A stretch of 64,000 nucleotides of DNA from an uncultured bacterium (GTDB lineage Bacteria > Cyanobacteriota > Vampirovibrionia > Gastranaerophilales > Gastranaerophilaceae), in assembly GCA_902780525.1 (NCBI GenBank), contig CACZFL010000003.1, forward strand, positions 1-64,000. Direction: 5' to 3'. Numbering within the stretch: position 1 is the first letter of the stretch; every line of letters begins with the position of its first letter. Made by a program: the position numbers and the translations under genes. The notes below the pieces were generated by a model. It was not told the DNA's origin and did no database searches. It worked only from the letters and a program-made list of their open reading frames with translations. Below, piece by piece: positions 1 through 64,000 of the stretch.

Positions 1-2586
1 TGTATCCATATTCATGAATGCCTGGTCGTAGCTGTTTAATTGTATTAAATATCCGCCCAACTGTGCTGCTATTGGAGAAGCCAAAATTGCGTTGTTATAT
101 GATGTATATGAGCCGTTTGAACCGTGGGCTATAAGTAGTCCTCCCGAGGTAGCGTTTTCACTGTATGTTAAATTGTATTTATATATAGGAGTAAGTATAT
201 CTTTTTTGTTAAACACTATATGATTTAACAGTTGTGTATTCCCAAGCTCTGAACTGACAAACGGAATATTTATGTTATTGCCCGTTATAGTGGTATTTGG
301 ATTGAGTATATTTGTATTTACCGTTAATTTTGAATCATTTGGGAAATTAATATTTGCTGAAGTCTTTATTGTATCAACAGAATTGTTGCTTAAATCTAAA
401 TCGACAAAAAGGTTTGAATTATTATTTACGTTAATATCATTTGAAAAAATAGTTTGCGATACTGTATTATTGGCAAGGGATAAAGAAGAATTGTTGTTTA
501 AGGTAATTGAGTTTTTAATTGTCTGAACATTAGAGTTCAAACCCAAAATTGCATTATCACTAATGTTTATACTACCTGTATCACCTTCAATAGTTTTGTT
601 TTGTACGGAAATATTCGTAACATCTTTTACGTTTATATTACCTGTGTTATTCAGAGAATAAACCGAAACCTTGGAATTCTTTAATCCTAAGTTGCCGTTA
701 ACATTCATTTTTAAGGTATTATTAGTCTTACTCCCGAGAATGTTATATTCAAAGTCTTTGTCGTAATTATTGAAATTCAGCTCTGTATATTTAGTTTGAC
801 CATCTGCTGGTTTAACTTTAGCATATTTATTAATATATTGAGAATCCCAGTTTGATATGATATCACCGACGACAGTCGAACCATTATTAATATTAATCTT
901 TTCGACATAAGCATTTTTTGATATGTATATTGCAGCGTCTTTTCCTTCAACATAACCGTTTAAATCAAAAGTCTTAACAAGAGGTCCGTTAATGTCTTCT
1001 AATAAAGGCAATTCCTGAGATTTTTCAGAGGATTCATCACCGGATTCATCGTCGGAGTCATCACCCGAACCACCGCCTGAAGAATCACCAGAAGAACTGT
1101 CTGAGGAATCTTCCTCGTCTGCTATACCATAGTGCGCATAAGAGCCTTGGCTTTCGGTTTTGTTACCGAGCATATTTTCACCAAAATCGAAGCTTATTGC
1201 TCTTCCGCCATCACCTTTTGCGGTTACTTCAGAGTCGGCAGATACAGTAATTTTGTGATTTTTACCGTAAGTAACAGCAATACCCAAGCTGTCAGAACCA
1301 TCTGTATTAATTTTATGTCCGGAATTAAGAGTATAAGTATTTCCAACACCCTCTATTCTTGCACCAGCAACGCCTGCACCAACTGACATTATATCTGCAT
1401 TTTGGTTTATATAATTATTATCTCCGTATAAGTGCAGACCAATACCATAATCCGCAGTACTAGGCGTCCCTGCCAGATATACCGTTCCGGCAGCATTTCT
1501 TTCCCAATAGCCGTTGTTGTTTTGTATCGGAGAATCTGCGCTTCCCAAGTTGTTCAGATAATATGATTTACCAAAATGTTTTCTTAAATCAATATCGTAG
1601 CCCAAATCTTTTATTGACGCTAACTCAGCCTCCATAAATGTTATCCAGTTACGGTAGTTTTGGTGTGACATCAAATTGTTTCTTAACTCAATATGTCCGA
1701 AATCAGCGCCATCAACTTCGAGAGGTAATCCAAAAACGGCAGGTCTTTGCGGATATTTTGTAGTATCACTGTATGCGCCTGAATAATGAACCAAACCGTG
1801 CCCATTTCCGGCAACATTATTTCTGATATTATCTATGGCTGTTGCCAGAACTTCGCTGCCACCAAGAACTTTTAGCGCATTCTCTCCGTTAATATATGGT
1901 GCATTACTTACTATATCAAAATCACCAGGGGCTCCCTCATTTGCTTTTACTGTTGTGTTTGGCTGAATGGTTTTTTCTGTTCCGTTTGCGTATATAGCTA
2001 TATTTTTATCCCAATTCGAGATTTTTGCGGGGAATGTGTATTGACCTTCTTCCAAAGTGGTCCTGACTCCTAAAGTATGCTCTATTTCATGAACTATTAT
2101 GGTTGTAAAATCTGCATTATCAGAATTATGAAGCGCTCTTGGTTTTGTATATGTATCTAAAACCCAATCGTCACTAAGACCAACCGAAACTTTTGCATCG
2201 TTCTCATCAGGGGCTCCGGCAATTGTTTTACCGAGAATTCTTGCATTTACAAATGTCATTGTAAGACTTTCACCCTGAATTTCTGTTAAGTTACTCAAAC
2301 CTGTTGCATTGCCGGACAACTCAGGGTCAGAGTCAGCAACAACTTTAAATGTAGCAGCTTGTTGAGGATTTTTAATAACATTAGACCATATTTTTACTGC
2401 CTCTATTATTGAGTTTTTCTGTGCAACACTAAAAGAGTCTTCTCCGTTATCTATAATTGACAGCTTTACTAGCGGATTCGATGCAGGAATATACATTTCA
2501 GAACTATCTGCCTGAGCAGTATTTACAATGCAAAATAATGTAATAACCGCAAATAAAAATCTAAAATTATTTAATTTCTTTTTCAT
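1..2586 (-). CDS. Secreted metalloprotease-like autotransporter (N-terminal 862 residues, runs off left edge)
   Basis: The reading frame is open from an ATG at 2586 to the window edge, giving at least 862 residues. It starts with a signal peptide ending near TAQA. At residues 166-173 is HEIEHTLG, the HExxHxxG zinc motif of metzincin-like peptidases; the usual third histidine three residues after the glycine is absent (Thr). Around residues 285-330 a block with LMSHQNYRN and AELASIKDLGYDID resembles N-terminal domains I associate with large bacterial autotransporters. A Ser/Asp/Gly-rich acidic linker (about residues 482-525) is followed by repetitive Asn-rich beta-helix-like passenger sequence. 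The last visible part (LGGYLIQLNSYDQAFMNMD) looks like the run-in to a C-terminal autotransporter beta-barrel, which would lie outside the window. Likely cell-surface protease or adhesin. Zinc binding is inferred from the motif only. Confidence 0.75.
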   Translation of the reverse strand, partial: MKKKLNNFRFLFAVITLFCIVNTAQADSSEMYIPASNPLVKLSIIDNGEDSFSVAQKNSIIEAVKIWSNVIKNPQQAATFKVVADSDPELSGNATGLSNLTEIQGESLTMTFVNARILGKTIAGAPDENDAKVSVGLSDDWVLDTYTKPRALHNSDNADFTTIIVHEIEHTLGVRTTLEEGQYTFPAKISNWDKNIAIYANGTEKTIQPNTTVKANEGAPGDFDIVSNAPYINGENALKVLGGSEVLATAIDNIRNNVAGNGHGLVHYSGAYSDTTKYPQRPAVFGLPLEVDGADFGHIELRNNLMSHQNYRNWITFMEAELASIKDLGYDIDLRKHFGKSYYLNNLGSADSPIQNNNGYWERNAAGTVYLAGTPSTADYGIGLHLYGDNNYINQNADIMSVGAGVAGARIEGVGNTYTLNSGHKINTDGSDSLGIAVTYGKNHKITVSADSEVTAKGDGGRAISFDFGENMLGNKTESQGSYAHYGIADEEDSSDSSSGDSSGGGSGDDSDDESGDESSEKSQELPLLEDINGPLVKTFDLNGYVEGKDAAIYISKNAYVEKININNGSTVVGDIISNWDSQYINKYAKVKPADGQTKYTELNFNNYDKDFEYNILGSKTNNTLKMNVNGNLGLKNSKVSVYSLNNTGNINVKDVTNISVQNKTIEGDTGSINISDNAILGLNSNVQTIKNSITLNNNSSLSLANNTVSQTIFSNDINVNNNSNLFVDLDLSNNSVDTIKTSANINFPNDSKLTVNTNILNPNTTITGNNINIPFVSSELGNTQLLNHIVFNKKDILTPIYKYNLTYSENATSGGLLIAHGSNGSYTSYNNAILASPIAAQLGGYLIQLNSYDQAFMNMDT

Positions 2587-2746
2587 AACACTTCAACCAT
2601 TCAGCTAAAAATATTGTATAAAATTTATTTTAACATATGTAAATGGTTTTTGAGAATAGTTTTACAACTCTTTGCCAGGTCTTTTTATATCTTTGTTAAG
2701 TCATATCTGTGATACAATGAATTCTGATATTATAGGGTTTTTACAT

Positions 2747-3412
2747 ATGCAAAAAACATTACTTACTGTCATATTTTTTATTCTTTTTTTTAATCTGTGT
2801 GTTGTTGCAGATTCTTGTTCGGTAAATAATATCAAAGATAAATACAATACACAAAAAGACTACTTTGATTATTCTGTTGTTTTGACAGAGTTTCCAAAAA
2901 ATTATTGCTATACAACAGTAAAAATTAATAAATCAAAAGAACGTATTTTAATAATTACGGATAAAACAAATAAAGACAAAACTACAAATCACGGCTTGTT
3001 TTATTATTTTGCCGAAAACGGATTTGTGTATCCTCTGGGATATTTGGAGAGTAAAAAACCTTTTGAACAATCGAAAGACTACCTTTATTTGAGTGATGAC
3101 AAAAACAATATAAAATTTTATGTATCAAACAAAAACTCTTTGGCAATTATAAAGAAAGTTTCACGAATAGAAAAAAATACACAAAAAATAGAGTTTGACA
3201 CAATCGAAAGTGCAGACAAATTTTCAGGATATTTTGGCGAACCAGCGGGTGATGATGTTGTAAGAGCAAAAATCGACGGTTTTTATTTTGAATACCACAA
3301 GCCACAATACAAAAAGAAATACATAAAAGAGTTAATGAGTGAATGCATTCAGGATGGGGTAAAAACACAGGTTCAGATGTATTGTTGTGTGGTTAAGAAA
3401 ATACACGGTTAA
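2747..3412 (+). CDS. Secreted hypothetical protein (221 aa)
   Basis: I do not recognise the family. I place the start at the ATG at 2747 because it begins directly with a signal peptide (MQKTLLTVIFFILFFNLCVVADS); the longer frame from 2672 adds 25 residues that do not look like an N-terminus. A TGTGATACAAT element at about 2708-2718 could be an extended -10 promoter, so the longer start would lie upstream of transcription. The mature part is Lys/Asp/Tyr-rich with cysteines near both ends (DSCS near the N-terminus; SECIQ and YCC near the C-terminus), compatible with disulfides in an exported protein. It is divergent from the autotransporter-like gene and followed by another secreted gene with its own promoter. 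Confidence 0.6.
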   Translation: MQKTLLTVIFFILFFNLCVVADSCSVNNIKDKYNTQKDYFDYSVVLTEFPKNYCYTTVKINKSKERILIITDKTNKDKTTNHGLFYYFAENGFVYPLGYLESKKPFEQSKDYLYLSDDKNNIKFYVSNKNSLAIIKKVSRIEKNTQKIEFDTIESADKFSGYFGEPAGDDVVRAKIDGFYFEYHKPQYKKKYIKELMSECIQDGVKTQVQMYCCVVKKIHG

Positions 3413-3431
3413 ATAATAAAAAGAATAGAAA

Positions 3432-3460
3432 TTGAATAGTAATCATATTTGGTATATAAT
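3432..3460 (+). promoter_or_regulatory. Sigma-70-type promoter
   Basis: TTGAAT at 3432-3437 and a perfect TATAAT at 3455-3460 are separated by 17 nt. The box lies about 70 nt upstream of the secreted-protein gene at 3532, which also has an AAAGGAG ribosome site, so this transcript has a conventional leader. Confidence 0.7.
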
Positions 3461-3531
3461 TACTATACTGCTGGAAAAAGAAATAAGTGGTCTATAAGTA
3501 AAAACATAAGAGAAAAAGGAGAAAAATTAGT

Positions 3532-4557
3532 ATGAAAAAAGTGTTAAAAGGCGTTTGTTTATTATCAATACTTGCACTATTATCCACATCTGCAAATGCA
3601 GCCGGCATGATTAAAGATTATCATGCATATAGGATAAAAAACCAAAACATAAGAAATGTTATTCCTGTTGTAGATGGTATTTTAAGTAAAGAAGTTGAGG
3701 TTAAGAAGCTTGAAAGAAATGCATATTATGCAACATACGGAGACGGACATTATTATATGAAATTTTACCCTGCATTGCATGATACGGATGTATATCTAGT
3801 AACAGACGAAGAATATGATAAAGATAATAACGATGTTACGGAATTCTTTAAAAGTCAAAATTACAAATATGAAACATTAGAGGATAACGAGGCTTATAAA
3901 GAATATAAGTTTGATTTTGTAGATTTTGCAAGATCTGGTGCTTTAGATGGTTTATTTACTCTTCCTGACGGTTTAAAGCCGCTTAAAAAGGGTATGAGTA
4001 AATTAAATGATAAAATGTCAAAAGGAAATGACAAAACCTCTACTATTCCATATTCAGAGGATAACGACCCGATTGATTTAACTTGCGTTGATTCGCAGGA
4101 ATTTTATAATACGGATACTGATATTACAGTAACAATTAATGAATATCGTTTAAAAAACAAAGAGAATAAATATGTTCATGCCTTTGAATACATTTTAAAA
4201 AATAATTCACATTCTGATATAAAAGTAGAAAAAGTTTACTCAGAAAGACTTGCAGGATTGAAGGATGTTACAACATCAACATTTGTAGATTTGGATAGAC
4301 TTGACGTTGCAGATAACCTGGCTGTTCCTTTAGCTGTTGCTACCGGCGGTTTGTCATTTGGTTTTACAATTGCAAATAACGTAAGACTCGGAATGGTTAT
4401 TAAGGAAGCAACAAGATTTGCTCATTCATTACCTGAAAACTATGACTTAAAGGCAAGGTCTTCAATGAGAATACTTTGTTTAAAATTCAAAGAAGACCCG
4501 CAGCCGATTCAATTTACGGTAAACAAACAAGGTCAAACATATCAGTTTACATATTAA
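3532..4557 (+). CDS. Secreted hypothetical protein (341 aa)
   Basis: Unrecognised family. The N-terminus is a clear signal peptide with an Ala-x-Ala cleavage site (residues 1-24, ending ANAA). The mature protein is rich in charged and Tyr residues; a central low-complexity stretch (about residues 150-170, repeated KxMSKxNDK units) links two parts. A C-terminal hydrophobic, Gly-rich segment (about residues 263-284, LAVPLAVATGGLSFGFTIANN) could be a membrane or membrane-associated helix. The start is supported by AAAGGAG upstream and a good promoter at 3432-3460. It is monocistronic: a strong hairpin follows at 4577-4615. Probably envelope or exported; no enzymatic motif is visible. Confidence 0.65.
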   Translation: MKKVLKGVCLLSILALLSTSANAAGMIKDYHAYRIKNQNIRNVIPVVDGILSKEVEVKKLERNAYYATYGDGHYYMKFYPALHDTDVYLVTDEEYDKDNNDVTEFFKSQNYKYETLEDNEAYKEYKFDFVDFARSGALDGLFTLPDGLKPLKKGMSKLNDKMSKGNDKTSTIPYSEDNDPIDLTCVDSQEFYNTDTDITVTINEYRLKNKENKYVHAFEYILKNNSHSDIKVEKVYSERLAGLKDVTTSTFVDLDRLDVADNLAVPLAVATGGLSFGFTIANNVRLGMVIKEATRFAHSLPENYDLKARSSMRILCLKFKEDPQPIQFTVNKQGQTYQFTY

Positions 4558-4576
4558 TAAATTATATTAATGAATT

Positions 4577-4615
4577 AAATATCGGGTTGAATATAAATTA
4601 TTCAACCCGATATTT
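4577..4615. terminator. Bidirectional intrinsic terminator
   Basis: A perfect 17-bp stem (4577-4593 with 4599-4615, loop TAAAT) ends in AAAT/ATTT runs on both strands. It sits between convergent genes (secreted protein at 3532 and permease at 4644) and probably serves both. Confidence 0.85.
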
Positions 4616-4643
4616 TTAGTTTTAATTTAACCTGTCTTTTATT

Positions 4644-5624
4644 TTATGCTTCTACATCTTCATCCATACTCTTTAAGTATAGCTCTTCAATAAATACGCA
4701 AACATCAGCAGCAATTGCAGGAGCAAAAATTGCACCTACTGCACCGAAATATTTTGCACATACAAATAAGAAGATATAAATAACTATCGGATGAAGGTCC
4801 ATAAATTTACCAAATACATAAGGTTTAACAACATTATTTTCAACTATTTGTGCGATTAAGAAAATGACTGCTGTCAATATTAAAATTGTCCAACCAAGTT
4901 TGTATGTTACTGCCAAGCAAACAACCAAAGCAATTGCAGGGCCTACTACCGGAACAATATCCAAAACGGCAGAAATACAGCCTAAAATAACAGCTGAATC
5001 AACCCCTAATAACAAAAGACCGACAATTACAATTATACCAACACTTGCAGAAGCAATAAACTGACCTGATACAAACTTGCTGAGTTTTTGTTCTGAAATT
5101 TCATATATTTCTTTAAATCTTTCTCTTGAGCGTTTAGGGAAAAATCTTAAAGCGGCATTTATAAGTTTATCTCTGTCCACCATTAAGAAATATGTAAAAA
5201 TCATTGACACAAATATGTATAATCCACCTTTGGAAATGCTTGTAATTGAAGCCATCAGACCGCCTGAGTTTGCAAACTCTTCAACGACAGGTGAATTCAT
5301 AATGTAATCTTTAACCTGATCAACATACTGAGGATATTGAGCAGCTAAGTGCGCAATCTCATTTCCTCCGATAATTACGATAGGCAGAAACATCAATAAT
5401 ATACCGCCTATAAAACCTCCAAATACAATGGCAGCTGCAAGATTTCTGCTGCATTTTTTCTCTAATTTGTCAACCAACGGATTTAATGCACAAGCGATAA
5501 CGTAAGTTACAAACAGCATTAAAGCTATATCTGTTATTGTAAAAAGACAGATACCGTAAATCACAATACCTATAAAAAATATAATGTTTTGTGAATTACC
5601 TAATTTTTGAATCATGTTACTCAT
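4644..5624 (-). CDS. AI-2E (PerM/YdiK) family transporter
   Basis: A 326-residue polytopic membrane protein with the hydropathy and length of the AI-2E/PerM family: two N-terminal helices (about 13-50), a helix near 60-85, an amphipathic soluble segment with the typical lead-in to a helical hairpin (about 150-190), and four C-terminal helices (about 190-310) with the conserved DIVPVVGP motif. Some family members export the quorum signal AI-2 and others act as antiporters, so the substrate cannot be assigned. The ATG at 5624 is preceded by a GGAG site. Gene order gives no further functional clue; it is divergent from the AsmA-like gene. Confidence 0.88.
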   Translation of the reverse strand: MSNMIQKLGNSQNIIFFIGIVIYGICLFTITDIALMLFVTYVIACALNPLVDKLEKKCSRNLAAAIVFGGFIGGILLMFLPIVIIGGNEIAHLAAQYPQYVDQVKDYIMNSPVVEEFANSGGLMASITSISKGGLYIFVSMIFTYFLMVDRDKLINAALRFFPKRSRERFKEIYEISEQKLSKFVSGQFIASASVGIIVIVGLLLLGVDSAVILGCISAVLDIVPVVGPAIALVVCLAVTYKLGWTILILTAVIFLIAQIVENNVVKPYVFGKFMDLHPIVIYIFLFVCAKYFGAVGAIFAPAIAADVCVFIEELYLKSMDEDVEA

Positions 5625-5690
5625 ATAAATCTCCTATTCTTAACTCTCACAATGCATAATAACATGAAATTATTAAAAATAATAAATATT

Positions 5691-5720
5691 TTGTAAAATT
5701 CTTTATTTGTATAGTAAAAT
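5691..5720 (+). promoter_or_regulatory. Leaderless-type promoter of AsmA-like gene
   Basis: TTGTAA (5691-5696), 18-nt spacer, TAAAAT (5715-5720), then only 7 nt to the ATG at 5728 and no ribosome-binding sequence. Transcription would start at or next to the initiation codon. Confidence 0.5.
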
Positions 5721-5727
5721 ATTTATT

Positions 5728-8319
5728 ATGAAAAAGATTTTTACAATAACTTTTAGTGTTTTATTATTGCTAGCTGCTTGTTTATACCTATGTGTAGTTT
5801 GTGTTTTACCTTCAATAATTAACAGTAAGGCAACAATAAATAAACTGCAGTCATCAATTCTTAAAAAAACAGGAGCAGAAACAACTATTACGGGGTTAAA
5901 ACTGAAAATATCCCCGACGCTTATTATCAGTTTAAATATTGATAGTGTTGATGCAAAAAACAACAATACTTCCGTTGTTGATATTAAAAAACTTGCTCTC
6001 AAATATGAGCTGTTACAAAAACACATGGCATTAGTCAGTGCAGATAATATATTTATAGACGGGAACTATTTGAAACAATTCAAAAAAGATAAGAAAAAAA
6101 AGAAAAAGGGTAAATCAAACCTAAGCAAAATCCCCGAAGTTCATATACAAAAATTTGTTTATAAATCTGATGAAGCAAATATCAACGTAGAAAACTTAAA
6201 TACTGATAATGGCTATATAAAATTAAATGCAGCAATCAAAACACCTGTTTTAAAAGAAGGGATAAAACTGGGTGAGTCAGGTTCTTTTCAGGTTGTGGAA
6301 AACACGCTCAGGGCAAATAAATTTAAGGTATCAATAGGGAACTCACATCTGTATTTAGACGGTACTCTGGTTGGTAAAGATAAAGCAAAAGATTTTGACA
6401 TAAACGGTGAAAAACTTCCGGTATCTGAGATTATGCCGATGTTATTGAAGTTCCAAAAATCAAAAGACCCATCTAAAAAGTTTCTTGAAAACTTCAAAAA
6501 CTTTAAAGGAACAGTTAATGTAAATTTAAAATTAAACAATGATGGCATTTGGGGAACCTGCGTTGCCAATAACCTCGGAGCAAATGCGGTATGGTTTGAT
6601 ATTCCTCTCTTCTTTAGAGAAGCTGTTTTCAACTTTAAAGGTCAGACAATAGATTCAGTTGCAGTGGGAACTTTAGGGAATGAAAAAGTTACACACAAAC
6701 TTAATATTACAGATTTATTAGATTCTCAGAAAAAATTGGTAGTAGGAGAGATGAATACAACTCTTACACCAAAATTCAAATTCGTTCCGAATCTCAATGT
6801 ATTAAACTCAGCTAACGTTAATTTAGTTTATAAGATACAAAACAGAAAACCTGATGTATATTATAATATCGATATTCCCGCAAAAAGCGATTTGATTTAT
6901 AACTCTTTCTTCTTTGGTCTTAGAGAATATAAAAGAAATATATATGGTAATACCTTTAAAGATAACAATGACTTGTACCTGAAAAAATATAAATATTCTT
7001 ATTTTAACTCAGGTAAAGAAAATGTCGTTCTTTCCGGTGACGGCTTGTTTATAAAAAATATAGATAAAAATAACCCTGATAAATTTGTCCCACAATTCCT
7101 TACTATCCGCACTAACGGATATGCTCCGACCTCAGTAATCGGTGCTTTCGGGGAAAAAGTAAGAGGCGGTGAATTTAAGGGTGATTTAAAATACGATTTT
7201 AAAAATAACCAGGTTTTGGGAACTTTTGACATCATAAAAGCAAGACACAAAGCTTTCAGAATAGAAAATGCACACGTAGTATCACAAAACGGTGTATTTA
7301 ATATAACCTCAAACGGGTTGTACAAAGGTGAAAAATACTCAGCAGATCTGAGTATGAAAAATAACATTTTTGGCGATACATTGATTTACAACCTGAAGTT
7401 GTTTTTGGATAAACTTGTTCTTGAAACGACAGCTGATACAGACAAAAAACCAAAAAAAGGAGCTCCAAAGGATTTTTCAAGAACAGTTAAAGAGAACCCC
7501 CTTACAATTAACAATTGGGAAATAGCTATAAATAAAATCATAAGAGATAAGTTTGTGTTAGAGAATGTAAAACTTGTCGGAAGTATGAAAAATAATATTT
7601 TTAACTTCAATATGAAAGAAATGAAGTTTGCAGACGGAACAATCAATGCAAACGGTTTTTATGATTTTGGAAAAAACATCTCAAAAATGACATTTGAAGC
7701 TGAAAATATTAACTCAAACAAAGTTGCAGAGATGACACTTAATCTTCAGGACCAAATAGAAGGTATTGCGCGTGCAAAAGTGGATATTGACGCAAAAGAT
7801 ATGTTCAAATTTTTAAACGCTCATTGCATGTTTGAAGTTAAAGAAGGATTTATGCCAAAACTCGGTGATAAAGAGTTTATGATTCAAGATACAAAGTATA
7901 AACTATCCGAAATAACAAATTTGGACTTATCACAAAAAGATTTAATGAAAGATGACATAAAAGGTACGTTTGACGTTCATAACACAGAGTTAAAAAATAT
8001 ACACTTAACAACTTGGCATGAACTATCTGCAATGTTCTTGGAAGGCAGTTATGAAATGGAAAAACAGTATGCTGACTTGCAGCTGTTCTGGCATTATAGC
8101 AAAGAAGCCCCAAAAGGCATAAGAATATTCGGTATTCCTGTAAGTTTGATTTTAAAGGTAGTATTCAGACCTGAATATACAAAAGAACTGTATAAATCAA
8201 AATTATCAGAAATCCCTCAAATAAATGCGGAGGAAAAGAATTCTATTTATTACAGAATTCAGTTAACCGGTGATATTAATAATAACAAAACGAACATAAC
8301 ACTAAAAGAAATAAGATGA
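5728..8319 (+). CDS. AsmA-like large envelope protein
   Basis: An 863-residue protein with one N-terminal transmembrane anchor (about residues 1-27) followed by a very long beta-rich region. The opening after the anchor (SIINSKATINKLQSSILKKTGAETTITGLKLKIS, shown in short form: INKLQ...TGAETTITGLKL) matches the start of AsmA/TamB-type proteins, which bridge inner and outer membrane for lipid or protein traffic. A Lys-rich patch (about residues 117-131) follows the first domain. I choose the ATG at 5728 because the TTG upstream overlaps the -10 promoter box. The stop overlaps the next gene by ATGA, so the HAD phosphatase is translationally coupled. AsmA superfamily membership is fairly sure; the exact subfamily is not. 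Confidence 0.72.
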   Translation: MKKIFTITFSVLLLLAACLYLCVVCVLPSIINSKATINKLQSSILKKTGAETTITGLKLKISPTLIISLNIDSVDAKNNNTSVVDIKKLALKYELLQKHMALVSADNIFIDGNYLKQFKKDKKKKKKGKSNLSKIPEVHIQKFVYKSDEANINVENLNTDNGYIKLNAAIKTPVLKEGIKLGESGSFQVVENTLRANKFKVSIGNSHLYLDGTLVGKDKAKDFDINGEKLPVSEIMPMLLKFQKSKDPSKKFLENFKNFKGTVNVNLKLNNDGIWGTCVANNLGANAVWFDIPLFFREAVFNFKGQTIDSVAVGTLGNEKVTHKLNITDLLDSQKKLVVGEMNTTLTPKFKFVPNLNVLNSANVNLVYKIQNRKPDVYYNIDIPAKSDLIYNSFFFGLREYKRNIYGNTFKDNNDLYLKKYKYSYFNSGKENVVLSGDGLFIKNIDKNNPDKFVPQFLTIRTNGYAPTSVIGAFGEKVRGGEFKGDLKYDFKNNQVLGTFDIIKARHKAFRIENAHVVSQNGVFNITSNGLYKGEKYSADLSMKNNIFGDTLIYNLKLFLDKLVLETTADTDKKPKKGAPKDFSRTVKENPLTINNWEIAINKIIRDKFVLENVKLVGSMKNNIFNFNMKEMKFADGTINANGFYDFGKNISKMTFEAENINSNKVAEMTLNLQDQIEGIARAKVDIDAKDMFKFLNAHCMFEVKEGFMPKLGDKEFMIQDTKYKLSEITNLDLSQKDLMKDDIKGTFDVHNTELKNIHLTTWHELSAMFLEGSYEMEKQYADLQLFWHYSKEAPKGIRIFGIPVSLILKVVFRPEYTKELYKSKLSEIPQINAEEKNSIYYRIQLTGDINNNKTNITLKEIR

Positions 8320-8954
8320 AAAGATTTGACGTAATATATTGTGATTTTGACGGAACAATCACAAAAAAAGATTCCGTAAACGAATTTTTTGAGAAATACA
8401 CAGGCGATAAATGGCTTGAGTCAGAAAAGCTTTGGATAGAAGGTAAAATTTCATCAAGAGAAAATGCCATTATTCAGGTTGGTTTGCTTAAAAACGTTTC
8501 TCAAAAGCAGCTTGATGATTATGTTAATTCAATTGAAATTGATGATTATTTTCTTGATTTTGTTAATTACCTAAAATCAAAAAATATAAAATTAACTATT
8601 CTGAGCGATGGATTTGATTTATTTATTCAAAAAGTTCTTGAACGTTACAATTTGGATATCCCTTATTATGCAAATAAACTTATATACAAGGGCGGTGATT
8701 TTGAGATAGAGTTCCCGTATTACAATGATAATTGTGAAAAAAAAGCAGGTATGTGCAAGTGTCAAAAAGTTAGAGAAGACCGTTTCTGTTACATAGGTGA
8801 CGGAACAAGTGACTTATGTATAGCAACAAAGGCTGATTTTCTCTTTGCATCAAAAAATTTACACAAATATTGTAAAGAAAATAACATAAAACATTCACAT
8901 TTTACATCTTTTCGTAATATTATAGATGTATTAAAGGAGTGGTATTATGCATAA
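8316..8954 (+). CDS. HAD-superfamily phosphatase, MtnX/SerB-like
   Basis: A 212-residue HAD hydrolase with motif I DFDGTITKKDS (residues 10-20), motif II ILSDGFD, a lysine before motif III, and motif III YIGDGTSDLC, all with catalytic residues intact. The pattern is that of the MtnX / phosphoserine-phosphatase (subclass IB) group; MtnX acts in methionine salvage, but no other salvage gene is nearby, so the substrate is open. A small Cys cluster (NCEKKAGMCKCQK, about residues 139-151) precedes motif III and is unusual for SerB. The gene overlaps the AsmA-like gene by 4 nt and the downstream M48-like gene by 8 nt, indicating one operon. Confidence 0.82.
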   Translation: MKRFDVIYCDFDGTITKKDSVNEFFEKYTGDKWLESEKLWIEGKISSRENAIIQVGLLKNVSQKQLDDYVNSIEIDDYFLDFVNYLKSKNIKLTILSDGFDLFIQKVLERYNLDIPYYANKLIYKGGDFEIEFPYYNDNCEKKAGMCKCQKVREDRFCYIGDGTSDLCIATKADFLFASKNLHKYCKENNIKHSHFTSFRNIIDVLKEWYYA

Positions 8955-9642
8955 AATTTTTATAAGCTTGGCAATTTTAATTTTGATGTCTGTTGTTCAG
9001 CCTGTATTTGCCTGGGATGTTACGACAACGGCAGAACTTCAATCAAGAATGAATGAAGTGGGGTTCAGAATCTTAAACTCAAACAGAATAGAGCAAAGAT
9101 TTACATTTATGGCAATCAACAGAGTTTATACCAGAGATTTTTGGACGGATGTCAGCTCTGTTAACAGAATTGTCTGGATTAAACCTGTTGTAATTCCTTA
9201 TATTGACAGTGATGATGAACTTGCAGCATTGCTGAGCCACTCACTGGCACATGGTGTTGACAATTATGAGGGAGCTTTAAGAGGTTATGTATCAATAATA
9301 AATTATTGGGTTGCCCCAAACAAATATGATTTAAAAGCAGACAAAATGTCGGTAGATTTTATGGTTAATGCCGGTTATAATCCTCTTGCAATTATTACAA
9401 TACTGAATAAAATCGGAAAACAATACAGATATGATATCTTTTCAAATCACACACTCGTATCAAGAAGAATGATGTTAGTATATGAATATATTTATACAAA
9501 ATATCCGTCAATTCTTGTTGACAATGACTACAAGGATAATATTTATTATCAGAATTTTCTGTTAACATCAAGAAATAACAGAATGAAATTATTAGAAAAA
9601 GTTAAATCAGGTTCAACCAAAAAGGTAAAATATTCTTATTAA
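8947..9642 (+). CDS. Degenerate M48-like peptidase homologue, secreted
   Basis: A 231-residue protein with a signal peptide (residues 1-22, cleavage after VFA). It has the layout of periplasmic M48 (HtpX/BepA-like) peptidases: the helix normally carrying HExxH reads HSLAH at residues 98-102, and the second motif ExDxxAxxxxxxAGYNP reads KADKMSVDFMVNAGYNP from residue 130. Thus the catalytic Glu and the third zinc ligand are both replaced, while the flanking AGYNP and overall spacing are kept. This looks like an inactive pseudoprotease, perhaps a chaperone or scaffold. AAAGGAG precedes the ATG. It is in an operon with the AsmA-like and HAD genes, suggesting an envelope role. Confidence 0.7.
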   Translation: MHKIFISLAILILMSVVQPVFAWDVTTTAELQSRMNEVGFRILNSNRIEQRFTFMAINRVYTRDFWTDVSSVNRIVWIKPVVIPYIDSDDELAALLSHSLAHGVDNYEGALRGYVSIINYWVAPNKYDLKADKMSVDFMVNAGYNPLAIITILNKIGKQYRYDIFSNHTLVSRRMMLVYEYIYTKYPSILVDNDYKDNIYYQNFLLTSRNNRMKLLEKVKSGSTKKVKYSY

Positions 9643-9643
9643 T

Positions 9644-10384
9644 ATGAAAAATTTGTTTTTAATTTTTACATTAATAATATTGGGACTGCCGGCATTTGCA
9701 CATCAAACTGACCAGATTAAAGACGAACTTTTAGACCCGGCAATGTACAATGATATGAGCGGAAACTCTATTTTCAAGCTGGGCATTTATGAGAACAGTC
9801 AATATCAATATATTCCTGTTGAAGACGAACTTATTGATAATGATTTTATTTCTAATGCAGCAAATTATGCAATAATAACAAAAGAACGCCCTGACGATTT
9901 ATTTTTTGAAAAAAATATTGATACAGGCAGGGTCAGAAAAATTTTACCAAAAACCAGATACGATTTTACAAAAAAACAAATTCCGATACAGATAAAAATA
10001 TCGGAACACTTAAAATCAACACGTAATATTTTGGAAGGTTCAACAATTCCTTTTGTTGCGCAAAGTGATTTTGAGATTAACGGAAAAAAGTACAACAGCG
10101 GAACTACTATTTTAGGCAGAGTAGAAACCATCTCAGCTTCAGATAAAATGGGAACGCCTGAAAGCATACAAATAAGTAATTTTTATATACCTGATGAAAA
10201 AGAAATTGAACTTCATGGCTCTGTTTCAAAAACAGGGGCAAATCGTTCTATCTGGGTTTATCCTCTTTATCAGGCAGGAAATATAACTTTTTATGTAGCA
10301 GGTTTTTTATTTGTTCCGATACACGGAGGACGGGTAAAACTATTGACATCAGAGGCATTTACGGTATTTTATGAAACACAATAA
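9644..10384 (+). CDS. Secreted hypothetical protein (246 aa)
   Basis: Family not recognised. A signal peptide (residues 1-19, ending AFA) leads into a mature domain. The middle and C-terminal parts (about residues 125-246; IPFVAQSDFEINGKKYNSGT) have alternating hydrophobic residues and Gly turns typical of a beta-barrel or OB/SH3-like fold and remind me of periplasmic domains that limit access to a bound partner, but this is weak. It begins one nucleotide after the stop of the M48-like gene with no separate ribosome site, so expression is likely coupled. It closes the four-gene envelope block that starts at 5728. Confidence 0.6.
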   Translation: MKNLFLIFTLIILGLPAFAHQTDQIKDELLDPAMYNDMSGNSIFKLGIYENSQYQYIPVEDELIDNDFISNAANYAIITKERPDDLFFEKNIDTGRVRKILPKTRYDFTKKQIPIQIKISEHLKSTRNILEGSTIPFVAQSDFEINGKKYNSGTTILGRVETISASDKMGTPESIQISNFYIPDEKEIELHGSVSKTGANRSIWVYPLYQAGNITFYVAGFLFVPIHGGRVKLLTSEAFTVFYETQ

Positions 10385-10478
10385 AATTACGTTTTGTAAT
10401 GAAAAATTACAGAATTGTTTATTTTAAAAATTTTTTGCGATAATATAGAAAATATAACATTTATGAATGGATGGGAAT

Positions 10479-11921
10479 ATGGCAGTATTAGAAAAAGAAC
10501 TTGTAACAAATTTAAAGAAAATCAACAACAAAGACAGTAATGGGATATCAAGGCTTGATATATCAGATGAAGAACTGGCAAGCATTGATAAAGAATATTG
10601 TACTTACGGCGATAAGATACACGCAGAAGCAAATCCTAAAGTATTCAGAGATTGTAACGGTGTTTTTATGTATGATTCAGAAAACACTCCGTTTTTGGAT
10701 TTGGAAATGTGGTTTGCATCATGCAATTTAGGTTACAAAAACAAAAGAATCAGAGATGCGGTTGTTAATCAGATAGATACTTTACCGCAAATTTCTTCAC
10801 ATTTTCAATATGATTATAAAGTCTTATTATCAGAAAAAATTGCAAAAGCAAACATAAAAAGATTTGGAAGAAAAGGTCGTGTACATTTTAACGTTGGCGG
10901 CTCTCAGGTTACTGAAGATGCTCTGAAACTCGTTAGAAATTACACTCATAAAAGCAGAATGTTTTCTTTCTACGGAGGTTTCCACGGAAGAACATTGGGC
11001 GCAAGCTGCTTAACTGCAGGTTACAGATACAGAAAACCTTTCGGACATTTTGCAGAAGAAGCACACTTTGTTCCTTACCCATATTGTTACAGATGTCCTT
11101 ACGGCAAAAAATGTGATTCTTGCAATTATTATTGCGTTCAACAATTAAGACGTGAGTTTGAAGATAATTGTGCCGGATTATATGACCATTCTTCAAAAGA
11201 ATGTTCTTTAGGCGCATTCTTCGTTGAGCCGGTTCAGGGTTCGGGCGGATATATTGTACCACCTAAAGGATACTTCAAAGAATTAAAGAAAGTTTTGGAT
11301 GACTTTGGTGTTTTATTCGTAGATGATGAAATCCAAATGGGATTCTACAGAACAGGTAAATTATGGGCAATAGAACACTATGACGTTAAACCTGATGTTA
11401 TTACATTTGGTAAATCTTTGACAAACGGATTAAATCCGCTGGGCGGTATGTGGGCAAAAGAAGAATTAATCAGCCCTGAAGTATGGCCAAGCGGTAGAAC
11501 TCACTCAACATTCTGCAACAATCCTATTGGTATGAGAGCAGGGTATGAAGTTATGAGTACGTTTGAAGAAGGCGATTTTGAAAGAGAAATTGCAAATAAA
11601 GGTAAATACTTCTTAGACGGATTAAAAACATTAGAAAAGAAACACAAACGTATTGGTAATGTAGACGGATTAGGTCTGGCTCTCCGAATAGAATGTGTAA
11701 CTGAAGACGGATATACTCCGGATCCTCAATTACTCCATGATATTTTAGCTGAAGGCTTAAAAGGTAACTTGACTTATAACGGCAAAAAATGCGGATTAAT
11801 CCTCAACAAAGGAAGTCATTATAACAATACAATCACTTTAGTGCCTGCTGTTACTATTTCTTATGCGGAAATAGATATGGCATTAAGCTTGCTGGATCAG
11901 TTATTTACGAGGTTATCATAG
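10479..11921 (+). CDS. Class III PLP aminotransferase with Cys-rich insertion
   Basis: A 480-residue fold-type I aminotransferase of the 4-aminobutyrate/acetylornithine/diaminobutyrate class. Recognisable features are the N-terminal LDLEMWFASCNLGY substrate region, VGGSQVTEDALKL phosphate-binding loop, FYGGFHGRT, FVDDEIQMGFYRTG with the cofactor Asp, and the Schiff-base lysine in ITFGKSLTNG. After VPYPYCYRC there is a five-cysteine insertion (CxxCxxxxxCxxCxxxC, about residues 205-221), seen in some archaeal and anaerobe relatives and possibly metal-binding. I prefer the ATG at 10479 because GGATGGGA precedes it. Its stop overlaps the start of the hydrolase gene, so the pair is coupled. The exact amino donor is unknown. 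Confidence 0.85.
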   Translation: MAVLEKELVTNLKKINNKDSNGISRLDISDEELASIDKEYCTYGDKIHAEANPKVFRDCNGVFMYDSENTPFLDLEMWFASCNLGYKNKRIRDAVVNQIDTLPQISSHFQYDYKVLLSEKIAKANIKRFGRKGRVHFNVGGSQVTEDALKLVRNYTHKSRMFSFYGGFHGRTLGASCLTAGYRYRKPFGHFAEEAHFVPYPYCYRCPYGKKCDSCNYYCVQQLRREFEDNCAGLYDHSSKECSLGAFFVEPVQGSGGYIVPPKGYFKELKKVLDDFGVLFVDDEIQMGFYRTGKLWAIEHYDVKPDVITFGKSLTNGLNPLGGMWAKEELISPEVWPSGRTHSTFCNNPIGMRAGYEVMSTFEEGDFEREIANKGKYFLDGLKTLEKKHKRIGNVDGLGLALRIECVTEDGYTPDPQLLHDILAEGLKGNLTYNGKKCGLILNKGSHYNNTITLVPAVTISYAEIDMALSLLDQLFTRLS

Positions 11922-12763
11922 TGGCAAACGGCATCGATTTTGAACTGTTGCACGATGATATAGCCGAAAAAGATAATAAAAAAGCGGTACTGCTTTTTCA
12001 CGGATTAACAGGAAGTCCGTTTGAGATGCGAAAGTACGGAGATTTTTTATTTAAAAGCGGTTACGATGTTTTTTGTTACTCATTCCCGGGGCATGGTGAA
12101 AGAGTTAGCGAAATAGAGACCGTTACCTGGTCAGATTGGTGTAATTTTGCTCAAAATAAATACAATGAACTCAGAGCAAATTATAATCAGTTTTTTGTAT
12201 CAGGTCTGTGTTTGGGTGCTGCTATGGCAGTATATTTAGCTGAACATAATGACGATATTACAGGAGTTGCTGCACTTTCAACGACTTTGTTTTTAGACGG
12301 TTTTTGTATTCCCTGGACAATATGCTTATTGCCATTTGCCCTGAGTACAATTATCAGATTTTATTATACTTTCCCGGAAGATGATTGCTTTGGCATAAAA
12401 AATGAGAGAACGAGAAGAAGCTTAGCAAAGCTTACGGCAAAAGTTGATATCGGGATGGATAATTATCCGCTTAATTGTGTTGGCGGACTTTTAAAACTGT
12501 CTAAAAACGTCAGAAAAAACCTTAAAAAAGTTAATTGTCCTATTTTGTGTATTCATTCAAAATATGATAATTTATCAAGCACAAAGAGTGCAAAAGTCGT
12601 TTTAAAAGGTGTTTCATCAAACATAAAACAATACGTTGAGCTTAATGACAGTTACCACATGGTTCTGTATGATAACGAAAAAGAATATGTAATGAATACG
12701 GTTAAAGAATTCTTTACTAAACTTGTTTCTGCAGAAAACGAGAAAGAGGTTGTATGTATATAG
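11921..12763 (+). CDS. Alpha/beta-hydrolase (carboxylesterase/lysophospholipase-like) with Cys nucleophile
   Basis: A 280-residue cytosolic alpha/beta hydrolase. The oxyanion segment HGLTGSPFEM (residues 27-36), PGHGE motif, nucleophile elbow, Asp in HSKYDNLSS and His in DSYHMVLYD are in the right order for the Est30-type carboxylesterase/serine aminopeptidase S33 group. The elbow is GLCLG, placing Cys97 where Ser is normal; Cys nucleophiles occur in dienelactone hydrolases, so this may alter activity. The start is a GTG overlapping the aminotransferase stop by one base, with GAGG upstream. The next gene overlaps its 3' end by 10 bp. Substrate unknown; the linked aminotransferase suggests processing of an amino-acid-derived ester, which is inference. 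Confidence 0.8.
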   Translation: MANGIDFELLHDDIAEKDNKKAVLLFHGLTGSPFEMRKYGDFLFKSGYDVFCYSFPGHGERVSEIETVTWSDWCNFAQNKYNELRANYNQFFVSGLCLGAAMAVYLAEHNDDITGVAALSTTLFLDGFCIPWTICLLPFALSTIIRFYYTFPEDDCFGIKNERTRRSLAKLTAKVDIGMDNYPLNCVGGLLKLSKNVRKNLKKVNCPILCIHSKYDNLSSTKSAKVVLKGVSSNIKQYVELNDSYHMVLYDNEKEYVMNTVKEFFTKLVSAENEKEVVCI

Positions 12764-13089
12764 TTTTGTTATCAGCAATTGTTGTGAATATATTGTCTAT
12801 AATAATGCTTCCTATCGGACTCTTTTATGATTTTAAACAACCGAAATACAAGGCTGTATATGGATATTTAATTGCAGGATGCATGCTTTTGTATATCTTA
12901 ATGCTGGGTATGGCTTTAATATACGGACTTTTTGTAAAGCATTATTTGTTCAGCCTTATTTTATTCTTGTGTATAATCTCACATTTCATAATAGGAAAGC
13001 TTGTAACCTACGAAACTTTGAAAAAATATACGATTCTCCAAGTAGTGTGTTACATTGTGAGTTTAATTACTCTGTTGTTGAATTTTTAA
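12754..13089 (+). CDS. Small integral membrane protein (111 aa)
   Basis: Unrecognised. Four hydrophobic segments (about residues 2-23, 35-58, 64-82 and 90-110) with a short polar loop FYDFKQPKYK indicate a four-helix membrane protein. An AGAGG ribosome site lies inside the end of the hydrolase gene, and the two genes overlap by 10 bp, so it is the third member of the aminotransferase-hydrolase operon. No signature residues point to a transport or enzymatic role. Confidence 0.6.
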   Translation: MYIVLLSAIVVNILSIIMLPIGLFYDFKQPKYKAVYGYLIAGCMLLYILMLGMALIYGLFVKHYLFSLILFLCIISHFIIGKLVTYETLKKYTILQVVCYIVSLITLLLNF

Positions 13090-13103
13090 TAAAATAGTTT
13101 AAT

Positions 13104-13520
13104 TTACTTTTTGTTTACAGAAAGCGGAGTCCCTTTTTCTCCGATATAAAATACAACAAGTTCAACGGGTTCATTTCCCGTGTTTTTGCCATAATGATAT
13201 TTTCCTATCAACTCAGGCAAAACTTCTCCTTCATGGAGTGTTATTTCTTTATTGTCATCTGTAATAACGGTCAGAGTACCTTTTTTTACATACGCAATAT
13301 TAACTAAATCGTGTTTGTGCATGGGTAACTCTTCGCCAATATTAAAAACAATTTTCAAAACTGTAACTTCCGGTTTTTTGATTTTTAATTTTTTATATTC
13401 TGCATTATCCCAGGTTGATGTTGTTCTTAATAGTACGTCTTTTTGTGCTGAATATGATGAGTTTGTTACACACAAAAACATTATAAAAAGAACTATTATT
13501 AATTTTATTACTTTATTCAT
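13104..13520 (-). CDS. Secreted single-domain cupin protein
   Basis: A 138-residue protein with a signal peptide (residues 1-25) and a cupin_2 barrel. Motif 1 is represented by ELPMHKHDLVNIAYVKKGTL (metal-type histidines at the MHKH positions) and motif 2 by HEGEVLPELIGKYHYGKN. Two of the first-motif histidines and a late histidine are present, so divalent metal binding is plausible. Exported small cupins of this form often have no known substrate. AAGGA precedes the ATG at 13520. It converges with the 12754 membrane gene with only 14 bp between stops and no obvious terminator. Confidence 0.78.
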   Translation of the reverse strand: MNKVIKLIIVLFIMFLCVTNSSYSAQKDVLLRTTSTWDNAEYKKLKIKKPEVTVLKIVFNIGEELPMHKHDLVNIAYVKKGTLTVITDDNKEITLHEGEVLPELIGKYHYGKNTGNEPVELVVFYIGEKGTPLSVNKK

Positions 13521-13670
13521 GTCATTAAATCCTTAATTTTTTCGATATATAAACTTAATATTATAATATAACAAAAACTTTCGACTGGCACTTAAAACTT
13601 CATGAGATAGAACAATAGGCGTTAGAAGACTATCTTGGCTTGCTCGAACATCACACCATCAAAACATACT

Positions 13671-13708
13671 AAAAAAGACCAAACAACAAACGCCACTTGG
13701 TCTTTTTT
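13671..13708. terminator. Intrinsic terminator hairpin
   Basis: A 12-bp stem (13671-13682 with 13697-13708) with A6 and T6 flanks can terminate transcription in either direction. It lies immediately beside the tRNA-Ala 3' fragment, as a terminator would beside an intact tRNA gene. Confidence 0.75.
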
Positions 13709-13711
13709 GGC

Positions 13712-13726
13712 GGAGGTTAGGAGATT
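13712..13726. repeat. 15-bp copy of tRNA-Ala 3' end (possible attachment-site half)
   Basis: GGAGGTTAGGAGATT is identical to 15173-15187, the acceptor/T-arm 3' part of the tRNA-Ala gene, in the same orientation. The rest of a tRNA is absent here. Duplicated tRNA 3' ends are the classic footprint of integrase-mediated insertion. Confidence 0.55.
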
Positions 13727-13734
13727 GTCTTGGA

Positions 13735-13895
13735 TTATTGGCAGTTCGTAAACTGTCATTCGTTTTATTTCTCTTACAAGAAATAGTCACTCATTCCAGT
13801 TTTCTCACTGGGGCGGCGTTCCACTCGCTTACGCTCGTTTCAGCCTTGCCAAAATCCGCTCGAACTCTAAACTGCTCCGCAGTTGGGGGTTCTCA
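13735..13895. repeat. Array of short hairpins (structured GC-rich repeat, copy A)
   Basis: Consecutive small inverted repeats are visible: CAGTT-CGTA-AACTG, ATTTCT...AGAAAT, CCAGT...ACTGG, a CGAGC/GCTCG type, and AACTGC-TCC-GCAGTT flanked by CGAACTC and GGGGTTCTC. Related but not identical arrangements occur at about 14978-15128 and 54428-54590. Confidence 0.5.
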
Positions 13896-13912
13896 TACCT
13901 AACGCTGACAAA

Positions 13913-13950
13913 ATAAAATACACGATAACAAATGTCATCGTGTATTTTAT
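13913..13950. terminator. Hairpin, probable bidirectional terminator
   Basis: A perfect 14-bp stem (13913-13926 with 13937-13950), 10-nt loop, AT-rich outer ends. No annotated gene reads into it directly, so it may serve an unrecognised transcript of the hairpin region. Confidence 0.55.
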
Positions 13951-14223
13951 GGTGGACGTTAACATACAACATAACACAGCAAATTCTCCAAAGCACCTAG
14001 CTGTCTAGCATTGAGGCAGTCCTAAATGTTGCAATTTTTTCTAGACAAAAAACTGAAATCTTTTGCTGAAAAATTAGCAGAGTAAAGCAGAATCTGACAG
14101 TATTATTTAATGTAAGTTTGTAACAATCTCGTAATATTTGCAAAAAATTAGGCAATTTTTGAAAAGGAAAATACTTTATATAAATATGATGTGTAGTTAA
14201 TATTTCTATGAAAGGAAATCAAT

Positions 14224-14931
14224 ATGGATTTAAATGTAAGCAGTGTGAATTTAGCCAATAACTATAATTACTCTAAGACACAAAATGTTGGTTTTAAAAG
14301 TAATGTTTACAGAGTACCTATAAAACAAGAGGTAGAATGAGCAAGATACAAATTTGGGCAGAAGGCTGAAGCGTTTATGACTAAATTACGTAAGTTTTTT
14401 GGAAAAAGAAATATTGTTAATAAAAAAAAATCTTATATACCTAATAGATTATTAGAAATTCAAAAAAGAGAAATGACACCAGAAGTATATAAAGAATGGT
14501 TAAATAAGCGAATAACCAAAGAATTAGAAATTGGTAAAATAGATGTAAATCCTGATGAAATTGCCGATATAGAAATATTTAATGTGAATGGAATTTGTGA
14601 TGAAATAACAGGGAAAATGTTACCAGGCAGAAAAATATTAGCCAGCTGTTCTCAAACACCTGTATACGATGCCGCAGGTAATTTAAAATGTTATGTAGAG
14701 AATTCTCCTCTTTCAATAAATCAAATACGTTTTTATGATAAAGATAAACGAGCAATAAAAATTATTGATGTAGACAAAAATGGTAAACGTACACTTGAGG
14801 ATGTTTACATGGATAATAGAATTTTTGAAGGGAATGAAAAAACAGTAAACTATTCATATGGTGATGCATTGGAAATGCGATATCTTAAACCAGGTAGTTA
14901 TAAAGGTCTTCGTTTAATGTATGGCAAATAA
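14224..14931 (+). pseudogene. Small hypothetical gene interrupted by in-frame TGA at 14338
   Basis: An ATG at 14224 behind AAAGGA opens a frame that reads 38 codons to a TGA (14338-14340) and then continues open in the same frame for 196 codons to 14931. The part before the stop ends KQEVE and the part after begins ARYKFGQKAEAF, joining naturally to the ATG at 14377 that opens the 184-residue remainder. One gene of about 235 residues with a nonsense mutation explains this best. Alternatives are two separate genes or a sequencing error. The N-terminus (NVGFKSNVYRVP) resembles those of two other genes in the window. The rest has no recognised domain. It lies inside the tRNA-flanked region. Confidence 0.6.
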
Positions 14932-14977
14932 TTGCTAAAGTTTATAAGTGCAATTATTTGCATCTTATTTACTGCAT

Positions 14978-15128
14978 GAAGAGACTGTCTTGCTCGTTCG
15001 CGTTTAACGGCAATTCCGAGTTTTGTCTGCAAGCCTATCGGCTTTTGACAAAAACTCTCCAGCCTCAGCTCACTCGCGCCGAACTCCTGACAAGGCTCCG
15101 CCTTGTGGAGTTCTCGTCTTAGCCATAA
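14978..15128. repeat. Structured GC-rich repeat, copy B
   Basis: GC is clearly higher than in neighbouring DNA. A nested hairpin is visible (GAGTTTTGTC pairing with GACAAAAACTC around an inner AAGCC-TATC-GGCTT), followed by CGAACTC...CAAGGC-TCC-GCCTTG...GGAGTTCTC. The last element has the same TCC loop and flanks as copy A but a different stem. Confidence 0.5.
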
Positions 15129-15132
15129 CAAA

Positions 15133-15171
15133 GTTATAGCCTTATTCGGAAGCTCCGAATAAGGCTATAAC
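15133..15171 (-). terminator. tRNA-Ala terminator
   Basis: A perfect 18-bp stem (15133-15150 with 15154-15171) with loop AGC, directly abutting the 3' end of the tRNA gene and followed on the minus strand by TTTGTT. It defines the 3' end of the tRNA precursor. Confidence 0.85.
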
Positions 15172-15244
15172 TGGAGGTTAGGAGATTCGAACTCCTGACC
15201 CTCTGCGTGCAAAGCAGATGCTCTACCAGCTGAGCTAAACCCCC
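15172..15244 (-). tRNA. tRNA-Ala (UGC)
   Basis: On the minus strand this 73-nt sequence folds as a canonical tRNA. The acceptor stem GGGGGTT/AACCTCC contains the G3-U70 wobble pair that identifies alanine tRNAs. The D-arm (TAGCTCAGCTGGTAGAGCA), anticodon stem TCTGC/GCAGA with loop TTTGCAC (anticodon TGC), and T-arm with TTCGAAT are all regular. The discriminator is A; CCA is not encoded, since GTTATAG follows. A 15-bp copy of its 3' end lies 1.46 kb downstream. Confidence 0.97.
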
Positions 15245-15352
15245 ACAGAGTTAGTCAACATTATTAATAATACATGGTGATTTTTTTTTGTAAAGGGGTA
15301 GGAGTAAATATATTTGTATTTTTTTGTATCTCGTACTCTTACACCGCTAAAA

Positions 15353-16576
15353 TCAAAGCTTTTTGACCATCTCTTCCAAGCAAATCTTCACATGCGCATA
15401 GTTTAAGCCGCCCTGCATATACGCAGCATAAGGCGCCCTCATCGGACCATCAGCCGAAAGCTCAATAGTAGAACCTTCAATAAAAGTTCCGCCTGCCATA
15501 ATTACCTGATCTTCATATCCCGGAATATACTCAGGAATTGGTGTGACATACCCGTTAACAGGGCTAAGCGACTGAATAGTTCTGCAAAACTCTTCCAGTT
15601 TATCCGCTTCACCAAAAATAATATTCTGTATAATATCAGTTCTCTTTTCATCATGCCTTGGGATAGAGTTAAACCCTATATCCTCAAAAACCTTTGCCGC
15701 CAAAACAGCACCTTTAACCGCCTCAGATACAACAGAAGGTGCCATAAACAATCCCTGGAATATCAGTCTGTGCTGGTTAAACATCGCCCCGCCTTCCGAA
15801 CCAATCCCAGGTGCCGTTAACCTTGTAGCCGCACGCTCAACTAATTTACATTTACCCCCTATATAACCGCCTGCTTCAACGATTCCGCCGCCCGGGTTTT
15901 TAATCAAAGAACCGCCAATCAAATCTGCTCCAACCTCTAAAGGCTCTTTTTTATCTACAAATTCGCCGTAACAGTTATCAACAAAGCAAATGCATTCAGG
16001 ATTTTTAGACTTAACAATCTTACAAATTCTTTCAATATCATCTATTGATAAAGATTTTCTTGTTGAATACCCTTTTGAGCGCTGAATCAAAACCATAGTA
16101 ACCGTTTCATCAACCATTTCTTCAAGTTTTTTATAATCAACATCGCTTCCGTTCAAAAGCGGAACTTCGTCATACAAAACACCCTGACCGATTAATGAAG
16201 AACGCTTTGTTTCCTCATCACCAGCAGTTCCGATAACTTCCTGCATAGTATCATAAGGAGCACCTGCAACAGAAAGAAGTTTATCACCGTGTCTGAGATT
16301 TCCAAACAGTGCGCATGCAAGCGTATGCGTCCCTGACGCAAAATGTATTCTTACAAGTGCTTTTTCTGCCTTAAACACCTGAGCAAAAGTCTTATCTAAA
16401 ACTTCCCGTCCCAAATCATCATGACCGTATCCTGAAACAGTATAAAAATGTTCTGGGGCAACTCTGTTGTCATAAAACGCTTCGAGCACTTTTCTCTGGT
16501 TATAATCCCTGACTTCATTTATATAATCAAATTCTTTTTCTAACTCTTTTTCGGCTTTTTTAAAATCGTAATACAT
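15353..16576 (-). CDS. Methionine gamma-lyase family / aluminium-resistance-type PLP protein
   Basis: A 407-residue fold-type I PLP enzyme of the family named for methionine gamma-lyase or aluminium resistance (PF06838). Supporting motifs are SGYGHDDLGREVLDKTFAQVF near the N-terminus (short form: YGHDDLGRE), RIHFASGTHT, CFVDNCYGEF (cofactor Asp) and the Schiff-base lysine in GGSLIKNPGGG. The C-terminal ADGPMRAPYAAYMQGGLNY is typical. Many members sit beside miaA and hfq; that context is absent here. I prefer the ATG at 16576 because GAGGGA is then correctly spaced; the ATG six bases upstream abuts it. The true reaction of this family is poorly established. Confidence 0.88.
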   Translation of the reverse strand: MYYDFKKAEKELEKEFDYINEVRDYNQRKVLEAFYDNRVAPEHFYTVSGYGHDDLGREVLDKTFAQVFKAEKALVRIHFASGTHTLACALFGNLRHGDKLLSVAGAPYDTMQEVIGTAGDEETKRSSLIGQGVLYDEVPLLNGSDVDYKKLEEMVDETVTMVLIQRSKGYSTRKSLSIDDIERICKIVKSKNPECICFVDNCYGEFVDKKEPLEVGADLIGGSLIKNPGGGIVEAGGYIGGKCKLVERAATRLTAPGIGSEGGAMFNQHRLIFQGLFMAPSVVSEAVKGAVLAAKVFEDIGFNSIPRHDEKRTDIIQNIIFGEADKLEEFCRTIQSLSPVNGYVTPIPEYIPGYEDQVIMAGGTFIEGSTIELSADGPMRAPYAAYMQGGLNYAHVKICLEEMVKKL

Positions 16577-16719
16577 ATACATTCCCTCAATACAAAAATC
16601 ATATTAAAACCAAAGAACATAGTCAATTTTCGTTTAAAAAATTATCCTTCTGAATAACCTTACACAGCAATACCAAATATGATTATCAGAGATTTAATTA
16701 ACATGAAAGAGAGGATTTT

Positions 16720-17283
16720 ATGTATCGTTTTGTTATGCTGTTAATTTTATCAACCCTGTCCATGCCGGTTTTTGCCGAAAGAACATTCACAACCATATCG
16801 CCGTACTATGGAACATATAATACTCCTCAGGCATATTATGGCGGTGATTATATGCCAAATGGAAGGTACAAAAAGAACCGTTCTGTTTTTGCAGATATAA
16901 ACGACCTCGAGAGGTACGCAATGAACAAAAATTTTACCAAAGACAGCGATATAAAAAGAGTAGAGCGTTTGGAAAGTATTGCCTTTGGCGCTATACAAGA
17001 GGGAGACATTTATACCAGATACGATAATGTAAGAGAAGCAATTCTTACCAGACCGAAACAAAATTACAAAACATCTATTCTGCGTAATATAAGCGATTAT
17101 TTCAGCGGACAGTTAACAGGGTTTTCACCGCAAATCAATAATTCTTACGCCCCTAATTTTTATTCTGCTCCGTCAGATTTTAGTCAAAGCTCATACACTC
17201 AATACAGCTCTCCGTGGGGCAGCGGTTACAAAACAAAAAATTACGGATTCGGGAACAGTTCGGGTGTTCACATCTTAGATTGA
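16720..17283 (+). CDS. Secreted hypothetical protein, Tyr/Ser/Asn-rich (187 aa)
   Basis: A signal peptide (residues 1-19, ending VFA) and a GAGAGGA ribosome site support the gene. The mature N-terminus is Tyr/Gly/Pro-rich (SPYYGTYNTPQAYYGGDY). A short amphipathic segment with charged residues (about 50-110, including LERLESIAFGAIQEGD) may be a folded core: RVERLESIAFG-like motifs occur in small cyanobacterial-type surface proteins, though I cannot name a family. The C-terminus is Ser/Tyr-rich and disordered-looking. Likely surface or periplasmic structural protein. It stands alone. Confidence 0.6.
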   Translation: MYRFVMLLILSTLSMPVFAERTFTTISPYYGTYNTPQAYYGGDYMPNGRYKKNRSVFADINDLERYAMNKNFTKDSDIKRVERLESIAFGAIQEGDIYTRYDNVREAILTRPKQNYKTSILRNISDYFSGQLTGFSPQINNSYAPNFYSAPSDFSQSSYTQYSSPWGSGYKTKNYGFGNSSGVHILD

Positions 17284-17317
17284 TGTAAACATTTTGTAAC
17301 ATTTACTCCGCAAATTG

Positions 17318-17362
17318 GCAATTTTGCCGTAAAAAATGTTTTTAAGTATATAAGGGAAAATT
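17318..17362 (+). promoter_or_regulatory. Probable promoter with inverted repeat
   Basis: TTGCCG and TATATA are 17 nt apart in front of the small gene at 17387. The -35 region overlaps the inverted repeat GGCAA-TT-TTGCC, and TTTGTAACATTT lies just upstream, either of which could bind a regulator. Confidence 0.4.
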
Positions 17363-17386
17363 ACACACTAAAAATGGAGAAAAATT

Positions 17387-17620
17387 ATGGCAGTCGGAGC
17401 AAGGGATTACATCGATAAATTGTTGGTGAAAAAATATGCAGATGAAAAAGTAGACAACCATGAAACAGTTGAATCAATGGTTGATCCTAAAAAAATGTTA
17501 GAAGCTATGAACGATGTTGCAGAAGTTCAGAAAAATATGTTTTTGCTGTCACAAAAACTTTATGCAACCTGTTATGCAATAAATGCAAAAGCTAGATACA
17601 AATCAAAACAATCCGCATAG
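17387..17620 (+). CDS. Small hypothetical protein (77 aa)
   Basis: A 77-residue cytosolic, helical, Lys/Glu-rich protein without signal peptide or recognised domain. The central part (VDPKKMLEAMNDVAEVQKN) and the C-terminal LSQKLYATCYAINAKARYK look like two amphipathic helices. GGAG seven bases before the ATG supports the start, and a strong terminator at 17659-17685 ends the transcript. Conservation would be needed to prove it, but ribosome site, promoter and terminator make it credible. Confidence 0.6.
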   Translation: MAVGARDYIDKLLVKKYADEKVDNHETVESMVDPKKMLEAMNDVAEVQKNMFLLSQKLYATCYAINAKARYKSKQSA

Positions 17621-17658
17621 GATTAATCGGACTAAAGATAAGTAAGATAAAGGAACAA

Positions 17659-17685
17659 AAAACGGCGTATTAAATACGCCGTTTT
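17659..17685. terminator. Bidirectional intrinsic terminator
   Basis: A 12-bp GC-containing stem (17659-17670 with 17674-17685, loop TAA) with A and T runs on its two sides, placed between convergent genes at 17620 and 17689. Confidence 0.9.
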
Positions 17686-17688
17686 GTT

Positions 17689-18768
17689 TTAAATATTTTT
17701 ATCTTTAACTACTTTTTGCAAGCCTTTCGGATGATCAACATTTCGTTTAAGTCGAAGTGCAACCTCAAGAGCTATCTGCTGGCAAACTAAAACATCAGCA
17801 AACATTTGCTGAATCTCGTTTTCACATTCTATATGAATGTTATAATCAGGTTTCAGCCTTTCGTCAGACGGCCCTATAATCAATAATCTTGGGTTATAGT
17901 CATCTTTTATTTTGTTTAAGTTAAAAACAGAGCGCTCAGATATTTTATCAACCGCAATATAAATAAGGGTTGATTTGTTATTGAGAACGGCAACGTGACC
18001 ATGCATAAACTCGCCCAATATTGCTGCGCTTATATTTTTATACGAAGTTTCTTTTGTTTTGAGAGCAGCTTCTTTTGCAAGAGAATAAGATATTCCGTCT
18101 GCCGTAATAATAATATTGTTTTCTTTTGCAAGTACTTTTGCAAGCTTCTTAATCTCATCTCTTCTTGCAAGAGCTTTTTCTAAAATAATCGGAAGATGGA
18201 TTAAAGACTCTTTATAGCTTTTTGTAGCCTCCGGACCGTGAACATTTTCAACGAGTTTAAGTGAAATCAAAATCAGGCAGAGCATTTGTGAAGTAAAGGA
18301 TTTTGTTGCAGCAATACCGTGTTCAACCCCTGCAAAACAGGCAACTTTGTAATCACACATTTTCCAGATGGTTGAAAGCTCGTTGTTAGTTATACAAAGA
18401 GTTGCAAGCGAAGTAGAATTCTTTACTTTTTCAACGGATTTAAGTGTATCACTTGTCTCACCTGACTGAGTGATAAAAATATACAGAGTATTTTCATCAT
18501 GCGGAATAACACTCTTTAGCAAAAACTCACTTGAGTAAATTGCTCTTGACTCAATTCCTGAAAACTTTTCCAGCAAATCAACCGCAAACCTTGCACAATG
18601 ATAAGAAGAACCGCTTGCAACAAGAACTATTTTCCTGATGTTTTGCGGAAGGTCGATTTTAATTTCTCCGCTTTCAGGGTTAATGTATTTCATCAAAATA
18701 TACGGAACTATTTTTTTCTGTTCAATAATTTCCTGTTCCATATTAGTTTGTTCTTTTTTCCAAAACAT
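17689..18768 (-). CDS. Double-SIS sugar isomerase, GlmS C-terminal-like
   Basis: A 359-residue protein with two SIS domains and no glutaminase domain. SIS1 carries ASGSSYHCARF and ITQSGETSDTL (phosphosugar binding) and EHGIAATKSFTSQ; SIS2 carries SLAKEAALKTKETSY and GEFMHGHVAVL. These align with the isomerase half of glucosamine-6-phosphate synthase, but the usual residues 1-240 are missing. It could be a glucosamine-6-phosphate deaminase/isomerase (AgaS- or NagB-II-like) or a FrlB-type deglycase. The ATG at 18768 follows a GAGAGAG site. No sugar transporter or kinase is adjacent, so the substrate is open. Confidence 0.85.
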   Translation of the reverse strand: MFWKKEQTNMEQEIIEQKKIVPYILMKYINPESGEIKIDLPQNIRKIVLVASGSSYHCARFAVDLLEKFSGIESRAIYSSEFLLKSVIPHDENTLYIFITQSGETSDTLKSVEKVKNSTSLATLCITNNELSTIWKMCDYKVACFAGVEHGIAATKSFTSQMLCLILISLKLVENVHGPEATKSYKESLIHLPIILEKALARRDEIKKLAKVLAKENNIIITADGISYSLAKEAALKTKETSYKNISAAILGEFMHGHVAVLNNKSTLIYIAVDKISERSVFNLNKIKDDYNPRLLIIGPSDERLKPDYNIHIECENEIQQMFADVLVCQQIALEVALRLKRNVDHPKGLQKVVKDKNI

Positions 18769-18834
18769 AAACACACTCTCTCTTTTTTATGTATTTATTT
18801 TATCATATATTTCAGGGTAAATAAATATAAAAAT

Positions 18835-19587
18835 TTATTCTATTACTACAATTTCCGGAATATCACAGAAACGAACATTTAAGAGGCTTGTGCCAAGTCC
18901 TCTTGTTACTATCATTCGGTTATTCGTTTCAGTAAAATCACCGCAGGAAAATTTTGTACCAAATTTTGACGGACAAATCAGCGCACCAAAAAACGGAACT
19001 CTTACCTGACCGCCATGAACATGCCCTGCCAAGATTAAATCCACATCTTCATCTACATCATAATAAATATCAGGTGTATGGCTTAATAAAATATTTGTTC
19101 TTTCTGTATTTTCCAGAACAAGTTTTATCTGAGAAAGACTAACTCTCTTATCCCCTACACCTGAAATCACAGTTCCGTCAATATTTGTACTTGAGTTATC
19201 AAGAACAATAATACCGCTTTTTTCCAAAGTGCTTTTTACTGTGTATTTATCAAAATTAATATCGTGATTTCCAAGAACTGTAACAATCGGAGCTTTTATT
19301 TTACCAAGCTCTTCCGCGATTTTTTCTATCGGCATTGTGTTTTTACCGCAGTGCCCTTTGATAAAATCACCACCTGACACTACCAAATCGGGGTTTAACT
19401 TGTTTATTGTTTTTACTATTCTTCTTAGCCTTAAAGTATCACGCTTTCCAAAATGAAAATCACTTGCAAAAACAATTTTTTTCCCGCCTAATCTGTCGGA
19501 TTTATAACGTTTTACAGTCAACAGCTCAGGCTCTATAAAAAAGCCCCACACAAATAATAGTAAAAGTACAATTCCTGCAATATACAT
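18835..19587 (-). CDS. YkuE-like metallophosphoesterase
   Basis: A 250-residue calcineurin-like phosphoesterase anchored by one N-terminal helix (residues 1-18). All metal motifs are present: ASDFHFG, GGDFIKG, LGNHDINFD, LLSHTPD and LAGHVHGGQVRVPF. This pattern matches the YkuE/YaeI group, some of which are membrane-associated and linked to lipid or cell-wall metabolism. The start codon overlaps the upstream TPR gene's stop (TAATG), so both are on one mRNA from the leaderless-type promoter at 20163-20191. Confidence 0.9.
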   Translation of the reverse strand: MYIAGIVLLLLFVWGFFIEPELLTVKRYKSDRLGGKKIVFASDFHFGKRDTLRLRRIVKTINKLNPDLVVSGGDFIKGHCGKNTMPIEKIAEELGKIKAPIVTVLGNHDINFDKYTVKSTLEKSGIIVLDNSSTNIDGTVISGVGDKRVSLSQIKLVLENTERTNILLSHTPDIYYDVDEDVDLILAGHVHGGQVRVPFFGALICPSKFGTKFSCGDFTETNNRMIVTRGLGTSLLNVRFCDIPEIVVIE

Positions 19588-20156
19588 TATCTGTTTTCCA
19601 TAAGTTTATTATAATTATCAATATACTGCTGAGCAAGTTTATCTTTTTTCAGTTCCTTATACACATAAGCTAAATTGTAATGAAACTCCGGAACATTCGC
19701 ATCATACATAATTGATTTATAAAAATATAATTTCGCTTTTATTAAATCGTTCAGCTTTAATGCAGTGCAGCCTATGTTATAACAAATATAAGGATTTTCC
19801 GGCTTAAGTTTATACGCTTTTGTATAATTTTCCATAGCCTCTTCGTATTGTCCGCGATCAAAATAATAGTTTCCTAAGTTATAATATGCTTTAAAGCACT
19901 TTTTATCTTTTTGTATAGCTTTTTTGTACATATAAACAGCGTCTTCCATCTTTAAAGAATCAGCCATTACATTACCCAGCAAGAGCCAGTCCTGTGCAGT
20001 TCTGTCTTTTTCGTTTATCTGCAATATCAAATCCATTGTCTTAACCTGATTGTTATCGCTGTAAAACGCCGTTGCCTGCTTTGACAACTCTGTCTTGTCA
20101 GCAAAACAAACCGCACAATTTAAAATCAAAAAAGCTGTTAAAATAAATTTCTTCAT
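19587..20156 (-). CDS. Secreted TPR-repeat protein
   Basis: A 189-residue protein with a signal peptide (residues 1-19, ending CFA) and about four tandem tetratricopeptide repeats: AQDWLLLGNVMADS, CFKAYYNLGNYYFDRGQYEEA, PYICYNIGCTALKLNDLIKA and PEFHYNLAYVYKELKKDKLA. TPR domains are protein-protein adaptors; the signal peptide places this one in the periplasm. It is co-transcribed with the metallophosphoesterase. There is no ribosome site; TATAAT ends 6 nt before the ATG. Confidence 0.85.
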   Translation of the reverse strand: MKKFILTAFLILNCAVCFADKTELSKQATAFYSDNNQVKTMDLILQINEKDRTAQDWLLLGNVMADSLKMEDAVYMYKKAIQKDKKCFKAYYNLGNYYFDRGQYEEAMENYTKAYKLKPENPYICYNIGCTALKLNDLIKAKLYFYKSIMYDANVPEFHYNLAYVYKELKKDKLAQQYIDNYNKLMENR

Positions 20157-20162
20157 ACCAAA

Positions 20163-20191
20163 ATTATAACCAAAAGTTGTTTAATAAACAA
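20163..20191 (-). promoter_or_regulatory. Leaderless-type promoter of TPR gene
   Basis: On the minus strand TTGTTT (20191-20186) and a perfect TATAAT (20168-20163) have a 17-nt spacer, and only 6 nt separate the -10 box from the ATG at 20156. Confidence 0.7.
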
Positions 20192-20197
20192 ACGAAG

Positions 20198-20815
20198 CTA
20201 TATTCCAAGTTTATATTTAATATTCTCCAAATGATATTTTAAACGTTTTAAAACATTAGAGCTCCAGTGATAACGTCTTTCATACATATAATCTCGTATA
20301 AAACCGTTATCCATATAAAATTTTTGTATATTCGGACTGATTTCAGAAAACAGGAATATATTACTGTATAATTTTTTTAATGATTTAAGAATTGATGAAC
20401 CGACATATTTGTAATTATTTTTACCATCACTGTCTACATTTATTGCATCAGGTTTTACCTGCAAGTGGTATAAAAAGTCTTCGTCAGGTATTCTATTATC
20501 CTTCCTCATTTCAGCAAGACCAAGAATTTTTTCAGGTACCAGTGTGTTAAATTTGTCTTTCTGAATTGTAAGCGCATATACTACAATCGGATTTTTGTCC
20601 ATCCAGCATGCTGCTGTTGCAATTTTTGATGCATATTTTGAATCTTTCCAGGTTGCCGCTGCCTCACCAACAGCTGAAATGTCGGAAGAATTTTTAGGGT
20701 CAAGCTTTACAAATGTTGCCTGACAATTAATAAAATTATTTGCTCTTTTATCAAATTTTTTAATATTGATTGTATTAATTGGTTTTGCACCAAAACCTAT
20801 TTTATCCATCCTCAT
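20198..20815 (-). CDS. GNAT-like acetyltransferase-fold hypothetical protein
   Basis: A protein of about 205 residues. The C-terminal third (VGSSILKSLKKLYSN... SPNIQKFYMDNGF) has the secondary-structure rhythm and final FYxxxGF motif of GNAT N-acetyltransferases, and the segment VVYALTIQKD...ILGLAEMRKD would be the central strands. The classic acetyl-CoA-binding Q/RxxGxG/A loop is poorly kept (KYVGSS), so activity is doubtful. The start is uncertain: GTG at 20851 is possible, but a TATAAC box lies between it and the ATG at 20815. The N-terminus DKIGFGAKPIN resembles other small proteins of this window. Confidence 0.5.
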   Translation of the reverse strand: MRMDKIGFGAKPINTINIKKFDKRANNFINCQATFVKLDPKNSSDISAVGEAAATWKDSKYASKIATAACWMDKNPIVVYALTIQKDKFNTLVPEKILGLAEMRKDNRIPDEDFLYHLQVKPDAINVDSDGKNNYKYVGSSILKSLKKLYSNIFLFSEISPNIQKFYMDNGFIRDYMYERRYHWSSNVLKRLKYHLENIKYKLGI

Positions 20816-20860
20816 ATCTGTTATAAAAACACTAAAAAAAATTTTTGTCACTTGTTAACA

Positions 20861-20891
20861 AAAAAACCGCCTTTAAAAAAGGCGGTTTTTT
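20861..20891 (-). terminator. Terminator of HEAT-repeat gene
   Basis: A 13-bp stem with A6CCGCC/GGCGGT6 (20861-20873 with 20879-20891) follows the HEAT-repeat gene on the minus strand and ends in six Ts. It also lies just upstream of the GNAT-like gene. Confidence 0.9.
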
Positions 20892-20907
20892 AAATACTGT
20901 TATTATC

Positions 20908-21762
20908 TTATACAGCAGCCGGTTTCTTTTGCTGAGTTGCACCAGGAATAGCCTGCCAGTTAGCTGCCATAATTTTCTTGAATGATTTAAGAGCTGTGTC
21001 TTCAAGTTCACCGAGTTCTTCTGCTTCCATAATAAGTTCTCTTAACGGAAGTAATGCTCTCTGGTCACGAAGTACGCCTAACGCAGCTGCTGCGCCTGCT
21101 CTTACCAAATCGTTTTCAGAACGGTTTTTCATAACATCAATTAATGCAGGAACTGCTTTTGTATCGTTTAATTTACCTAAAGAAGTTACTGCATAAATTC
21201 TTACGTTAACCCATTCGTCATATAACATGTTGATAATTTTATCAACGCATTTTTTGTTTCCGATTTCACCTAATGCTCTTGTTGCATCACATCTTACGTT
21301 AACTTTTTCATGGTCTAATGATTTCATTAAAGCATCTGTTGCAACATCACCGATTTCAATTAAAGCATCTGTTGCTGTGATACAAACCTGAGAGTTTTCA
21401 TCATTAAGAGCTTCTACAAGCGGTTCAACAACAATTTTGCCGCCTAATCTGCCTAATGCTCTTGCAGCACGAACTCTTACGTCAACGTTTCTGTCTTCTC
21501 TTAAAGATTCGATTAAGTGTTCAGTAGCTTTTGAATCGCCAAGCTCACCCAAAGCACGAGCAGCGTATAAACGAACTGAACCGTTTTTGTCATTTTTAAG
21601 AACATTAATTAACGGTTCAACAGCTTTTGAATCACCCATTTCACCGAGAACACGGGCAGCATTATAACGTACTTTTTCAGAACTTGAACCCATCAGGTCG
21701 TTAATAAGTTCCTGAAAAGTTTTCTTTACTTGTTTCTTTTTGCTGTTTACTGTAATTGTCAT
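20908..21762 (-). CDS. PBS-lyase-type HEAT-repeat protein
   Basis: A 284-residue protein made almost entirely of about seven 31-residue HEAT repeats with the consensus VR-AA-ALG-lGD--AvepLi--L-D (for example VRYNAARVLGEMGDSKAVEPL and VRLYAARALGELGDSKATEHL). This is the E/Z- or CpcE-type repeat, used in cyanobacteria by phycobilin lyases but elsewhere a general protein-binding scaffold. A basic N-terminal stretch (residues 7-15) precedes the repeats. I choose the ATG at 21762 since GGAGG lies nine bases upstream; the ATG at 21777 has no site. The near-identical repeats suggest recent expansion. Confidence 0.9.
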   Translation of the reverse strand: MTITVNSKKKQVKKTFQELINDLMGSSSEKVRYNAARVLGEMGDSKAVEPLINVLKNDKNGSVRLYAARALGELGDSKATEHLIESLREDRNVDVRVRAARALGRLGGKIVVEPLVEALNDENSQVCITATDALIEIGDVATDALMKSLDHEKVNVRCDATRALGEIGNKKCVDKIINMLYDEWVNVRIYAVTSLGKLNDTKAVPALIDVMKNRSENDLVRAGAAAALGVLRDQRALLPLRELIMEAEELGELEDTALKSFKKIMAANWQAIPGATQQKKPAAV

Positions 21763-22052
21763 ACACTTTACCTCCAAATGTAAACATGATTATCTAACTT
21801 CTACACAGTTATATAAAGTATTATTTTTTTTTAAAATTGCTTTATCTTTCGGATTTGTTAAGTTTTTGTTACATTTAAAATAATTAATGTAATTTTTACA
21901 CTTAATCTTAGCTTTATTAATATATCATATTTTTACATTTTTGTGTCTGCTCTTGTGTATATTTTTACAAAAGTTAATTATTTTTATATTTGTGATATGG
22001 TTATAAATAAGATATATTCATAAAAACTGGCATTTACAAAATTTAATATTTA

Positions 22053-23699
22053 TTACTCACCAGGGATAGTAATACGAAACTCGCTTCCTTTATTTATTTT
22101 TGTTTTTACCTCGATTTTTCCTTTGTGTTTTTCAATGATTTTTTGCGAAATGGCAAGCCCTAAGCCTGTTCCAACGCCTACTCCTTTCGTTGTATATCCT
22201 AAATCAAAGATTTTTCCCGGTTCTTTTATACCGCAGCCTGTATCTTTAATTTTTACTATCAGATTTTTGTTTTTAAAATTTGTGTCAATAGATATTGTTC
22301 CTTTTTCTTTTATTGCATGGATTGCATTTTGAAGAATGTTCGTAAACACCTGATTCAACATATTCGGATAGCATTTTACCGGAGGCAGCTTTCCGTAGTG
22401 TTTAACAATATCTATGCGGTTCTTTGTTTCATGCCTTAAAAGTTCCAGCGTTAAATCCATTTCCTGATTTATATCAGCTTCCTGAAGTTCTGCTTCATCA
22501 AGCCTTACATATTTTCTCAGAGAGACAACAAGAAGATTTATTCTGTCTATCGCCTCTTTATCAATAGCATTTGCTTCTTGAAGGAGATCGCTTAATTCTT
22601 CATCTGTTATTTGTTTTAACAGCTTTTTCGCAATCTCGTTGTTGGATTTAATTGCAGCAAGCGGAGTGTTAATCTCATGCGCAACACCTGCAACAAGCTG
22701 ACCCAGAGATGCCATTTTTGCGGAGTTTATAAGCTGTAATTGTGTTGCTTTAAGTTCTTTCAGGGTTTTTCTTAAATCCGCAACCATTTGTTCATTCTTT
22801 TTGTACAATTTTGCCTGAATAATTGCATTACCGAGCTGAGATGAAACATCCTCAAGAACCTTCAGAGTATCTTCAAGTTTAACTTTTTGTTTTGTGGAAA
22901 GAACGATTACGCCTATAAGATTATTCAAATGGTAAACAGGAAGAATAATCCTTTGCACGTTTTCTTTAAACGGTTCTGCTTCATTATACTCTTTACGGCA
23001 GGTTACACAGGAAACTTTTCCGTCTTTTATACTTTCATTTACCCCTTTATCAAAGGATATAATATTATTAATTTCTTTTTTTGACAGCGATTCCTTTACT
23101 ACAAACTTTGAATCATGCGCTTCAGCATAATAAGCCCTGAATGCACCAAATAAACCTGACAGCTCGTTTAATGCCAGTTCAAGAATTACTGAAGTATCAA
23201 TAGAGCTTCTTATAATATTAGATATATTATTTAATAACAATAATTTTATTGCCTGATTCTGAGCCAAAAGCTGAAGTTTTGATGATGATTTATTTTCATT
23301 TTCAAGATAATCTATTCTTGTTTTATATGCCTGATTTTGTTTCTGAACAGACTGCAAATTAACATCTGCTGTAACATCTGACAATGTGATTATTGTATTT
23401 TTACCCCTTTTTGTAGAATACATATTAAAATATAAGTATTCGTTATTGGAAGTTTGATATTTAACATGCGCCGAAACATCTTCATTTGAACTAAATGCCT
23501 GAAATAGCGGTGAATAAACAGCCGTACTGTCTGCTTCAAGTGCAACAAAATCACAATCCAGTTTGTGGGAAAATTTTCTGACGTTTTCATAGTCTTTAAA
23601 AATACGCTTAAATACATTATTGGTAAAAACAGTTTCTTTGTTTTCACCAATAATCAAAACCGGTGTAATGAACTTGTTAAATAAATCAAACTTCCCCAT
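22053..23699 (-). CDS. Soluble sensor histidine kinase (PAS-GAF-HisKA-HATPase)
   Basis: A 548-residue kinase without membrane segments. Residues 5-110 look like a PAS domain, 150-300 a GAF domain with a CVTC pair at about 231-234, and a coiled-coil (300-335) leads to the H-box GVAHEINTPLAAI with phospho-acceptor His341. The ATPase domain has the N-box TNILQNAIHAI, G1 IKDTGCGI and G2 GVGTGLGLAIS, all intact. No response regulator is adjacent; the two NarL regulators at 43948 and 46266 are candidates. The promoter has TACAAT ending 6 nt before the ATG, so the mRNA is probably leaderless. Confidence 0.9.
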   Translation of the reverse strand: MGKFDLFNKFITPVLIIGENKETVFTNNVFKRIFKDYENVRKFSHKLDCDFVALEADSTAVYSPLFQAFSSNEDVSAHVKYQTSNNEYLYFNMYSTKRGKNTIITLSDVTADVNLQSVQKQNQAYKTRIDYLENENKSSSKLQLLAQNQAIKLLLLNNISNIIRSSIDTSVILELALNELSGLFGAFRAYYAEAHDSKFVVKESLSKKEINNIISFDKGVNESIKDGKVSCVTCRKEYNEAEPFKENVQRIILPVYHLNNLIGVIVLSTKQKVKLEDTLKVLEDVSSQLGNAIIQAKLYKKNEQMVADLRKTLKELKATQLQLINSAKMASLGQLVAGVAHEINTPLAAIKSNNEIAKKLLKQITDEELSDLLQEANAIDKEAIDRINLLVVSLRKYVRLDEAELQEADINQEMDLTLELLRHETKNRIDIVKHYGKLPPVKCYPNMLNQVFTNILQNAIHAIKEKGTISIDTNFKNKNLIVKIKDTGCGIKEPGKIFDLGYTTKGVGVGTGLGLAISQKIIEKHKGKIEVKTKINKGSEFRITIPGE

Positions 23700-23705
23700 A
23701 CAAAT

Positions 23706-23711
23706 ATTGTA
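23706..23711 (-). promoter_or_regulatory. Leaderless-type -10 box of histidine kinase gene
   Basis: TACAAT on the minus strand ends 6 nt before the ATG at 23699; TGGACA lies about 19 nt upstream as a possible -35. No ribosome-binding sequence precedes the ATG. Confidence 0.55.
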
Positions 23712-23799
23712 CCATATTTTACGGATTTTTTGTCCACATTAATACCTCTTTACAAGAGTTTTGATTAATAGTATTATTGAGTTAGAATCGGAGGAGATT

Positions 23800-25125
23800 T
23801 TGGCTGACAAATTTAAGATAACCGGCGGAGAAACATTAAGAGGGGAAGTATCAATAGGCGGAGCCAAAAACGCTGTATTAAAACTTCTTGCAGCTACAAT
23901 TTTGGTTAAAGGCTCAACAAAAATTTATAATGTCCCCAAACTTACGGATGTTGAGATTATGCTCAACGTTATATCTGATTTGGGTGCAAGCTGTATTTAT
24001 GATAAAGAAGAAAAGTCTGTTATAGTCAATGCTACAAACATTTCTTCGATTACCGCAAAGTATGAACTTGTCAGCAAGATGAGAGCATCCTTCATAATTC
24101 TCGGCGCTTTGATGTCCAGATGCCGTGAAGCTATTGTTGCACTTCCGGGAGGCTGTGCAATCGGAGAAAGAAGAGTTGACTTCCATATTAAAGGTCTTGA
24201 AGCACTCGGCGCAAAGATTAAAATAGAAAACGGATACGTACACGCAAAAGCATCAAAACTTGTCGGAACTGATATTTATCTGGATATTCCTTCAGTTGGT
24301 GCAACAGAGAACTTAATGCTTGCATCGGTTACCGCAGAAGGTTCAACACGTATTCAAAACGCAGCACAGGAGCCTGAAATAATTGATTTGGCGAACTTCT
24401 TAAATACATTAGGTGCAGATATTACAGGTGCCGGAACTTCTGAGATTATAATAAACGGAGTTAAGGCTGAAAGTTTACATTCTGTCGAATATACAACAAT
24501 CCCTGACAGAATAGAAGCCGGAACATTTATGGCTGCTGTTGTAGCCACAAAAGGCAAGGCAATTATTAAAAATGTCTATCCGGCACATCTTACTTTCTTT
24601 AATGACAAATTAATTAAGATGGGAGCAAATATTAAACTTATTGAACCCACAACAATAGAAGTAAGCTGTAAAAACAGATTAAACTCAATAAACTTTGTAA
24701 CCCAGCCCTATCCCGGATTCCCGACAGACCTTCAGGCAATAGCAATGACTCTATTAACTACTGCTAATGGTGTCGGTATTATTACGGAAAGCCTGTATGA
24801 AAACAGGTTTATGCAAGTCCCTGACCTCAGAAGAATGGGAGCTGATATTCACCAGGACAGAAACCACGCTATCATAAAAGGAGTTAAGAATCTCACAGGC
24901 GCAACAGTTGCTGCAAGCGACTTAAGAGCAGGTGCTGCACTCGTTATTGCAGGGCTTATGGCAAGCGGTGAAACTATTGTTGAAAAATTACACCATATCG
25001 ACAGAGGGTATGAGGATTTTGAACAAAAATTATCCGCTTTGGGTGCAAAAATTAAACGATATAGTGAAGAAAATACGGCAGAAGGAAATATGCCTTCCAC
25101 AATTAATATAAGGGGGATATTGTAA
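23800..25125 (+). CDS. murA: UDP-N-acetylglucosamine 1-carboxyvinyltransferase
   Basis: MurA transfers enolpyruvate from PEP to UDP-GlcNAc, the first committed step of peptidoglycan synthesis. The 441-residue protein shows GGAKNAVLKLLAA (catalytic Lys), the PEP-loop cysteine in PGGCAIGERRVDFH, and the late DLRAGAALVIAGLMASG. The start is TTG at 23800: GGAGGAG at 23790-23796 is perfectly spaced for it, and the upstream in-frame TTG at 23761 would add 13 unrelated residues. The stop overlaps the next ATG (TAATG), coupling it to the 111-residue gene. It is divergent from the histidine kinase gene, whose promoter lies in the shared 100-bp gap. Confidence 0.97.
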   Translation: MADKFKITGGETLRGEVSIGGAKNAVLKLLAATILVKGSTKIYNVPKLTDVEIMLNVISDLGASCIYDKEEKSVIVNATNISSITAKYELVSKMRASFIILGALMSRCREAIVALPGGCAIGERRVDFHIKGLEALGAKIKIENGYVHAKASKLVGTDIYLDIPSVGATENLMLASVTAEGSTRIQNAAQEPEIIDLANFLNTLGADITGAGTSEIIINGVKAESLHSVEYTTIPDRIEAGTFMAAVVATKGKAIIKNVYPAHLTFFNDKLIKMGANIKLIEPTTIEVSCKNRLNSINFVTQPYPGFPTDLQAIAMTLLTTANGVGIITESLYENRFMQVPDLRRMGADIHQDRNHAIIKGVKNLTGATVAASDLRAGAALVIAGLMASGETIVEKLHHIDRGYEDFEQKLSALGAKIKRYSEENTAEGNMPSTINIRGIL

Positions 25126-25460
25126 TGGCAACTTATAAAAGATGGTATGACCATGACCCTAAATTACTTGAAGTTATAGAACTCTTAAAAAACTATCAGG
25201 ATGAGCTCAGAGAACACGCTGTAGTTTTTCTGGACAAGCTTGAAGAAAAAGTTTCTCAGGAAGCTTTGGACAGATTTTATGACCTTGTTAAGCCGGTAAA
25301 CGGTGCGAGATGGTATGACAAAGACCCCGTTATATCAAAAACTGTCGAAATCTTACGAGTTGTTCCGCCGGAAGTTCAGTATGCCTGCGCAGAAAGATTT
25401 ATAGGTGCGCTCAAAGGCATGGGTATAGAATACGAAAGTGCAAACGGATTAGACAGTTAG
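25125..25460 (+). CDS. Conserved-looking small protein with internal duplication (111 aa)
   Basis: I do not recognise this family. It consists of two similar halves: RWYDHDPKLLEVIELLKNY (residues 6-24) and RWYDKDPVISKTVEILRVV (about 62-80), each followed by a helix (ELREHAVVFLDKLEE and EVQYACAERFIGALKG). The RWYDxDP motif is the hallmark. It is translationally coupled to murA through a TAATG overlap, so its amount is tied to MurA and a role near cell-wall synthesis or cell division is a guess from position only. No signal peptide or membrane segment. Confidence 0.75.
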   Translation: MATYKRWYDHDPKLLEVIELLKNYQDELREHAVVFLDKLEEKVSQEALDRFYDLVKPVNGARWYDKDPVISKTVEILRVVPPEVQYACAERFIGALKGMGIEYESANGLDS

Positions 25461-25518
25461 TCTGCCGGTTCAGTTTGCCGTCTCTTTATATGCTAGTGCA
25501 AGAGTTTGTTTTATTTGA

Positions 25519-25524
25519 TATAAT
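25519..25524 (+). promoter_or_regulatory. Leaderless-type -10 box of mfd
   Basis: TATAAT (with upstream TG making an extended -10, TTTGATATAAT) ends 7 nt before the ATG at 25532. No ribosome site is present. Confidence 0.65.
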
Positions 25525-25531
25525 CTAGTTT

Positions 25532-28500
25532 ATGAGATTAGAAACAAGTTCTTTTTTTGATGCGTTAGCAGGCAATATAAAAAGAGGTAAGTCATTTACT
25601 CTCACGGGTTTAACGACTTTTTCACGTTTGCTTTTGCTTAAATATATCAGGCAGTTATCAAATAAAAAAATCCTGTTTATTACCTCAACCGAACAAAGTG
25701 CACTCAGATATTCTGCCGATTTGGAAAGATTGTTTGAGCTGGAGGCAAGTACGCTTCCGTATCAAAATATCTCGCCTTATGAAGTTGTTAATACCAACCT
25801 TTATGATTATCAAAAGCAAATCAGCACACTTTTTAATAAACCGGAAATAGTTATTGCTCCGGTTAAAACATTATTAGAAAAATTTCCAGATAAAGAGTTT
25901 TTTTTAAAAAACTCACTTAACCTGAAAGTCGGTAATAGTATTGACCAGAAAGAGCTTCTGTCAAAACTGATAAAACTTGGTTATAAACGATCTACAATGG
26001 TTTCAGATATCGGAGAATTTTCTATAAGGGGTGATATTGCTGATATTTATACATTAGAAGAAAATCCTGTCCGTATTGAGTTTTGGGGTGACGAGATTGT
26101 TGATATAAGGTACTTTGACAACGAAACCCAAAGAGCAATAACAGACCCCTCACCCCTAACTACTCTCCCAAAGGAGGCGAGGAGAAATACAAAGCCTTCA
26201 CAGATTCAGATTTACCCGCTTTACAAGTTTGTTTTACCTGAAGGGGTAAATGAAGGGGTAAATGAAGGGGGAAACAAAGGGGGAAATATAGCAAAAAATT
26301 TGCCTCAAAAAACAAAAGAACAAATTGAAAATGAGGGTTATTTTGAGGGGATAAATGTTTATCAATCTTACTTTAATGACAATTTAGTCAGTATTTTTGA
26401 TTATTTAAACGATTATATTGTTATTTTTGATGAACAGGCAGAAATTACTTCAAAGTACGGATTAATTACCGAAACCTTTGATAATCAATATAATGAAGGA
26501 CTAAAAACAGAACAGATTTACCCTTTAAAAGAATTAAATCATTATAATTTAGAGGATTTTACCAAACAAATTTCGGCTTTTCAGAAAATCGGCATGAATA
26601 ATTTTCTGTCCGATGAAAACAACGAAGTTATTGATATTGATTCAAGAAATATTCAGATTTTTGACGCAAATATGGAAGCGGTTGCAGAGTTTATACAGGA
26701 ACATAAAGGTTATCAAATCACTATTGCTACTGATTTTCATGAAAGAGTAAAAGAGGTTTTGGCTTCTTTTGAAATTTTTAATATCAACTTTATAAAAAAT
26801 ATTACTTCTCAGGGAACAATTATTCCTGAGGCTAAAATACTTTTGATTACAGACAGAGAACTTTTTAATAAAAGGCAAAAAGATATTCCTTCTAACCGCA
26901 AAAGACGGTATAAAGAAAAAGCAGAATATATTGAAAATATTAATGATATTAAAGAAGGAGAGTACGTTGTCCACTCCGTTCACGGTGTCGGAATCTATAA
27001 AGGGCTTACCAAACAGGAATTTGACGGACAGTTAAAAGATTATTTGACAATAGAGTACGCAAATAATGACAAACTGCATATTCCCGCAGAACAGATAAAT
27101 ATGCTCTGCCGTTACAGGGGCTCAGGACAAGTCAAACCACAGCTTTCAAGAATGGGCGGCTCGGATTGGGAGAGCACAAAAACAAAAGTCAAAAAGGCTG
27201 TTGAAACAATTGCTTACGACCTGTTACGCCTATATGCAAGAAGAAAAATGCAGCAGGGAATAGAGTTTGCTCCGGATAGTCCGCTTCAGTTAGAAATGGA
27301 AGACACGTTTGAATACATAGAAACCCCTGATCAGCTGAAAGCAATTAATCAAATAAAAGAGGATATGGAAAGTCCAAACCCTATGGACAGACTTGTCTGC
27401 GGCGATGTCGGATTCGGTAAAACTGAAGTTGCAATGCGTGCAATGTTTAAAGCGGTTACTTCGCTTAAACAGGTTGCCGTAATTGTTCCGACAACAGTTC
27501 TTGCACTTCAGCATTATCAAACTATTAATGACAGATTTAAGCCGTTTGGGATTGATGTAGAGCTTCTTTGTCGATTTAGAAGTACAAAAGAAAGGAATGA
27601 AACGCTCAAAAACCTTGCAACAGGGAAATGTGATGTAGTTATAGCAACCCATGCACTACTTCAGGACAAAGTTATTTTTAAGGATTTGGGCTTGCTTGTA
27701 ATTGACGAGGAGCACAGATTTGGAGTAAGACACAAGGAAAAACTAAAAGAGTTCAGAGAAAATATTGATATTATATCGATGTCAGCAACACCTATTCCGA
27801 GAACTTTGTATATGTCTTTGTCAGGCATTAAAGATATTTCTGTTATAAACACTCCGCCTCAAAACCGCTTACCTATTAAGACTTATGTCGGTGAATACAA
27901 TGAGCAGACTGTTAAAAACGCTATTACAAATGAGCTTGACCGTGACGGACAGGTATTTTATCTCTATAACAGGGTTGAAACAATTGAAGAGTTTAAACTC
28001 GAACTTCAAAAACTTGTTCCGCACGCACGAATAGCGGTCGGTCATGGGCAACTGAGTGAAAAACAGCTTGAAGATGTAATTGTAGGTTTTGATAACCACG
28101 AAAGTGATATCTTACTTTGTACAACAATTATTGAAAACGGACTTGATATTCCAAACGCCAATACAATAATCATTCACGAATCCGACAAACTCGGTTTAGC
28201 ACAAATGTACCAACTCAGAGGCCGCGTCGGAAGAAGCGAAAAACAGGCATATTGCTATTGTTTATATAAGAAAAACAAAGAGCTTTCAGAAGAAGCAACC
28301 GAAAGGTTAAAGGCAATAAAAGAGTTCACGACACTAGGAAGCGGATACAGAATCGCTATGCGTGACGTTGAGATCAGAGGCGTCGGGAATATCTTGGGAA
28401 CAAAACAACACGGTCATATGATTAACGTAGGTTTTGATACCTATTGCCAGCTTCTTGAAGAAACCGTAAATGAACTTAAAGGAGAGAAAATAAAAGCTAA

Positions 28501-28990
28501 CAAGCCGACAATTGTTGATATTAATGTTACTGCTTATATTCCTGATGAATGGGTTGGTTCGACAGAACAGAAAATGATAGAATACAAGCGTTTGAGTGAC
28601 GTTAAAAATGAAACAGAGCTGAATTACATAGTATCTGAATGGAAAGACAGATTCTCACGTATTCCTGACGAAGTTGAAAACCTTATTAAATTAATTAAAA
28701 TCAGACTTACGGCAACGGATTGCGGAATATCAGTAATCAGAGAAGCCGGAACAGATATCAGAGTTTATACACCATTTACGCCATATGAATGGAATATAAT
28801 AAAACAGGGACTTCAAAAAGACATCGCTAAAAAATTGAAATTTACCGTAGCGCCAAAAACCTGCACCGAAGGAAAATCTATTATTTTAATAAATAATGAG
28901 TATTTAACTTTTGAAGAATTGTTTGATATTTTGACAGGATTATTTTATTACATAAAAGAAACCGCTAATAAATACGGCAACCAGCTTTAA
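25532..28990 (+). CDS. mfd: Transcription-repair coupling factor Mfd, with in-frame insertions
   Basis: Mfd removes RNA polymerase stalled at DNA lesions and recruits UvrA. The 1152-residue protein contains the UvrB-like N-terminal domains, the RNA-polymerase-interacting domain (EYVVHSVHGVGIYKG, about 475-490), and the RecG-like translocase with Walker A GDVGFGKTEVA, DEEH box VIDEEHRFGV, SATPIPRTL, and the TRG region (GRVGRSEKQAYCY). In the linker after the UvrB-homology region, residues about 204-224 (DPSPLTTLPKEARRN...) and 238-253 (four GxN(E/K/I) units) look like additions not expected in the family. The mRNA appears leaderless. Confidence 0.97.
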   Translation: MRLETSSFFDALAGNIKRGKSFTLTGLTTFSRLLLLKYIRQLSNKKILFITSTEQSALRYSADLERLFELEASTLPYQNISPYEVVNTNLYDYQKQISTLFNKPEIVIAPVKTLLEKFPDKEFFLKNSLNLKVGNSIDQKELLSKLIKLGYKRSTMVSDIGEFSIRGDIADIYTLEENPVRIEFWGDEIVDIRYFDNETQRAITDPSPLTTLPKEARRNTKPSQIQIYPLYKFVLPEGVNEGVNEGGNKGGNIAKNLPQKTKEQIENEGYFEGINVYQSYFNDNLVSIFDYLNDYIVIFDEQAEITSKYGLITETFDNQYNEGLKTEQIYPLKELNHYNLEDFTKQISAFQKIGMNNFLSDENNEVIDIDSRNIQIFDANMEAVAEFIQEHKGYQITIATDFHERVKEVLASFEIFNINFIKNITSQGTIIPEAKILLITDRELFNKRQKDIPSNRKRRYKEKAEYIENINDIKEGEYVVHSVHGVGIYKGLTKQEFDGQLKDYLTIEYANNDKLHIPAEQINMLCRYRGSGQVKPQLSRMGGSDWESTKTKVKKAVETIAYDLLRLYARRKMQQGIEFAPDSPLQLEMEDTFEYIETPDQLKAINQIKEDMESPNPMDRLVCGDVGFGKTEVAMRAMFKAVTSLKQVAVIVPTTVLALQHYQTINDRFKPFGIDVELLCRFRSTKERNETLKNLATGKCDVVIATHALLQDKVIFKDLGLLVIDEEHRFGVRHKEKLKEFRENIDIISMSATPIPRTLYMSLSGIKDISVINTPPQNRLPIKTYVGEYNEQTVKNAITNELDRDGQVFYLYNRVETIEEFKLELQKLVPHARIAVGHGQLSEKQLEDVIVGFDNHESDILLCTTIIENGLDIPNANTIIIHESDKLGLAQMYQLRGRVGRSEKQAYCYCLYKKNKELSEEATERLKAIKEFTTLGSGYRIAMRDVEIRGVGNILGTKQHGHMINVGFDTYCQLLEETVNELKGEKIKANKPTIVDINVTAYIPDEWVGSTEQKMIEYKRLSDVKNETELNYIVSEWKDRFSRIPDEVENLIKLIKIRLTATDCGISVIREAGTDIRVYTPFTPYEWNIIKQGLQKDIAKKLKFTVAPKTCTEGKSIILINNEYLTFEELFDILTGLFYYIKETANKYGNQL
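26243..26290 (+). repeat. Four tandem 12-bp repeats inside mfd
   Basis: Two exact copies of GGGGTAAATGAA are followed by two decayed copies (GGGGGAAACAAA, GGGGGAAATATA). The unit keeps the reading frame and encodes GVNE-GVNE-GGNK-GGNI. Its core is the 9-mer found dispersed through the window. Confidence 0.85.
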
Positions 28991-29024
28991 ATGTAAAAAT
29001 ATGTAACAATTACCCGAAATCAGC

Positions 29025-29051
29025 TAAAGATTTTTTTATTTTTGCCGATAT
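29025..29051 (+). promoter_or_regulatory. Sigma-28 (FliA)-type promoter
   Basis: TAAAGATT (29025-29032), an 11-nt spacer, and GCCGATAT (29044-29051) differ by one base each from the enterobacterial sigma-28 consensus TAAAGTTT-N11-GCCGATAA. It lies 45 nt before the small gene at 29096. Flagellar genes are present elsewhere in the window, so a FliA-type sigma factor is plausible. Confidence 0.65.
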
Positions 29052-29095
29052 GTAAGCTGTAAGATTTAAAATCGTCGTTTTTTGAGAGGTAAATT

Positions 29096-29224
29096 ATGGA
29101 ACAGGAAAAAACATTACAGCTTGATAAAGATTTAGAAAAAGACATTCAGGAATGCAAAAAAAATGCAGAGTTTATAGAAAAAGTTCTGACAATGCTTGTT
29201 AAAGGTTTTGCCCCTGAATACTAA
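29096..29224 (+). CDS. 42-residue protein behind a sigma-28-like promoter
   Basis: A small reading frame with GAGAGG seven bases before the ATG encodes a highly charged, helical protein: the first 30 residues are an amphipathic, coiled-coil-prone helix (LQLDKDLEKDIQECKKNAEF), then a hydrophobic patch (VLTMLVKGF). It is too short for FlgM and has no recognised domain. The promoter suggests late flagellar-class expression, so it may be a small flagellar accessory or regulatory protein; this is inference. It stands alone between mfd and the first bioG. Confidence 0.6.
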   Translation: MEQEKTLQLDKDLEKDIQECKKNAEFIEKVLTMLVKGFAPEY

Positions 29225-29253
29225 CCTTTTGTAGAATATTTTATGCATTATTA

Positions 29254-29282
29254 TTGTATTTAAGCCGGTTTTTAAATATAAT
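29254..29282 (+). promoter_or_regulatory. Leaderless-type promoter of bioG (first copy)
   Basis: TTGTAT (29254-29259), 17-nt spacer, perfect TATAAT (29277-29282), then 6 nt to the ATG at 29289. No ribosome site. Confidence 0.75.
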
Positions 29283-29288
29283 GTATGC

Positions 29289-29939
29289 ATGAAACAATTT
29301 TACCTGGATAACAGTTCTGATAATCTTTTACTGTTTTTTGCAGGCTGGGGCTGTGATGAATACGAGTTTGAACATTTAACATCTGAATCTGATGTATTAA
29401 TTTTGTATGATTATACTGATTTAGAGTTAAATTTTGATTTTTCAAAATACAAAGAAATCAATTTGATTGCATTTTCGGCAGGTGTTTTTATCGCTTCTGT
29501 TTTTAATTTTGATTTCAAAGTTAATAAAAAAATTGCAATCGACGGAAATCCATATCTTTTTGACGAACATTTCGGGCTGTCTAAAAGTATTCAGGATGCT
29601 CTTTATAATGTTACAGAAGAAAATGCAGAAGATTTTGCAAAAAATTACCTTGTTAAAACAGAAGAAGAATACAAAAATTTTCACCCTGCAAGACGAACTC
29701 TTGAAAGCTGCAGGTTTGAGTTTGAGTGTTTAAAACAGATATACCGTTCTCAAAAGCAGAGTATTAAAGATATTTATGATTATGCATTAGTCGGCAAAGA
29801 TGACCCGATATTTAATGTTGAGGCACAGAAAGAGATTTACGGAAATCGCCTTTTTGTTATTGAAAATGCCCGTCACAACCTGTTTTTCAGAATAAAAAGC
29901 TATGAGGATTTATTCCGGTTTTGCAAAATATCTGTTTAG
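29289..29939 (+). CDS. bioG: BioG-type pimeloyl-ACP methyl ester esterase (copy 1)
   Basis: A 216-residue DUF452/BioG alpha/beta hydrolase. BioG removes the methyl group from pimeloyl-ACP methyl ester to release pimeloyl-ACP for biotin synthesis. Diagnostic features are LLLFFAGWGCDEYEF at residues 13-27, LILYDYTDLE, the nucleophile elbow AFSAGVF (Ser63), an Asp in VGKDDPIF and the His in NARHNLFFR. A second, divergent copy lies 3 kb away next to bioC. This one stands alone behind its own strong promoter and may be the more divergent in role. Confidence 0.8.
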   Translation: MKQFYLDNSSDNLLLFFAGWGCDEYEFEHLTSESDVLILYDYTDLELNFDFSKYKEINLIAFSAGVFIASVFNFDFKVNKKIAIDGNPYLFDEHFGLSKSIQDALYNVTEENAEDFAKNYLVKTEEEYKNFHPARRTLESCRFEFECLKQIYRSQKQSIKDIYDYALVGKDDPIFNVEAQKEIYGNRLFVIENARHNLFFRIKSYEDLFRFCKISV

Positions 29940-30072
29940 TCAAAGCGTTTTTGTCGGATAATTGTGAATATTTATACACAACACTCTTAACAATTTCGGC
30001 TTTTTGTTTTATTATATAAAAGTATTGCAAATTATTATTGTAGTGCAGAGAGAATTTTTAAGGAGTAAATAT

Positions 30073-31176
30073 ATGAAAAAACTATTGGTATGTCTGGCTG
30101 TTTCAACAGTTTTGTTTACAGGCTGTTCATTTATGAATAAAACAGGAATTATTGAAGTTAACGGAAAAGTTATTACACAGGCTGATTTTGACAGAGAATT
30201 TGACAAAAATGTTGATAAATCATTCCTGAAATCTTTTGGCGGTGCTAAAAACTTTAAAAAAGAAGAAAACAACCCAATGTATTTGGTATTCAAGGAAAAA
30301 GTTACAAATGAACTTATTATCAAATCTCTTTTAGACGCTGAAATCGAAAAAAGAGGAATAGTGGCAACAAAAGAAGATGTTCAGAGCGAAATTAAGAAAG
30401 TTATCGACAAAGTTGGTTCAAAAGAAGAGCTGAATAGAATTCTTAAAGAAAGAAAAATCTCTAACGAACAGTTTACGAATGATTTGAAAACTCAAGTCAA
30501 AATCAGAAAACTTGTTAACTCAGAAGAAAAAGTGACTGTATCTGATGCTGACGCAAAAGCATATTATGATTCTCATAAAAACGAATTCACTCACGGAGAA
30601 CAAGTCAGAGCATCACATATTCTTATTGCTGCCAACTTCCTTGATTTGCTTCAGACAATAAAACAAAAAAATCCAAACATAACACCTGCAGAACTTAACG
30701 CAGAGATAGAAAAAATTATGGCTTCTCAAAAAACAAAAGCAGAGTCAATTTTGGCAGAAGTTAAGAAAAACCCCGACAACTTTGCTAAAATTGCTCAACA
30801 AAAATCAGACGATAAAGGAAGCGCAGCAAGAGGCGGCGAGTTAGGCTTCTTCCCGAGAGAAGCAATGGTAAAAGAATTTGCTGATGCAGCTTTTTCAATG
30901 AAGCCTAACACTATAAGTGATTTGGTTCAGACAAACTTCGGATACCACATCATAAAAGTAACCGACAGAATGGAACCGGGAACAATTCCGTTTGCAAAAG
31001 TTAAAGAAGACTTAAAATTCTATCTTGAAACACAAAAACAAATTGCTGTTCTCAAAAAAATCACAACAAGGCTGATGAAAGAAGCTGACATTAAATATCT
31101 TGACCCGACCTATGATCCGGCAAAACTGGTTGATGTCAAAGTTGAAAATACAGCAGAAACAAAAGAGGCAAAATAA
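30073..31176 (+). CDS. Lipoprotein peptidyl-prolyl isomerase (SurA/PrsA-like)
   Basis: A 367-residue foldase. A lipoprotein signal ends in LFTGC (lipobox; Cys at residue 18 of the ATG at 30073). The N-terminal helical chaperone region resembles the SurA_N domain (GKVITQADFDREF). A parvulin domain follows at about residues 175-320: RASHILIAAN, then a Lys/Gln-rich insert, then KSDDKGSAARGGELGFFPREAM and TNFGYHIIKVTDR. Such proteins fold exported proteins in the periplasm or on the outer face of the membrane. The start is fixed by AAGGAG and by the lipobox; the longer frame from 30004 is not supported. A strong terminator follows. Confidence 0.9.
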   Translation: MKKLLVCLAVSTVLFTGCSFMNKTGIIEVNGKVITQADFDREFDKNVDKSFLKSFGGAKNFKKEENNPMYLVFKEKVTNELIIKSLLDAEIEKRGIVATKEDVQSEIKKVIDKVGSKEELNRILKERKISNEQFTNDLKTQVKIRKLVNSEEKVTVSDADAKAYYDSHKNEFTHGEQVRASHILIAANFLDLLQTIKQKNPNITPAELNAEIEKIMASQKTKAESILAEVKKNPDNFAKIAQQKSDDKGSAARGGELGFFPREAMVKEFADAAFSMKPNTISDLVQTNFGYHIIKVTDRMEPGTIPFAKVKEDLKFYLETQKQIAVLKKITTRLMKEADIKYLDPTYDPAKLVDVKVENTAETKEAK

Positions 31177-31193
31177 ATAGATATTTATAGACG

Positions 31194-31223
31194 TCCGGCT
31201 TTGCAAAAATTTGCAAAGCCGGA
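31194..31223. terminator. Bidirectional intrinsic terminator
   Basis: A 14-bp stem (31194-31207 with 31210-31223) around AA, rich in TCCGGC, between convergent genes ending at 31176 and 31234. Confidence 0.85.
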
Positions 31224-31233
31224 TTTCTATTAT

Positions 31234-31998
31234 CTAAAAAGTTACGCTTCTTTTTACATTTTTTAAAGATTCATCATTTGGAATTTTAAACCCGAAAATA
31301 TTTCTTTCGTCCTCATAGCTTTCAACAAAAATTGTTCCGCCATGCGCCTCGACAATTTTTTTGGAAGCATATAATCCAAGTCCTATTCCACTGTGAGTTT
31401 TTGAATATGAAATATATCTTGCAAAAATATTTTTGCGTCTGTCAGGAGTCAAATACGGACTTCTGTTTTCAAACATAAAGCAAGTATAATTTTGTTCGTT
31501 ATAGACTTTTACTTTCAACTCGGTTTTCGGATAAGCATATTTTATACCGTTTGACAAAAGGTTCATTACAACCCGCCTTAATTGAACTATATCACCCCAG
31601 ACATTTTCTTGGTCTGCATAATTTCCAAGGGTAATTTTTATTCCCTTATCATTTGCCAAATAAACCATCTCATCTGTACATTCAGCTGTTAGGTCAGCTA
31701 TTGAAACACATTCTGATTTTAAATTTATTGTGCCTTTTTCATTTCTGTACGTTGCAAGAACGGAACACAACATCGCATTCATATATTTGCAGGAATCAAG
31801 CAGCATTTCCATAATCTCACGCTGCTCCGGAAGAACTCTTCCGAATTTCCCTTTAAGAATAAGTTCTATCGCTCTTATTTGAGCTATTGTAGGGTTTTTT
31901 AAATCATGACTTAGTGATGCTACAAAAGTTTCTCTCTGTTTTTGCAACAAATCATCTTTGTCGGTATCATTTACCGATTTGTCTGTAAATGTATTCAT
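31234..31998 (-). CDS. Histidine kinase without sensor domain
   Basis: A 254-residue kinase core: a short polar N-terminus, the H-box ETFVASLSHDLKNP with His31, the N-box VVMNLLSNGIKYA, a degenerate G1 region (FMFENRSPYLTP lacks DxGxG), F-box ARYIS, and G2 SGIGLGLYASKKIV. There is no transmembrane or sensory region, so input must come from a partner. The G1 change suggests weak or altered ATP handling. GGAG and GGGAGA lie before the ATG. It is not paired with a regulator here; it lies upstream of the bioC gene in minus orientation by transcription order after bioC. Confidence 0.85.
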   Translation of the reverse strand: MNTFTDKSVNDTDKDDLLQKQRETFVASLSHDLKNPTIAQIRAIELILKGKFGRVLPEQREIMEMLLDSCKYMNAMLCSVLATYRNEKGTINLKSECVSIADLTAECTDEMVYLANDKGIKITLGNYADQENVWGDIVQLRRVVMNLLSNGIKYAYPKTELKVKVYNEQNYTCFMFENRSPYLTPDRRKNIFARYISYSKTHSGIGLGLYASKKIVEAHGGTIFVESYEDERNIFGFKIPNDESLKNVKRSVTF

Positions 31999-32073
31999 TT
32001 CTCCCGTTTTTCTCCTCCTTACACAAAAGTTATGCTATTGCAAAGATATTGAACGGAAAATTAGCCAATTTTC

Positions 32074-32802
32074 CTATTTTTGAATCTTTATGTAAATTGG
32101 ATTATAAGTAAGTGTGGGACGATTTGCACAAAAACTGTTATATTCTTTTTTAAAATTTATTAAATCGCGTTTTGTCCAGGTTTCTGACGAAAGAGCATTT
32201 ACTCCGGTATTTTGAATATGTTTTAAGACCTCCTGGGGAGTTTTGAACGCCATAACCCAGGCTTCTTCATCAATTAACGGATTGTGCTTTTTTAGTTTTT
32301 CTTCGTATTCTTTTTTTGAAAAATACGGAAGCGTTTTTCCGGTAACGTAAAATATTTCTCTGAAATTTTCCGTTCCAAATGAAGAAAAAATCAGTGTTCC
32401 GCCATTATTAAGTTTTTCTGCCAATTTTTCAACAAAACCTGTTACATCATCAACCCACTGGAGAGCTGCGTTTGAAATTATTAAATCATATTTTTTATTA
32501 TCCGAAATAATGTATTCTTCAATATCCTCTGAGATAAAATTTATTTGAGGATGTATCGCTTTTATGTACTCTTCGCAGTCAGGCACAATATCAATTGCAG
32601 TATATTTTTGAAACGAGATATTACTAACGGCAAGCTCTGTTAATAAACCGGTTCCACAGCCTATTTCTAATACATCAGAACATTCATAGCCAGAAGAAAG
32701 CATTTTAATAAGCTTTTCAGCCATTCTTTTTTGAATACGCGCATTTTCATTGTACTCTCTGAGTTTTCTTCCGAAACGTTTTTTTATGAGCTCTTTATTC
32801 AT
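32074..32802 (-). CDS. bioC: Malonyl-ACP O-methyltransferase BioC
   Basis: BioC methylates malonyl-ACP (or malonyl-CoA) with SAM to start pimelate synthesis on the fatty acid machinery. The 242-residue protein has the BioC opening KKRFGRKLREYNENARIQ, SAM motif I VLEIGCGTGLLTE, the acidic AIDIVPDCEEY, and motif IV SNAALQWVDD, all typical of BioC. I choose the ATG at 32802 because it overlaps the bioG stop (ATGA) and has GGAG upstream. The coupling to bioG gives the classical bioC-bioG pair that makes the pimeloyl moiety of biotin. Confidence 0.9.
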   Translation of the reverse strand: MNKELIKKRFGRKLREYNENARIQKRMAEKLIKMLSSGYECSDVLEIGCGTGLLTELAVSNISFQKYTAIDIVPDCEEYIKAIHPQINFISEDIEEYIISDNKKYDLIISNAALQWVDDVTGFVEKLAEKLNNGGTLIFSSFGTENFREIFYVTGKTLPYFSKKEYEEKLKKHNPLIDEEAWVMAFKTPQEVLKHIQNTGVNALSSETWTKRDLINFKKEYNSFCANRPTLTYNPIYIKIQK

Positions 32803-33413
32803 AATAAATCGCTCCATTTTTTGTACAGGTTGAATGGCGCATGACCGCTTTCTGTATTAGGTTCTGCTCCCCAGAATGCACACTGGTTTTTTGTTGGTAT
32901 GATTCTGTCTTTTGAAGATATAATTACTCTGTCATATTTAAAATCCTGATTAGCTTCGTAGTGCGTAAGTGCTTCAAGCTCTGTTTTTTGGTTTTCAAAC
33001 TCTCTATTTGGGGGATAAATATCATCCGGAATGTCTGAATACATTGATTTTATAAACCGCTCTGCACCTTCAGATGAAAATCCTCTAAGAGTCAAGTCAT
33101 AAATCTTGTTTGGGATTCCAAACCTGTCATCAACAGGTTTAAGCGTTCCGTTTATTGCAGTTTTTGAAACGTAATCAATATCAAAAAGTGTTGCAATCAT
33201 TACTCCCATCGACCAGGCAACAAGATATTTTTGCGGGAAAATATTTAATTTATCAAAATCAAAATCCGTTTCAAGCGAATTGTAATCATAAAACATCAAA
33301 ACATCATAATCTTCGAGTGAAAGGTGATTAACAACGCATTCATCCATACCCCAACCGTTAAAAAATATGATTAGTTTTTGATTATTTTTCTGATTAAGCC
33401 ATTTATATTTCAT
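32799..33413 (-). CDS. bioG: BioG-type pimeloyl-ACP methyl ester esterase (copy 2)
   Basis: A 204-residue DUF452/BioG protein: IIFFNGWGMDECVV (residues 15-28), LMFYDYNSLE, nucleophile elbow AWSMGVM (Ser68), catalytic His in ESGHAPFN, and the NGTLKPVDDRFGIP block typical of BioG. It is the likely partner of bioC, whose start overlaps its stop. It begins 11 nt after the M16 peptidase gene, so the three genes may be one transcript. It differs considerably from copy 1. Confidence 0.88.
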   Translation of the reverse strand: MKYKWLNQKNNQKLIIFFNGWGMDECVVNHLSLEDYDVLMFYDYNSLETDFDFDKLNIFPQKYLVAWSMGVMIATLFDIDYVSKTAINGTLKPVDDRFGIPNKIYDLTLRGFSSEGAERFIKSMYSDIPDDIYPPNREFENQKTELEALTHYEANQDFKYDRVIISSKDRIIPTKNQCAFWGAEPNTESGHAPFNLYKKWSDLL

Positions 33414-33424
33414 AATTATTTATT

Positions 33425-34750
33425 TTATTTTTTTGGACGTAAAACGCTTATAACCGCATGATTAAGGTCTAAGTATTTTTTTGCAGCATTTTGCAAATCT
33501 TCTGAGGTTATGCTTTCACAAGCCGGAATATAGTCTTCTGCCAGTGCTAAATCATCACATACTGTCATATAGTACCCTATTGATTCACCTATGTCAGAAA
33601 CCGTTTCAACTTCACAAGCAAAACGAGATTTAACCTTTTTCTTAGCTTTATTGAGTTCCCGCTCTGTAATATTTTCTTTGACCTTTTCGATTTCACTTTT
33701 TACAAGTTCAATAGCTTTTTCTTTGTACTCAGGGTTGAAATTTGCCTGAATAAAGAAATTACAGCCGTCACGGAAGGTATAATTTTCAGCATCAATAATG
33801 TTAAAAATATGTTCTTTACTGTTTTCAATCAGATTCTGAAAAAGTCTTGAGCTTGAACCCTCACCTAAAATAATTGCAAGCATTTCCATTGCTATAACAT
33901 TTTTTAAATCACTAGCTTCTGCACCTAAAAAACCAAACATCATAAAAGATGAGTTAATATCAGCCTCGTTTTCCACATAAACCTGCTTGCTTACCGGTTC
34001 ATCGGGTTTGATATTTCTGACAGGAGGTTCAGGTCTTTCACCCCAGTTAAATTCATTAACAATTTTTTCCAGAACTTTTTCCGAATCAAAATCACCTACA
34101 ACGATCGTCGTTACATTTTTTGGGGAATAAAAAGTTCTGTAATAATCCATGATTTCCTGTTGAAAAACCTGAGATATAATTTCGGGAGTTCCTATAACAT
34201 CGCGTTTATAGGGGTGAGAAGTGTACATTGCATGATTTGTTGCATTATAAACTTTAGTCCATGGCTGGTCTTTTCTCATTCTTATTTCTTCAATGACAAC
34301 GTGGCGTTCACGCTTATCGGTAACATTTTTATCATTAACGTCAAAAGGCGCACCCATTTCATAATCAGGAATAACAGGGTCGGTCATCATATCTGCGTGA
34401 AGCTCTATTGCAAGATTAAAGTTTTCATCTCCGTCACCCTTTGGGAGCGTAACATAATAAAAAGTATAGTCTTTCCAGGTTGCTGCATTAACAATTGCAC
34501 CTCTTGATTCAAGAATCTTATCAAATTCACCTGCTTTGTGTTTATGAGTTCCTTTAAACATCAAATGTTCAAGAAAATGTGAAATTCCGTTGTTTTTATC
34601 ATTTTCATTAATCGAACCCGTTTTAACCCAGGAAGAAACGTTAACCATATCCCCTTCTTTATGTGCCAAAACTATTTTATGTCCGTTTTCACGTTCATAT
34701 ATCTCAACTTCTCTTGTTAAAAACGGATATTTAATTAACTTTTTTATCAT
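33425..34750 (-). CDS. M16 family zinc peptidase (processing-peptidase-like)
   Basis: A 441-residue pitrilysin/MPP-like peptidase. The inverted zinc motif HFLEHLMFKGT (HxxEH) is present near residue 50 and the distal glutamate in HVVIEEIRM about 75 residues later. The C-terminal half carries the inactive-type second domain (ARY-like region, GEGSSSRLFQNL). Between the two zinc-binding parts there is a short family-atypical segment (YEMGAPFDVNDKNVTDKRER). The protein lacks a signal peptide and is presumably cytosolic, as in the YmxG/PqqL-like single-chain bacterial group. The ATG at 34750 has AGAGG upstream. It heads the operon with bioG and bioC. Confidence 0.9.
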   Translation of the reverse strand: MIKKLIKYPFLTREVEIYERENGHKIVLAHKEGDMVNVSSWVKTGSINENDKNNGISHFLEHLMFKGTHKHKAGEFDKILESRGAIVNAATWKDYTFYYVTLPKGDGDENFNLAIELHADMMTDPVIPDYEMGAPFDVNDKNVTDKRERHVVIEEIRMRKDQPWTKVYNATNHAMYTSHPYKRDVIGTPEIISQVFQQEIMDYYRTFYSPKNVTTIVVGDFDSEKVLEKIVNEFNWGERPEPPVRNIKPDEPVSKQVYVENEADINSSFMMFGFLGAEASDLKNVIAMEMLAIILGEGSSSRLFQNLIENSKEHIFNIIDAENYTFRDGCNFFIQANFNPEYKEKAIELVKSEIEKVKENITERELNKAKKKVKSRFACEVETVSDIGESIGYYMTVCDDLALAEDYIPACESITSEDLQNAAKKYLDLNHAVISVLRPKK

Positions 34751-34805
34751 AAACAACCTCTTTGCAACTCTTTGTTGTAATAATTATATCACGAAAGCTT
34801 AAAAA

Positions 34806-34833
34806 GGACTTTTCGTACATTTACGAAAAGTCC
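34806..34833 (-). terminator. Terminator hairpin
   Basis: A perfect 12-bp stem (34806-34817 with 34822-34833) with loop CATT; on the minus strand it is followed by CTTTTTAAG. It would end the putative small transcript starting near 35058. Confidence 0.8.
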
Positions 34834-35058
34834 CCTAACTAAACCCAATAATCTCCTTCCCCAAGAACATGATATGTTCTCCTAAATCTTGTTTATTCTT
34901 TTTTGATTGTGATAGTTGTTAAAAATACTATACTGATTTTTTTAGTTGGGTTTAAAAAATGTTTTTTACTTTTTCTCTCAATTTCTTTACTTAATACACG
35001 GGTAAAAATAGTTTACCACTCCTCCTTTAAGTTAGTAGCCATCACTCCTTTCTGGTAT
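34806..35058 (-). ncRNA. Candidate small RNA or tiny-peptide transcript
   Basis: The promoter at 35065-35093 and the terminator at 34806-34833 bracket about 250 nt that has no long reading frame. It contains two strong ribosome-site-like sequences: AAAGGAG near 35045 before a 9-codon ATG frame (35042-35013), and AAAGGAGG near 35022. A further AGGAG precedes an 11-codon ATG frame near 34870. Regulatory RNA or leader-peptide RNA are both possible. No family is recognised. Confidence 0.4.
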
Positions 35059-35064
35059 GCTTAT

Positions 35065-35093
35065 ATAGTATGACTTTCATTTTCCTATATCAA
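35065..35093 (-). promoter_or_regulatory. Sigma-70-type promoter of candidate small transcript
   Basis: On the minus strand TTGATA (35093-35088), 17-nt spacer, TACTAT (35070-35065). Confidence 0.5.
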
Positions 35094-35257
35094 GTAAAGA
35101 ATTTTGAAAAAATTTTTACAATTGACCATGCCCCCTATAATTATTAAAAAAAATCTAAATTTACAAAAATTTACCTTAATAAAAGATAACATGATTATTG
35201 ACAAAACTTTTTGTTATTACAACCCGCTAAAATATTGATTTTATACCATTTATAAGC

Positions 35258-35566
35258 CTATTGGTTCAGCAAAAAATCGTTATTATTTTCCCTGTTGCAG
35301 TTACCAAACTGACAGCCTAAATTACCCTGCATTTTTATTCCGCTTTGATTTAAAGTTCTGTTAAATGAACGGCTTGTATCCTTTGTTTTTAAAGCATTTG
35401 ACGGCATGCTGTTTTCGTTCATGGTTAATCCCTGTATGCTTTGATTCTGAAATAAAGACATACCCTGATTCGGAAGTGTGCAGACACTTTCACCATCTCC
35501 TATCGAACATAAAGCCCAAGCAGGCATGCCAAAAATAATAATCATAATTAAAATATATTTTTTCAT
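35258..35566 (-). CDS. Small secreted Cys-containing protein (102 aa)
   Basis: A signal peptide (residues 1-18, ending AWA) leads into a short mature chain starting LCSIGDGESVCTLP. Four cysteines (CSIGDGESVC and CQFGNCNR) are spaced for two disulfides; the middle is Asn/Gln/Ser-rich. The ATG at 35566 follows GGAGG, which rules out the longer frame from 35614. Family unknown. The coding sequence ends in LLNQ at 35258. Confidence 0.6.
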   Translation of the reverse strand: MKKYILIMIIIFGMPAWALCSIGDGESVCTLPNQGMSLFQNQSIQGLTMNENSMPSNALKTKDTSRSFNRTLNQSGIKMQGNLGCQFGNCNRENNNDFLLNQ

Positions 35567-35655
35567 AATACTTACCTCCAGATTACATCCTAAAAAGATT
35601 TTCTTTTTTTTCATTACACACCTGGGCTAAGTAAAAGTATTAACTCCATAAAATA

Positions 35656-36507
35656 CTACTCTGCTACAGAGCAGCCATCAAGTATAAAATGAAGGTTTTT
35701 TATTACCTGATATTCTTCAGGAAATTCAATATTTTCAATGGTGTCCAAAATAAAATATGTTGAGCCTGAGCCTGACATTATTGATTTTGGCAGTTTTGAT
35801 TTAATAAACTGAAGTTCTTCATAATCGTCAAAAACAGCATATTCTAAATCATTATATAAAAATTCTTTTATATCTTCTCCCTTTTTAAGAGCTTCAATCA
35901 TTTTTTCAGTCATAAAATATTTTGGCTTATCTTTTTTTGAAGCATATTTTGTATAAGCTTCTTTTGCTGAAATACCAAGATTTTTAGGCTTAATTAAAGT
36001 AACGGGATAAACTCTGTCAGGCAGTTTTTCAACTTTCTCACCGCGCATTGTCGCATGCAGACAACCGCCTTTTAAACATACATTCAAATCCGAACCGAGC
36101 GATGCACAAAGAGAATGCATTTTTTCTTCGGATAAAATATTATCAAACAAAATATTTAAACCAAATATTGTTCCTGCCGCGTCCGTACTTCCTCCTGCAA
36201 GTCCTGCAGCTATAGGAATATTTTTTTCTATATTAATTTTGATATTATAGTTTTCTAATCCTGCTTCTTTTAAAAACAAATCCGCAGCTTTATACACAAG
36301 ATTTTTTTCGTTGTATGGAATATCTTTACTATTTCCTGAAAGCATAATTTTTGTTTCTTCGGATTTTTCTACTGAAATATCCAAATAATCATAAAGACTT
36401 ATTAATTGCATAATGCTGTTTATATTATGAAACCCGTCTTCTCTTCTGTTTACAACCTCTAAAGTAAGATTTAACTTCGCAGGACATTTTATTCTAATAC
36501 TTTTCAT
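35656..36507 (-). CDS. ispE: 4-diphosphocytidyl-2-C-methyl-D-erythritol kinase
   Basis: IspE phosphorylates CDP-ME in the MEP isoprenoid pathway. The 283-residue GHMP kinase opens with IKCPAKLNLTLEVVNRREDGFHNI, has the ATP loop IPIAAGLAGGSTDAAG, and GSDLNVCLKGG and IMSGSGSTYF motifs, in family order. Only TAAAAT and 6 nt separate the promoter from its ATG, and that promoter overlaps the terminator of the upstream exoprotein gene. It precedes the small secreted gene but is probably a separate unit. Confidence 0.95.
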   Translation of the reverse strand: MKSIRIKCPAKLNLTLEVVNRREDGFHNINSIMQLISLYDYLDISVEKSEETKIMLSGNSKDIPYNEKNLVYKAADLFLKEAGLENYNIKINIEKNIPIAAGLAGGSTDAAGTIFGLNILFDNILSEEKMHSLCASLGSDLNVCLKGGCLHATMRGEKVEKLPDRVYPVTLIKPKNLGISAKEAYTKYASKKDKPKYFMTEKMIEALKKGEDIKEFLYNDLEYAVFDDYEELQFIKSKLPKSIMSGSGSTYFILDTIENIEFPEEYQVIKNLHFILDGCSVAE

Positions 36508-36513
36508 ATAAGT

Positions 36514-36519
36514 ATTTTA
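36514..36519 (-). promoter_or_regulatory. Leaderless-type -10 box of ispE
   Basis: TAAAAT on the minus strand ends 6 nt before the ATG at 36507. The region normally holding a -35 lies inside the terminator hairpin at 36527-36558. Confidence 0.45.
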
Positions 36520-36526
36520 CCATAGA

Positions 36527-36558
36527 AAAAAGACCGGCTTTTTAAAACCGGTCTTTTT
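36527..36558 (-). terminator. Intrinsic terminator of TpsA-like gene
   Basis: An 11-bp stem AAAAAGACCGG/CCGGTCTTTTT (36527-36537 with 36548-36558) follows the exoprotein gene and also overlaps the ispE promoter region. Confidence 0.85.
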
Positions 36559-36575
36559 ATTATCTTTTATTGGCT

Positions 36576-38630
36576 TTAGTCACCTGTTACTGCGTATGCT
36601 CTGACTACTGTTACCGAACCGTCAACATTCTTTCTGCAAGGTACGTCTTCTTCGTCATCTAAGTCTGCTGCGTATGCTATCGGTGTTCCTGCCATTGGTT
36701 TCATCGGATCATCCGGAATCGGATTCATTACCCTTACGTTATCATCACTTGGAGGATTAACCGGTGTTGGTCCGGGTCCCGGGCCGATTAAGTATGTTGT
36801 TTTTTCACCCGGTTTTAATGTTGGTTGGTTATTACCGCCCTGACCATCTGTTATTGCGTATGTGATTTTTTCGTCCGGCTTGATTGTTACAACTTTTTCA
36901 TCTCTGATATTTGTAAAGTTTGTTGTATAATCTCTGCCTTCAAATTCAACTTTCAGGTAATCTGTTTCAGGACCAACATTGATATTGTTAGCGTGAACAT
37001 TCGGTCCCTGAATATCAATTCTTTTTCTGTATGCTGTTATGTTGATATCTCCTGCATCTGCTCCTGTTAAGACTACGTTTCCTTTTGAACCGATATATAC
37101 CTGAGAACCTTTTGGAGCTTCAATATTTTTAATGTGACCGCCTGCAATCTGAGTATATGCGTGGCTCTTGATAGTTTTTGGAATGAATGTATAATTTTCC
37201 ATTAAATCTATTACCTGATCTGCTGTTGTATATGTTTTGCCGTTTGGATCTGTATATTCCTGAAGACCACCGATATAGCCGTTTGATTTGAAGCTGTATT
37301 TATTTGCTGTTAAAACTGATTTGTCATCTGTTAATACATTCAGTTTGTCTGATGTGTAATCAATTTCGTCCGCCTTAACATTGATTGTTGTCATAACGTG
37401 GCCGTTATTTGCGTGAGCGGTTAATTTTCCGCCAACTTCAAGATTACCGTCTAATAATTTCTTTTCATCAAAATTGTAGTTACCGATATGAATATTGTTT
37501 TCTGAATTAATAGTTACATCTCCTTCAACCTTATTTTTACCGATTACGTGAGCGAAGTGTTTGTAACCGTATGGATTTTCTGATTCGGCAATTGTTTTAA
37601 GGTTCATGTCTTTGCCAACTCTGACATTACCTACTTCAAGGAAGCCGCCTCCGTTTGTCATATTTAAATTACCACCGACTTTTGTATTTCTTGCATACAT
37701 TAATGTGCCGTTTGCTTTTGCATTAACATCACCTTTTACATTCAGAATCTCGCCGTTATCGACATAATTCATAGAAACGCTTCCGTTTGAGTTAATATTT
37801 AAATCACCATTATATTGACCGCCTGTTACGGTTTTTACAATACCTCTGTCAGAAGTAATATAAACATCACCGTCAACCTGAACTGCTTCTAATCTCATTG
37901 ACTGTGTTTCTGTATATTTTTTACCGCCGCAGCTGTCACCACAACATCCGGTTCCGCATCCGTTAGGTTCTGTTATAAAGTAATCCTGACCGTTTGTTGT
38001 TGTAAATTTAACATCACCTTTTCCGTTTTTAACATTGAATGCTGATTTAACTACATTCATTGTGGGAGCTACAAAGTTTAAATCACCGCCAACTTTAAAG
38101 TCGGAGTTTTTAACTGTTATTACATAATCCTGACCGTTCGGGGTAAACGCTCTTGTTGCAGAAGGATCATAAGTAACTACACCCTGTGCGTTCATTGCAG
38201 CACCCTGTGCGGTAATCATTGCATCACCTGCTGTTGTAAATTTTGCACCATCGAATAAAACACCGTTCGGGTTAGAGATAATCAAATTACTGATACCCTG
38301 ATTTGCGTTAATCTGACCGTAAATTTTTGACATATTTTGATTAACTGTATTAAGAACTGTAATACCGTTTACACCACTCTGAGCATTAAAGTTCAAACTT
38401 TCATTTCCGTTTACGTTTAAAGTATTCCAGTTAACATGAGAGTTACCTTTAAACTCTAACGTTGCACTGTTTGTACCTTTTGTTAAACCTGTAAAGTTAC
38501 TGTCTGTGGTATTAATTACCGCACCGCCGTTTCCGACTCCAAGACCTGTATCAATTGCTGCAGGTACCTGCATAATTGCAAACATTGTTGTTAATACAAG
38601 CGCTGAAACTTTCTTCTTAATGTTTTTCAT
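36576..38630 (-). CDS. TpsA-like filamentous haemagglutinin-type exoprotein
   Basis: A 684-residue exported protein. After a signal peptide (about residues 1-25) comes a TPS (two-partner secretion) N-terminal domain: GLGVGNGGAVINTTDSNF, TLEFKGNSHVNWNTLNVNG and the NPNG motif (ISNPNGVLFDGA, about residue 118). The rest is a long right-handed beta-helix-like repeat. A Cys cluster (GCGTGCCGDSCGG) lies near residue 225. The C-terminus is Pro/Gly/Asp-rich and ends CRKNVDGSVTVVRAYAVTGD. No TpsB transporter is next to it. Likely adhesin or surface structural protein. Confidence 0.85.
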   Translation of the reverse strand: MKNIKKKVSALVLTTMFAIMQVPAAIDTGLGVGNGGAVINTTDSNFTGLTKGTNSATLEFKGNSHVNWNTLNVNGNESLNFNAQSGVNGITVLNTVNQNMSKIYGQINANQGISNLIISNPNGVLFDGAKFTTAGDAMITAQGAAMNAQGVVTYDPSATRAFTPNGQDYVITVKNSDFKVGGDLNFVAPTMNVVKSAFNVKNGKGDVKFTTTNGQDYFITEPNGCGTGCCGDSCGGKKYTETQSMRLEAVQVDGDVYITSDRGIVKTVTGGQYNGDLNINSNGSVSMNYVDNGEILNVKGDVNAKANGTLMYARNTKVGGNLNMTNGGGFLEVGNVRVGKDMNLKTIAESENPYGYKHFAHVIGKNKVEGDVTINSENNIHIGNYNFDEKKLLDGNLEVGGKLTAHANNGHVMTTINVKADEIDYTSDKLNVLTDDKSVLTANKYSFKSNGYIGGLQEYTDPNGKTYTTADQVIDLMENYTFIPKTIKSHAYTQIAGGHIKNIEAPKGSQVYIGSKGNVVLTGADAGDINITAYRKRIDIQGPNVHANNINVGPETDYLKVEFEGRDYTTNFTNIRDEKVVTIKPDEKITYAITDGQGGNNQPTLKPGEKTTYLIGPGPGPTPVNPPSDDNVRVMNPIPDDPMKPMAGTPIAYAADLDDEEDVPCRKNVDGSVTVVRAYAVTGD

Positions 38631-38824
38631 ATTAATTTCCTCTTTCCTGTTCTCCTATATCATGTAAAAGTATTTTTTAATCCGGAAATTGCCTTTTATG
38701 TAACAAATTGTTAAGATTTTACTAATATGGAAAACCAAGTTAAATCAATGAATTAGCAAAAAAATTTTTTTTCGTATATTATACATGTTAGTAAATATTA
38801 ACTGAGTAATTAAGGTAAAAGATT

Positions 38825-40267
38825 TTGGTTAAAAATATAAATACAGATAATAAAAAGAATACTGAAATAAAAATAAAAGCTCCAATTGTTGAAGCTCTTA
38901 AAACAGCATATGAAAATCCGACGTATCAATTTCATATACCCGGACATACAAAAGGTAAAGCTATTTTTAAAGATTTCAGAAATTTAATCGGCACAAAGGC
39001 TTTAAGCCTTGATACAACAGATGAGTTTGACAATCTTGGAACACTTCATCCTGCAACCGGTCCTATTAAAGAGGCCCAGGAGCTTGCGGCAGAAGCTTTT
39101 GGTTCAAGAAAGACATTTTTCCTTTTAAACGGTTCAACAGCCGGTAATCTTGCTGTTGCAATGGCATTAACAAAAAAAGGACAAAAAGTTATTGTTAACA
39201 GAAATTGTCACCGCTCGATTTTAACAGGTCTTATTATTTCCGGTGCAGAACCAGTCTGGGTTTGCCCAAACAGAATAGATGACTGGTCTATTTGGGGAAA
39301 TATTGAAGCATGGCAAATAGAAGAATTATTGGAAAAAGACAGAGATATTTCTATGGTATGGGTTACAAACCCCACTTATGAAGGAGTTGTATCTGATATT
39401 AAATCAATAAGTGCAGTATGTAAAAAATATAATGTTCCGCTTATTGTAGATGAGGCTCACGGCTGTTTATGGAATTTTAATAAACACCTTCCGGAAACAG
39501 CATTAAAACTCGGTGCAGATATTGTTGTTCACTCACTTCACAAAACAGGAGGAAGCATGAGCCAAACTTCCATGCTTCATATATCAAAAGATTCCTGCGT
39601 TAATGAAAAAGATATTGAAAAAGCTTTAAAACTCTTGCATACAACAAGTCCTTCACTTATTCTTCTTGCAAGCCTTGATGCTGCAAGAGCAAATTTGCAA
39701 TCACCTGCTGGTCTTAAACAAATTGACAAGGCAGTTTCAAATGCTAAATACTTAAGAAAACGTCTTGATAATATTCCTAATCTTCATCAATTAAAAGCAG
39801 ATTTTGGATACAAAACAGATGTTACAAAGGTATTTATAAAAATTGACGGACTTTCAGGCAAAAGACTTGAATCTATTTTAGAAATAGATTTTGGAATAGA
39901 AGTTGAGTCTGCTTCCGATGTCGGAGTTTTAATACTCTGTAACCTCGGAAATAAACGTTCTGATTTTAAATATCTTGCAGATGCGCTTGAAAAAATTGCA
40001 TCAGAAAATCATAAAGATATTTATTATCTTGAAAAACGCAAACATATGCCTATGTTGGAACCTCAAATTATAATGAGTTTAAGAGAGGCTTATTATTCCG
40101 AAAAAGAAACAGTAAAAAAAGAAGACGCAATCGGAAGAATATCAGCAGAAGTTGTTGCAGAATGTCCTCCGGGTATTTCTATTTTACTTCCGGGCGAACT
40201 TATTACGGAAGAGCATTTGCCATATCTTAATGATTATGACGTTTTAGATGTTGTTGTTTCAAAATAA
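38825..40267 (+). CDS. Orn/Lys/Arg-type PLP decarboxylase
   Basis: A 480-residue fold-type I decarboxylase of the group that includes lysine/ornithine/arginine decarboxylases (SpeA, CadA-like short form). Motifs: HIPGHTKGKAIF at the N-terminus, FFLLNGSTAGNLA, IVDEAHGCLWNF (cofactor Asp) and the Schiff-base lysine in HSLHKTGGSMSQTSM. Short members of this type often make agmatine, cadaverine or putrescine; substrate not resolved. The start is TTG, seven bases after AAGG. It is followed by panB after 11 nt, so it may lead the panB operon, with panC then having its own promoter. Confidence 0.9.
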   Translation: MVKNINTDNKKNTEIKIKAPIVEALKTAYENPTYQFHIPGHTKGKAIFKDFRNLIGTKALSLDTTDEFDNLGTLHPATGPIKEAQELAAEAFGSRKTFFLLNGSTAGNLAVAMALTKKGQKVIVNRNCHRSILTGLIISGAEPVWVCPNRIDDWSIWGNIEAWQIEELLEKDRDISMVWVTNPTYEGVVSDIKSISAVCKKYNVPLIVDEAHGCLWNFNKHLPETALKLGADIVVHSLHKTGGSMSQTSMLHISKDSCVNEKDIEKALKLLHTTSPSLILLASLDAARANLQSPAGLKQIDKAVSNAKYLRKRLDNIPNLHQLKADFGYKTDVTKVFIKIDGLSGKRLESILEIDFGIEVESASDVGVLILCNLGNKRSDFKYLADALEKIASENHKDIYYLEKRKHMPMLEPQIIMSLREAYYSEKETVKKEDAIGRISAEVVAECPPGISILLPGELITEEHLPYLNDYDVLDVVVSK

Positions 40268-40278
40268 GGATATTAAAA

Positions 40279-41106
40279 ATGAAAACTGTATCAACGTTTC
40301 AGAGATTAAAAGACAGCGGTGAAAAAATAGCATTGCTTACCGCTTATGATTATTCAACCGCACAGGTTCTAGATAAGGCTGAAATTGACGGAATACTCGT
40401 CGGTGATTCTCTGGCAATGGTAGTTTTAGGTCATGAAAATACTTATAATATTACAATTGATGAAATGCTGATATTTGTACGTGCAGTTTCAAGAGGTGCA
40501 AAAAACTCGTTTATAATTGGTGATATGCCGTTTATGAGCTACAATTTATCCGTTGCACAAGGACTTGAAAATGCAGGAAAAATGATTAAAGCAGGAGCTA
40601 ATGCAGTTAAACTTGAAGGATGTAATGACCACATAATAAGTCTTATAAAAAGATGCACAGAAACAGGTATTCCTGTTTTGGGACATCTTGGTTTTACTCC
40701 GCAACTTATGAATACTTTAGGCGGACATAAAATTCAGGGTAAAACATCGGATAAAATAGAAGCTATTTTAGAGAGTGCAAAAAAACTTGAAGAAGCGGGT
40801 TGTTTTGGTGTTGTACTTGAACTTATGCCGTCAGAAAGTGCAAAATATATTACCGAAAACTTAAAAATTCCTACAATCGGAATAGGAGCAGGTGCAAATT
40901 GTTCCGGTCAGATTGTTGTTATTGATGATATTTTAGGTAAATTTACAGATTTTACTCCAAAGTTTGTTAAAAAATACGCAAATCTTCATGATGAAATAAT
41001 GAACGGTGTATTAAACTACAAACAGGAAGTTAAAGATATAATATTCCCTTCTGAAAAAGAATCTTTTGAACTTAATCAGGAAGAAAAAGAAAAGCTTATT
41101 AAGTAA
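40279..41106 (+). CDS. panB: 3-methyl-2-oxobutanoate hydroxymethyltransferase
   Basis: PanB converts alpha-ketoisovalerate to ketopantoate in pantothenate synthesis. The 275-residue protein has KIALLTAYDYSTA, ILVGDSLAMVVLGHENT, DMPFMSY, NAVKLEG, GHLGFTPQ and IGIGAGANCSGQIVVIDD, i.e. the full set of PanB motifs with metal-binding Asp and catalytic Glu. AAGGA precedes the ATG. It is followed by panC, the next pathway-joining enzyme. Confidence 0.97.
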   Translation: MKTVSTFQRLKDSGEKIALLTAYDYSTAQVLDKAEIDGILVGDSLAMVVLGHENTYNITIDEMLIFVRAVSRGAKNSFIIGDMPFMSYNLSVAQGLENAGKMIKAGANAVKLEGCNDHIISLIKRCTETGIPVLGHLGFTPQLMNTLGGHKIQGKTSDKIEAILESAKKLEEAGCFGVVLELMPSESAKYITENLKIPTIGIGAGANCSGQIVVIDDILGKFTDFTPKFVKKYANLHDEIMNGVLNYKQEVKDIIFPSEKESFELNQEEKEKLIK

Positions 41107-41113
41107 AGATTTG

Positions 41114-41122
41114 TGATATAAT
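41114..41122 (+). promoter_or_regulatory. Extended -10 promoter of panC
   Basis: TGATATAAT (TGn plus a perfect TATAAT at 41117-41122) lies 25 nt before panC, which has its own GAGGG ribosome site. Confidence 0.6.
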
Positions 41123-41147
41123 TTACTTGTAATAAGAGGGATTTATA

Positions 41148-42002
41148 ATGTTATATCACACAATAAAAGAAGTTAGAGAAGAAATTGCAAAGTGGAGAAA
41201 AGAAGGTTTGACTGTCGGACTTGTTCCTACGATGGGCGCGCTTCACGACGGGCATTTAAGCCTTATTAAAAAAGCTAAAGAAACCTGTGACAAGGTCGTT
41301 GTATCAGATTTTGTAAACCCTATTCAATTCGGACCTTCTGAGGATTTTGATAAATACCCCAGAACACTGAATGCTGACATGGATTTATGTAATAAAGAAG
41401 GTGTTGATATAGTATTTGCACCGTCAGCTGATGAAATGTACGGGGAAGGTCAAAGATTATCTAATGACACTCTCACTTATGTTTGTCCGCCATTTTTCTA
41501 CGTAAATACATTATGTGGAAAATCAAGAACAGGACATTTTGACGGTGTTTGTACAGTTGTTCTTAAATTATTTAATATTGTTCAGCCTGATTGTGCATTC
41601 TTTGGTCAAAAAGATGCACAGCAGGTTATTATTATAAAAAAAATGGTTAAAGATTTGAACGTACCTATTCAGATTATTCAATGCCCAATAGTAAGAGAAG
41701 AATCAGGACTTGCTCTGAGTTCAAGAAATAAATATCTTTCCGAACAAGGAAAAAAAGATGCACTTGTTCTAAGTAAAATACTGAATAATATTAAATCATG
41801 TTATGAAAAAGGTATAAAAGATACTGAAGCTTTAAAAGAAACTGCTTATGAATTTTTAACCGATAAGCATGATATGGAATATTTGGAAATAGTTGACAGA
41901 GATAGTTTGGAAAATAAAACAAAAGCAGATGATAACTCGATAGCTCTTATTGCATGCAGAGTTGAAAATGTAAGACTTATTGATAATATTTATCTTAAAT
42001 AA
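41148..42002 (+). CDS. panC: Pantothenate synthetase
   Basis: PanC joins pantoate and beta-alanine with ATP. The 284-residue protein has VGLVPTMGALHDGHLSLI (the HIGH-like motif), VSDFVNPIQFGPSEDF, CGKSRTGHFDGVCTVV, FGQKDAQQ and VREESGLALSSRN, all diagnostic. GAGGG precedes the ATG. With panB upstream it forms a two-step vitamin B5 module; panD (beta-alanine) and panE are not in the window, though the PLP decarboxylase upstream does not substitute for PanD by family. Confidence 0.97.
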   Translation: MLYHTIKEVREEIAKWRKEGLTVGLVPTMGALHDGHLSLIKKAKETCDKVVVSDFVNPIQFGPSEDFDKYPRTLNADMDLCNKEGVDIVFAPSADEMYGEGQRLSNDTLTYVCPPFFYVNTLCGKSRTGHFDGVCTVVLKLFNIVQPDCAFFGQKDAQQVIIIKKMVKDLNVPIQIIQCPIVREESGLALSSRNKYLSEQGKKDALVLSKILNNIKSCYEKGIKDTEALKETAYEFLTDKHDMEYLEIVDRDSLENKTKADDNSIALIACRVENVRLIDNIYLK

Positions 42003-42016
42003 TTTGGGGTTTATAT

Positions 42017-42877
42017 ATGCATAAATTAGTTTTATGGTTTTTTGAAAATCTTAATAATATAGGACAAACTTTGAGTTTAATTTGTTCTTTTTTTATAATG
42101 ACAACTCTTTTTTATTGGCTAGAAATTCTAACAAAATCCCAGTGGAATTGGCTTAATTTAATAAAACCTGTATTAGATGTTATTCTTGATTTTTCAAACA
42201 GTATTTTTCCTTTTTCAATAACTGCATTTGGAACAGTTTTTGATGCTAAATTTATAACTGCAATTGTAGTACTGATGTGCTTAATGCTTATTATCAGATT
42301 TTCAGTTGAGGGAATAAATAATCTTAAATACATGTATGATGATATGCACAACGTACATAAAAAAAATATTGAAAAAAATTTTAATAAACAAATGACTAAT
42401 AAAGTTGTTTCTTCAGAAATAAAAATATCAAAATATAAAGTTTTAATCAGCACAAAAATTAAAAATAAATTTGACCATGAAGAAATTAGAATAAAAGTCG
42501 ATATAAATGAAGAAAATAATAAATTGAATAATTTTTTATTTCAAAAAACAGGAATAAAATATGAAATATTAAATAACGGTTTTTTGTATAATTTTGATAA
42601 TTTTAACCAAATAGATGATATTTTGGATATTTTATTCAAATTATTAGACTCTTCTTCAAAAATTGATTATGCAATATGTATTCAATCGGGTGATAATGAA
42701 ACAAACTTAAATAAACTTGCTGAGTTAAAGTATTATAACAAAATAATATTCTGTGCGGATACTTTATTAAGATATAAATGTAATAAATCTCACAGATACG
42801 GAACTCAAAATATCGGAATATTCCAACAGAGTGACGGAAATACAATAGAAGTACATGAATTTCATAAAATATTGTAG
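42017..42877 (+). CDS. Membrane protein with degenerate class III cyclase-like C-domain (tentative)
   Basis: A 286-residue protein with three hydrophobic segments (about residues 15-38, 54-72 and 78-100), then a cytosolic domain from about 110. Its C-terminal part (VSSEIKISKYKVLIST... IDYAICIQSGD... NKLAELKYYNKIIFCADTLLRYK... TQNIGIFQ) has the spacing of the last strands of class III adenylyl/diguanylyl-type cyclases, where a region similar to NLAARLEG...ILIS...LG precedes the end. The metal-binding and transition-state residues are not visible, so if related it is inactive and may only sense or bind. Placed between panC and dapA; GGGG lies before the ATG. Confidence 0.4.
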   Translation: MHKLVLWFFENLNNIGQTLSLICSFFIMTTLFYWLEILTKSQWNWLNLIKPVLDVILDFSNSIFPFSITAFGTVFDAKFITAIVVLMCLMLIIRFSVEGINNLKYMYDDMHNVHKKNIEKNFNKQMTNKVVSSEIKISKYKVLISTKIKNKFDHEEIRIKVDINEENNKLNNFLFQKTGIKYEILNNGFLYNFDNFNQIDDILDILFKLLDSSSKIDYAICIQSGDNETNLNKLAELKYYNKIIFCADTLLRYKCNKSHRYGTQNIGIFQQSDGNTIEVHEFHKIL

Positions 42878-42883
42878 TATAAT

Positions 42884-42920
42884 GGGGTAAATATTTTAGG
42901 GTAAATATTTAAGAGTAAAT
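42884..42920 (+). repeat. Three copies of the GGGGTAAAT motif in tandem at 14-bp spacing
   Basis: GGGGTAAAT (42884-42892), AGGGTAAAT (42898-42906) and AGAGTAAAT (42912-42920) sit between the membrane protein and dapA, just before the dapA ribosome site. Confidence 0.7.
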
Positions 42921-42936
42921 TATAGGGGATTTATTT

Positions 42937-43815
42937 ATGAGATATGATGCAGGTGAAGTGATTACTGCAATGGTAACACCATTTAATGAAAAAAGAGAAA
43001 TTGATTACGATAAAGTGGAAGAATTGGCAAGTTATCTTATAAATAACGGTTCTGACGCTGTTTTGGTAACAGGAACTACAGGAGAGGCACCTACTTTAAG
43101 TTATGATGAAGAACAAGAAATTCTTTCAAGTGCAAAAAGAGCTGTTTCAGGTAAAGGTAAAGTAATAATGGGTACCGGTTCAAATTCTACTGAAACTGCT
43201 GTTAAAACTGCAAAAAGAGCTGAAAAAGAAGGTGCAGATGCTATTTTAACAGTTGTTCCTTACTATAATAAACCATCACAAGCAGGTATGATTGAACATT
43301 TTTCTGCAGTTGCGGAAGCTACAGAACTTCCTGTTATACTCTATAATATTCCATCAAGAACAGGTGTTAATATGTCGGTTGAAACTGTTAAAACTCTTGC
43401 AAGAAAATATAAAAATATTGTTGCACTCAAACAGAGTTTTGGTGATATGGATACAATTACAGAACTCAAAATGAGTTGTCCTGCTGATTTTGCTATTTAT
43501 TCAGGGGATGACAGTTTAACACTTCCTATGTTATCACTTGGTGCGCATGGTGTAATATCAGTTGCTTCTCACCTGTTCGGAAAAGAAATTAAATCAATGA
43601 TAAGAAATTTTAAAACAGGTGATGTTTCAACAGCCGGTAATATGCACAGAAAACTTTATCCTATATTTAAAAAATTATTTATGGCTCCAAATCCGGTTCC
43701 GGTTAAAGCTGCACTTGCATATAAAGAAATTATACAGGAATACGTTCGCAGACCTCTGGTTGAACTTACAAAAACAGAAAAAGCTGATTTGTTCTTTACA
43801 CTGGATTCTATTTAA
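42937..43815 (+). CDS. dapA: 4-hydroxy-tetrahydrodipicolinate synthase
   Basis: DapA condenses pyruvate and aspartate semialdehyde in the lysine/meso-diaminopimelate pathway. The 292-residue TIM-barrel protein has AMVTPFNEKREIDYD, GTTGEAPTLSYDE, catalytic Tyr in ILYNIPSRTG and the Schiff-base lysine in VALKQSFGD (most family members have KE/KD there, so KQ is a mild departure). GGGGG lies before the ATG. Diaminopimelate also feeds peptidoglycan, in keeping with murA in this window. Confidence 0.93.
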   Translation: MRYDAGEVITAMVTPFNEKREIDYDKVEELASYLINNGSDAVLVTGTTGEAPTLSYDEEQEILSSAKRAVSGKGKVIMGTGSNSTETAVKTAKRAEKEGADAILTVVPYYNKPSQAGMIEHFSAVAEATELPVILYNIPSRTGVNMSVETVKTLARKYKNIVALKQSFGDMDTITELKMSCPADFAIYSGDDSLTLPMLSLGAHGVISVASHLFGKEIKSMIRNFKTGDVSTAGNMHRKLYPIFKKLFMAPNPVPVKAALAYKEIIQEYVRRPLVELTKTEKADLFFTLDSI

Positions 43816-43947
43816 TAAAATAATTTAGATTAGTATTCTTTATTTAAACGTATAAATATTACTCTTACTTGATTTTATTTATACTATTTAAGCCTGTTTT
43901 GTAATGTTTTAATATTATTTTGAATAATATTATTTTCGGAGGTTTTT

Positions 43948-44607
43948 ATGAATATTAAAATATTACTTGTAGAAGACCAGAAATTAATGAGAATAGGTAT
44001 AAAATCATTATTTAGCGACTATCCTGAAATGGAAATTATAGGAGAAGCTCAAAACGGGAAAGAAGCAGTTGAAAAAGCAAAACTTATAAAACCTGATATT
44101 GTTCTTATGGATATTGGTTTACATGATATATCAGGAATAGAAGCAACAAAACAAATTTTGGAAGTAAATAATAATATAAAAGTAATTATTTTAACATCAC
44201 ACATAAACGAAGAAGAACTGAATGCTTCACTTATTGCAGGAGCTAACGCTTATGTTATAAAAGATATAAGTACTGATTTTTTAATGAGTGTAATAAAAAT
44301 GGTAAAAAAAGGTGCTATGTGGATAGACCCTCATGTTGTTCCGTTTATAAGAGAGAAAAATAACGGTATAATACCTTCAAGACAGGTTTCAAGGAGTGTT
44401 TTCAGACAAAATCATTCCAATCTTACACAAAGGGAATATGAAGTATTAAAACTTGTTGTTGATGGGCAGTCAAACAGTCAGATTGCAAAAACTCTGACTA
44501 TAAGTGAACATACTGCAAAAGCACATGTTTGTAATATTATACAGAAACTTGTTGTGGATGACAGAACTCAGGCAGCAGTAAAAGCATTGAAAGAAGGATT
44601 AGTTTAA
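43948..44607 (+). CDS. NarL/LuxR-family response regulator
   Basis: A 219-residue regulator: receiver domain (1-120) with acidic pocket VEDQ, phospho-acceptor Asp55 in VLMDIGL, Thr/Lys in LTSH...VIKD, then a linker and a LuxR-type helix-turn-helix (about 150-215: LTQREYEVLKLVVDGQSNSQIAKTLTISEHTAKAHV). The ending KLVVDDRTQAAVKALKEGLV resembles cyanobacterial NarL regulators. GGAGG precedes the ATG. No kinase is adjacent, so it is an orphan regulator; the kinase at 22053 is one possible partner. Confidence 0.93.
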   Translation: MNIKILLVEDQKLMRIGIKSLFSDYPEMEIIGEAQNGKEAVEKAKLIKPDIVLMDIGLHDISGIEATKQILEVNNNIKVIILTSHINEEELNASLIAGANAYVIKDISTDFLMSVIKMVKKGAMWIDPHVVPFIREKNNGIIPSRQVSRSVFRQNHSNLTQREYEVLKLVVDGQSNSQIAKTLTISEHTAKAHVCNIIQKLVVDDRTQAAVKALKEGLV

Positions 44608-44984
44608 ATTATCAGTTTATATTTATATTTTTTTTCAATTCAAATAATATTAATATAATATAATAATAATAAAAAATAATAACAATAATAATAAACTAAA
44701 AAAAACAGTTTAAAAGTCATTAAAACATATAAAAATATTAGATTACAGGAGTTTAAAAAACTGTTCAAAACCGGTATAAAACATTATAGTTTTGAACAGT
44801 TTTAAACAAAAAAAATAATAAAAATTATTATCAAATAAAATTTAGTAAAAATATGTTCAAAACATCAAAACTTTTAAACTGTTTTTCTACAAAGTTTTCT
44901 ACAATAAATCTACTTTAATAAAAAAACTTCGTTTTTATTTTTATTTATAGTATAATCACTTTGTACTTTTATGAGGATTTATAA
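44608..44984. other. Very AT-rich intergenic region with repeated palindromic words
   Basis: About 377 bp without a gene. It contains a 15-bp-stem hairpin (44757-44771 with 44789-44803) built on CTGTTCAAAAC/GTTTTGAACAG, another GTTCAAAAC at about 44853, several AGTTTAAA/TTTAAAC words, and two TTTTCTACA boxes near 44882 and 44896, each one base off a TTTTCCACA DnaA-box variant. The thrB promoter (TATAGTATAAT, about 44947-44957) lies at its right end. Function unknown. Confidence 0.5.
44757..44803. terminator. Long hairpin, possible terminator
   Basis: A 15-bp stem with a 17-nt loop. The T-run is better on the minus strand (TTTTTT) than on the plus strand, so it may not be the regulator gene's terminator and may instead be a regulatory palindrome. 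Confidence 0.45.
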
Positions 44985-45926
44985 ATGAAGGTAACCGTAA
45001 AAGTGCCCGCTACATCAGCTAACCTGGGCCCCGGGTTTGATTGTTTGGGTTTGGCACTTCCTATATATAATACTATTACAATTGAAGAAACTGTTTTACC
45101 CGGAACAGGTATAGAAATTAATCTTATGTCAGACAATGAAATAAATGATGAGATGATTTTTAATAATGTTCCGAGAGATGAAAACAGTATTGTATATAAA
45201 GCTGTTGAGATGTTATATAACTCAATAGGTCAGGAACCTTCAGAGCTTAAGATAAATATTAATTCACAAATACCGATAACAAGAGGTCTTGGGAGTTCCG
45301 CATCAGTAGTTGTAGGCGCACTTCTTGCTGCAAATAAACTTTTGGGTTCACCTGCGGATACGGCTGCACTTCTTTCAATAGCAACAGAGATTGAAGGTCA
45401 TCCTGATAATGTTGCTCCCGCAATATTAGGCGGTTTTGTTTTTTCTTCTCAGGAACGGAGCGGTTTGATTCTTACAGAGAAACTTAATTGGCCTGAAAAT
45501 TGGGATATAACTGTTTGTATTCCTGATTTTGAACTTTCTACAAATATTGCACGTTCCGTATTACCTGAAACAGTACCTATGCAGGATGCTGTTTATAATG
45601 CAAAACATCTCGCTATGTTTATTCAGGCAATTAATACAAATAATGCAAAATTAATGAAAAAAGCACTTCATGACAGATTGCATCAACCTTACAGAGAAAA
45701 ATTAATTCCTGGTATGAGTGAAATAATGGAAGTATTTAAAAATGAAGATAATGTAATAGGTTCAGTTCTTTCAGGAGCAGGTCCTTCTATTTTGGTTATT
45801 TCACAAAAATATGATTTGGATAAAATTAAATCAACAGTAAAAGATATTTGGGAAAGTTTTAGTATAAAATCAGACATCCGTACTTTAAAAATTGAAACTA
45901 ATGGTGCTGAAATAATAGAAGAATAA
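44985..45926 (+). CDS. thrB: Homoserine kinase
   Basis: ThrB phosphorylates homoserine on the threonine branch. The 313-residue GHMP kinase opens VKVPATSANLGPGFDCLGLALP, has the ATP-binding loop ITRGLGSSASVVVGAL, EGHPDNVAPAILGGF and SGAGPSILVI, in family order. GAGG and a TATAGTATAAT promoter precede it. thrA and thrC are not in view. dapA at 42937 shares the aspartate-semialdehyde precursor. Confidence 0.96.
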   Translation: MKVTVKVPATSANLGPGFDCLGLALPIYNTITIEETVLPGTGIEINLMSDNEINDEMIFNNVPRDENSIVYKAVEMLYNSIGQEPSELKININSQIPITRGLGSSASVVVGALLAANKLLGSPADTAALLSIATEIEGHPDNVAPAILGGFVFSSQERSGLILTEKLNWPENWDITVCIPDFELSTNIARSVLPETVPMQDAVYNAKHLAMFIQAINTNNAKLMKKALHDRLHQPYREKLIPGMSEIMEVFKNEDNVIGSVLSGAGPSILVISQKYDLDKIKSTVKDIWESFSIKSDIRTLKIETNGAEIIEE

Positions 45927-46265
45927 TTATATAATTTACCCCGAATGTATGATGTACTCTTTTTCTTACCATAAAAAGACTACTCTTTTTGTGTTAAATT
46001 TTTGGGATGCCTTGACTAAGTCTGAAATAAAGATTAAATGTACATTTACCCCTAACCCTAGACCATGTGGTCTATATCATTATATCTACCCTAAATACAG
46101 TAAAATCAACCATTCTATTGATGAAAATATCCTCTATATATAGGTAATATAAATAGTGGAGAGAGGAATATTTAAAAACAATTTAATAATATAGGGGAGT
46201 CAATGTAATTCCACAGAGTTGTGAAGAACATCTCCGGTTATTAAAAAAGGGGGAGAGAAGAGAGT
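45927..46265. other. Leader region of the flagellar two-component operon
   Basis: A 339-bp gap. It has two ATTTACCCC copies (45934-45942 and 46044-46052), a 7-bp inverted repeat TAGACCA-TG-TGGTCTA (46059-46074), CCCTAACCCTA and ACCCTAAATA words, and a long purine-rich leader with GGGGGAGAG before the ATG at 46266. The 64-codon frame inside (45949-46143) lacks a ribosome site and is not called. Confidence 0.55.
46059..46074. promoter_or_regulatory. Inverted repeat, possible operator
   Basis: TAGACCA-TG-TGGTCTA, 7-bp arms and a 2-bp spacer, about 190 bp upstream of the response regulator gene that leads the flgB cluster. Confidence 0.4.
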
Positions 46266-46973
46266 ATGAGACATGAGTTTAAGAAAAAATCAAGAGTTTT
46301 GTTAATTGATGACAACTATGATCACCTTAACGGTATCAGAGAACTTTTGAATTTGGAAGGAACTTTTGATGTTGTAGGGATAGCTACAAACGTTTCTTTA
46401 GGGTTAAATTTAATTAAAAAGTATCAGCCGGATATTGTTTTACTTGATATGAATATGCCTGAAAAAGACGGTTTGCAGGGTATAATTGAAATATCTAAAT
46501 TAGGTTTGAATACTAAGATTTTGGCACTTTCAGGTTATGATGATGCTGATTTGATTTTCAGAGCTATGAAAATCGGTGCCAGAGGTTATGTTCTTAAAAC
46601 CATGGCATCAGCTCAGTTAATTTATGCTATTGAGGAAGTATTAAACGGTAAAATTTATTTACCGCTTGCATTATCTTCAAGATTCTTTGAATATTTCCAA
46701 CAATCATTCAGAGAAGAAACAGAAAGAAAAGAAGCATCTTATGATGAAGAAAATCTGCTTGATGCACTTACTCCGCGTGAAGAAGAAGTATTGCAGCTTC
46801 TTACACAAGGTGTTACTTATAAAGGTGTTGCAGGAAAATTATTTATTTCTGAAACAACAGTTAAAACTCACGTAAATAATATTTTCCAAAAACTTCAGGT
46901 ATCAGACAGAACACAAGCAGTTTTATATGCAATTAACAACGGCTTCTTAACAAAAAATAAAATAGCTGTATAG
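46266..46973 (+). CDS. NarL/LuxR-family response regulator upstream of flagellar genes
   Basis: A 235-residue regulator: receiver domain with LIDDNYDH, phospho-acceptor Asp61 in VLLDMNMPEKDG, and LSGYDDADL/LKTMASAQ; then an acidic linker (about 150-170) and a LuxR helix-turn-helix (LTPREEEVLQLLTQGVTYKGVAGKLFISETTVKTHV). The coding sequence is preceded by GGGGGAGAG. The kinase gene follows after 34 nt, and flgB begins 3 nt after the kinase. It is therefore the likely transcriptional regulator of the flagellar genes, a role more often held by NtrC-type regulators in other phyla. Confidence 0.93.
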   Translation: MRHEFKKKSRVLLIDDNYDHLNGIRELLNLEGTFDVVGIATNVSLGLNLIKKYQPDIVLLDMNMPEKDGLQGIIEISKLGLNTKILALSGYDDADLIFRAMKIGARGYVLKTMASAQLIYAIEEVLNGKIYLPLALSSRFFEYFQQSFREETERKEASYDEENLLDALTPREEEVLQLLTQGVTYKGVAGKLFISETTVKTHVNNIFQKLQVSDRTQAVLYAINNGFLTKNKIAV

Positions 46974-47007
46974 GGATAGGTGTAAGTCTAATTTAAAAGG
47001 AATTAAA

Positions 47008-48258
47008 ATGAAGAAAATAGTAAGACAGCAAAATTATCTGAAAGAACTTATAGAATCTCAGGGAAACCAGATTTTATCAAAATCTGCTCTCAGATGTATA
47101 ATGAGAGCTGTCTTAGAGCCTTTGGTTAATGAACCTGAAGAAGGAGTTGTTCTTCACAGAATTGAGAACAAATCAGGTATCGTCGGACTTATCAAAAGGA
47201 TTGAGTTTTCTTCAGTTCCTTCTTATGATTTTACTGATGAAGGCGGACACTTAAAAGAAAAAGTCTGGGCAAATACTGAATTTCTTTGTGTTTTAACTCA
47301 CAGATTTGTTGCAATAATTATCTGGGATAACAAAACAGAAAACAAAAATTTTGTAAGATATTATTCAATCTACAATTCACGCTTACAAAATGAAGCACTT
47401 GATATTATTGACAGAAATACCGATATTGATATCAAAGATTTTCAGGAAAGATTTAAACCTGACAGACGTGACAACCCGCTTTTAAACTCTTCAATAAGAA
47501 AAATAGTTGAAAATCTTGACGAAGCAACAAAAGATGCAGTTTTAGGTTTTGCTCAAATTCAGTCTGAAAAAGAAGAGGAAGAAGTTAACCAAAATACAAG
47601 AGCTGTTGCACACGAAATAAGAAATCAGCTTTCTATTTGCGATTTATACACTGAAATCATAAAGAAAACATGTGCAAAACAGGGAATAAATGAAGAAAAT
47701 ATAATAAATGCACTAAAAAATATGACCCGTGCTTTAAAAATAGCAGAAAATTCTCTTATTGCGCTTAAATCAACAGAAAAGGCAGTTATTAAACCGGTAA
47801 AACTGAAAGATTTGATAGAATCTGCACAGGATTTGACGAAAGTATATTTCGAAGGTAAAAATATTGAATATACGATAGAAAATAATATCGATACAAAAAT
47901 ACCTGTTGATGAAAACAAATTTACGGCAGCGATAATTAATCTTGTAAAAAACGCAACAGAAGCATTTAATAAAGAAGGTAATGAACTTGAGGTGGTAAGT
48001 AACGGTGAAAAACCGTATGTAAAAATTAAAACGGAAGAGAAAGATGATTTTGCGGTAATCAGAATATCAAATAATGCCGGTAAAATAGAAAATCCGGAAA
48101 ATATATTTAAACAAGGTTATACCACAAAATCAACAGGCTCCGGACTTGGGTTAATGATTTGTAAAAAATCAATAGAGGAAGTGTATGGCAAACTTGAACT
48201 TGAAAAAAATACAGATGAAGAAGTTGAATTTGTCATAACAATAGGTAAGGTTAATTAA
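47008..48258 (+). CDS. Soluble histidine kinase of the flagellar cluster
   Basis: A 416-residue cytosolic kinase. Residues 1-190 form an uncharacterised, mixed region without membrane segments; the H-box AVAHEIRNQLSI (His202) follows. The ATPase domain has the N-box AAIINLVKNATEAF, F-box IFKQGYTTK and G2 STGSGLGLMIC, but G1 reads RISNNAGKI rather than DxGxG. It resembles FlgS/AtoS-type cytosolic kinases in layout. Its gene is between its regulator and flgB, so it probably senses an assembly or internal cue for flagellar gene control. AAGGA precedes the ATG. Confidence 0.88.
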   Translation: MKKIVRQQNYLKELIESQGNQILSKSALRCIMRAVLEPLVNEPEEGVVLHRIENKSGIVGLIKRIEFSSVPSYDFTDEGGHLKEKVWANTEFLCVLTHRFVAIIIWDNKTENKNFVRYYSIYNSRLQNEALDIIDRNTDIDIKDFQERFKPDRRDNPLLNSSIRKIVENLDEATKDAVLGFAQIQSEKEEEEVNQNTRAVAHEIRNQLSICDLYTEIIKKTCAKQGINEENIINALKNMTRALKIAENSLIALKSTEKAVIKPVKLKDLIESAQDLTKVYFEGKNIEYTIENNIDTKIPVDENKFTAAIINLVKNATEAFNKEGNELEVVSNGEKPYVKIKTEEKDDFAVIRISNNAGKIENPENIFKQGYTTKSTGSGLGLMICKKSIEEVYGKLELEKNTDEEVEFVITIGKVN

Positions 48259-48261
48259 AAA

Positions 48262-48744
48262 ATGGATTTAATTACAAACAGAACAATTGAGATTACTCAT
48301 CTTGCAATGAACGGTCTTATGGACAGACAGCATGCCATTGCAAGTAATATTGCGAACGTAAATACTCCAGGATATCAAAGGAAGGAAGTTTCATTTGAAA
48401 GCCAGCTTGCAGAAATTCAGGAAAAAGAAGACTTGAAAGATTATATTAAAGGGCTTAACAGCGTAGAGTATAAACCTCCTGTACTTGATGTTTTCACAGG
48501 TGATGTCCATAAATACCGTATTCCTACACTTCAGGAAAAAGCTTATCTTCAGTCTAATGTATATGAACAGTTCAGACCTCAGTTAGTAACAGATATATAC
48601 AGCGGAACAGATAATCACGGAAACAATGTTGAACTTGAACGTGAAATGATGGATTTGTCAAAAACAGGTACAAAATATATGGTACTATCAAACCTTGAAA
48701 GACGTGAGTTCTCAAATCTGAACGACGTCATCAGAGGACAGTAG
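48262..48744 (+). CDS. flgB: Flagellar proximal rod protein FlgB
   Basis: FlgB is a rod subunit just above the MS ring. The 160-residue protein has the rod/hook N-motif RQHAIASNIANVNTPGYQRKEVSFE and the C-terminal NNVELEREMMDLSKTGTKYMVLSN typical of FlgB. It is a little longer than the usual 130-140 residues, due to the middle. It starts 3 nt after the kinase stop with no independent ribosome site of note, so the two are tightly linked. Confidence 0.95.
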   Translation: MDLITNRTIEITHLAMNGLMDRQHAIASNIANVNTPGYQRKEVSFESQLAEIQEKEDLKDYIKGLNSVEYKPPVLDVFTGDVHKYRIPTLQEKAYLQSNVYEQFRPQLVTDIYSGTDNHGNNVELEREMMDLSKTGTKYMVLSNLERREFSNLNDVIRGQ

Positions 48745-48755
48745 GAGGGTAGAAA

Positions 48756-49262
48756 ATGAGTTTTAATATATTTGATATTGCAGGTTCAGGTATGACTGCC
48801 CAAAGAGTAAAAATGGATACGATTGCAAGTAATATTGCAAACGTAAACACAACTCGCCGTCCTGACGGTTCAAAAGGCGTTTACATAAAAAAAGATGTTA
48901 CATTCAGAACAATATATGAAGATCAGCTTAACAGAGGTTTTTCAAATTTCCAGAGCAACAGCCCTGATGCAAAATTTGACCCGAGAACAGGCGCACTTCA
49001 TATTAACGCAAATGTTGCTCTTAACAACGGTATGCTGACTGGCGGTGTTGAAGTTGATGAGATATATGATTCAGAAAACGGTGTAAAAACTGTTTATGAC
49101 CCATCTCACCCTGATGCTGATGAAGACGGTTATGTAGATTTACCGAATATAAATATTGTAGAAGAAATGGTAGGTATGATATCAGCGTCTAAAGCATATC
49201 AGGCAAACGCAACTGTTGCAGAAAACGTTAAGACAATGATGCAAAGCGCAATGAATATTTAG
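48756..49262 (+). CDS. flgC: Flagellar rod protein FlgC
   Basis: FlgC is a proximal rod subunit. Residues 1-35 contain FDIAGSGMTAQRVKMDTIASNIANVNTTR and the C-terminus has NINIVEEMVGMISASKAYQANATV, both signature. The middle is longer (168 residues overall against about 140-150), with a TKRGVYIKKDVTF-type stretch. GGAGG precedes the ATG. Confidence 0.95.
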   Translation: MSFNIFDIAGSGMTAQRVKMDTIASNIANVNTTRRPDGSKGVYIKKDVTFRTIYEDQLNRGFSNFQSNSPDAKFDPRTGALHINANVALNNGMLTGGVEVDEIYDSENGVKTVYDPSHPDADEDGYVDLPNINIVEEMVGMISASKAYQANATVAENVKTMMQSAMNI

Positions 49263-49332
49263 GAGCAAGGGGTAAATATAATTTAGTCTTATGCTGAAGA
49301 AAAACAGACAGTATAATAATAAGAGGTAAGTA

Positions 49333-49752
49333 ATGGATTTTTCAACATCAATATCAACAACATTTGACAGAACATTCAAATTCGATGCCGTAGAAAATTA
49401 TAACCAGTTTTTAAAAAATAATGCATCTTTTGAAATGGATACATCAACTGATTTTGAAAAAGCACTTAACAGTGCCTCAAAAAGAGTTGCAATGAATGAT
49501 AAAAATGAACCAACCGGTCTTGGTAATTTTGCCGATAAAATAGGTACGGTGTTTTCTGACAGCTTAAATGCAGTTAATAATTCAAAATTTGAGGCAGAAA
49601 GACTTCAGGAAGATTTGGCAATGGGTGGTCCTACAAATATTCATGATGCTATGATAGCAGCAGAAAAAGCATCTTTGAGTATGCAAATGGCAGTTCAGGT
49701 CAGAAACCGTATTCTTGCTGCTTACACTGAAATATCAAACATGGCTATTTAA
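49333..49752 (+). CDS. fliE: Flagellar hook-basal body protein FliE
   Basis: FliE links the MS ring to the rod. The 139-residue protein has an extended, unconserved N-terminus (about 55 residues) and the FliE core: FADKIGTVFSDSLNAVNNSKFEAERLQEDLAMGGPTNIHDAMIAAEKASLSMQMAVQVRNRILAAYTEISNM (short form: NIHDAMIAAEKASLSMQ). It is preceded by AAGAGG and one copy of GGGGTAAAT (49269-49277). A strong terminator follows, ending the operon. Confidence 0.95.
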   Translation: MDFSTSISTTFDRTFKFDAVENYNQFLKNNASFEMDTSTDFEKALNSASKRVAMNDKNEPTGLGNFADKIGTVFSDSLNAVNNSKFEAERLQEDLAMGGPTNIHDAMIAAEKASLSMQMAVQVRNRILAAYTEISNMAI

Positions 49753-49773
49753 AATACTTAATGTTAAACATAT

Positions 49774-49807
49774 AAAAAAGGGATGCAAATCTTCGCATCC
49801 CTTTTTT
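49774..49807. terminator. Bidirectional intrinsic terminator
   Basis: A 13-bp stem AAAAAAGGGATGC/GCATCCCTTTTTT (49774-49786 with 49795-49807) between the convergent fliE and secF genes. Confidence 0.92.
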
Positions 49808-49825
49808 ATTAACTATCATAAAAAC

Positions 49826-50785
49826 TTAAGCTACTGCAGGACTTGTTGAGTTCTTTTTATCTTCCCAAATATCAATAAGTACTGAGCAGAAGAATATGCT
49901 TGAATAAGTACCGATTGCGATACCGAGTATCATAGCAAGTACAAAATCTCTTGTTGTAACTCCGCCGAGGAAGTACAGTGCAAACAAAGTTATCAAAGTT
50001 GATAATGATGTATTAATACTTCTTGTAAGAGTTTGGTTAATACTTGCATTCATTATTTCGCTGAATGACATTTTCTTGCCGTAATATTTAAGGTTTTCAC
50101 GAACACGATCAAATACAACGATTGTATCGTGAACAGAAGCACCGATTACGGTAAGGACTGCCGTTACAAATAAAGCATCTACCTGAACATTAAAGAACAA
50201 GCCCAGTATTGAGAACACACCGATTACAAAAAGTGAATCGTGAACCAAACCAAGTATTGCAGCAAGTGCATAATTGAACTGGAACTGGAATGTCAGATAT
50301 GCGATAATACCCAGAAGCGCTAAAGATAAAGCGATTAAAGAATTTTTGAACAATTCTTTACCCAGTGTAGGTCCTACTGATGTAACAGAAACAAGTTCTG
50401 AGTCTGCAAAATCTTTGTTTACTATTGATGTAATTTTATCCTGGTCAGAAGAGCCTTCCTCGATAAACTTTGTTCTTATAGAAAGAATTGATTTTAAATT
50501 TGAATCAGCCTGATCGTTAACATGTATAACCTGCAGGTAAGGATTTTCAATACCGTTCTTCTCAAGACCGGCTCTTACTGCTGCCATTTTTTCATTTGTA
50601 ATATCTTCTTTAACGCCATACTGAATAGTTGTACCGCCTGTATAATCAATACCAACCTTCAAAGGTGCGTGCGTAGGATATGTTATTGATGAATAAATCA
50701 TCGCTATAATTCCCGGTGTCAATAAACAAGCTGACAGAGCGAGAAATATAAATCTGTTTTTTACTATATCTAATTTTAATTTCAT
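49826..50785 (-). CDS. secF: Protein translocase subunit SecF
   Basis: SecF works with SecD in proton-driven completion of export through SecYEG. The 319-residue protein has an N-terminal helix, the periplasmic GIDYTGGTTIQYG region, then helices with the RND-type core VHDSLFVIGVF, VTAVLTVIGASVHDTIVVFDRVREN and the FTS-like TRSINTSLSTLITL. It is about 17 nt downstream of secD on the minus strand and clearly co-transcribed. It ends before the terminator shared with fliE. Confidence 0.96.
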   Translation of the reverse strand: MKLKLDIVKNRFIFLALSACLLTPGIIAMIYSSITYPTHAPLKVGIDYTGGTTIQYGVKEDITNEKMAAVRAGLEKNGIENPYLQVIHVNDQADSNLKSILSIRTKFIEEGSSDQDKITSIVNKDFADSELVSVTSVGPTLGKELFKNSLIALSLALLGIIAYLTFQFQFNYALAAILGLVHDSLFVIGVFSILGLFFNVQVDALFVTAVLTVIGASVHDTIVVFDRVRENLKYYGKKMSFSEIMNASINQTLTRSINTSLSTLITLFALYFLGGVTTRDFVLAMILGIAIGTYSSIFFCSVLIDIWEDKKNSTSPAVA

Positions 50786-50802
50786 TTCTCTTTACCCCTT
50801 CC

Positions 50803-52113
50803 CTAGTCCAGAATACCAAATTTAGCTTTTTCACGTTTAGTTTCAACAACTTGGTATTCCTGGTCAATCTCATCCTGGGTTAAACCGAATAACCATGGTT
50901 TTTCTAACTTACCTGTACCAAATATAAGGTGCATAAAGTTTCTTGTAATAGTAATTGCACTAAACATAGAAACAATAACACCGATTGCAAGAGTTAATGC
51001 AAAACCCTTAACAATACTTGTTCCAAGACAGTAGAGGATTGCACATGTAATAATAGTTGTCATATTTGAGTCAAAAATACTTGTGAATGCTCTGTCAAAA
51101 CCTGAGTTAATAGCAGTAAAGAGTGTTCTTCCGGCTCTTAACTCTTCTTTTGTTCTTTCAAAAATAAGGATGTTAGCGTCAACAGCCATACCTATTGAAA
51201 GAATGAACCCTGCAATACCTGCCAACGTAAGTGTAACAGGAACTGCTTTAAATATTGCAAATAGGAATAAACCATATAAGCAAAGGGCAACGTCTGCTAT
51301 GATACCGGGAGCTCTGTAATATAAAATCATAAATAACATTACTAGTCCAAGACCGATAGCACCCGCAACTTTTGATTTGGCAATTGAATCAGCACCGAGA
51401 GTAGGTCCTACGGTATTTTCTTCAATAATTTTAGCCGGAACAGGAAGTGCACCTGCGTTTAACAAATCAGCCATTTGTTTAGCTTCCTGAGGGCTGAAAC
51501 CGTCATTTCCTCCGGAAATCTGAGCATTACCGCTTGTGATAGGTTCTCTTATTACCGGAGCTGACTGTAAATCTCCGTTAAAGAAAATTGCCATCGGTTG
51601 ACCTACAAGTCTTTTTGTAAGGTCACCGAATAATTTAGTGCCTTCCATGTCAAACTCTAAGTCAACAACAAACTGACCCGTCTGACCACTTGTTTTGAAC
51701 TCAGCTTTATTAAGCTGTTTACCAGTTAAACCTGTTGATTTCCAGCCGATTATTTCGCCGGAACCGTCTCTTACAGGTTCTTTGAATTCAAGCTCTGCTG
51801 TTTCACCCAAATAGGCTTTTGCCTGGTTCAAGTCTGAAACATCAGGGATTTCAACAACAAGTCTTCTGTCGCCTGCTCTTTGAACTACTGTTTCTGCAAC
51901 ACCGAGTTTATTAACACGATTTTCTATTGCAAACTGCAAACTTGACATCATATCAGGTGTTACTTCTGCATTGTTTATCGGTTGTGCTTCAAGAACCAGT
52001 CTTGAACCGCCGACAAGGTCTAAACCAAGTTTTGTAGGTTTTGTGCAGATTACTACAATTGATGTGATAGCAAGTGCAACGATTACCCAAAACAAAATGA
52101 GTTTATTCTTCAT
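50803..52113 (-). CDS. secD: Protein translocase subunit SecD
   Basis: SecD, 436 residues, has the N-terminal helix, GLDLVGGSRLVLEA, a P1-type periplasmic domain (IENRVNKLGVAETVVQRAGDRRLVVEIPDVSD, short form: NRVNKLGVAE), the VVDLEFD head region and the RND membrane core with GMAVDANILIFERTKEELRAG. It is shorter than E. coli SecD (615) and closer to the Gram-positive/cyanobacterial size. Its stop lies 17 nt before the secF start. Confidence 0.96.
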   Translation of the reverse strand: MKNKLILFWVIVALAITSIVVICTKPTKLGLDLVGGSRLVLEAQPINNAEVTPDMMSSLQFAIENRVNKLGVAETVVQRAGDRRLVVEIPDVSDLNQAKAYLGETAELEFKEPVRDGSGEIIGWKSTGLTGKQLNKAEFKTSGQTGQFVVDLEFDMEGTKLFGDLTKRLVGQPMAIFFNGDLQSAPVIREPITSGNAQISGGNDGFSPQEAKQMADLLNAGALPVPAKIIEENTVGPTLGADSIAKSKVAGAIGLGLVMLFMILYYRAPGIIADVALCLYGLFLFAIFKAVPVTLTLAGIAGFILSIGMAVDANILIFERTKEELRAGRTLFTAINSGFDRAFTSIFDSNMTTIITCAILYCLGTSIVKGFALTLAIGVIVSMFSAITITRNFMHLIFGTGKLEKPWLFGLTQDEIDQEYQVVETKREKAKFGILD

Positions 52114-52213
52114 CTGTTTTACTCCTTTTTATCCTATATTTTTATTGTAAATCAAACAAAATGAATGTGAATAGGCTATAAGGCATTAGGGTATCAGGCA
52201 AAATAAAATAAAG

Positions 52214-52678
52214 CTATATATTTCTTTTTAATGAATCCTGTAAATCAACAATTTTTATATGGTTTTCAAGCATTGCCTGATTTCTGCCCTCATAGGCGTA
52301 TTCATAATCATCATTATTATCTATTGCAAGGTTAAAATATTCAATTGCTTCATCAAGCTTGTCCTGAATATAATACAAAACACCAAGCAGGGTATATTCA
52401 ACTTCTTTTTTGTCGGAATATCTCAAAGCTTTTTTAAAATATTTTTCAGCCACACTAAATTTACCACTAAACTGATTTATACAACCAAGTCCTCTTAAAA
52501 CAACAGCTCTTTTTTTGTCAATTAAGTATGCTTCAATTAAAGAACGTCTTCCTGCTTCATAATCATATTTTTCATATTCAGCACGGGCTTTGATAATCAG
52601 TTTAAGTAACAGCATCTTACTATTAATTCTTCTGATATGTTCTGTTATTTCGTTTAGAGTATCAAATTTATCTGACAA
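52214..52678 (-). CDS. TPR-repeat protein (154 aa)
   Basis: A 154-residue cytosolic protein with about three tetratricopeptide repeats: EYEKYDYEAGRRSLIEAYLID, AVVLRGLGCINQFSGKFSVAEKYFKKAL and EYTLLGVLYYIQDKLDEAIEYFNLAI. It probably uses TTG at 52678, two bases after the ACT-protein gene, so the two are coupled; a later ATG is possible but would lose the first repeat. It lies between the ACT protein and secD; function unknown. Confidence 0.7.
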   Translation of the reverse strand: MSDKFDTLNEITEHIRRINSKMLLLKLIIKARAEYEKYDYEAGRRSLIEAYLIDKKRAVVLRGLGCINQFSGKFSVAEKYFKKALRYSDKKEVEYTLLGVLYYIQDKLDEAIEYFNLAIDNNDDYEYAYEGRNQAMLENHIKIVDLQDSLKRNI

Positions 52679-52680
52679 TT

Positions 52681-52959
52681 CTACACCGTATGCATTTTTT
52701 CAAAAATACCCTTTTTTTGAACCCAAACTTCTACTTCCATTTTATTACCTTCTTCGGTTAGTGCGTTTTTGAGTTCTTTAAAATTCAGCTCGGATTTTTC
52801 AATGTCGCAAAGCATAAACATTACAAAATGTCCCTGCATAAGAGTTTGTTTAATATCTTCTATATTAACCTTATATTTTGCCAAAACATTTGCAATATTA
52901 GCTACAATACCAACTTTATCTGTTCCCGAAACGGTTATTATAATTTTGTTATCATCCAT
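52681..52959 (-). CDS. ACT-domain protein, UPF0237-like
   Basis: A 92-residue single ACT domain: IIITVSGTDKVGIVANIANVLAKYKVNIEDIKQTLMQGHFVMFMLCDIE (short form: SGTDKVGIVANIANVL) matches the small UPF0237/GcvR-like ACT proteins. ACT domains bind amino acids or similar ligands and here probably act as stand-alone sensors. AGGAG precedes the ATG. It is followed at once by the TPR gene. Confidence 0.88.
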   Translation of the reverse strand: MDDNKIIITVSGTDKVGIVANIANVLAKYKVNIEDIKQTLMQGHFVMFMLCDIEKSELNFKELKNALTEEGNKMEVEVWVQKKGIFEKMHTV

Positions 52960-52984
52960 TGATTTTTTCTCCTAACAAAAGGAA

Positions 52985-53007
52985 AGTCTTGCAAAGTGTG
53001 CAAGACT
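52985..53007 (-). terminator. Hairpin upstream of ACT gene
   Basis: A 9-bp stem AGTCTTGCA/TGCAAGACT (52985-52993 with 52999-53007) with the weak T-tail TTCCTTTTGTT on the minus strand. It may end the 53122 transcript or attenuate the ACT-TPR transcript. An ATTTACCCC copy lies beside it (53019-53027). Confidence 0.5.
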
Positions 53008-53121
53008 CAAAAATATACATTTACCCCACTTACTTTATACCACATGTTTAGCATGCCTGTCAAGTATCTGAATTATTAAAAATCAGATACTTATTTAAAG
53101 TAAGATTATTAAAAATATAAA

Positions 53122-53337
53122 TTAGTCTATAATTTGCGGCATATCGACATTCGGTGCACCGATTGTACGTACAAGTTCAAGAACCGCTGCTTTCATCTGA
53201 CATTTTTGAGCTGTAGCGCTAAAAAAGTCACTGTAAAAGCATCCATCACAAACACAACCTCTTTTATAACATTCTAATGCTGTCGGAGTCCACCGTTTTA
53301 CGGCAATCGCTCTTCCCATATCACGACTCTTAAACAC
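53122..53337 (-). CDS. Small Cys-rich protein (71 aa)
   Basis: A 71-residue basic protein with a Cys motif CYKRGCVCDGCFY (residues 23-35, CxxxxCxCxxC) plus a fifth cysteine in KCQMK. The spacing could hold zinc or an iron-sulfur cluster. The N-terminal MGRAIAVKRWTPTALE looks like a helical, partly basic, possibly DNA-binding region, but no HTH family is recognised. GGAGG precedes the ATG. It is separate from its neighbours. Confidence 0.6.
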   Translation of the reverse strand: MFKSRDMGRAIAVKRWTPTALECYKRGCVCDGCFYSDFFSATAQKCQMKAAVLELVRTIGAPNVDMPQIID

Positions 53338-53734
53338 TTATATCCTCCAAAAATTATTTTCTGATAATTGTCAACTAATCTAAAAATTAAGAACTATTCC
53401 CCAAATGCTCTCAATCCATATTTCAATTATATAAGTTGAGAACTCATTTACAACCCACTGATATGTATTTGTTAAGTTTTTTTAAATTGTGCTTAATTAC
53501 TTGTTTTTATTGAGTTTTGCTTTTTTTAATTTTGAAAGAATATTGATATTAAATGCTTTTAGCGATTTTATCCATGAAAAACCATGTCATAAGCATGTTT
53601 TACATGTTCGTTAAAAAGTTAAGTTTTGTAACGAAGTAGGGATGTAAAAATTATTCGTAAAAGTTAAGTTATGTAACAAACATGTCAATTCATGTAATTT
53701 TACTGACTTTATATAAGTAAGGGATATTTGAGAA
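53338..53734. other. Intergenic region with 19-bp direct repeats before CHAP gene
   Basis: A 397-bp AT-rich gap without a gene. It contains an imperfect 19-bp direct repeat (see 53614-53677), several CATGTT/ACATG words around 53600 and 53680, and a TTTATATAAG element near 53710 that is probably the -10 of the downstream gene. Confidence 0.6.
53614..53677 (+). repeat. Pair of 19-bp direct repeats (candidate operator)
   Basis: AAAAGTTAAGTTNTGTAAC occurs at 53614-53632 and 53659-53677, 18 of 19 bases identical, 45 bp apart start to start. TGTAAC also occurs upstream of the genes at 14224, 17387 and 29096. Confidence 0.55.
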
Positions 53735-54421
53735 ATGACAAATTATTTTAGCTTTAATAACATGTTCTCTTTTGGTATGAACAACTGGTTCATGCCTAAT
53801 TGGTCATTTCCGAACTATTTTCAGCCATTTCAAATGCCGTTTTTTAATATTTTTGATAATTTTTACAATACATTCAATTTTTCTTATAATCCCTTTGTAT
53901 TTCAAATGCAGCAGCCGTTATTTACTTTTAATTATGATTATTTCTCAGATACTCTGAAACCTGGCAAGAGTACTGTAAAGGCTGAAAATGTTGATACTTT
54001 TACACGCAGTAAAAGTATTGATTATTCAAAGGATACTTTAAAGCTCGATGATTATAATGCATTTAAAGGTAAAAAGCTTGCAAATATTGCAATGAATAAT
54101 TCTGTTGGCTGGACGGGATACTGTGCAGCATATGTAAAAAGTGATATTCAAGAAGCTGGTCTGGGTTCATATAAGGGCGGCCATGCATATCAAATGCCGA
54201 AGATTCTTAGAAATAATACAAACTTTAAAGAAATATCCCCTGAAAATGTTGATGTTAGCAAACTGCCGGCAGGTTGTGTTCTGGTGTATGACAAAGGAGC
54301 TGAAGGTTACAGCAAAGATTACGGGCACACTGAAATAACCACAGGTGACGGGCGTGCCGTATCTGACGGTATAACCAAAAATTTGCATAAAAAACCAAGC
54401 TCAATATTTATACCTGTGTAA
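53735..54421 (+). CDS. CHAP-like peptidoglycan amidase-type protein with aromatic N-terminus
   Basis: A 228-residue protein. The C-terminal half resembles CHAP/NlpC-type cysteine amidases: GWTGYCAAYVKSDIQE (Cys130), LPAGCVLVYDKG and YGHTEITTGDGR (His198, Glu200), in the right order, with a SDG-containing end. The N-terminal 70 residues are strikingly rich in Phe, Asn, Pro and Tyr (SFNNMFSFGMNNWFMPNWSF) and have no classical signal peptide. It could be exported by another route or act after lysis. The start codon has a weak GAGAA site. Direct repeats upstream suggest regulated expression. Confidence 0.7.
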   Translation: MTNYFSFNNMFSFGMNNWFMPNWSFPNYFQPFQMPFFNIFDNFYNTFNFSYNPFVFQMQQPLFTFNYDYFSDTLKPGKSTVKAENVDTFTRSKSIDYSKDTLKLDDYNAFKGKKLANIAMNNSVGWTGYCAAYVKSDIQEAGLGSYKGGHAYQMPKILRNNTNFKEISPENVDVSKLPAGCVLVYDKGAEGYSKDYGHTEITTGDGRAVSDGITKNLHKKPSSIFIPV

Positions 54422-54427
54422 TAAACA

Positions 54428-54590
54428 GGCGAGTACCCGTTTGCTGTGTCTTTGATTTTGCTTTACACTACGCAGTCGCTCACTATATTATGCTATTGCA
54501 TAACTAATGTTCGCTTTGCTTCGTGTTACTTCTGGTCTCCGCTAGCGCTTCGCCCTAAGCAAAATCCGCTAGTCTTCTCTTGCGCCGCCA
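54428..54590. repeat. Structured GC-rich repeat, copy C
   Basis: Like copies A and B it is a run of short hairpins with higher GC (ATGC-TATT-GCAT, TTCGC...GCTTCG types, GCTAGCGCTTCGCC) and shares CAAAATCCGCT with copy A. It lies between the CHAP gene and the 3' end of fliN and overlaps the end of fliN, which stops at 54569. Confidence 0.45.
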
Positions 54591-55117
54591 TTAATTGTAT
54601 TAAGGCGTTTTACAGGGTCTGTAATATGTGTAATTCTTAAACCAAAGTTATCTTCGATAACAACTACTTCGCCAAATGCAATAAGTTTTCCGTTGGCATA
54701 AAGTTCAACAGGTTCACCTGCAGCTTTATTCAATGATACGATTGAACCTTTGGTAAGTTCCAAAACTTTTTTAATCGGAAGTTCAGCTTTTCCAAGTTCT
54801 ACTGAAAGCTGAAGTTTTACGTCAAGAAGAATATTAAGGTTCTGGTTCTGTGGTCCCTGAACTTGGTCTAAATCTTCAAAAGACGCAAACTGAACCGGCT
54901 GAACCGTTACTGTGTTAGGGTCAGGTTTTTCCTTCTCTTCTTCCGGTGCCTTTTCTTCTTCCGGAGTATCAGCAGGTTCTTTATCAAAGTTTTCAAACTC
55001 AGCAGGACTTGCCGGTACAGGTGTTTCTTCTGCACTACTGTCAGCTGTTTCTTCTTCGTCGGAATTATCTTCGTTTAATCCTGCTTCTTCATTTATATCG
55101 TCATCATCGTCAAACAT
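54569..55117 (-). CDS. fliN: Flagellar motor switch protein FliN
   Basis: FliN forms the lower part of the C ring. The 182-residue protein has an unusual acidic, Glu/Pro/Ala-rich N-terminus (about residues 1-90) followed by the SpoA/FliN domain: LNILLDVKLQLSVELGKAELPIKKVLELTKGSIVSLNKAAGEPVELYANGKLIAFGEV (short form: VKLQLSVELGKAELPIKKVL). Only the last 90 residues match classic FliN; the acidic extension may regulate or dock. It follows fliM by 12 nt. Confidence 0.94.
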   Translation of the reverse strand: MFDDDDDINEEAGLNEDNSDEEETADSSAEETPVPASPAEFENFDKEPADTPEEEKAPEEEKEKPDPNTVTVQPVQFASFEDLDQVQGPQNQNLNILLDVKLQLSVELGKAELPIKKVLELTKGSIVSLNKAAGEPVELYANGKLIAFGEVVVIEDNFGLRITHITDPVKRLNTINGGARED

Positions 55118-55129
55118 TGAAAAACCTCT

Positions 55130-56107
55130 CTAAAAATAATTTCTTAATACTTCGTGCATTTCATCATATACATCTGTTATTTTAACACAAACCTGGTTTT
55201 TTAAAGTTCCGGGTCGTGCAAAAAACTTCTTTTCTCCGTTAACTTTTACAATCAAGTCATCCTGGATTTTGTTATCAAGCTTGATAATATCACCTTCGGA
55301 TAACTGCATAAAGTCATCAAGCGTGATGTTACATGTACCAAACTGAACGCGAACGTCAGCCAATGATAAATTAAGTTTTGATATCATTTTCATACGTTCA
55401 TCGTTTGTTGCAACAAGACCTTTTGTTTGGAAGATGTGTTGTGTACTCAAGTGAGTAAGAACTGTTTCCAAAACAGGATACGGGAAGCAGATACTGAATA
55501 AACCAAAGTGTTTGCCTGCAATCTGAACTTCAAAAGTTAAAAGCGCAACGATTTCGCCGGCTGTTGCAACCTGAATTGACTGGTAATTATCATCTAAACT
55601 TATAAATTTACCTGTTACAGGAACGATTGTGTTCCAGGAATCTTCCAGAGATTTAATAATTATGTTAATAACTTTCTTTGCAAGGGCTTTTTCAATATCT
55701 GTAAGTTCTCTTGACTGAGGGTCAATTGCTCCGACACCACCAAGCATTCTGTTGACAATACAGGATATAACTTCAAAACTTATGCCGAGCAAAATCTGAC
55801 CTGACAAAGGTTCAAACTCAAATACACCGACACTTATCGGTGAAGGCATTGAACGAACAAATTCTTCGTAAGTAAGCTGGTCAACAGAAACAATTTCTAT
55901 CTCAACTCTCATACGCAAATAACCGCTCAGTATAAGAGAAATAGCTTTAGAGAATTCTCTGTGGATATCTCTCAAAGCTCTTAAATTATCTTTTGAAAAT
56001 TTATCAGGACGTCTGAAGTTATATAGCTTATAACTCTTATGTTCGTCTGACTCGTCTTCAAAATTTTCTATTTCTGCATTATTTTCTAAACTGTTACTGT
56101 TAGCCAT
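55130..56107 (-). CDS. fliM: Flagellar motor switch protein FliM
   Basis: FliM, 325 residues, contacts CheY-P and FliG. The N-terminus is acidic (EIENFEDESDEHKSYK). The middle domain has NLRALRDIHREFSKAISLILSGYLR and the MLGGVGAIDPQSRELTDIEKAL motif; the C-terminal SpoA domain begins VQFGTCNITLDDFMQLSEGDI. It is co-transcribed with fliL (6 nt upstream) and fliN. Confidence 0.96.
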   Translation of the reverse strand: MANSNSLENNAEIENFEDESDEHKSYKLYNFRRPDKFSKDNLRALRDIHREFSKAISLILSGYLRMRVEIEIVSVDQLTYEEFVRSMPSPISVGVFEFEPLSGQILLGISFEVISCIVNRMLGGVGAIDPQSRELTDIEKALAKKVINIIIKSLEDSWNTIVPVTGKFISLDDNYQSIQVATAGEIVALLTFEVQIAGKHFGLFSICFPYPVLETVLTHLSTQHIFQTKGLVATNDERMKMISKLNLSLADVRVQFGTCNITLDDFMQLSEGDIIKLDNKIQDDLIVKVNGEKKFFARPGTLKNQVCVKITDVYDEMHEVLRNYF

Positions 56108-56113
56108 TTTTCC

Positions 56114-56719
56114 CTATTGTATAATAAACTGTCCGAAGCTTACTCTCAGGACTTCTCTCTCTCCGCCAAGTATTGAGTTTATATCATTTGTAATCTGTTC
56201 TTTTGCAAGTTCTTTTCCTGCAGCTGTTGCCAGCTCAGCAGAAGTTTTGCTTGAAAGATTTGTTATAACAGCATCCCTGATAGCAGGTTTATACTGGTTC
56301 ATTTCTGTTTGGATTGCAGCTAAAGGATCGGGAGCAGGAGCAGATTCTCCGTGTCCGTGTCCGCCGCCTCCGCTCTTAGCTTCTTCTTTCGGAAAATCAT
56401 CTTCTTTTTTGCTTACTTCAATTGCAACATTAACCTTCAGGAATTTTTTTGCATTTTCATCACAAAGGTTCAAAATAAAATCACCCAAATCAACAATTAT
56501 ACCTTTTTGTATTTCATCACTTTCATCTTCTTCTCCGACTTCTTCAGAGTTAATTTGAATTGTGCTGAGCTTTTGAGTAATGATGTTTTCTACAACAACG
56601 TAATTTATTACAATTGAAACGATGAGCATAATGACTACCGAAGCAATCATCATTATAAGAAATTTCATCATTTCCTGACTATTACCGCCTTCTGTTCCTA
56701 ATTGATTATTATCAGCCAT
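56114..56719 (-). CDS. fliL: Flagellar basal body-associated protein FliL
   Basis: FliL is a single-pass membrane protein near the stator. The 201-residue protein has a short polar N-terminus, one transmembrane helix (about residues 17-43) and a periplasmic domain with IIVDLGDFILNLCDENAKKFLKVNVAIEV (short form: VDLGDFILNL) and a C-terminal VLRVSFGQFIIQ. A His/Gly loop (GGGGHGHGES, about 119-128) is unusual. A good promoter lies at 56755-56784, so fliL-fliM-fliN form one operon. Confidence 0.93.
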   Translation of the reverse strand: MADNNQLGTEGGNSQEMMKFLIMMIASVVIMLIVSIVINYVVVENIITQKLSTIQINSEEVGEEDESDEIQKGIIVDLGDFILNLCDENAKKFLKVNVAIEVSKKEDDFPKEEAKSGGGGHGHGESAPAPDPLAAIQTEMNQYKPAIRDAVITNLSSKTSAELATAAGKELAKEQITNDINSILGGEREVLRVSFGQFIIQ

Positions 56720-56754
56720 CTTTTTTCCCCAATAAAATATTAATATCCTATCAT

Positions 56755-56784
56755 ATTATAGCAATAATTTATTTATTTTGCCAA
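56755..56784 (-). promoter_or_regulatory. Sigma-70-type promoter of fliL-fliM-fliN
   Basis: On the minus strand TTGGCA (56784-56779), 18-nt spacer, perfect TATAAT (56760-56755), 35 nt before the ATG, which also has GGGGA. No sigma-54 or sigma-28 element is visible here. Confidence 0.65.
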
Positions 56785-56817
56785 CAAAATCATTCTTTTA
56801 TATTAGAAAAAAGAAAA

Positions 56818-57711
56818 TTATTTTGTTTTGTCCGAATGTAAATTAGATAAAATTGCTCCCGAAATCATAAAAAAACAGCCGAGCAATTCTTTAACACTAA
56901 GCGTTTCTCCCAAAATTAATATTCCTCCGATAACGGCAAAGACGGATTCAAGACACAAAATCAAAGAAGCAATAACCGGGAGAGTGTATTTTTGTCCGTA
57001 AATCTGAAGCGTATAAGCAACACCGCAGGTTATTACACCGGCATATATAAGCGGAATTTTGCAGGCAAGAATAGCATCAAAACTTGGAGTTTCAAATATT
57101 AAAACAAGAATTCCCGATAAGATTGCCAGCACAAAAAACTGGAAGCAGGATGCCTTAACCGGATGAACTATGTTTGAGTAATAATCAACAACAATTATAT
57201 GAACAGCATAAAAGAATGCGCTTAATAAAAGTAATAAATCATAAATATCAAAACCTGACTGCGCCTTAAAACATAAAAGATATAAGCCAACCAGAGCAAG
57301 AAAAACGCTTATAATGATTTCTTTTTTCAATTTTTCGCCAAGCAGGATTGATATAATCGGAACAAAAACAATGTAAAGAGATGTGATAAATCCGCCTTTA
57401 CCCGCTCCGACGTATTGCATACAGTATTGTTGTATTGACATAGCCAAAAATAATGCCGTTCCGCAGGCTATACCTGCTCTTGCCAAATTTATATGCTGAA
57501 AATGTTTTCTTCTTTCTGTTCTTTTATCGGGATGAGAAATTTTTACCCACAAAATTACAGGAATTAAACTCAGGCCGCCAAGAATACTCCTGACCATATT
57601 AAAAGTAAACGGTTCCAGGTAATCCATGCCGGCTCTTTGAGCAACAAACGAAAGCCCCCAGATTAATGCTGTTAGAAATAATGCTATGTTTGATGATATT
57701 TTATTTTTCAT
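56818..57711 (-). CDS. EamA/DMT-superfamily transporter
   Basis: A 297-residue membrane protein with ten predicted helices in two EamA halves: ALFLTALIWGLSFVAQRAGMDYLEPFTFNMVR at the start and LLILCLESVFAVIGGILILGE-type sequence near the end (in the sequence: LILCLESVFAVIGG). It belongs to the RhaT/YdcZ-like drug/metabolite exporters; substrate unknown. I use the ATG at 57711, with AGAGG upstream. It does not form an operon with the flagellar genes, which are transcribed from their own promoter. Confidence 0.9.
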   Translation of the reverse strand: MKNKISSNIALFLTALIWGLSFVAQRAGMDYLEPFTFNMVRSILGGLSLIPVILWVKISHPDKRTERRKHFQHINLARAGIACGTALFLAMSIQQYCMQYVGAGKGGFITSLYIVFVPIISILLGEKLKKEIIISVFLALVGLYLLCFKAQSGFDIYDLLLLLSAFFYAVHIIVVDYYSNIVHPVKASCFQFFVLAILSGILVLIFETPSFDAILACKIPLIYAGVITCGVAYTLQIYGQKYTLPVIASLILCLESVFAVIGGILILGETLSVKELLGCFFMISGAILSNLHSDKTK

Positions 57712-57776
57712 CAATAACCTCTTTTTCGCCGTACAGCGGAGAATTTTGGGTGAGAAATAGATTTACCTCTTTACCC

Positions 57777-58142
57777 CTAGTATTTTCTGTTTACCCAGAT
57801 TAAATGGTATCCGAATTGAGTTTTTACCGGCCCTACAAGTTCATTAACATTTGCGTTCCATGCTGCTTTTTCAAAAGGTTTAACCATTTGTCCCTTTCCA
57901 AAACAGCCTAAATATCCGCCTTTTTGACCTGATGGACATTGTGAGTATATTTTTGCAAAATGCTGAAAGTCTTCATAATTCTTGATTTCCGATTTTAAAT
58001 GCTCTGCCTGAGCCTCTTCAGGAACAAGAATATGGCTTGCACAAACATTAATCGGCTCATCAAAACTGCTTCCCATATATGCTTTAACCGGAATTGCAAT
58101 TAATAAAAACAATAGTAAAAAAATCCCAAAAATTTTTTTCAT
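57777..58142 (-). CDS. Secreted parvulin-type peptidyl-prolyl isomerase (121 aa)
   Basis: A compact 121-residue protein: signal peptide (1-21) and one PpiC/parvulin domain with VCASHILVPEEAQAEHL, YSQCPSGQKGGYLGCFGKGQMVKPFE and QFGYHLIWVNRKY. All conserved parvulin motifs are present with no chaperone domain, so it is much smaller than SurA. It folds or assists exported proteins. It follows mazG by 3 nt, sharing its transcript. Confidence 0.92.
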   Translation of the reverse strand: MKKIFGIFLLLFLLIAIPVKAYMGSSFDEPINVCASHILVPEEAQAEHLKSEIKNYEDFQHFAKIYSQCPSGQKGGYLGCFGKGQMVKPFEKAAWNANVNELVGPVKTQFGYHLIWVNRKY

Positions 58143-58145
58143 AAT

Positions 58146-58922
58146 TTATTTTTCCCCTTCTAATTCTATCTTAGCGTTTTTCCACAAATCATTAAATTCC
58201 TCAAACGAGTAATCTTCAAACGGCTTTGTTTTAAGTTCTTCCATTTTTTTAAACCGTTTTGTGAATTTTTTGTTTGCACTCAATAACGCTTGTTCTGCAT
58301 CAATTTTATACCAGCGTGCAAGGTTTACGGTTGCAAAGAAAATATCGCCCATTTCGTCTTCCATTCTGTCTTTGTCACCGCTTTCAACAGCTTCTTCAAA
58401 CTCTTTGTATTCTGATTTTATGCAGTCCTTGAGGCTCTCAACGTTTTCCCATTCAAATCCGACTTTAACAACTTTTTTGCTGATTTTTTGGGCTGACATC
58501 AAAGCGGACTGCGACTTTGAAATCCCGTCTAATATTGATTTTCTGTACGTTTTTTCTTCCTGTTTAAGTTTATCCCAATTAACTACAACGTCATTAGAGT
58601 TATCAACGTGAGCATTTCCAAATACGTGCGGATGGCGGTGAATAAGCTTGTCTGAAAGCTCTTTCGCCACGTCTTCAATATCAAATTCGTTGTTCTCTTT
58701 TGCAATTTGAGAATGAAGAACAACCTGCAGAAGAACATCACCCAGTTCTTCCCTTAAATTATTGATATCTCCGTCATCAATCGCATCAACGGCTTCATAA
58801 GCTTCTTCAAGCATATTCGGTCTGAGAGTTTTATGAGTCTGTTCCCTGTCCCACGGGCAGCCGTTTTCACTCCGCAAAATCGCAATTATATCAACAAGTT
58901 TTTCTAAATTCGGATATTTCAT
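58146..58922 (-). CDS. mazG: Nucleoside triphosphate pyrophosphohydrolase MazG
   Basis: MazG hydrolyses NTPs to NMPs and PPi, removing aberrant nucleotides. The 258-residue protein has two MazG domains; the first shows CPWDREQTHKTLRPNMLEEAYEAVDAI and LREELGDVLLQVVLHSQIA, the second EEAVESGDKDRMEDEMGDIFFATVNLARW (short form: EDEMGDIFFATVNL). EExxE/ExxD metal motifs are intact in both. TATAAT ends 6 nt before the ATG. Confidence 0.95.
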   Translation of the reverse strand: MKYPNLEKLVDIIAILRSENGCPWDREQTHKTLRPNMLEEAYEAVDAIDDGDINNLREELGDVLLQVVLHSQIAKENNEFDIEDVAKELSDKLIHRHPHVFGNAHVDNSNDVVVNWDKLKQEEKTYRKSILDGISKSQSALMSAQKISKKVVKVGFEWENVESLKDCIKSEYKEFEEAVESGDKDRMEDEMGDIFFATVNLARWYKIDAEQALLSANKKFTKRFKKMEELKTKPFEDYSFEEFNDLWKNAKIELEGEK

Positions 58923-58928
58923 AATCTG

Positions 58929-58934
58929 ATTATA
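58929..58934 (-). promoter_or_regulatory. Leaderless-type -10 box of mazG
   Basis: Perfect TATAAT on the minus strand with TG one base upstream (TTGATATAAT), ending 6 nt before the ATG at 58922. Confidence 0.6.
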
Positions 58935-59060
58935 TCAAGGGTTGTGGAGTAAATATATTTTTGTAAACATTTGTAAATGAAACGTCAAAATATGGCAAAA
59001 AATTAAATTTATAAAATTTACAACCAATGAAAAAAGAAGCAAAAAAGGAAATCAGATGGA

Positions 59061-59410
59061 ATGAACAATATTCAAAATTACGGGATAACAAATTATCAAA
59101 CAATATTTTATGGAAGAAATAAAACAATAAAAACTTTGGCTTATAAATTGAATCAAAAAAAAGCAATAAATAAAAAAATTGCGAATTTATCCGAAAGATA
59201 TTTTTGTTCTTCTGACGTAATAAAAAAACTTTTGCGATTGATAATAAAACAACAATAAGTCAACTAAATGCCAAAGCGTTTATCTTCGGAGAAAAGATGG
59301 AAAAGTTCAAGCAGATGTTAAAAAGCGAATTAGAAAAAGAACTTGTAAAAATAGGTAACAAAGAGGTACAGCTTAACATAGAAGAAATAAATATATATCT
59401 CAGAGCTTAA
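59061..59410 (+). pseudogene. Small hypothetical gene split by a -1 frameshift at an A7 run
   Basis: From the ATG at 59061 the frame reads 65 codons to TAA at 59256-59258. In the -1 frame the sequence stays open through 59410 and reads on as a sensible helical protein (AIDNKTTISQLNAKAFIFGEKMEKFKQML). The join lies at about 59222-59234, where ATA-AAA-AAA-CTT offers an A7 slippery run. The combined product would be about 116 residues. A base loss in the A or T run, or programmed -1 frameshifting, would both explain it. No domain is recognised. The N-terminus QTIFYGRNKTIKT resembles two other genes here. Confidence 0.55.
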
Positions 59411-59437
59411 GTTTGACCTGCTGTAAATAGTGATATT

Positions 59438-60346
59438 TTAGATATTATCTAAAAATGCTAAAACTTTTTTAATTTTTTCGTCAGGTTCAATTTCAAAAGA
59501 TAAAAACTCTTCACTAAACGGCTTTTGAAAGGATAGTTTGTAAGACTCAAGAACCTGTTCTTCGGTTTTGATTTTCATTTTGCCAAAACCATAAAGTGTA
59601 TCGTTATATACAGGATGCCCGATTGATGAAAGGTGAACTCTTATTTGGTGCGTTCTTCCTGTTACAAGATGCACTTCAATCAGCGTTGAGTCCTTGAATC
59701 GCTTAAGAACTTTGACCTCTGAAATGCTTTCCTTTCCTTCTCCATTTACTCCAATACACATTTTTTCAGGATGTTTTGGGTTTCTGCTAATTGGTTTATT
59801 AATTACAAATTCGTCTTCATCAATAACACCTTTTACTACGGCAAGATATTTTTTTGAAATCTCGTGGTTTTTCATTTTTTCAACAAGATATTCGTGAGCC
59901 CTGTTGTTTTTAGCTATCATTAATAATCCTGATGTATTTCTGTCAAGGCGGTGGATAATTCCTCTGCGGAATTCCCCGTTAATATCTGAAAGGTTTTCAC
60001 CAAATTTGTATAAAAGAGCGTTAACCAATGTTCCGGATGTTTCAACAGTTGTCGGATGGGTTAACATTCCTGACGGCTTATTAATTACTGCCATGTTCTC
60101 ATCTTCGTAAATAATATCAAGGGGTAAATTTTCGGGTTCAATTTTTAAGACGGTATCTTGAATATTAATCTCAATAATATCACCGCTTTTTATTGTATAT
60201 GAAGGTTTTGTTTCTTTAGAGTTAACCAAAACAAAGCCTTTTTTAATCTCGTTAGAGATTTTTGAGCGTGAAAAATCTTTCAGATAATCTGCAAGATAAC
60301 TGTCCAGCCTTTTTTCTTCACATAAATCATCTATAACAATCTTCAT
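59438..60346 (-). CDS. rluD: RluA-family pseudouridine synthase (RluD-like)
   Basis: RluD-type enzymes make pseudouridines in 23S rRNA helix 69. The 302-residue protein has an N-terminal S4 domain (LDSYLADYLKDFSRSKISNEIKKGFVLVN; short form: RSKISNEIKKG) and the catalytic RluA core: NKPSGMLTHPT, GIIHRLDRNTSGLLMIAKN (catalytic Asp in HRLDRNTSG) and VHLVTGRTHQIRVHLSSIGHP. Family members differ in target, so RluD is the best but not certain name. TATAAT ends 8 nt before the ATG. Confidence 0.92.
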   Translation of the reverse strand: MKIVIDDLCEEKRLDSYLADYLKDFSRSKISNEIKKGFVLVNSKETKPSYTIKSGDIIEINIQDTVLKIEPENLPLDIIYEDENMAVINKPSGMLTHPTTVETSGTLVNALLYKFGENLSDINGEFRRGIIHRLDRNTSGLLMIAKNNRAHEYLVEKMKNHEISKKYLAVVKGVIDEDEFVINKPISRNPKHPEKMCIGVNGEGKESISEVKVLKRFKDSTLIEVHLVTGRTHQIRVHLSSIGHPVYNDTLYGFGKMKIKTEEQVLESYKLSFQKPFSEEFLSFEIEPDEKIKKVLAFLDNI

Positions 60347-60354
60347 GATTTTAT

Positions 60355-60384
60355 ATTATACAGGAATGATGGATAAATAAGCAA
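60355..60384 (-). promoter_or_regulatory. Leaderless-type promoter of rluD
   Basis: On the minus strand TTGCTT (60384-60379), 18-nt spacer, TATAAT (60360-60355), 8 nt to the ATG. Confidence 0.6.
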
Positions 60385-60411
60385 AGTTGTTCCGTCAAAT
60401 AATATTTACCG

Positions 60412-61032
60412 CTATTTAATGATAACGATTTCGCCCCTTTCTACGGTTGGAGCAAGTTCTGCAATTATTTCATTTGCCATCCTCATGCAACCGTGAGAAA
60501 CATATCTGTCAGGAGTTGATTCGAAAGTTTTTTCAAAGCTTCTGCATCCGTGGATAAATTCACCCGTAGAAGACTGCTCGCCTGTTTTTGTATCAATTTT
60601 GTTCATGCAGATAATCATAGGGCCGTAATCCTTCGGTGCTCTTCTTCTTTTTGAACGTCTTGGAGCGCCTCTGTACGGGAATTTTTCTTTATGTGTTACA
60701 ATTCTTACCCCTTTATCAGTAGGAGTTCTTTTCTTTCCGCTTGCAATAAGATATGCATTGATTGGATTACCTTTTTTGTCATATCTGTACAAAACATTTT
60801 TGCTGATATCAACAACTATTCCTGCCTTTTTCTTTTCTCCAGCTATTGTAATATCAGGCTTAGGAGCGTTTAGTAAGGCTGTTGAATCTATTATTCCGTG
60901 AGGTGTTACAGAGCGTTCAAAAGAGTCTGCAACAATCTTCTGAGGTGTTTGTGCAAATGTTTTTAATGTATTAACCGCTAACAGCGGAAGTGCTATTAAC
61001 GGCAATGTTTTTATTATTCTTTGTATTCTCAT
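60412..61032 (-). CDS. Secreted L,D-transpeptidase (YkuD domain)
   Basis: A 206-residue exported protein. The signal sequence is at residues 1-28 from the ATG at 61032. The YkuD catalytic domain (about 65-206) has IVVDISKNVLYRYDKKG, GKKRTPTDKGVRI and the catalytic motif IHGCRSFEKTF...SHGCMRM (HxxxxxxxxxHGCxR). L,D-transpeptidases make 3-3 peptidoglycan cross-links or attach lipoproteins. The ATG at 61032 is preferred over the TTG at 61056, which lies upstream of the TATAAT at 61042-61047. A basic loop (RRSKRRRAPK) is inserted before the active site. Confidence 0.9.
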   Translation of the reverse strand: MRIQRIIKTLPLIALPLLAVNTLKTFAQTPQKIVADSFERSVTPHGIIDSTALLNAPKPDITIAGEKKKAGIVVDISKNVLYRYDKKGNPINAYLIASGKKRTPTDKGVRIVTHKEKFPYRGAPRRSKRRRAPKDYGPMIICMNKIDTKTGEQSSTGEFIHGCRSFEKTFESTPDRYVSHGCMRMANEIIAELAPTVERGEIVIIK

Positions 61033-61212
61033 ATTAATAACATTATAAAGCTTCAAAAAAATTAATTTTCCGTTTTATCTGATTTTTTACAAATTGTAAC
61101 GACGGGGGTTATTTTTATATGTTTGATGTAGAATGTTAAAGTACAAAGGGTGAATGTGTAGTACATATTACCGTAAAACAAAGAAAAGGACAGCTTTTGG
61201 CTGAAAATATAT

Positions 61213-62079
61213 ATGAGTATTCAGGAATGGTTTGAAAAAAGAAAAGAAGCTCAAATAGAGCGAAGAGCCAAAGAAATAAAGGGTGTCGATAACGGTACCC
61301 CAGAACTTTGGACAAAATGTGTTCATTGTGACACACAACTTTTAAAAACAGATTTGGAAGATAATCAGATGGTGTGTCCACACTGTGATTATCACTACAA
61401 AATTAATGCAAGAAAGAGAATTCATCAGCTTGTTGATGAAGATTCATTCGAAGAATTATTTACAAGTATAAAACCGGTTGACCCGCTTGAATTCTTTGAT
61501 ACTGAGTCATATTCAGACAGACTTAAAAAGGCACAGGCAAAAACAGGTTTGAATGATGCTGTGATCACAGGTTTGGCTGAAATCTGCGGTCATAAAATTG
61601 CAATAGCCGTAATGGATTTTGAGTTTATGGGCGGTTCTATGGGAAGTGTAGTTGGTGAAAAAGTTACACGTATTATGGAAAAAGCTCTTGATCTTAAAAT
61701 TCCTATGCTTGCCGTTACTTCATCGGGCGGTGCGAGAATGCAGGAAAGCGCATTGTCATTAATGCAGATGGCAAAAACTTCCTGTGCGGCAGGAAAACTT
61801 GATGAAGCAGGAATTTTATATATTAACTTGTTAACCGAACCGACTTTTGGAGGAATCACCGCAAGTTTTGGCACTTTAGGTGATATTATTATTGCTGAAC
61901 AGGGTGCAAGAATAGGTTTTGCAGGAAGAAGAGTTATTGAACAAACAATAAGACAAAAACTTCCGGCAGATTTCCAGACTGCAGAATATTTGCTAAAATA
62001 CGGTCAGGTTGATATTGTTTCAAAAAGGAAAAACCTCAGAAAAACACTTGCAAACATTTTAGAGATGCATGAGGGGTAA
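61213..62079 (+). CDS. accD: Acetyl-CoA carboxylase carboxyltransferase subunit beta
   Basis: AccD with AccA carries out the carboxyltransferase half-reaction that makes malonyl-CoA. The 288-residue protein has the N-terminal zinc finger (Cys36, Cys39, Cys55, Cys58), GLAEICGHKIAIAVMDFEFMGGSMG and the SSGGARMQESALSLMQMAKTS motif. It is followed by accA after a 76-bp gap with three GGGGTAAAT copies. An upstream 12-codon TTG frame with AAGGA overlaps its start. Confidence 0.97.
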   Translation: MSIQEWFEKRKEAQIERRAKEIKGVDNGTPELWTKCVHCDTQLLKTDLEDNQMVCPHCDYHYKINARKRIHQLVDEDSFEELFTSIKPVDPLEFFDTESYSDRLKKAQAKTGLNDAVITGLAEICGHKIAIAVMDFEFMGGSMGSVVGEKVTRIMEKALDLKIPMLAVTSSGGARMQESALSLMQMAKTSCAAGKLDEAGILYINLLTEPTFGGITASFGTLGDIIIAEQGARIGFAGRRVIEQTIRQKLPADFQTAEYLLKYGQVDIVSKRKNLRKTLANILEMHEG

Positions 62080-62108
62080 ATCATGGGGGTAAATAATTAG
62101 GGGTAAAT
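62073..62108 (+). repeat. Three exact GGGGTAAAT copies in the accD-accA gap
   Basis: Exact copies at 62073-62081, 62086-62094 and 62100-62108, 13 and 14 bp apart start to start; the first overlaps the accD stop codon. Confidence 0.85.
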
Positions 62109-62155
62109 ATATAACAGTTTGGTGAAAACAAACATACACTAATAAAGAGGTAAAA

Positions 62156-63112
62156 ATGGCAACGGTATTAGATTTTGAAAAACCAATCATAGATATACAA
62201 AACAAAATAGAAGAACTCAGACAATTAAGTGAAAATTCAGGATTAGATTTAGAAGAACAGATTGAATCTTTTGAAAAACAGGCAGAAGATAAGAAAAAGG
62301 AGTTATATTCAACATTGAAACCTTCACAGAAATTACAAATATCAAGACATTCAGACAGACCTAAATTTTTAGATTATGTACACCTTATGTGTGAAGATTT
62401 TATCGAACTTCACGGTGACAGAGAAGGAATGGATGACAGAGCCATAATCGGCGGTATTGCAAAATTTAACGGCAAGCCTGTTATGATAATAGGTATTCAA
62501 AAAGGCAAAAGCACAAAAGAAAATCTTGAATACAATTTTGGTATGCCTCAGCCTCAGGGATACAGAAAGGCTCTCAGATTATTTAAACATGCAGACAAGT
62601 TTAAAATGCCTATTATTACGATTATTGATACACCTGGGGCATATCCGGGAATTAAAGCAGAAGAAACAGGTCAGGGTGCAGCTATTGCAATGAACCTCAG
62701 AGAAATGTCAAAATTATCTGTTCCTGCAATAGCAATTATTTCAGGAGAAGGATGCAGCGGCGGTGCATTAGGTTTGGCTGTTTCAAATGTTGTAATGATG
62801 CTTGAGCACTCTTATTATACTGTTATTTCTCCTGAAGGCTGTGCTTCTATTCTCTGGAGGGATGCTGCAAAATTTGCTGATGCTGCGGAAGCTTTAAGAA
62901 TTACTTCAAAAGATTTGCTTGAACTCGGAATAATTGATGAAGAAATATCCGAACCGATTGGCGGTGCGCATACTGATTATGAAGCTACTGCAAAATCTAT
63001 GAAAACTGCTATCGAAGGGGCTCTTGAAAAACTTTCCAAAATGTCTGCCGAAGAACTCAGAACCCAGAGATACGAAAAATTCAGAAAAATGGGTCAATTC
63101 CTGGAAGTATAA
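62156..63112 (+). CDS. accA: Acetyl-CoA carboxylase carboxyltransferase subunit alpha
   Basis: AccA, 318 residues, pairs with AccD. After a helical N-terminus comes the carboxyltransferase core: HLMCEDFIELHGDREGMDDRAIIGGIAKF, FNGKPVMIIGIQKGKSTKENLEYNFGMPQPQGYRKALRL (short form: NFGMPQPQGYRKA), DTPGAYPGIKAEETGQ and SGEGCSGGALGL. AGAGG precedes the ATG. The biotin genes bioC and bioG in this window serve its cofactor (on AccB). Confidence 0.97.
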   Translation: MATVLDFEKPIIDIQNKIEELRQLSENSGLDLEEQIESFEKQAEDKKKELYSTLKPSQKLQISRHSDRPKFLDYVHLMCEDFIELHGDREGMDDRAIIGGIAKFNGKPVMIIGIQKGKSTKENLEYNFGMPQPQGYRKALRLFKHADKFKMPIITIIDTPGAYPGIKAEETGQGAAIAMNLREMSKLSVPAIAIISGEGCSGGALGLAVSNVVMMLEHSYYTVISPEGCASILWRDAAKFADAAEALRITSKDLLELGIIDEEISEPIGGAHTDYEATAKSMKTAIEGALEKLSKMSAEELRTQRYEKFRKMGQFLEV

Positions 63113-63118
63113 ATATTG

Positions 63119-63148
63119 TTTACATTTACCCCGGCTCCATGATATAAT
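63119..63148 (+). promoter_or_regulatory. Leaderless-type promoter of ribE, overlapping ATTTACCCC
   Basis: TTTACA (63119-63124), 18-nt spacer, perfect TATAAT (63143-63148), then 6 nt to the ATG. The spacer contains ATTTACCCC (63124-63132). There is no room for an FMN riboswitch. Confidence 0.65.
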
Positions 63149-63154
63149 TGGCTT

Positions 63155-63781
63155 ATGTTCACGGGTATTATTGAAGAAACGGGCAAAATTAAGGCTATCA
63201 CTCAAAATAAAATTACTGTTGAAGCAAAAATTGTTACCGAAGGAACAAAAATAGGTGACAGTATAGCAGTAAACGGAGTTTGTCTTACTGTTACAAAATT
63301 GGACAGAGATGGTTTTAATGCTGATATATCTCCCGAAACGCTTAAGGTAACTTCTCTCGGAAATCTGAAGGCAGGCTCTTATGTGAACCTTGAAAGAGCT
63401 GTTCAGATAGGAGAAAGACTTGGCGGTCATATTGTATCAGGTCATGTTGACGGACTTGGCAAGGGTAAATTTATCAAAAAAGACGGAAGTTTTTATAATA
63501 TAACAATTGAGCTTCCTCAGGAACTTGCAAAATATGTAGCAAAGAAAGGTTCGATAACGATTGACGGAATAAGCCTTACGGTTGCGGATATAAACAACAA
63601 TATTGTTAACATAGCTGTTATTCCGCATACTTTTGAAAATACCAATCTAAAGAATTTAAAAGTCGGTGATTTTGTAAACATTGAAACAGATATTTTGGCA
63701 AAATATGTTGAAAAAATTTTATCAACAAGTGATAATAAATCAGGAATAAGCATGGAATTCCTTACGGAGCATGGGTTTTAG
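63155..63781 (+). CDS. ribE: Riboflavin synthase alpha subunit
   Basis: Riboflavin synthase dismutates 6,7-dimethyl-8-ribityllumazine to riboflavin. The 208-residue protein has the two internally repeated lumazine-binding halves, MFTGIIEETGKI at the start and SGHVDGLGK with the second VNGVCLTV-like repeat (SITIDGISLTV). ribB starts 3 nt after its stop, so the two are co-transcribed. Expression appears to come from a leaderless promoter, not a riboswitch. Confidence 0.96.
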   Translation: MFTGIIEETGKIKAITQNKITVEAKIVTEGTKIGDSIAVNGVCLTVTKLDRDGFNADISPETLKVTSLGNLKAGSYVNLERAVQIGERLGGHIVSGHVDGLGKGKFIKKDGSFYNITIELPQELAKYVAKKGSITIDGISLTVADINNNIVNIAVIPHTFENTNLKNLKVGDFVNIETDILAKYVEKILSTSDNKSGISMEFLTEHGF

Positions 63782-63784
63782 AAC

Positions 63785-64000
63785 ATGGCATCAAACACAA
63801 ATCAATTTAATACAATAGAGGAAGCATTAGAGGATTTTAAAGCAGGAAAACCTCTGATTGTCGCTGATGACGAAGACAGAGAAAATGAAGGCGATTTGAT
63901 TTGTTCTGCTCAGTTCGTGACTCCTGAGCTTGTAAACTTTATTACAAAAGAGTGCAGAGGAATTGTTTGTCTTGCTATTGATGGTGAAATAGCCAAAAAA
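63785..64000 (+). CDS. ribB: 3,4-dihydroxy-2-butanone 4-phosphate synthase (RibB or RibBA), 5' part
   Basis: The first 72 residues up to the window edge include the diagnostic [13 protein letters not shown] motif (metal binding) and [14 protein letters not shown], which are characteristic of RibB. It starts at the ATG 3 nt after ribE. Whether a GTP cyclohydrolase II (RibA) domain follows cannot be seen. It makes the four-carbon unit used for lumazine synthesis. Confidence 0.95.

Follow-up and report, generated by a model that had tools for sequence, protein, structure and literature searches.

The window analysed here (the first 64000 bases of contig C3 in a 2.09-Mb draft genome of the family Gastranaerophilaceae) contains an array of repeat units on the minus strand, which starts in the T-loop of a tRNA-Ala gene and extends over about 13618-15187 (Table 1). 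The original prediction had reported hairpins with a shared TCC loop at this place. Both are present on the minus strand, at 13861-13894 and 15080-15115, but the span given for them was too narrow for the array as a whole. Read in the sense of the tRNA, a unit begins with a fresh copy of the tRNA 3′ end and a terminator hairpin, continues with an arm that can pair with the T-arm of the tRNA, a TCC-loop hairpin and the 5′ half of the T-arm, and closes with a folding body of 90-133 nt (GCG...AAGAC) and the old tRNA 3′ end. In the B unit, the T-loop is followed by the new 3′ end, the terminator-like hairpin, the complementary arm, a hairpin whose loop reads TCC on the plus strand, the T-arm 5′ half and the body. 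In the orthologous tRNA-Ala genes of L191, L193, L199, L208, L214 and L217, CCA is encoded and no whole unit is present. An ATG at 14224 is in frame with the 184-aa ORF of the array (14377-14931), with an in-frame TGA between them, and this cargo ORF is probably a decaying gene (14224-14931).

Table 1. Features of the tRNA-Ala array and of the separate C body (positions in the window)
Feature	Position	Strand	Basis
Host gene in which the array starts, tRNA-Ala (TGC)	15171-15245	-	ARAGORN, Rfam
tRNA 3′ end (T-loop onward) of the inserted B unit; completes the tRNA; without encoded CCA	15171-15187	-	comparison with orthologous tRNA-Ala genes
Symmetric terminator-like hairpin of the B unit	15133-15171	-	self-complementary match and sequence
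T-arm-complementary arm (GAGAACTCC), TCC/GGA-loop hairpin and T-arm 5′ half (GGAGTTCG) of the B unit	15080-15115	-	
B body, folding element GCGCGAGTGAGC...GAGCAAGAC	14987-15079	-	model R1, 95.1 bits, E 1.4e-23
tRNA-Leu-type 3′ end fragment (AGTCTCTTCATGC) after the B body; no match to tRNA-Ala	14974-14986	-	compared with tRNA-Leu of L027 and with L001
Cargo ORF, 184 aa, without Pfam match	14377-14931	+	
Older, degenerate tRNA-Ala 3′ end, now displaced, and the terminator-like hairpin belonging to it	13911-13963	-	alignment to L194 and L217
A unit: T-arm arm and TCC/GGA-loop hairpin	13861-13909	-	sequence and alignments
A body GCGGATTTTGGCA...TGCCAATAATCCAAGAC, 133 nt	13727-13859	-	
Old tRNA-Ala 3′ end (AATCTCCTAACCTCC...)	13710-13726	-	alignments to L191, L199, L208 and L214
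Vestige with T-loop end GTTCGA, a short remnant of a body and a 3′ end of the tRNA-Val type	13618-13649	-	sequence; compared with tRNA-Val of L022
C body alone, not at a tRNA; between a 228-aa ORF and a FliN-like gene (named by eye)	54448-54569	-	

Copies A and B had been proposed to represent a repeat family, and both match elsewhere in the same genome (E 3.2e-26 for A and 5.8e-21 for B). Behind the Gln, Asn, Thr, Met, Leu, Lys, Gly and Arg tRNA genes of that genome the order of parts is identical, and the order recurs behind many tRNA types in related genomes. Because this order recurs behind many tRNA genes, we conclude that the covarying hairpin of the original prediction is the tip of a tRNA T-arm mimic. 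The nested GAGTTTTGTC/GACAAAAACTC stem described with it proved to be the inner stem of the B body. A, C and a further type, D, are other body types with the common ends GCGGATTT...AATCC(A)AAGAC; A- and D-like bodies gave 33 pattern matches, some of them overlapping and several representing one place in overlapping loci. Copy C does share the AAAATCCGC end, as had been noticed, and represents a third body type, but its likeness to A and B was judged by eye, the model having been built from B only.

The units have a fixed insertion point, the T-loop, in tmRNA genes and in tRNA genes of 16 isotypes. Loci L073-L188 were gathered by a body pattern containing no tRNA sequence, and the bodies were then located by profile. 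A same-strand tRNA was present no more than 400 nt upstream of 84 of the resulting 140 bodies, and an opposite-strand tRNA within 400 nt of one. In four loci (L077, L110, L116 and L180) a tmRNA gene lies upstream, 64-76 nt from the nearest body, and several other bodies lie behind partial tRNAs (L074 and L137) or near a contig end. We compared the 15 nt following the body with tRNA 3′ ends in 86 units that have a tRNA at a distance of 40-125 nt; the parser skipped five more. At least 12 of 15 positions matched the unit's own tRNA in 66 units, compared with 36 of 6556 comparisons with other isotypes; in the remaining 20 units the distal 3′ end was not recognisable. The tRNA is restored by the unit, and its former 3′ end is found beyond the body.

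Copies of tRNA tails were also counted downstream of 103 tRNA genes, which lie in loci selected for containing a body: 74 copies shared the strand of the tRNA and none was on the opposite strand, with at least one copy at 57 genes, and the spacing to the first copy was mostly 170-200 bp in the arrays listed. The encoded CCA was confined to the distal end in 11 units and to the proximal end in five, with no difference in 50, a pattern too mixed for CCA to serve as the sole marker of old and new 3′ ends, and this use of it was rejected. Two other kinds of repeat were seen near tRNA genes. A further type of T-arm insertion with a CCTCTC...CTCGGCAGAG hairpin directly follows a sequence that is almost perfectly reverse-complementary to the T-arm (L229, L236 and L067, at tRNA-Gln, -Phe and -Leu), and another dispersed repeat, around CAGGGATTTTGACATAAA...AAGTTTGACATA, lies downstream of tRNA genes in L193, L198, L207, L214 and L022.

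The arms of the units are specific for the tRNA at which they reside. The T-arm 5′ half preceding the body matched the unit's own tRNA in at least four of five positions in 38 of 64 parsable units (368 of 4672 for other tRNAs). Using a 13-letter score that is anchored on GA and was devised after examples had been seen, the complementary arm reached at least 12 matches in 12 of 86 units with their own tRNA and in 23 of 6276 comparisons with others. This arm is weak in many units (49 of 86 score below 10), and an earlier test of 8 nt was not positive (10/86 own versus 197/6556 other). In 35 of the 37 units scoring at least 10, the dinucleotide opposite the RA of the T-loop is GA and not the complement, so that the insertion point would carry a tandem G-A mismatch. 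Arms and 3′ ends that fit the local tRNA would also be expected if a programmed or RNA-templated, retroelement-like insertion copied the local T-arm and 3′ end. However, the units form tRNA-specific lineages that are found again in other species (tRNA-Leu, -Ala and -Ile linkers), so that local copying need not be invoked, and we regard this explanation as improbable.

The fold of the body is conserved. In an alignment of 62 B bodies (hand-picked from 83 non-redundant ones, plus four others), 95.2% of the cells were paired in a structure that was drawn after inspection of the pairing and covariation values. The covariation originally noted between two copies extends far beyond them: both sides have changed in 16 of 21 pairs, the covariation value was 0.419 compared with 0.129 after shuffling and at most 0.128 after sliding, and the pair with the highest mutual information shows all four Watson-Crick types (T-A 21, C-G 21, G-C 9, A-T 8). 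Inspection of the alignment by eye also revealed recurrent tandem GA/GA steps at the foot of the body. Folded as DNA, the 149-nt B unit had a z-score of -5.14, and none of 200 shuffled sequences folded as well.

Such a family could represent a structured noncoding RNA, or an element of RNA processing, that is produced downstream of tRNA genes and has spread by duplication. Strong covariation and conserved internal loops in the body are compatible with this, and so is the excess of G-U over A-C cells in the tRNA sense (21 versus 7 among 1302 pair cells, with 55 other mismatches). The single invariant G-U pair (columns 19-84) likewise leans towards RNA. However, the G-U share is low for an RNA, with 1.6% in the bodies compared with 8.5% in the T stems of tRNAs of the same loci (46/540; acceptor stems 45/756), and strong covariation with so few G-U pairs leans towards folded DNA. 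Moreover, the bodies sit behind terminator-like hairpins and behind many different tRNA genes, they occur in head-to-tail chains and at intergenic sites, and orthologous loci differ in the presence of units. In a search of the window against Rfam only tRNA scored above the gathering cut-off, and the units matched no known RNA family. A structured repeat family with covarying stems, as originally predicted, stands, but its interpretation as noncoding RNA is not supported, given the low G-U content, the terminator-like hairpin ahead of the body, the scattered insertions and the variable presence; we consider an RNA function unlikely.

Presence of the units varies between species. Among 30 loci around the orthologous neighbour gene, tRNA-Ala was visible in 14, and a whole unit was found in two, the genome studied here and L194; L211 ends at a contig end, and L193, L204 and L217 carry partial units as judged by eye. 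In L194 the A unit is situated directly on tRNA-Ala, and alignment placed the counterpart of the displaced 3′ end and hairpin (Table 1) directly on tRNA-Ala in both L194 and L217. The corresponding A unit of the window, together with its tRNA-Ala 3′ end and terminator, is separated from the gene by the B unit and the ORF and lies ~1.2 kb downstream; the displaced tRNA-Ala 3′ end has decayed. Since the A unit adjoins tRNA-Ala in one genome and is displaced in the other, the tRNA-proximal unit appears to be the younger in this one ordered case. For copy C, 14 FliN loci were inspected, 12 of which have a readable gene end; the copy is absent from L275, the closest orthologous locus inspected, whose flanks have diverged. 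No pair of empty and filled sites with unchanged flanks was found among these comparisons, so that the exact ends of the units are uncertain by about 1 nt.

The original prediction had proposed a model search of related genomes. The B-body model R1 matched in 78 of 97 genomes of the family and in 38 of 41 genera. In a sample of the phylum, 119 of 292 genomes had matches, all of them in the host family except for one genome of the same order. Among 80 of the 116 matches to the body pattern, the labels were mostly Candidatus Gastranaerophilales, Melainabacteria, uncultured bacterium and Cyanobacteria metagenome-assembled genomes; one match is labelled Clostridiaceae and one Streptomyces (L105), the latter without a B-body profile match. 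The genome studied here contains 31 R1 matches, and a tRNA lies directly upstream in 12 of the 30 fetched; some of the remaining copies are in body chains (contig C19) or at contig ends. Two B bodies, those of L304 and L322, share a repeated context and differ in whether an additional GTAA-like repeat is present at the junction. Viral contigs yielded one match, L303, a small phage contig with portal- and coat-like ORFs (named by eye) and a T-arm unit near one end.

Which enzyme could move these units? None of the 97 family genomes had an integron integrase IntI (TIGR02249) above the curated cut-off. The units are hairpins and occur in chains, and Y1 genes of RAYT size are present in 32 of 97 family genomes, so that REP-like palindromes mobilised by RAYT (Y1) transposases had to be considered. 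However, the host genome contains no Y1 gene, yet it carries 31 bodies. The 330-bp flanks of 20 Y1 loci showed other repeats, of the GTAG type (by eye), and a B body occurred anywhere in only two of these loci. RAYT transposases were therefore rejected as mobilisers, and this origin of the units is very improbable. The Y1 loci themselves (L223-L242) contain RAYT-like genes with GTAG-type REP repeats in several lineages of Gastranaerophilaceae, each with its own hairpin (e.g. GTAGGTTGGGCATACTTGCCCAAC and GTAGGGTGCAATTTATTGCACC).

Six integrase-family matches were obtained in the host genome, in loci without B bodies; judging by size and sequence, two of these proteins are XerC and XerD. Small tyrosine recombinases of 150-175 aa in the host (L039, L041 and L042) were rejected as candidates, as no body is present there and only one relative was found among 1438 ORFs of L044-L188. 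Among ORFs no more than 1.5 kb from bodies, no recurrent recombinase was found; by eye, the recurrent gene clusters beside bodies comprised pilin-like proteins, regulators and toxin-antitoxin genes, in addition to spurious frames over the bodies. As no enzyme was found, we call the elements non-autonomous.

Some arrays contain cargo. We detected a ParE-type toxin (5.7e-12) with a small partner in L083, a WapI-like immunity gene (5.6e-13) in L113 and a Gp49-type toxin-like gene (7.6e-7) in L086. The tRNA-Ile array L135 carries a piece of a tyrosine integrase and a PD-(D/E)XK nuclease-like gene; typical units have no integrase gene. Much of the cargo has no complete body at its far end and may have been brought in by phages or by other elements that use this site, as in L135. 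The units might be attachment-site leftovers of phages or islands that integrate at tRNA 3′ ends, with the bodies as integrase-arm sites or hitchhikers. The genes of L135, the unit on phage contig L303 and the tandem accretion at tmRNA known from Dehalococcoides (PMC3146451) fit this explanation. However, the usual first-copy spacing in the arrays listed is too short for a gene. One body type serves many tRNA types and also occurs outside tRNA genes, and integrase attachment sites leave the covarying fold and the GA-mismatched complementary arm unexplained. An origin as attachment-site leftovers thus seems unlikely to us.

On balance, we lean modestly towards reading the units as mobile, non-autonomous DNA cassettes that in Gastranaerophilaceae use the T-loop of tRNA and tmRNA genes as their insertion site. 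We further infer a single-strand mechanism and a cassette role, in which cargo genes would move as cassettes. A recombinase acting in trans would cut the folded single-stranded element at its foot, and the cut element would be joined to the T-arm of the tRNA, its complementary arm pairing with the target so that the tandem G-A mismatch falls precisely where the element inserts. With each new cassette a further tRNA 3′ end and terminator would arrive; the tRNA would therefore stay functional, and older cassettes would be pushed downstream. We put forward this complete scheme, an integron-independent capture of gene cassettes guided by a mismatched complementary arm and repairing its tRNA at each insertion, as a tentative possibility.

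If the scheme is correct, tRNA genes anchor ordered arrays of small DNA cassettes, base pairing does the targeting and each insertion repairs the gene that it hits. Such a system would do the work of integrons in a second, independent way, and would account for part of the variable DNA of this gut lineage, including toxin-antitoxin and immunity genes. The tandem G-A site would provide a concrete handle on the enzyme. We found no description of elements of this kind in the open literature.

Several known systems share features with these units. RAYT/REP and IS200/IS605-derived elements are non-autonomous imperfect hairpins that form chains without a clear target duplication, and the units resemble them in all these respects. 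RAYT/REP elements have a conserved tetranucleotide of the GTAG type at the foot of the hairpin; in contrast, the foot here is AAGAC (GTCTT on the other strand), end motif and size differ, and Y1 genes are not associated. Casposons insert at the 3′ end of tRNA genes with repetition of the tail, as observed here, and enclose genes for a Cas1-solo integrase and polymerase B in inverted repeats, whereas the units are gene-free, insert in the T-loop and, at their typical spacing of 170-200 bp, leave no room for a gene. The ssrA-specific genomic islands of Dehalococcoides accrete in tandem downstream of tmRNA with 3′-end repeats, and have both features in common with the units. These islands are of kilobase size with serine recombinase modules; the units are about 180 bp long and gene-free and have many tRNA targets (PMC3146451).

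In layout, the units resemble integron cassettes with attC sites (PMC8352920), which also form arrays at one anchor with a core, cargo and a folding site and carry toxin-antitoxin and immunity genes, and in which, as in the bodies, structure is conserved more than sequence. The attC sites are used as single strands, as proposed here for the units. In integrons the newest unit is nearest to the anchor, and the one ordered case here, at tRNA-Ala, points to the same order. In contrast to integrons, the anchor here is the T-arm of a tRNA or tmRNA gene, no IntI scored above the cut-off in 97 genomes, each unit carries a tRNA 3′ end and most units have no gene. The attC boxes R''/R' have the form RYYYAAC/GTTRRRY. 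This type is absent from the alignment of the bodies, which end in AGCG/AAGAC. Our best reading is that the layout is integron-like, with core, cargo and folding site, but that the elements are not integrons.

Follow-up and report, generated by a model that had tools for sequence, protein, structure and literature searches.

FliA (sigma-28) promoters in a genus of Gastranaerophilales are combined with a fixed upstream direct repeat that matches HLR1, the site of the response regulator RpaB, and we propose that the two form a composite RpaB-type/FliA promoter class (probability about 0.6, judged from sequence). The host lineage, uncultured and gut-dwelling, is a non-photosynthetic, melainabacterial sister group of the photosynthetic Cyanobacteria, which use HLR1 to control photosynthesis genes by light. 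The window (the whole stretch of 64,000 nt that was analyzed, G000:C3:1-64000, from a genome of 2.09 Mb) holds one such promoter, placed ahead of a 42-codon gene, and the comparison set comprised 58 same-genus Gastranaerophilales genomes. Under the proposed model, an OmpR-family response regulator, most likely RpaB-like, would bind the HLR1-type repeat at 28990 to 29007 and recruit RNA polymerase with FliA to the box at 29025 to 29051; transcription from about 29058 would then yield a 42-residue helical protein (“42-mer”) from a monocistronic unit.

The promoter consists of a sigma-28 -35 box (TAAAGATT, 29025 to 29032, plus strand), kept in 14/14 orthologues, and a -10 box (GCCGATAT, 29044 to 29051, plus strand), giving TAAAGATT-N11-GCCGATAT with a spacer of 11 nt; the usual FliA spacing would place the transcription start near 29057 to 29059. 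The -10 box ends 44 nt before the ATG of the 42-codon frame (29096 to 29224, plus strand; MEQEKTLQLDKDLEKDIQECKKNAEFIEKVLTMLVKGFAPEY), which has a GAGAGG ribosome-binding site (29084 to 29089, plus strand) whose GAGG is retained in most orthologues. Promoter sequence, spacing, ribosome site and frame are all as described in the initial annotation. The box differs by one mismatch from TAAAGTTT-N11-GCCGATAW and is the only match to this pattern with at most one mismatch in the window; dinucleotide shuffling of the window gave such a match in 0 of 100 cases. The strict E. coli consensus is missed at two positions (0.13 such sites expected per window), a figure that favors a chance FliA-like box in front of a chance open reading frame, and taken alone the box is moderately significant, suggestive rather than conclusive. 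Chance is nonetheless refuted, since 14 species conserve the box, the repeat and the frame amid differing neighboring genes, and we assign it a negligible likelihood. The box is accepted as a real FliA promoter because of its context in the genome and the genus and its conservation upstream of every orthologue. The initial annotation had made its reading depend on a FliA homologue, and the genome encodes one (G000:C3:169970-170632; TIGR02479, 233.5 bits versus a cut-off of 189.6); FliA scored above the curated cut-off in 55/58 same-genus genomes. Perfect FliA boxes occurred in all 58 genomes, at 3 to 29 per genome (17 in the genome under study, plus 13 with one mismatch), and the reversed pattern gave 3 matches in total over the same 58 genomes. 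A genuine FliA promoter and a genuine gene at this locus are therefore very probable. In box sequence, spacing and the presence of a FliA gene above cut-off, the promoter resembles the class-3 flagellar promoters of FliA (consensus TAAAGTTT-N11-GCCGATAA). It departs from these classical promoters in that a fixed upstream repeat, absent from them, has been added, and in that the class drives mostly unknown proteins here, with most flagellin genes examined lacking a box.

The repeat, which the initial annotation had missed, lies on the minus strand at 28990 to 29007 (GTTACATA-TT-TTTACATT; plus strand TGTAAAAATATGTAAC). Its 18 bp begin 35 bp ahead of the -35 box and agree exactly with KTTACAWW-N2-KTTACAWW, a predicted site for an RpaB-type (OmpR-family) regulator. 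Across the genus, 120 distinct FliA-type promoters (orthologous ones included, and hence not independent) were aligned at the first T of TAAAGTTT. TGTAA began at -23 in 92 of these and at -33 in 81. Repeats of 10 or 11 bp were present in 83/120, versus 0/115 control stretches taken 600 nt away, and 114/120 had at least one phased half-site copy. Of the 30 FliA boxes in the genome under study, 28 had a phased half-site copy and 17 had, on the opposite strand, the exact 18-bp KTTACAWW-N2-KTTACAWW; an HLR1 with at most one mismatch began 35, 45 or 46 bp upstream of 22 of the 30. Exact HLR1 sites numbered 38 in 1.67 Mb of this genome (0 to 2 expected), and in 15 cases a FliA box followed at exactly 35 or 45 bp. 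None of the 11 two-mismatch FliA boxes had the exact repeat, which indicates that the repeat marks true promoters. Two FliA-like boxes met by chance in other families were without it, so the link between repeat and FliA may be genus-specific.

KTTACAWW-N2-KTTACAWW defines HLR1, to which the OmpR-family regulator RpaB binds (PMC13421787; see also PMC6331805). RpaB activates when this site lies at about -66 to -45, and it represses where HLR1 covers the start (PMC13421787). Counted from a start at 29058, as FliA spacing implies, the repeat would span about -68 to -51. This is an activating-type position, and we predict an activating role for the repeat and an RpaB-like regulator. Homologues of RpaA, RpaB and NblS in Melainabacteria, possibly with another function, were noted in 2013 (PMC3787301), and the three proteins have been reported as ancestral to three melainabacterial orders, with RpaB homologues in all three orders examined (PMC4040986). 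About 80% of the genome under study contains two OmpR-family regulators (at about 100.9 to 101.6 kb of G000:C3 and about 55.6 to 56.3 kb of G000:C8), both with RpaB (NF045944) as their best NCBIfam model but below its cut-off (206 and 199 bits versus 330), and the second resembles RpaA by eye. That no regulator in this portion scored above the RpaB cut-off leaves space for an unrelated activator at the TGTAAC repeat, with the HLR1 match arising by convergence. The sequence is AT-rich, OmpR-family sites are commonly 10- to 11-bp direct repeats, and a 10-bp TGTAAC repeat could be recognized by a different OmpR-family protein. Convergence would, however, have to produce the full 18-bp HLR1 at 17/30 FliA promoters of the genome exactly and at 22/30 in phase with at most one mismatch. 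The G and C positions of the repeat are also strongly conserved, unlike those of an AT-rich UP element, and the RpaB homologues reported across the melainabacterial orders (PMC4040986) point the same way. We regard convergence as a possible but somewhat doubtful explanation, and predict an RpaB-type activator at the repeat as the probable one.

The arrangement shares with the HLR1/NblS-RpaB system of cyanobacteria the exact 18-bp consensus and the upstream activating-type position. It differs from that system in its non-photosynthetic lineage and in having sigma-28 boxes in place of photosynthesis promoters, and its regulator is a putative one. No target of RpaA, RpaB or NblS in Melainabacteria has been proposed in the melainabacterial literature examined, which also made no mention of FliA, and the best literature matches for RpaB with FliA did not feature RpaB. 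A phased HLR1 at nearly every FliA-type promoter of the genus would offer a concrete set of targets for an RpaB-type regulator. It may show what such a regulator does in non-photosynthetic relatives of cyanobacteria, and bears on the role of a light-linked regulator before, or apart from, photosynthesis.

The FliA regulon of the genome includes an HD-GYP-type protein, transglycosylase-like and C-terminal-protease-like proteins (by inspection), and many unknown proteins. Flagellin-family genes were found in 58/58 same-genus genomes. When eight upstream regions of the flagellin genes L262 to L273 were scored, seven were without a FliA-type box and that of L264 had one with two mismatches. The sigma-28 regulon defined in this way excludes the majority of the flagellin genes examined, and the new small-protein families within it include one that is nearly genus-wide. 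The initial annotation had suggested a small flagellar-class protein: control by FliA stands, while the word “flagellar” may be too narrow, given that most flagellin genes examined have no such promoter and that the regulon consists mostly of uncharacterized proteins. Among these are FliA-driven proteins of 330 to 440 aa starting MG(M/L)S/A..AR (L201:2855-4186, L125, L104 and L135), which have no Pfam domain and recur within and between genomes. Four further short open reading frames (L101, L102, L110 and L122, of 46, 42, 35 and 52 aa) lie 20 to 60 nt behind FliA boxes in the same genome and have ribosome sites.

A translated search recovered the 42-mer from 13 additional same-genus genomes (51 to 90% identity; a longer relative occurs in G037), and a profile search returned the same 14 carriers, own genome included, among the 58. 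The other carriers are mostly rumen metagenome assemblies. Over the last 36 codons, mean pS was 0.67 and mean pN 0.16, with pN below pS in 91/91 pairs, and variable columns at codon positions 1, 2 and 3 numbered 20, 10 and 33 of 36; the frame is under purifying selection. Positions invariant among the orthologues are D10, D16, C20, K21, E25, E28, K29, L31 to M33, V35 to F38, E41 and Y42. The pattern of selection speaks strongly against a FliA-dependent small RNA that contains the open reading frame by accident and in which the transcript, not the peptide, would matter. E. coli does have FliA-dependent small RNAs (PMC10578931), and this precedent is the point in favor of the idea. At this locus, though, the ribosome site is conserved, pN is far below pS, and the codon-position pattern is that of a coding frame; there was also no excess of secondary structure (z = -0.34), on which ground an RNA-element reading of the locus was rejected. 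We consider a small RNA very unlikely. AlphaFold2 gave a single helix at residues 2 to 38 (mean pLDDT 91), the same with and without an alignment, in keeping with the “charged helix with a hydrophobic end” of the initial annotation. I17, C20, A24, I27, L31, L34 and F38 fall in a 3-4 heptad pattern (by inspection), making a partner-binding amphipathic helix the likely, predicted form of the protein. Searches of Pfam, PHROGs, NCBIfam and PDB placed the 42-mer in no known family, with no E-value better than about 0.02, and a match to EnvZ (E = 0.9) was dismissed as weak and resembling helix background.

A FliA box stands upstream of the 42-mer in 14/14 copies (10 perfect and 4 with one mismatch, about 60 to 80 nt before the start), and 12 of these 14 promoters have a phased HLR1 with at most one mismatch. 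With FliA encoded in the genome and the frame under selection, the conserved box upholds the suggestion of an undescribed small FliA-class protein. The genes on either side of it vary: here, mfd lies on one side and an alpha/beta-hydrolase gene on the other (both named by inspection), five other copies adjoin a transporter-like gene, and elsewhere other genes are found. Terminator-like hairpins directly 3' of several copies (by inspection) suggest that the unit is probably monocistronic. Conserved co-transcription with the downstream alpha/beta-hydrolase gene was rejected, as orthologues have other or convergent genes downstream. Close to the locus, a small alpha/beta-hydrolase-like protein is encoded twice (29289 to 29939, plus strand; 32799 to 33413, minus strand), the two versions being distant paralogues with 34% identity, and the Mfd-like protein contains a short glycine-asparagine repeat (26240 to 26295; GVNEGVNEGGNKGGN). 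Absence of the frame where its flanking genes are retained had been named as a sign against the gene. The hydrolase orthologue is indeed kept in G012 and G039, both without the 42-mer; gene movement blurs the comparison, since the 42-mer sits at other loci in carriers. Restriction of the gene to flagellated genomes had also been suggested as informative, and all carriers do have FliA and flagellin. The comparison cannot discriminate, because flagellin-family genes are present throughout the genus and only 14 genomes have the frame. As 44 flagellated genomes of the genus do without the 42-mer gene, it is an accessory and not a core flagellar gene.

The 42-mer appears to derive from a more widespread operon. 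In the genome under study, a perfect FliA box (L100, G000:C2:86737-86763) precedes open reading frames of 60 and 82 aa, whose products (“60-mer” and “82-mer”) were detected by profile in 56/58 and 55/58 genomes of the genus, respectively, with the misses being incomplete or fragmented assemblies. Neither gave a match at a convincing E-value in other genera. Automatic start assignment succeeded for 26 operon copies, and all of them had a FliA box at 0 to 2 mismatches (5 to 7 in upstream control stretches) and HLR1 with at most one mismatch exactly 35 bp upstream of that box. The C-terminal half of the 60-mer matched the C-terminal part of the 42-mers in a profile search (E = 6 × 10−5 in the genome under study; 3.5 × 10−9 in G049), a profile of four 60-mers matched 42-mers at E = 3.5 × 10−9 to 1.7 × 10−3, and the 60-mer of G037 ends in LTSLVKGFAPEY, the C terminus of the 42-mer (E = 1.1 × 10−13). 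From these C-terminal matches and the 60-mer of G037, sequence comparison identifies the 42-mer as a shorter paralogue of the product of the operon's first gene: it stands alone, with neither the N-terminal DEHEMLVEYSEMTAFNF motif nor the 82-aa partner gene. The 82-mer itself gave weak matches to phage “tail assembly” proteins (E = 0.008).

Most likely, the peptide would act within the motility or export system as a helix that binds a partner. In the model, it would be a cytoplasmic helix that docks on a motility or export partner via its conserved face and the C-terminal LTMLVKGFxxEY, a prediction that we make with low confidence. Its leading versions, offered with equal caution, are an export-chaperone-like adaptor and a FliA feedback ligand in place of the undetected FlgM. 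FlgM (PF04316) was undetectable in 57 genomes of the lineage, although FliA is close to universal there; the control genomes of E. coli, B. subtilis and T. maritima all gave a match in this search. An anti-sigma role is therefore conceivable for the 60-mer or the 42-mer. The 42-mer, and with it the 60-mer, could replace FlgM as a peptide that inhibits sigma-28 while being expressed from a sigma-28 promoter, a negative feedback. Like FlgM, the 42-mer is small, helical and FliA-driven, and the 60-mer operon is nearly genus-wide. Unlike FlgM, it has no matching sequence (the PF04316 domain was absent from the 42-, 60- and 82-mers, and FlgM homology of the 42-mer was rejected on that account), is present in a minority of FliA-bearing genomes, and has about half the length of FlgM, bearing out the earlier remark that it is too short. 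Its presence in only 14/58 genomes argues against an essential role such as that of sole anti-sigma factor. Other genera of the order have neither detectable FlgM nor the 42-/60-mer family, so FliA evidently manages without both, and FlgM may be too divergent for its profile. A replacement for FlgM is therefore rather unlikely. The small proteins could instead be adaptors or chaperones for flagellar export substrates, like FliS, FliT or FlgN in role and not in family. Small, conserved, helical proteins are typical of export chaperones, and the FliA regulon of the genome is largely made up of 120- to 490-aa proteins without a known domain. Against this, chaperone genes usually adjoin the substrate gene and the 42-mer has no fixed neighbor, and its 42 residues are fewer than those of known export chaperones, so that this role too is suggested tentatively. 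An export adaptor for FliA-regulated proteins and an anti-sigma peptide appear equally plausible, each with a low likelihood. The wider reading in which the small-protein family is a dedicated output of the circuit is likewise unlikely, though well short of negligible.

HLR1 matches were also seen apart from FliA boxes. A second exact match in the window (58960 to 58977, minus strand) lies in the gap upstream of a minus-strand gene (58146 to 58922), and the flagellin-family gene L267 has an HLR1-like repeat upstream; neither is accompanied by a FliA box. The genome under study further contains a second promoter class, in which an exact HLR1 is followed by TACTTTATATAT, 54 to 56 nt from the HLR1 start, without a FliA box. 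Its members are at L305 (3182, minus strand), L307 (2929, minus), L309 (1767, minus), L313 (14758, plus), L325 (10855, plus), L331 (12550, plus) and L334 (3557, plus). They precede further mostly unknown proteins, suggesting that another sigma factor may share the regulator.
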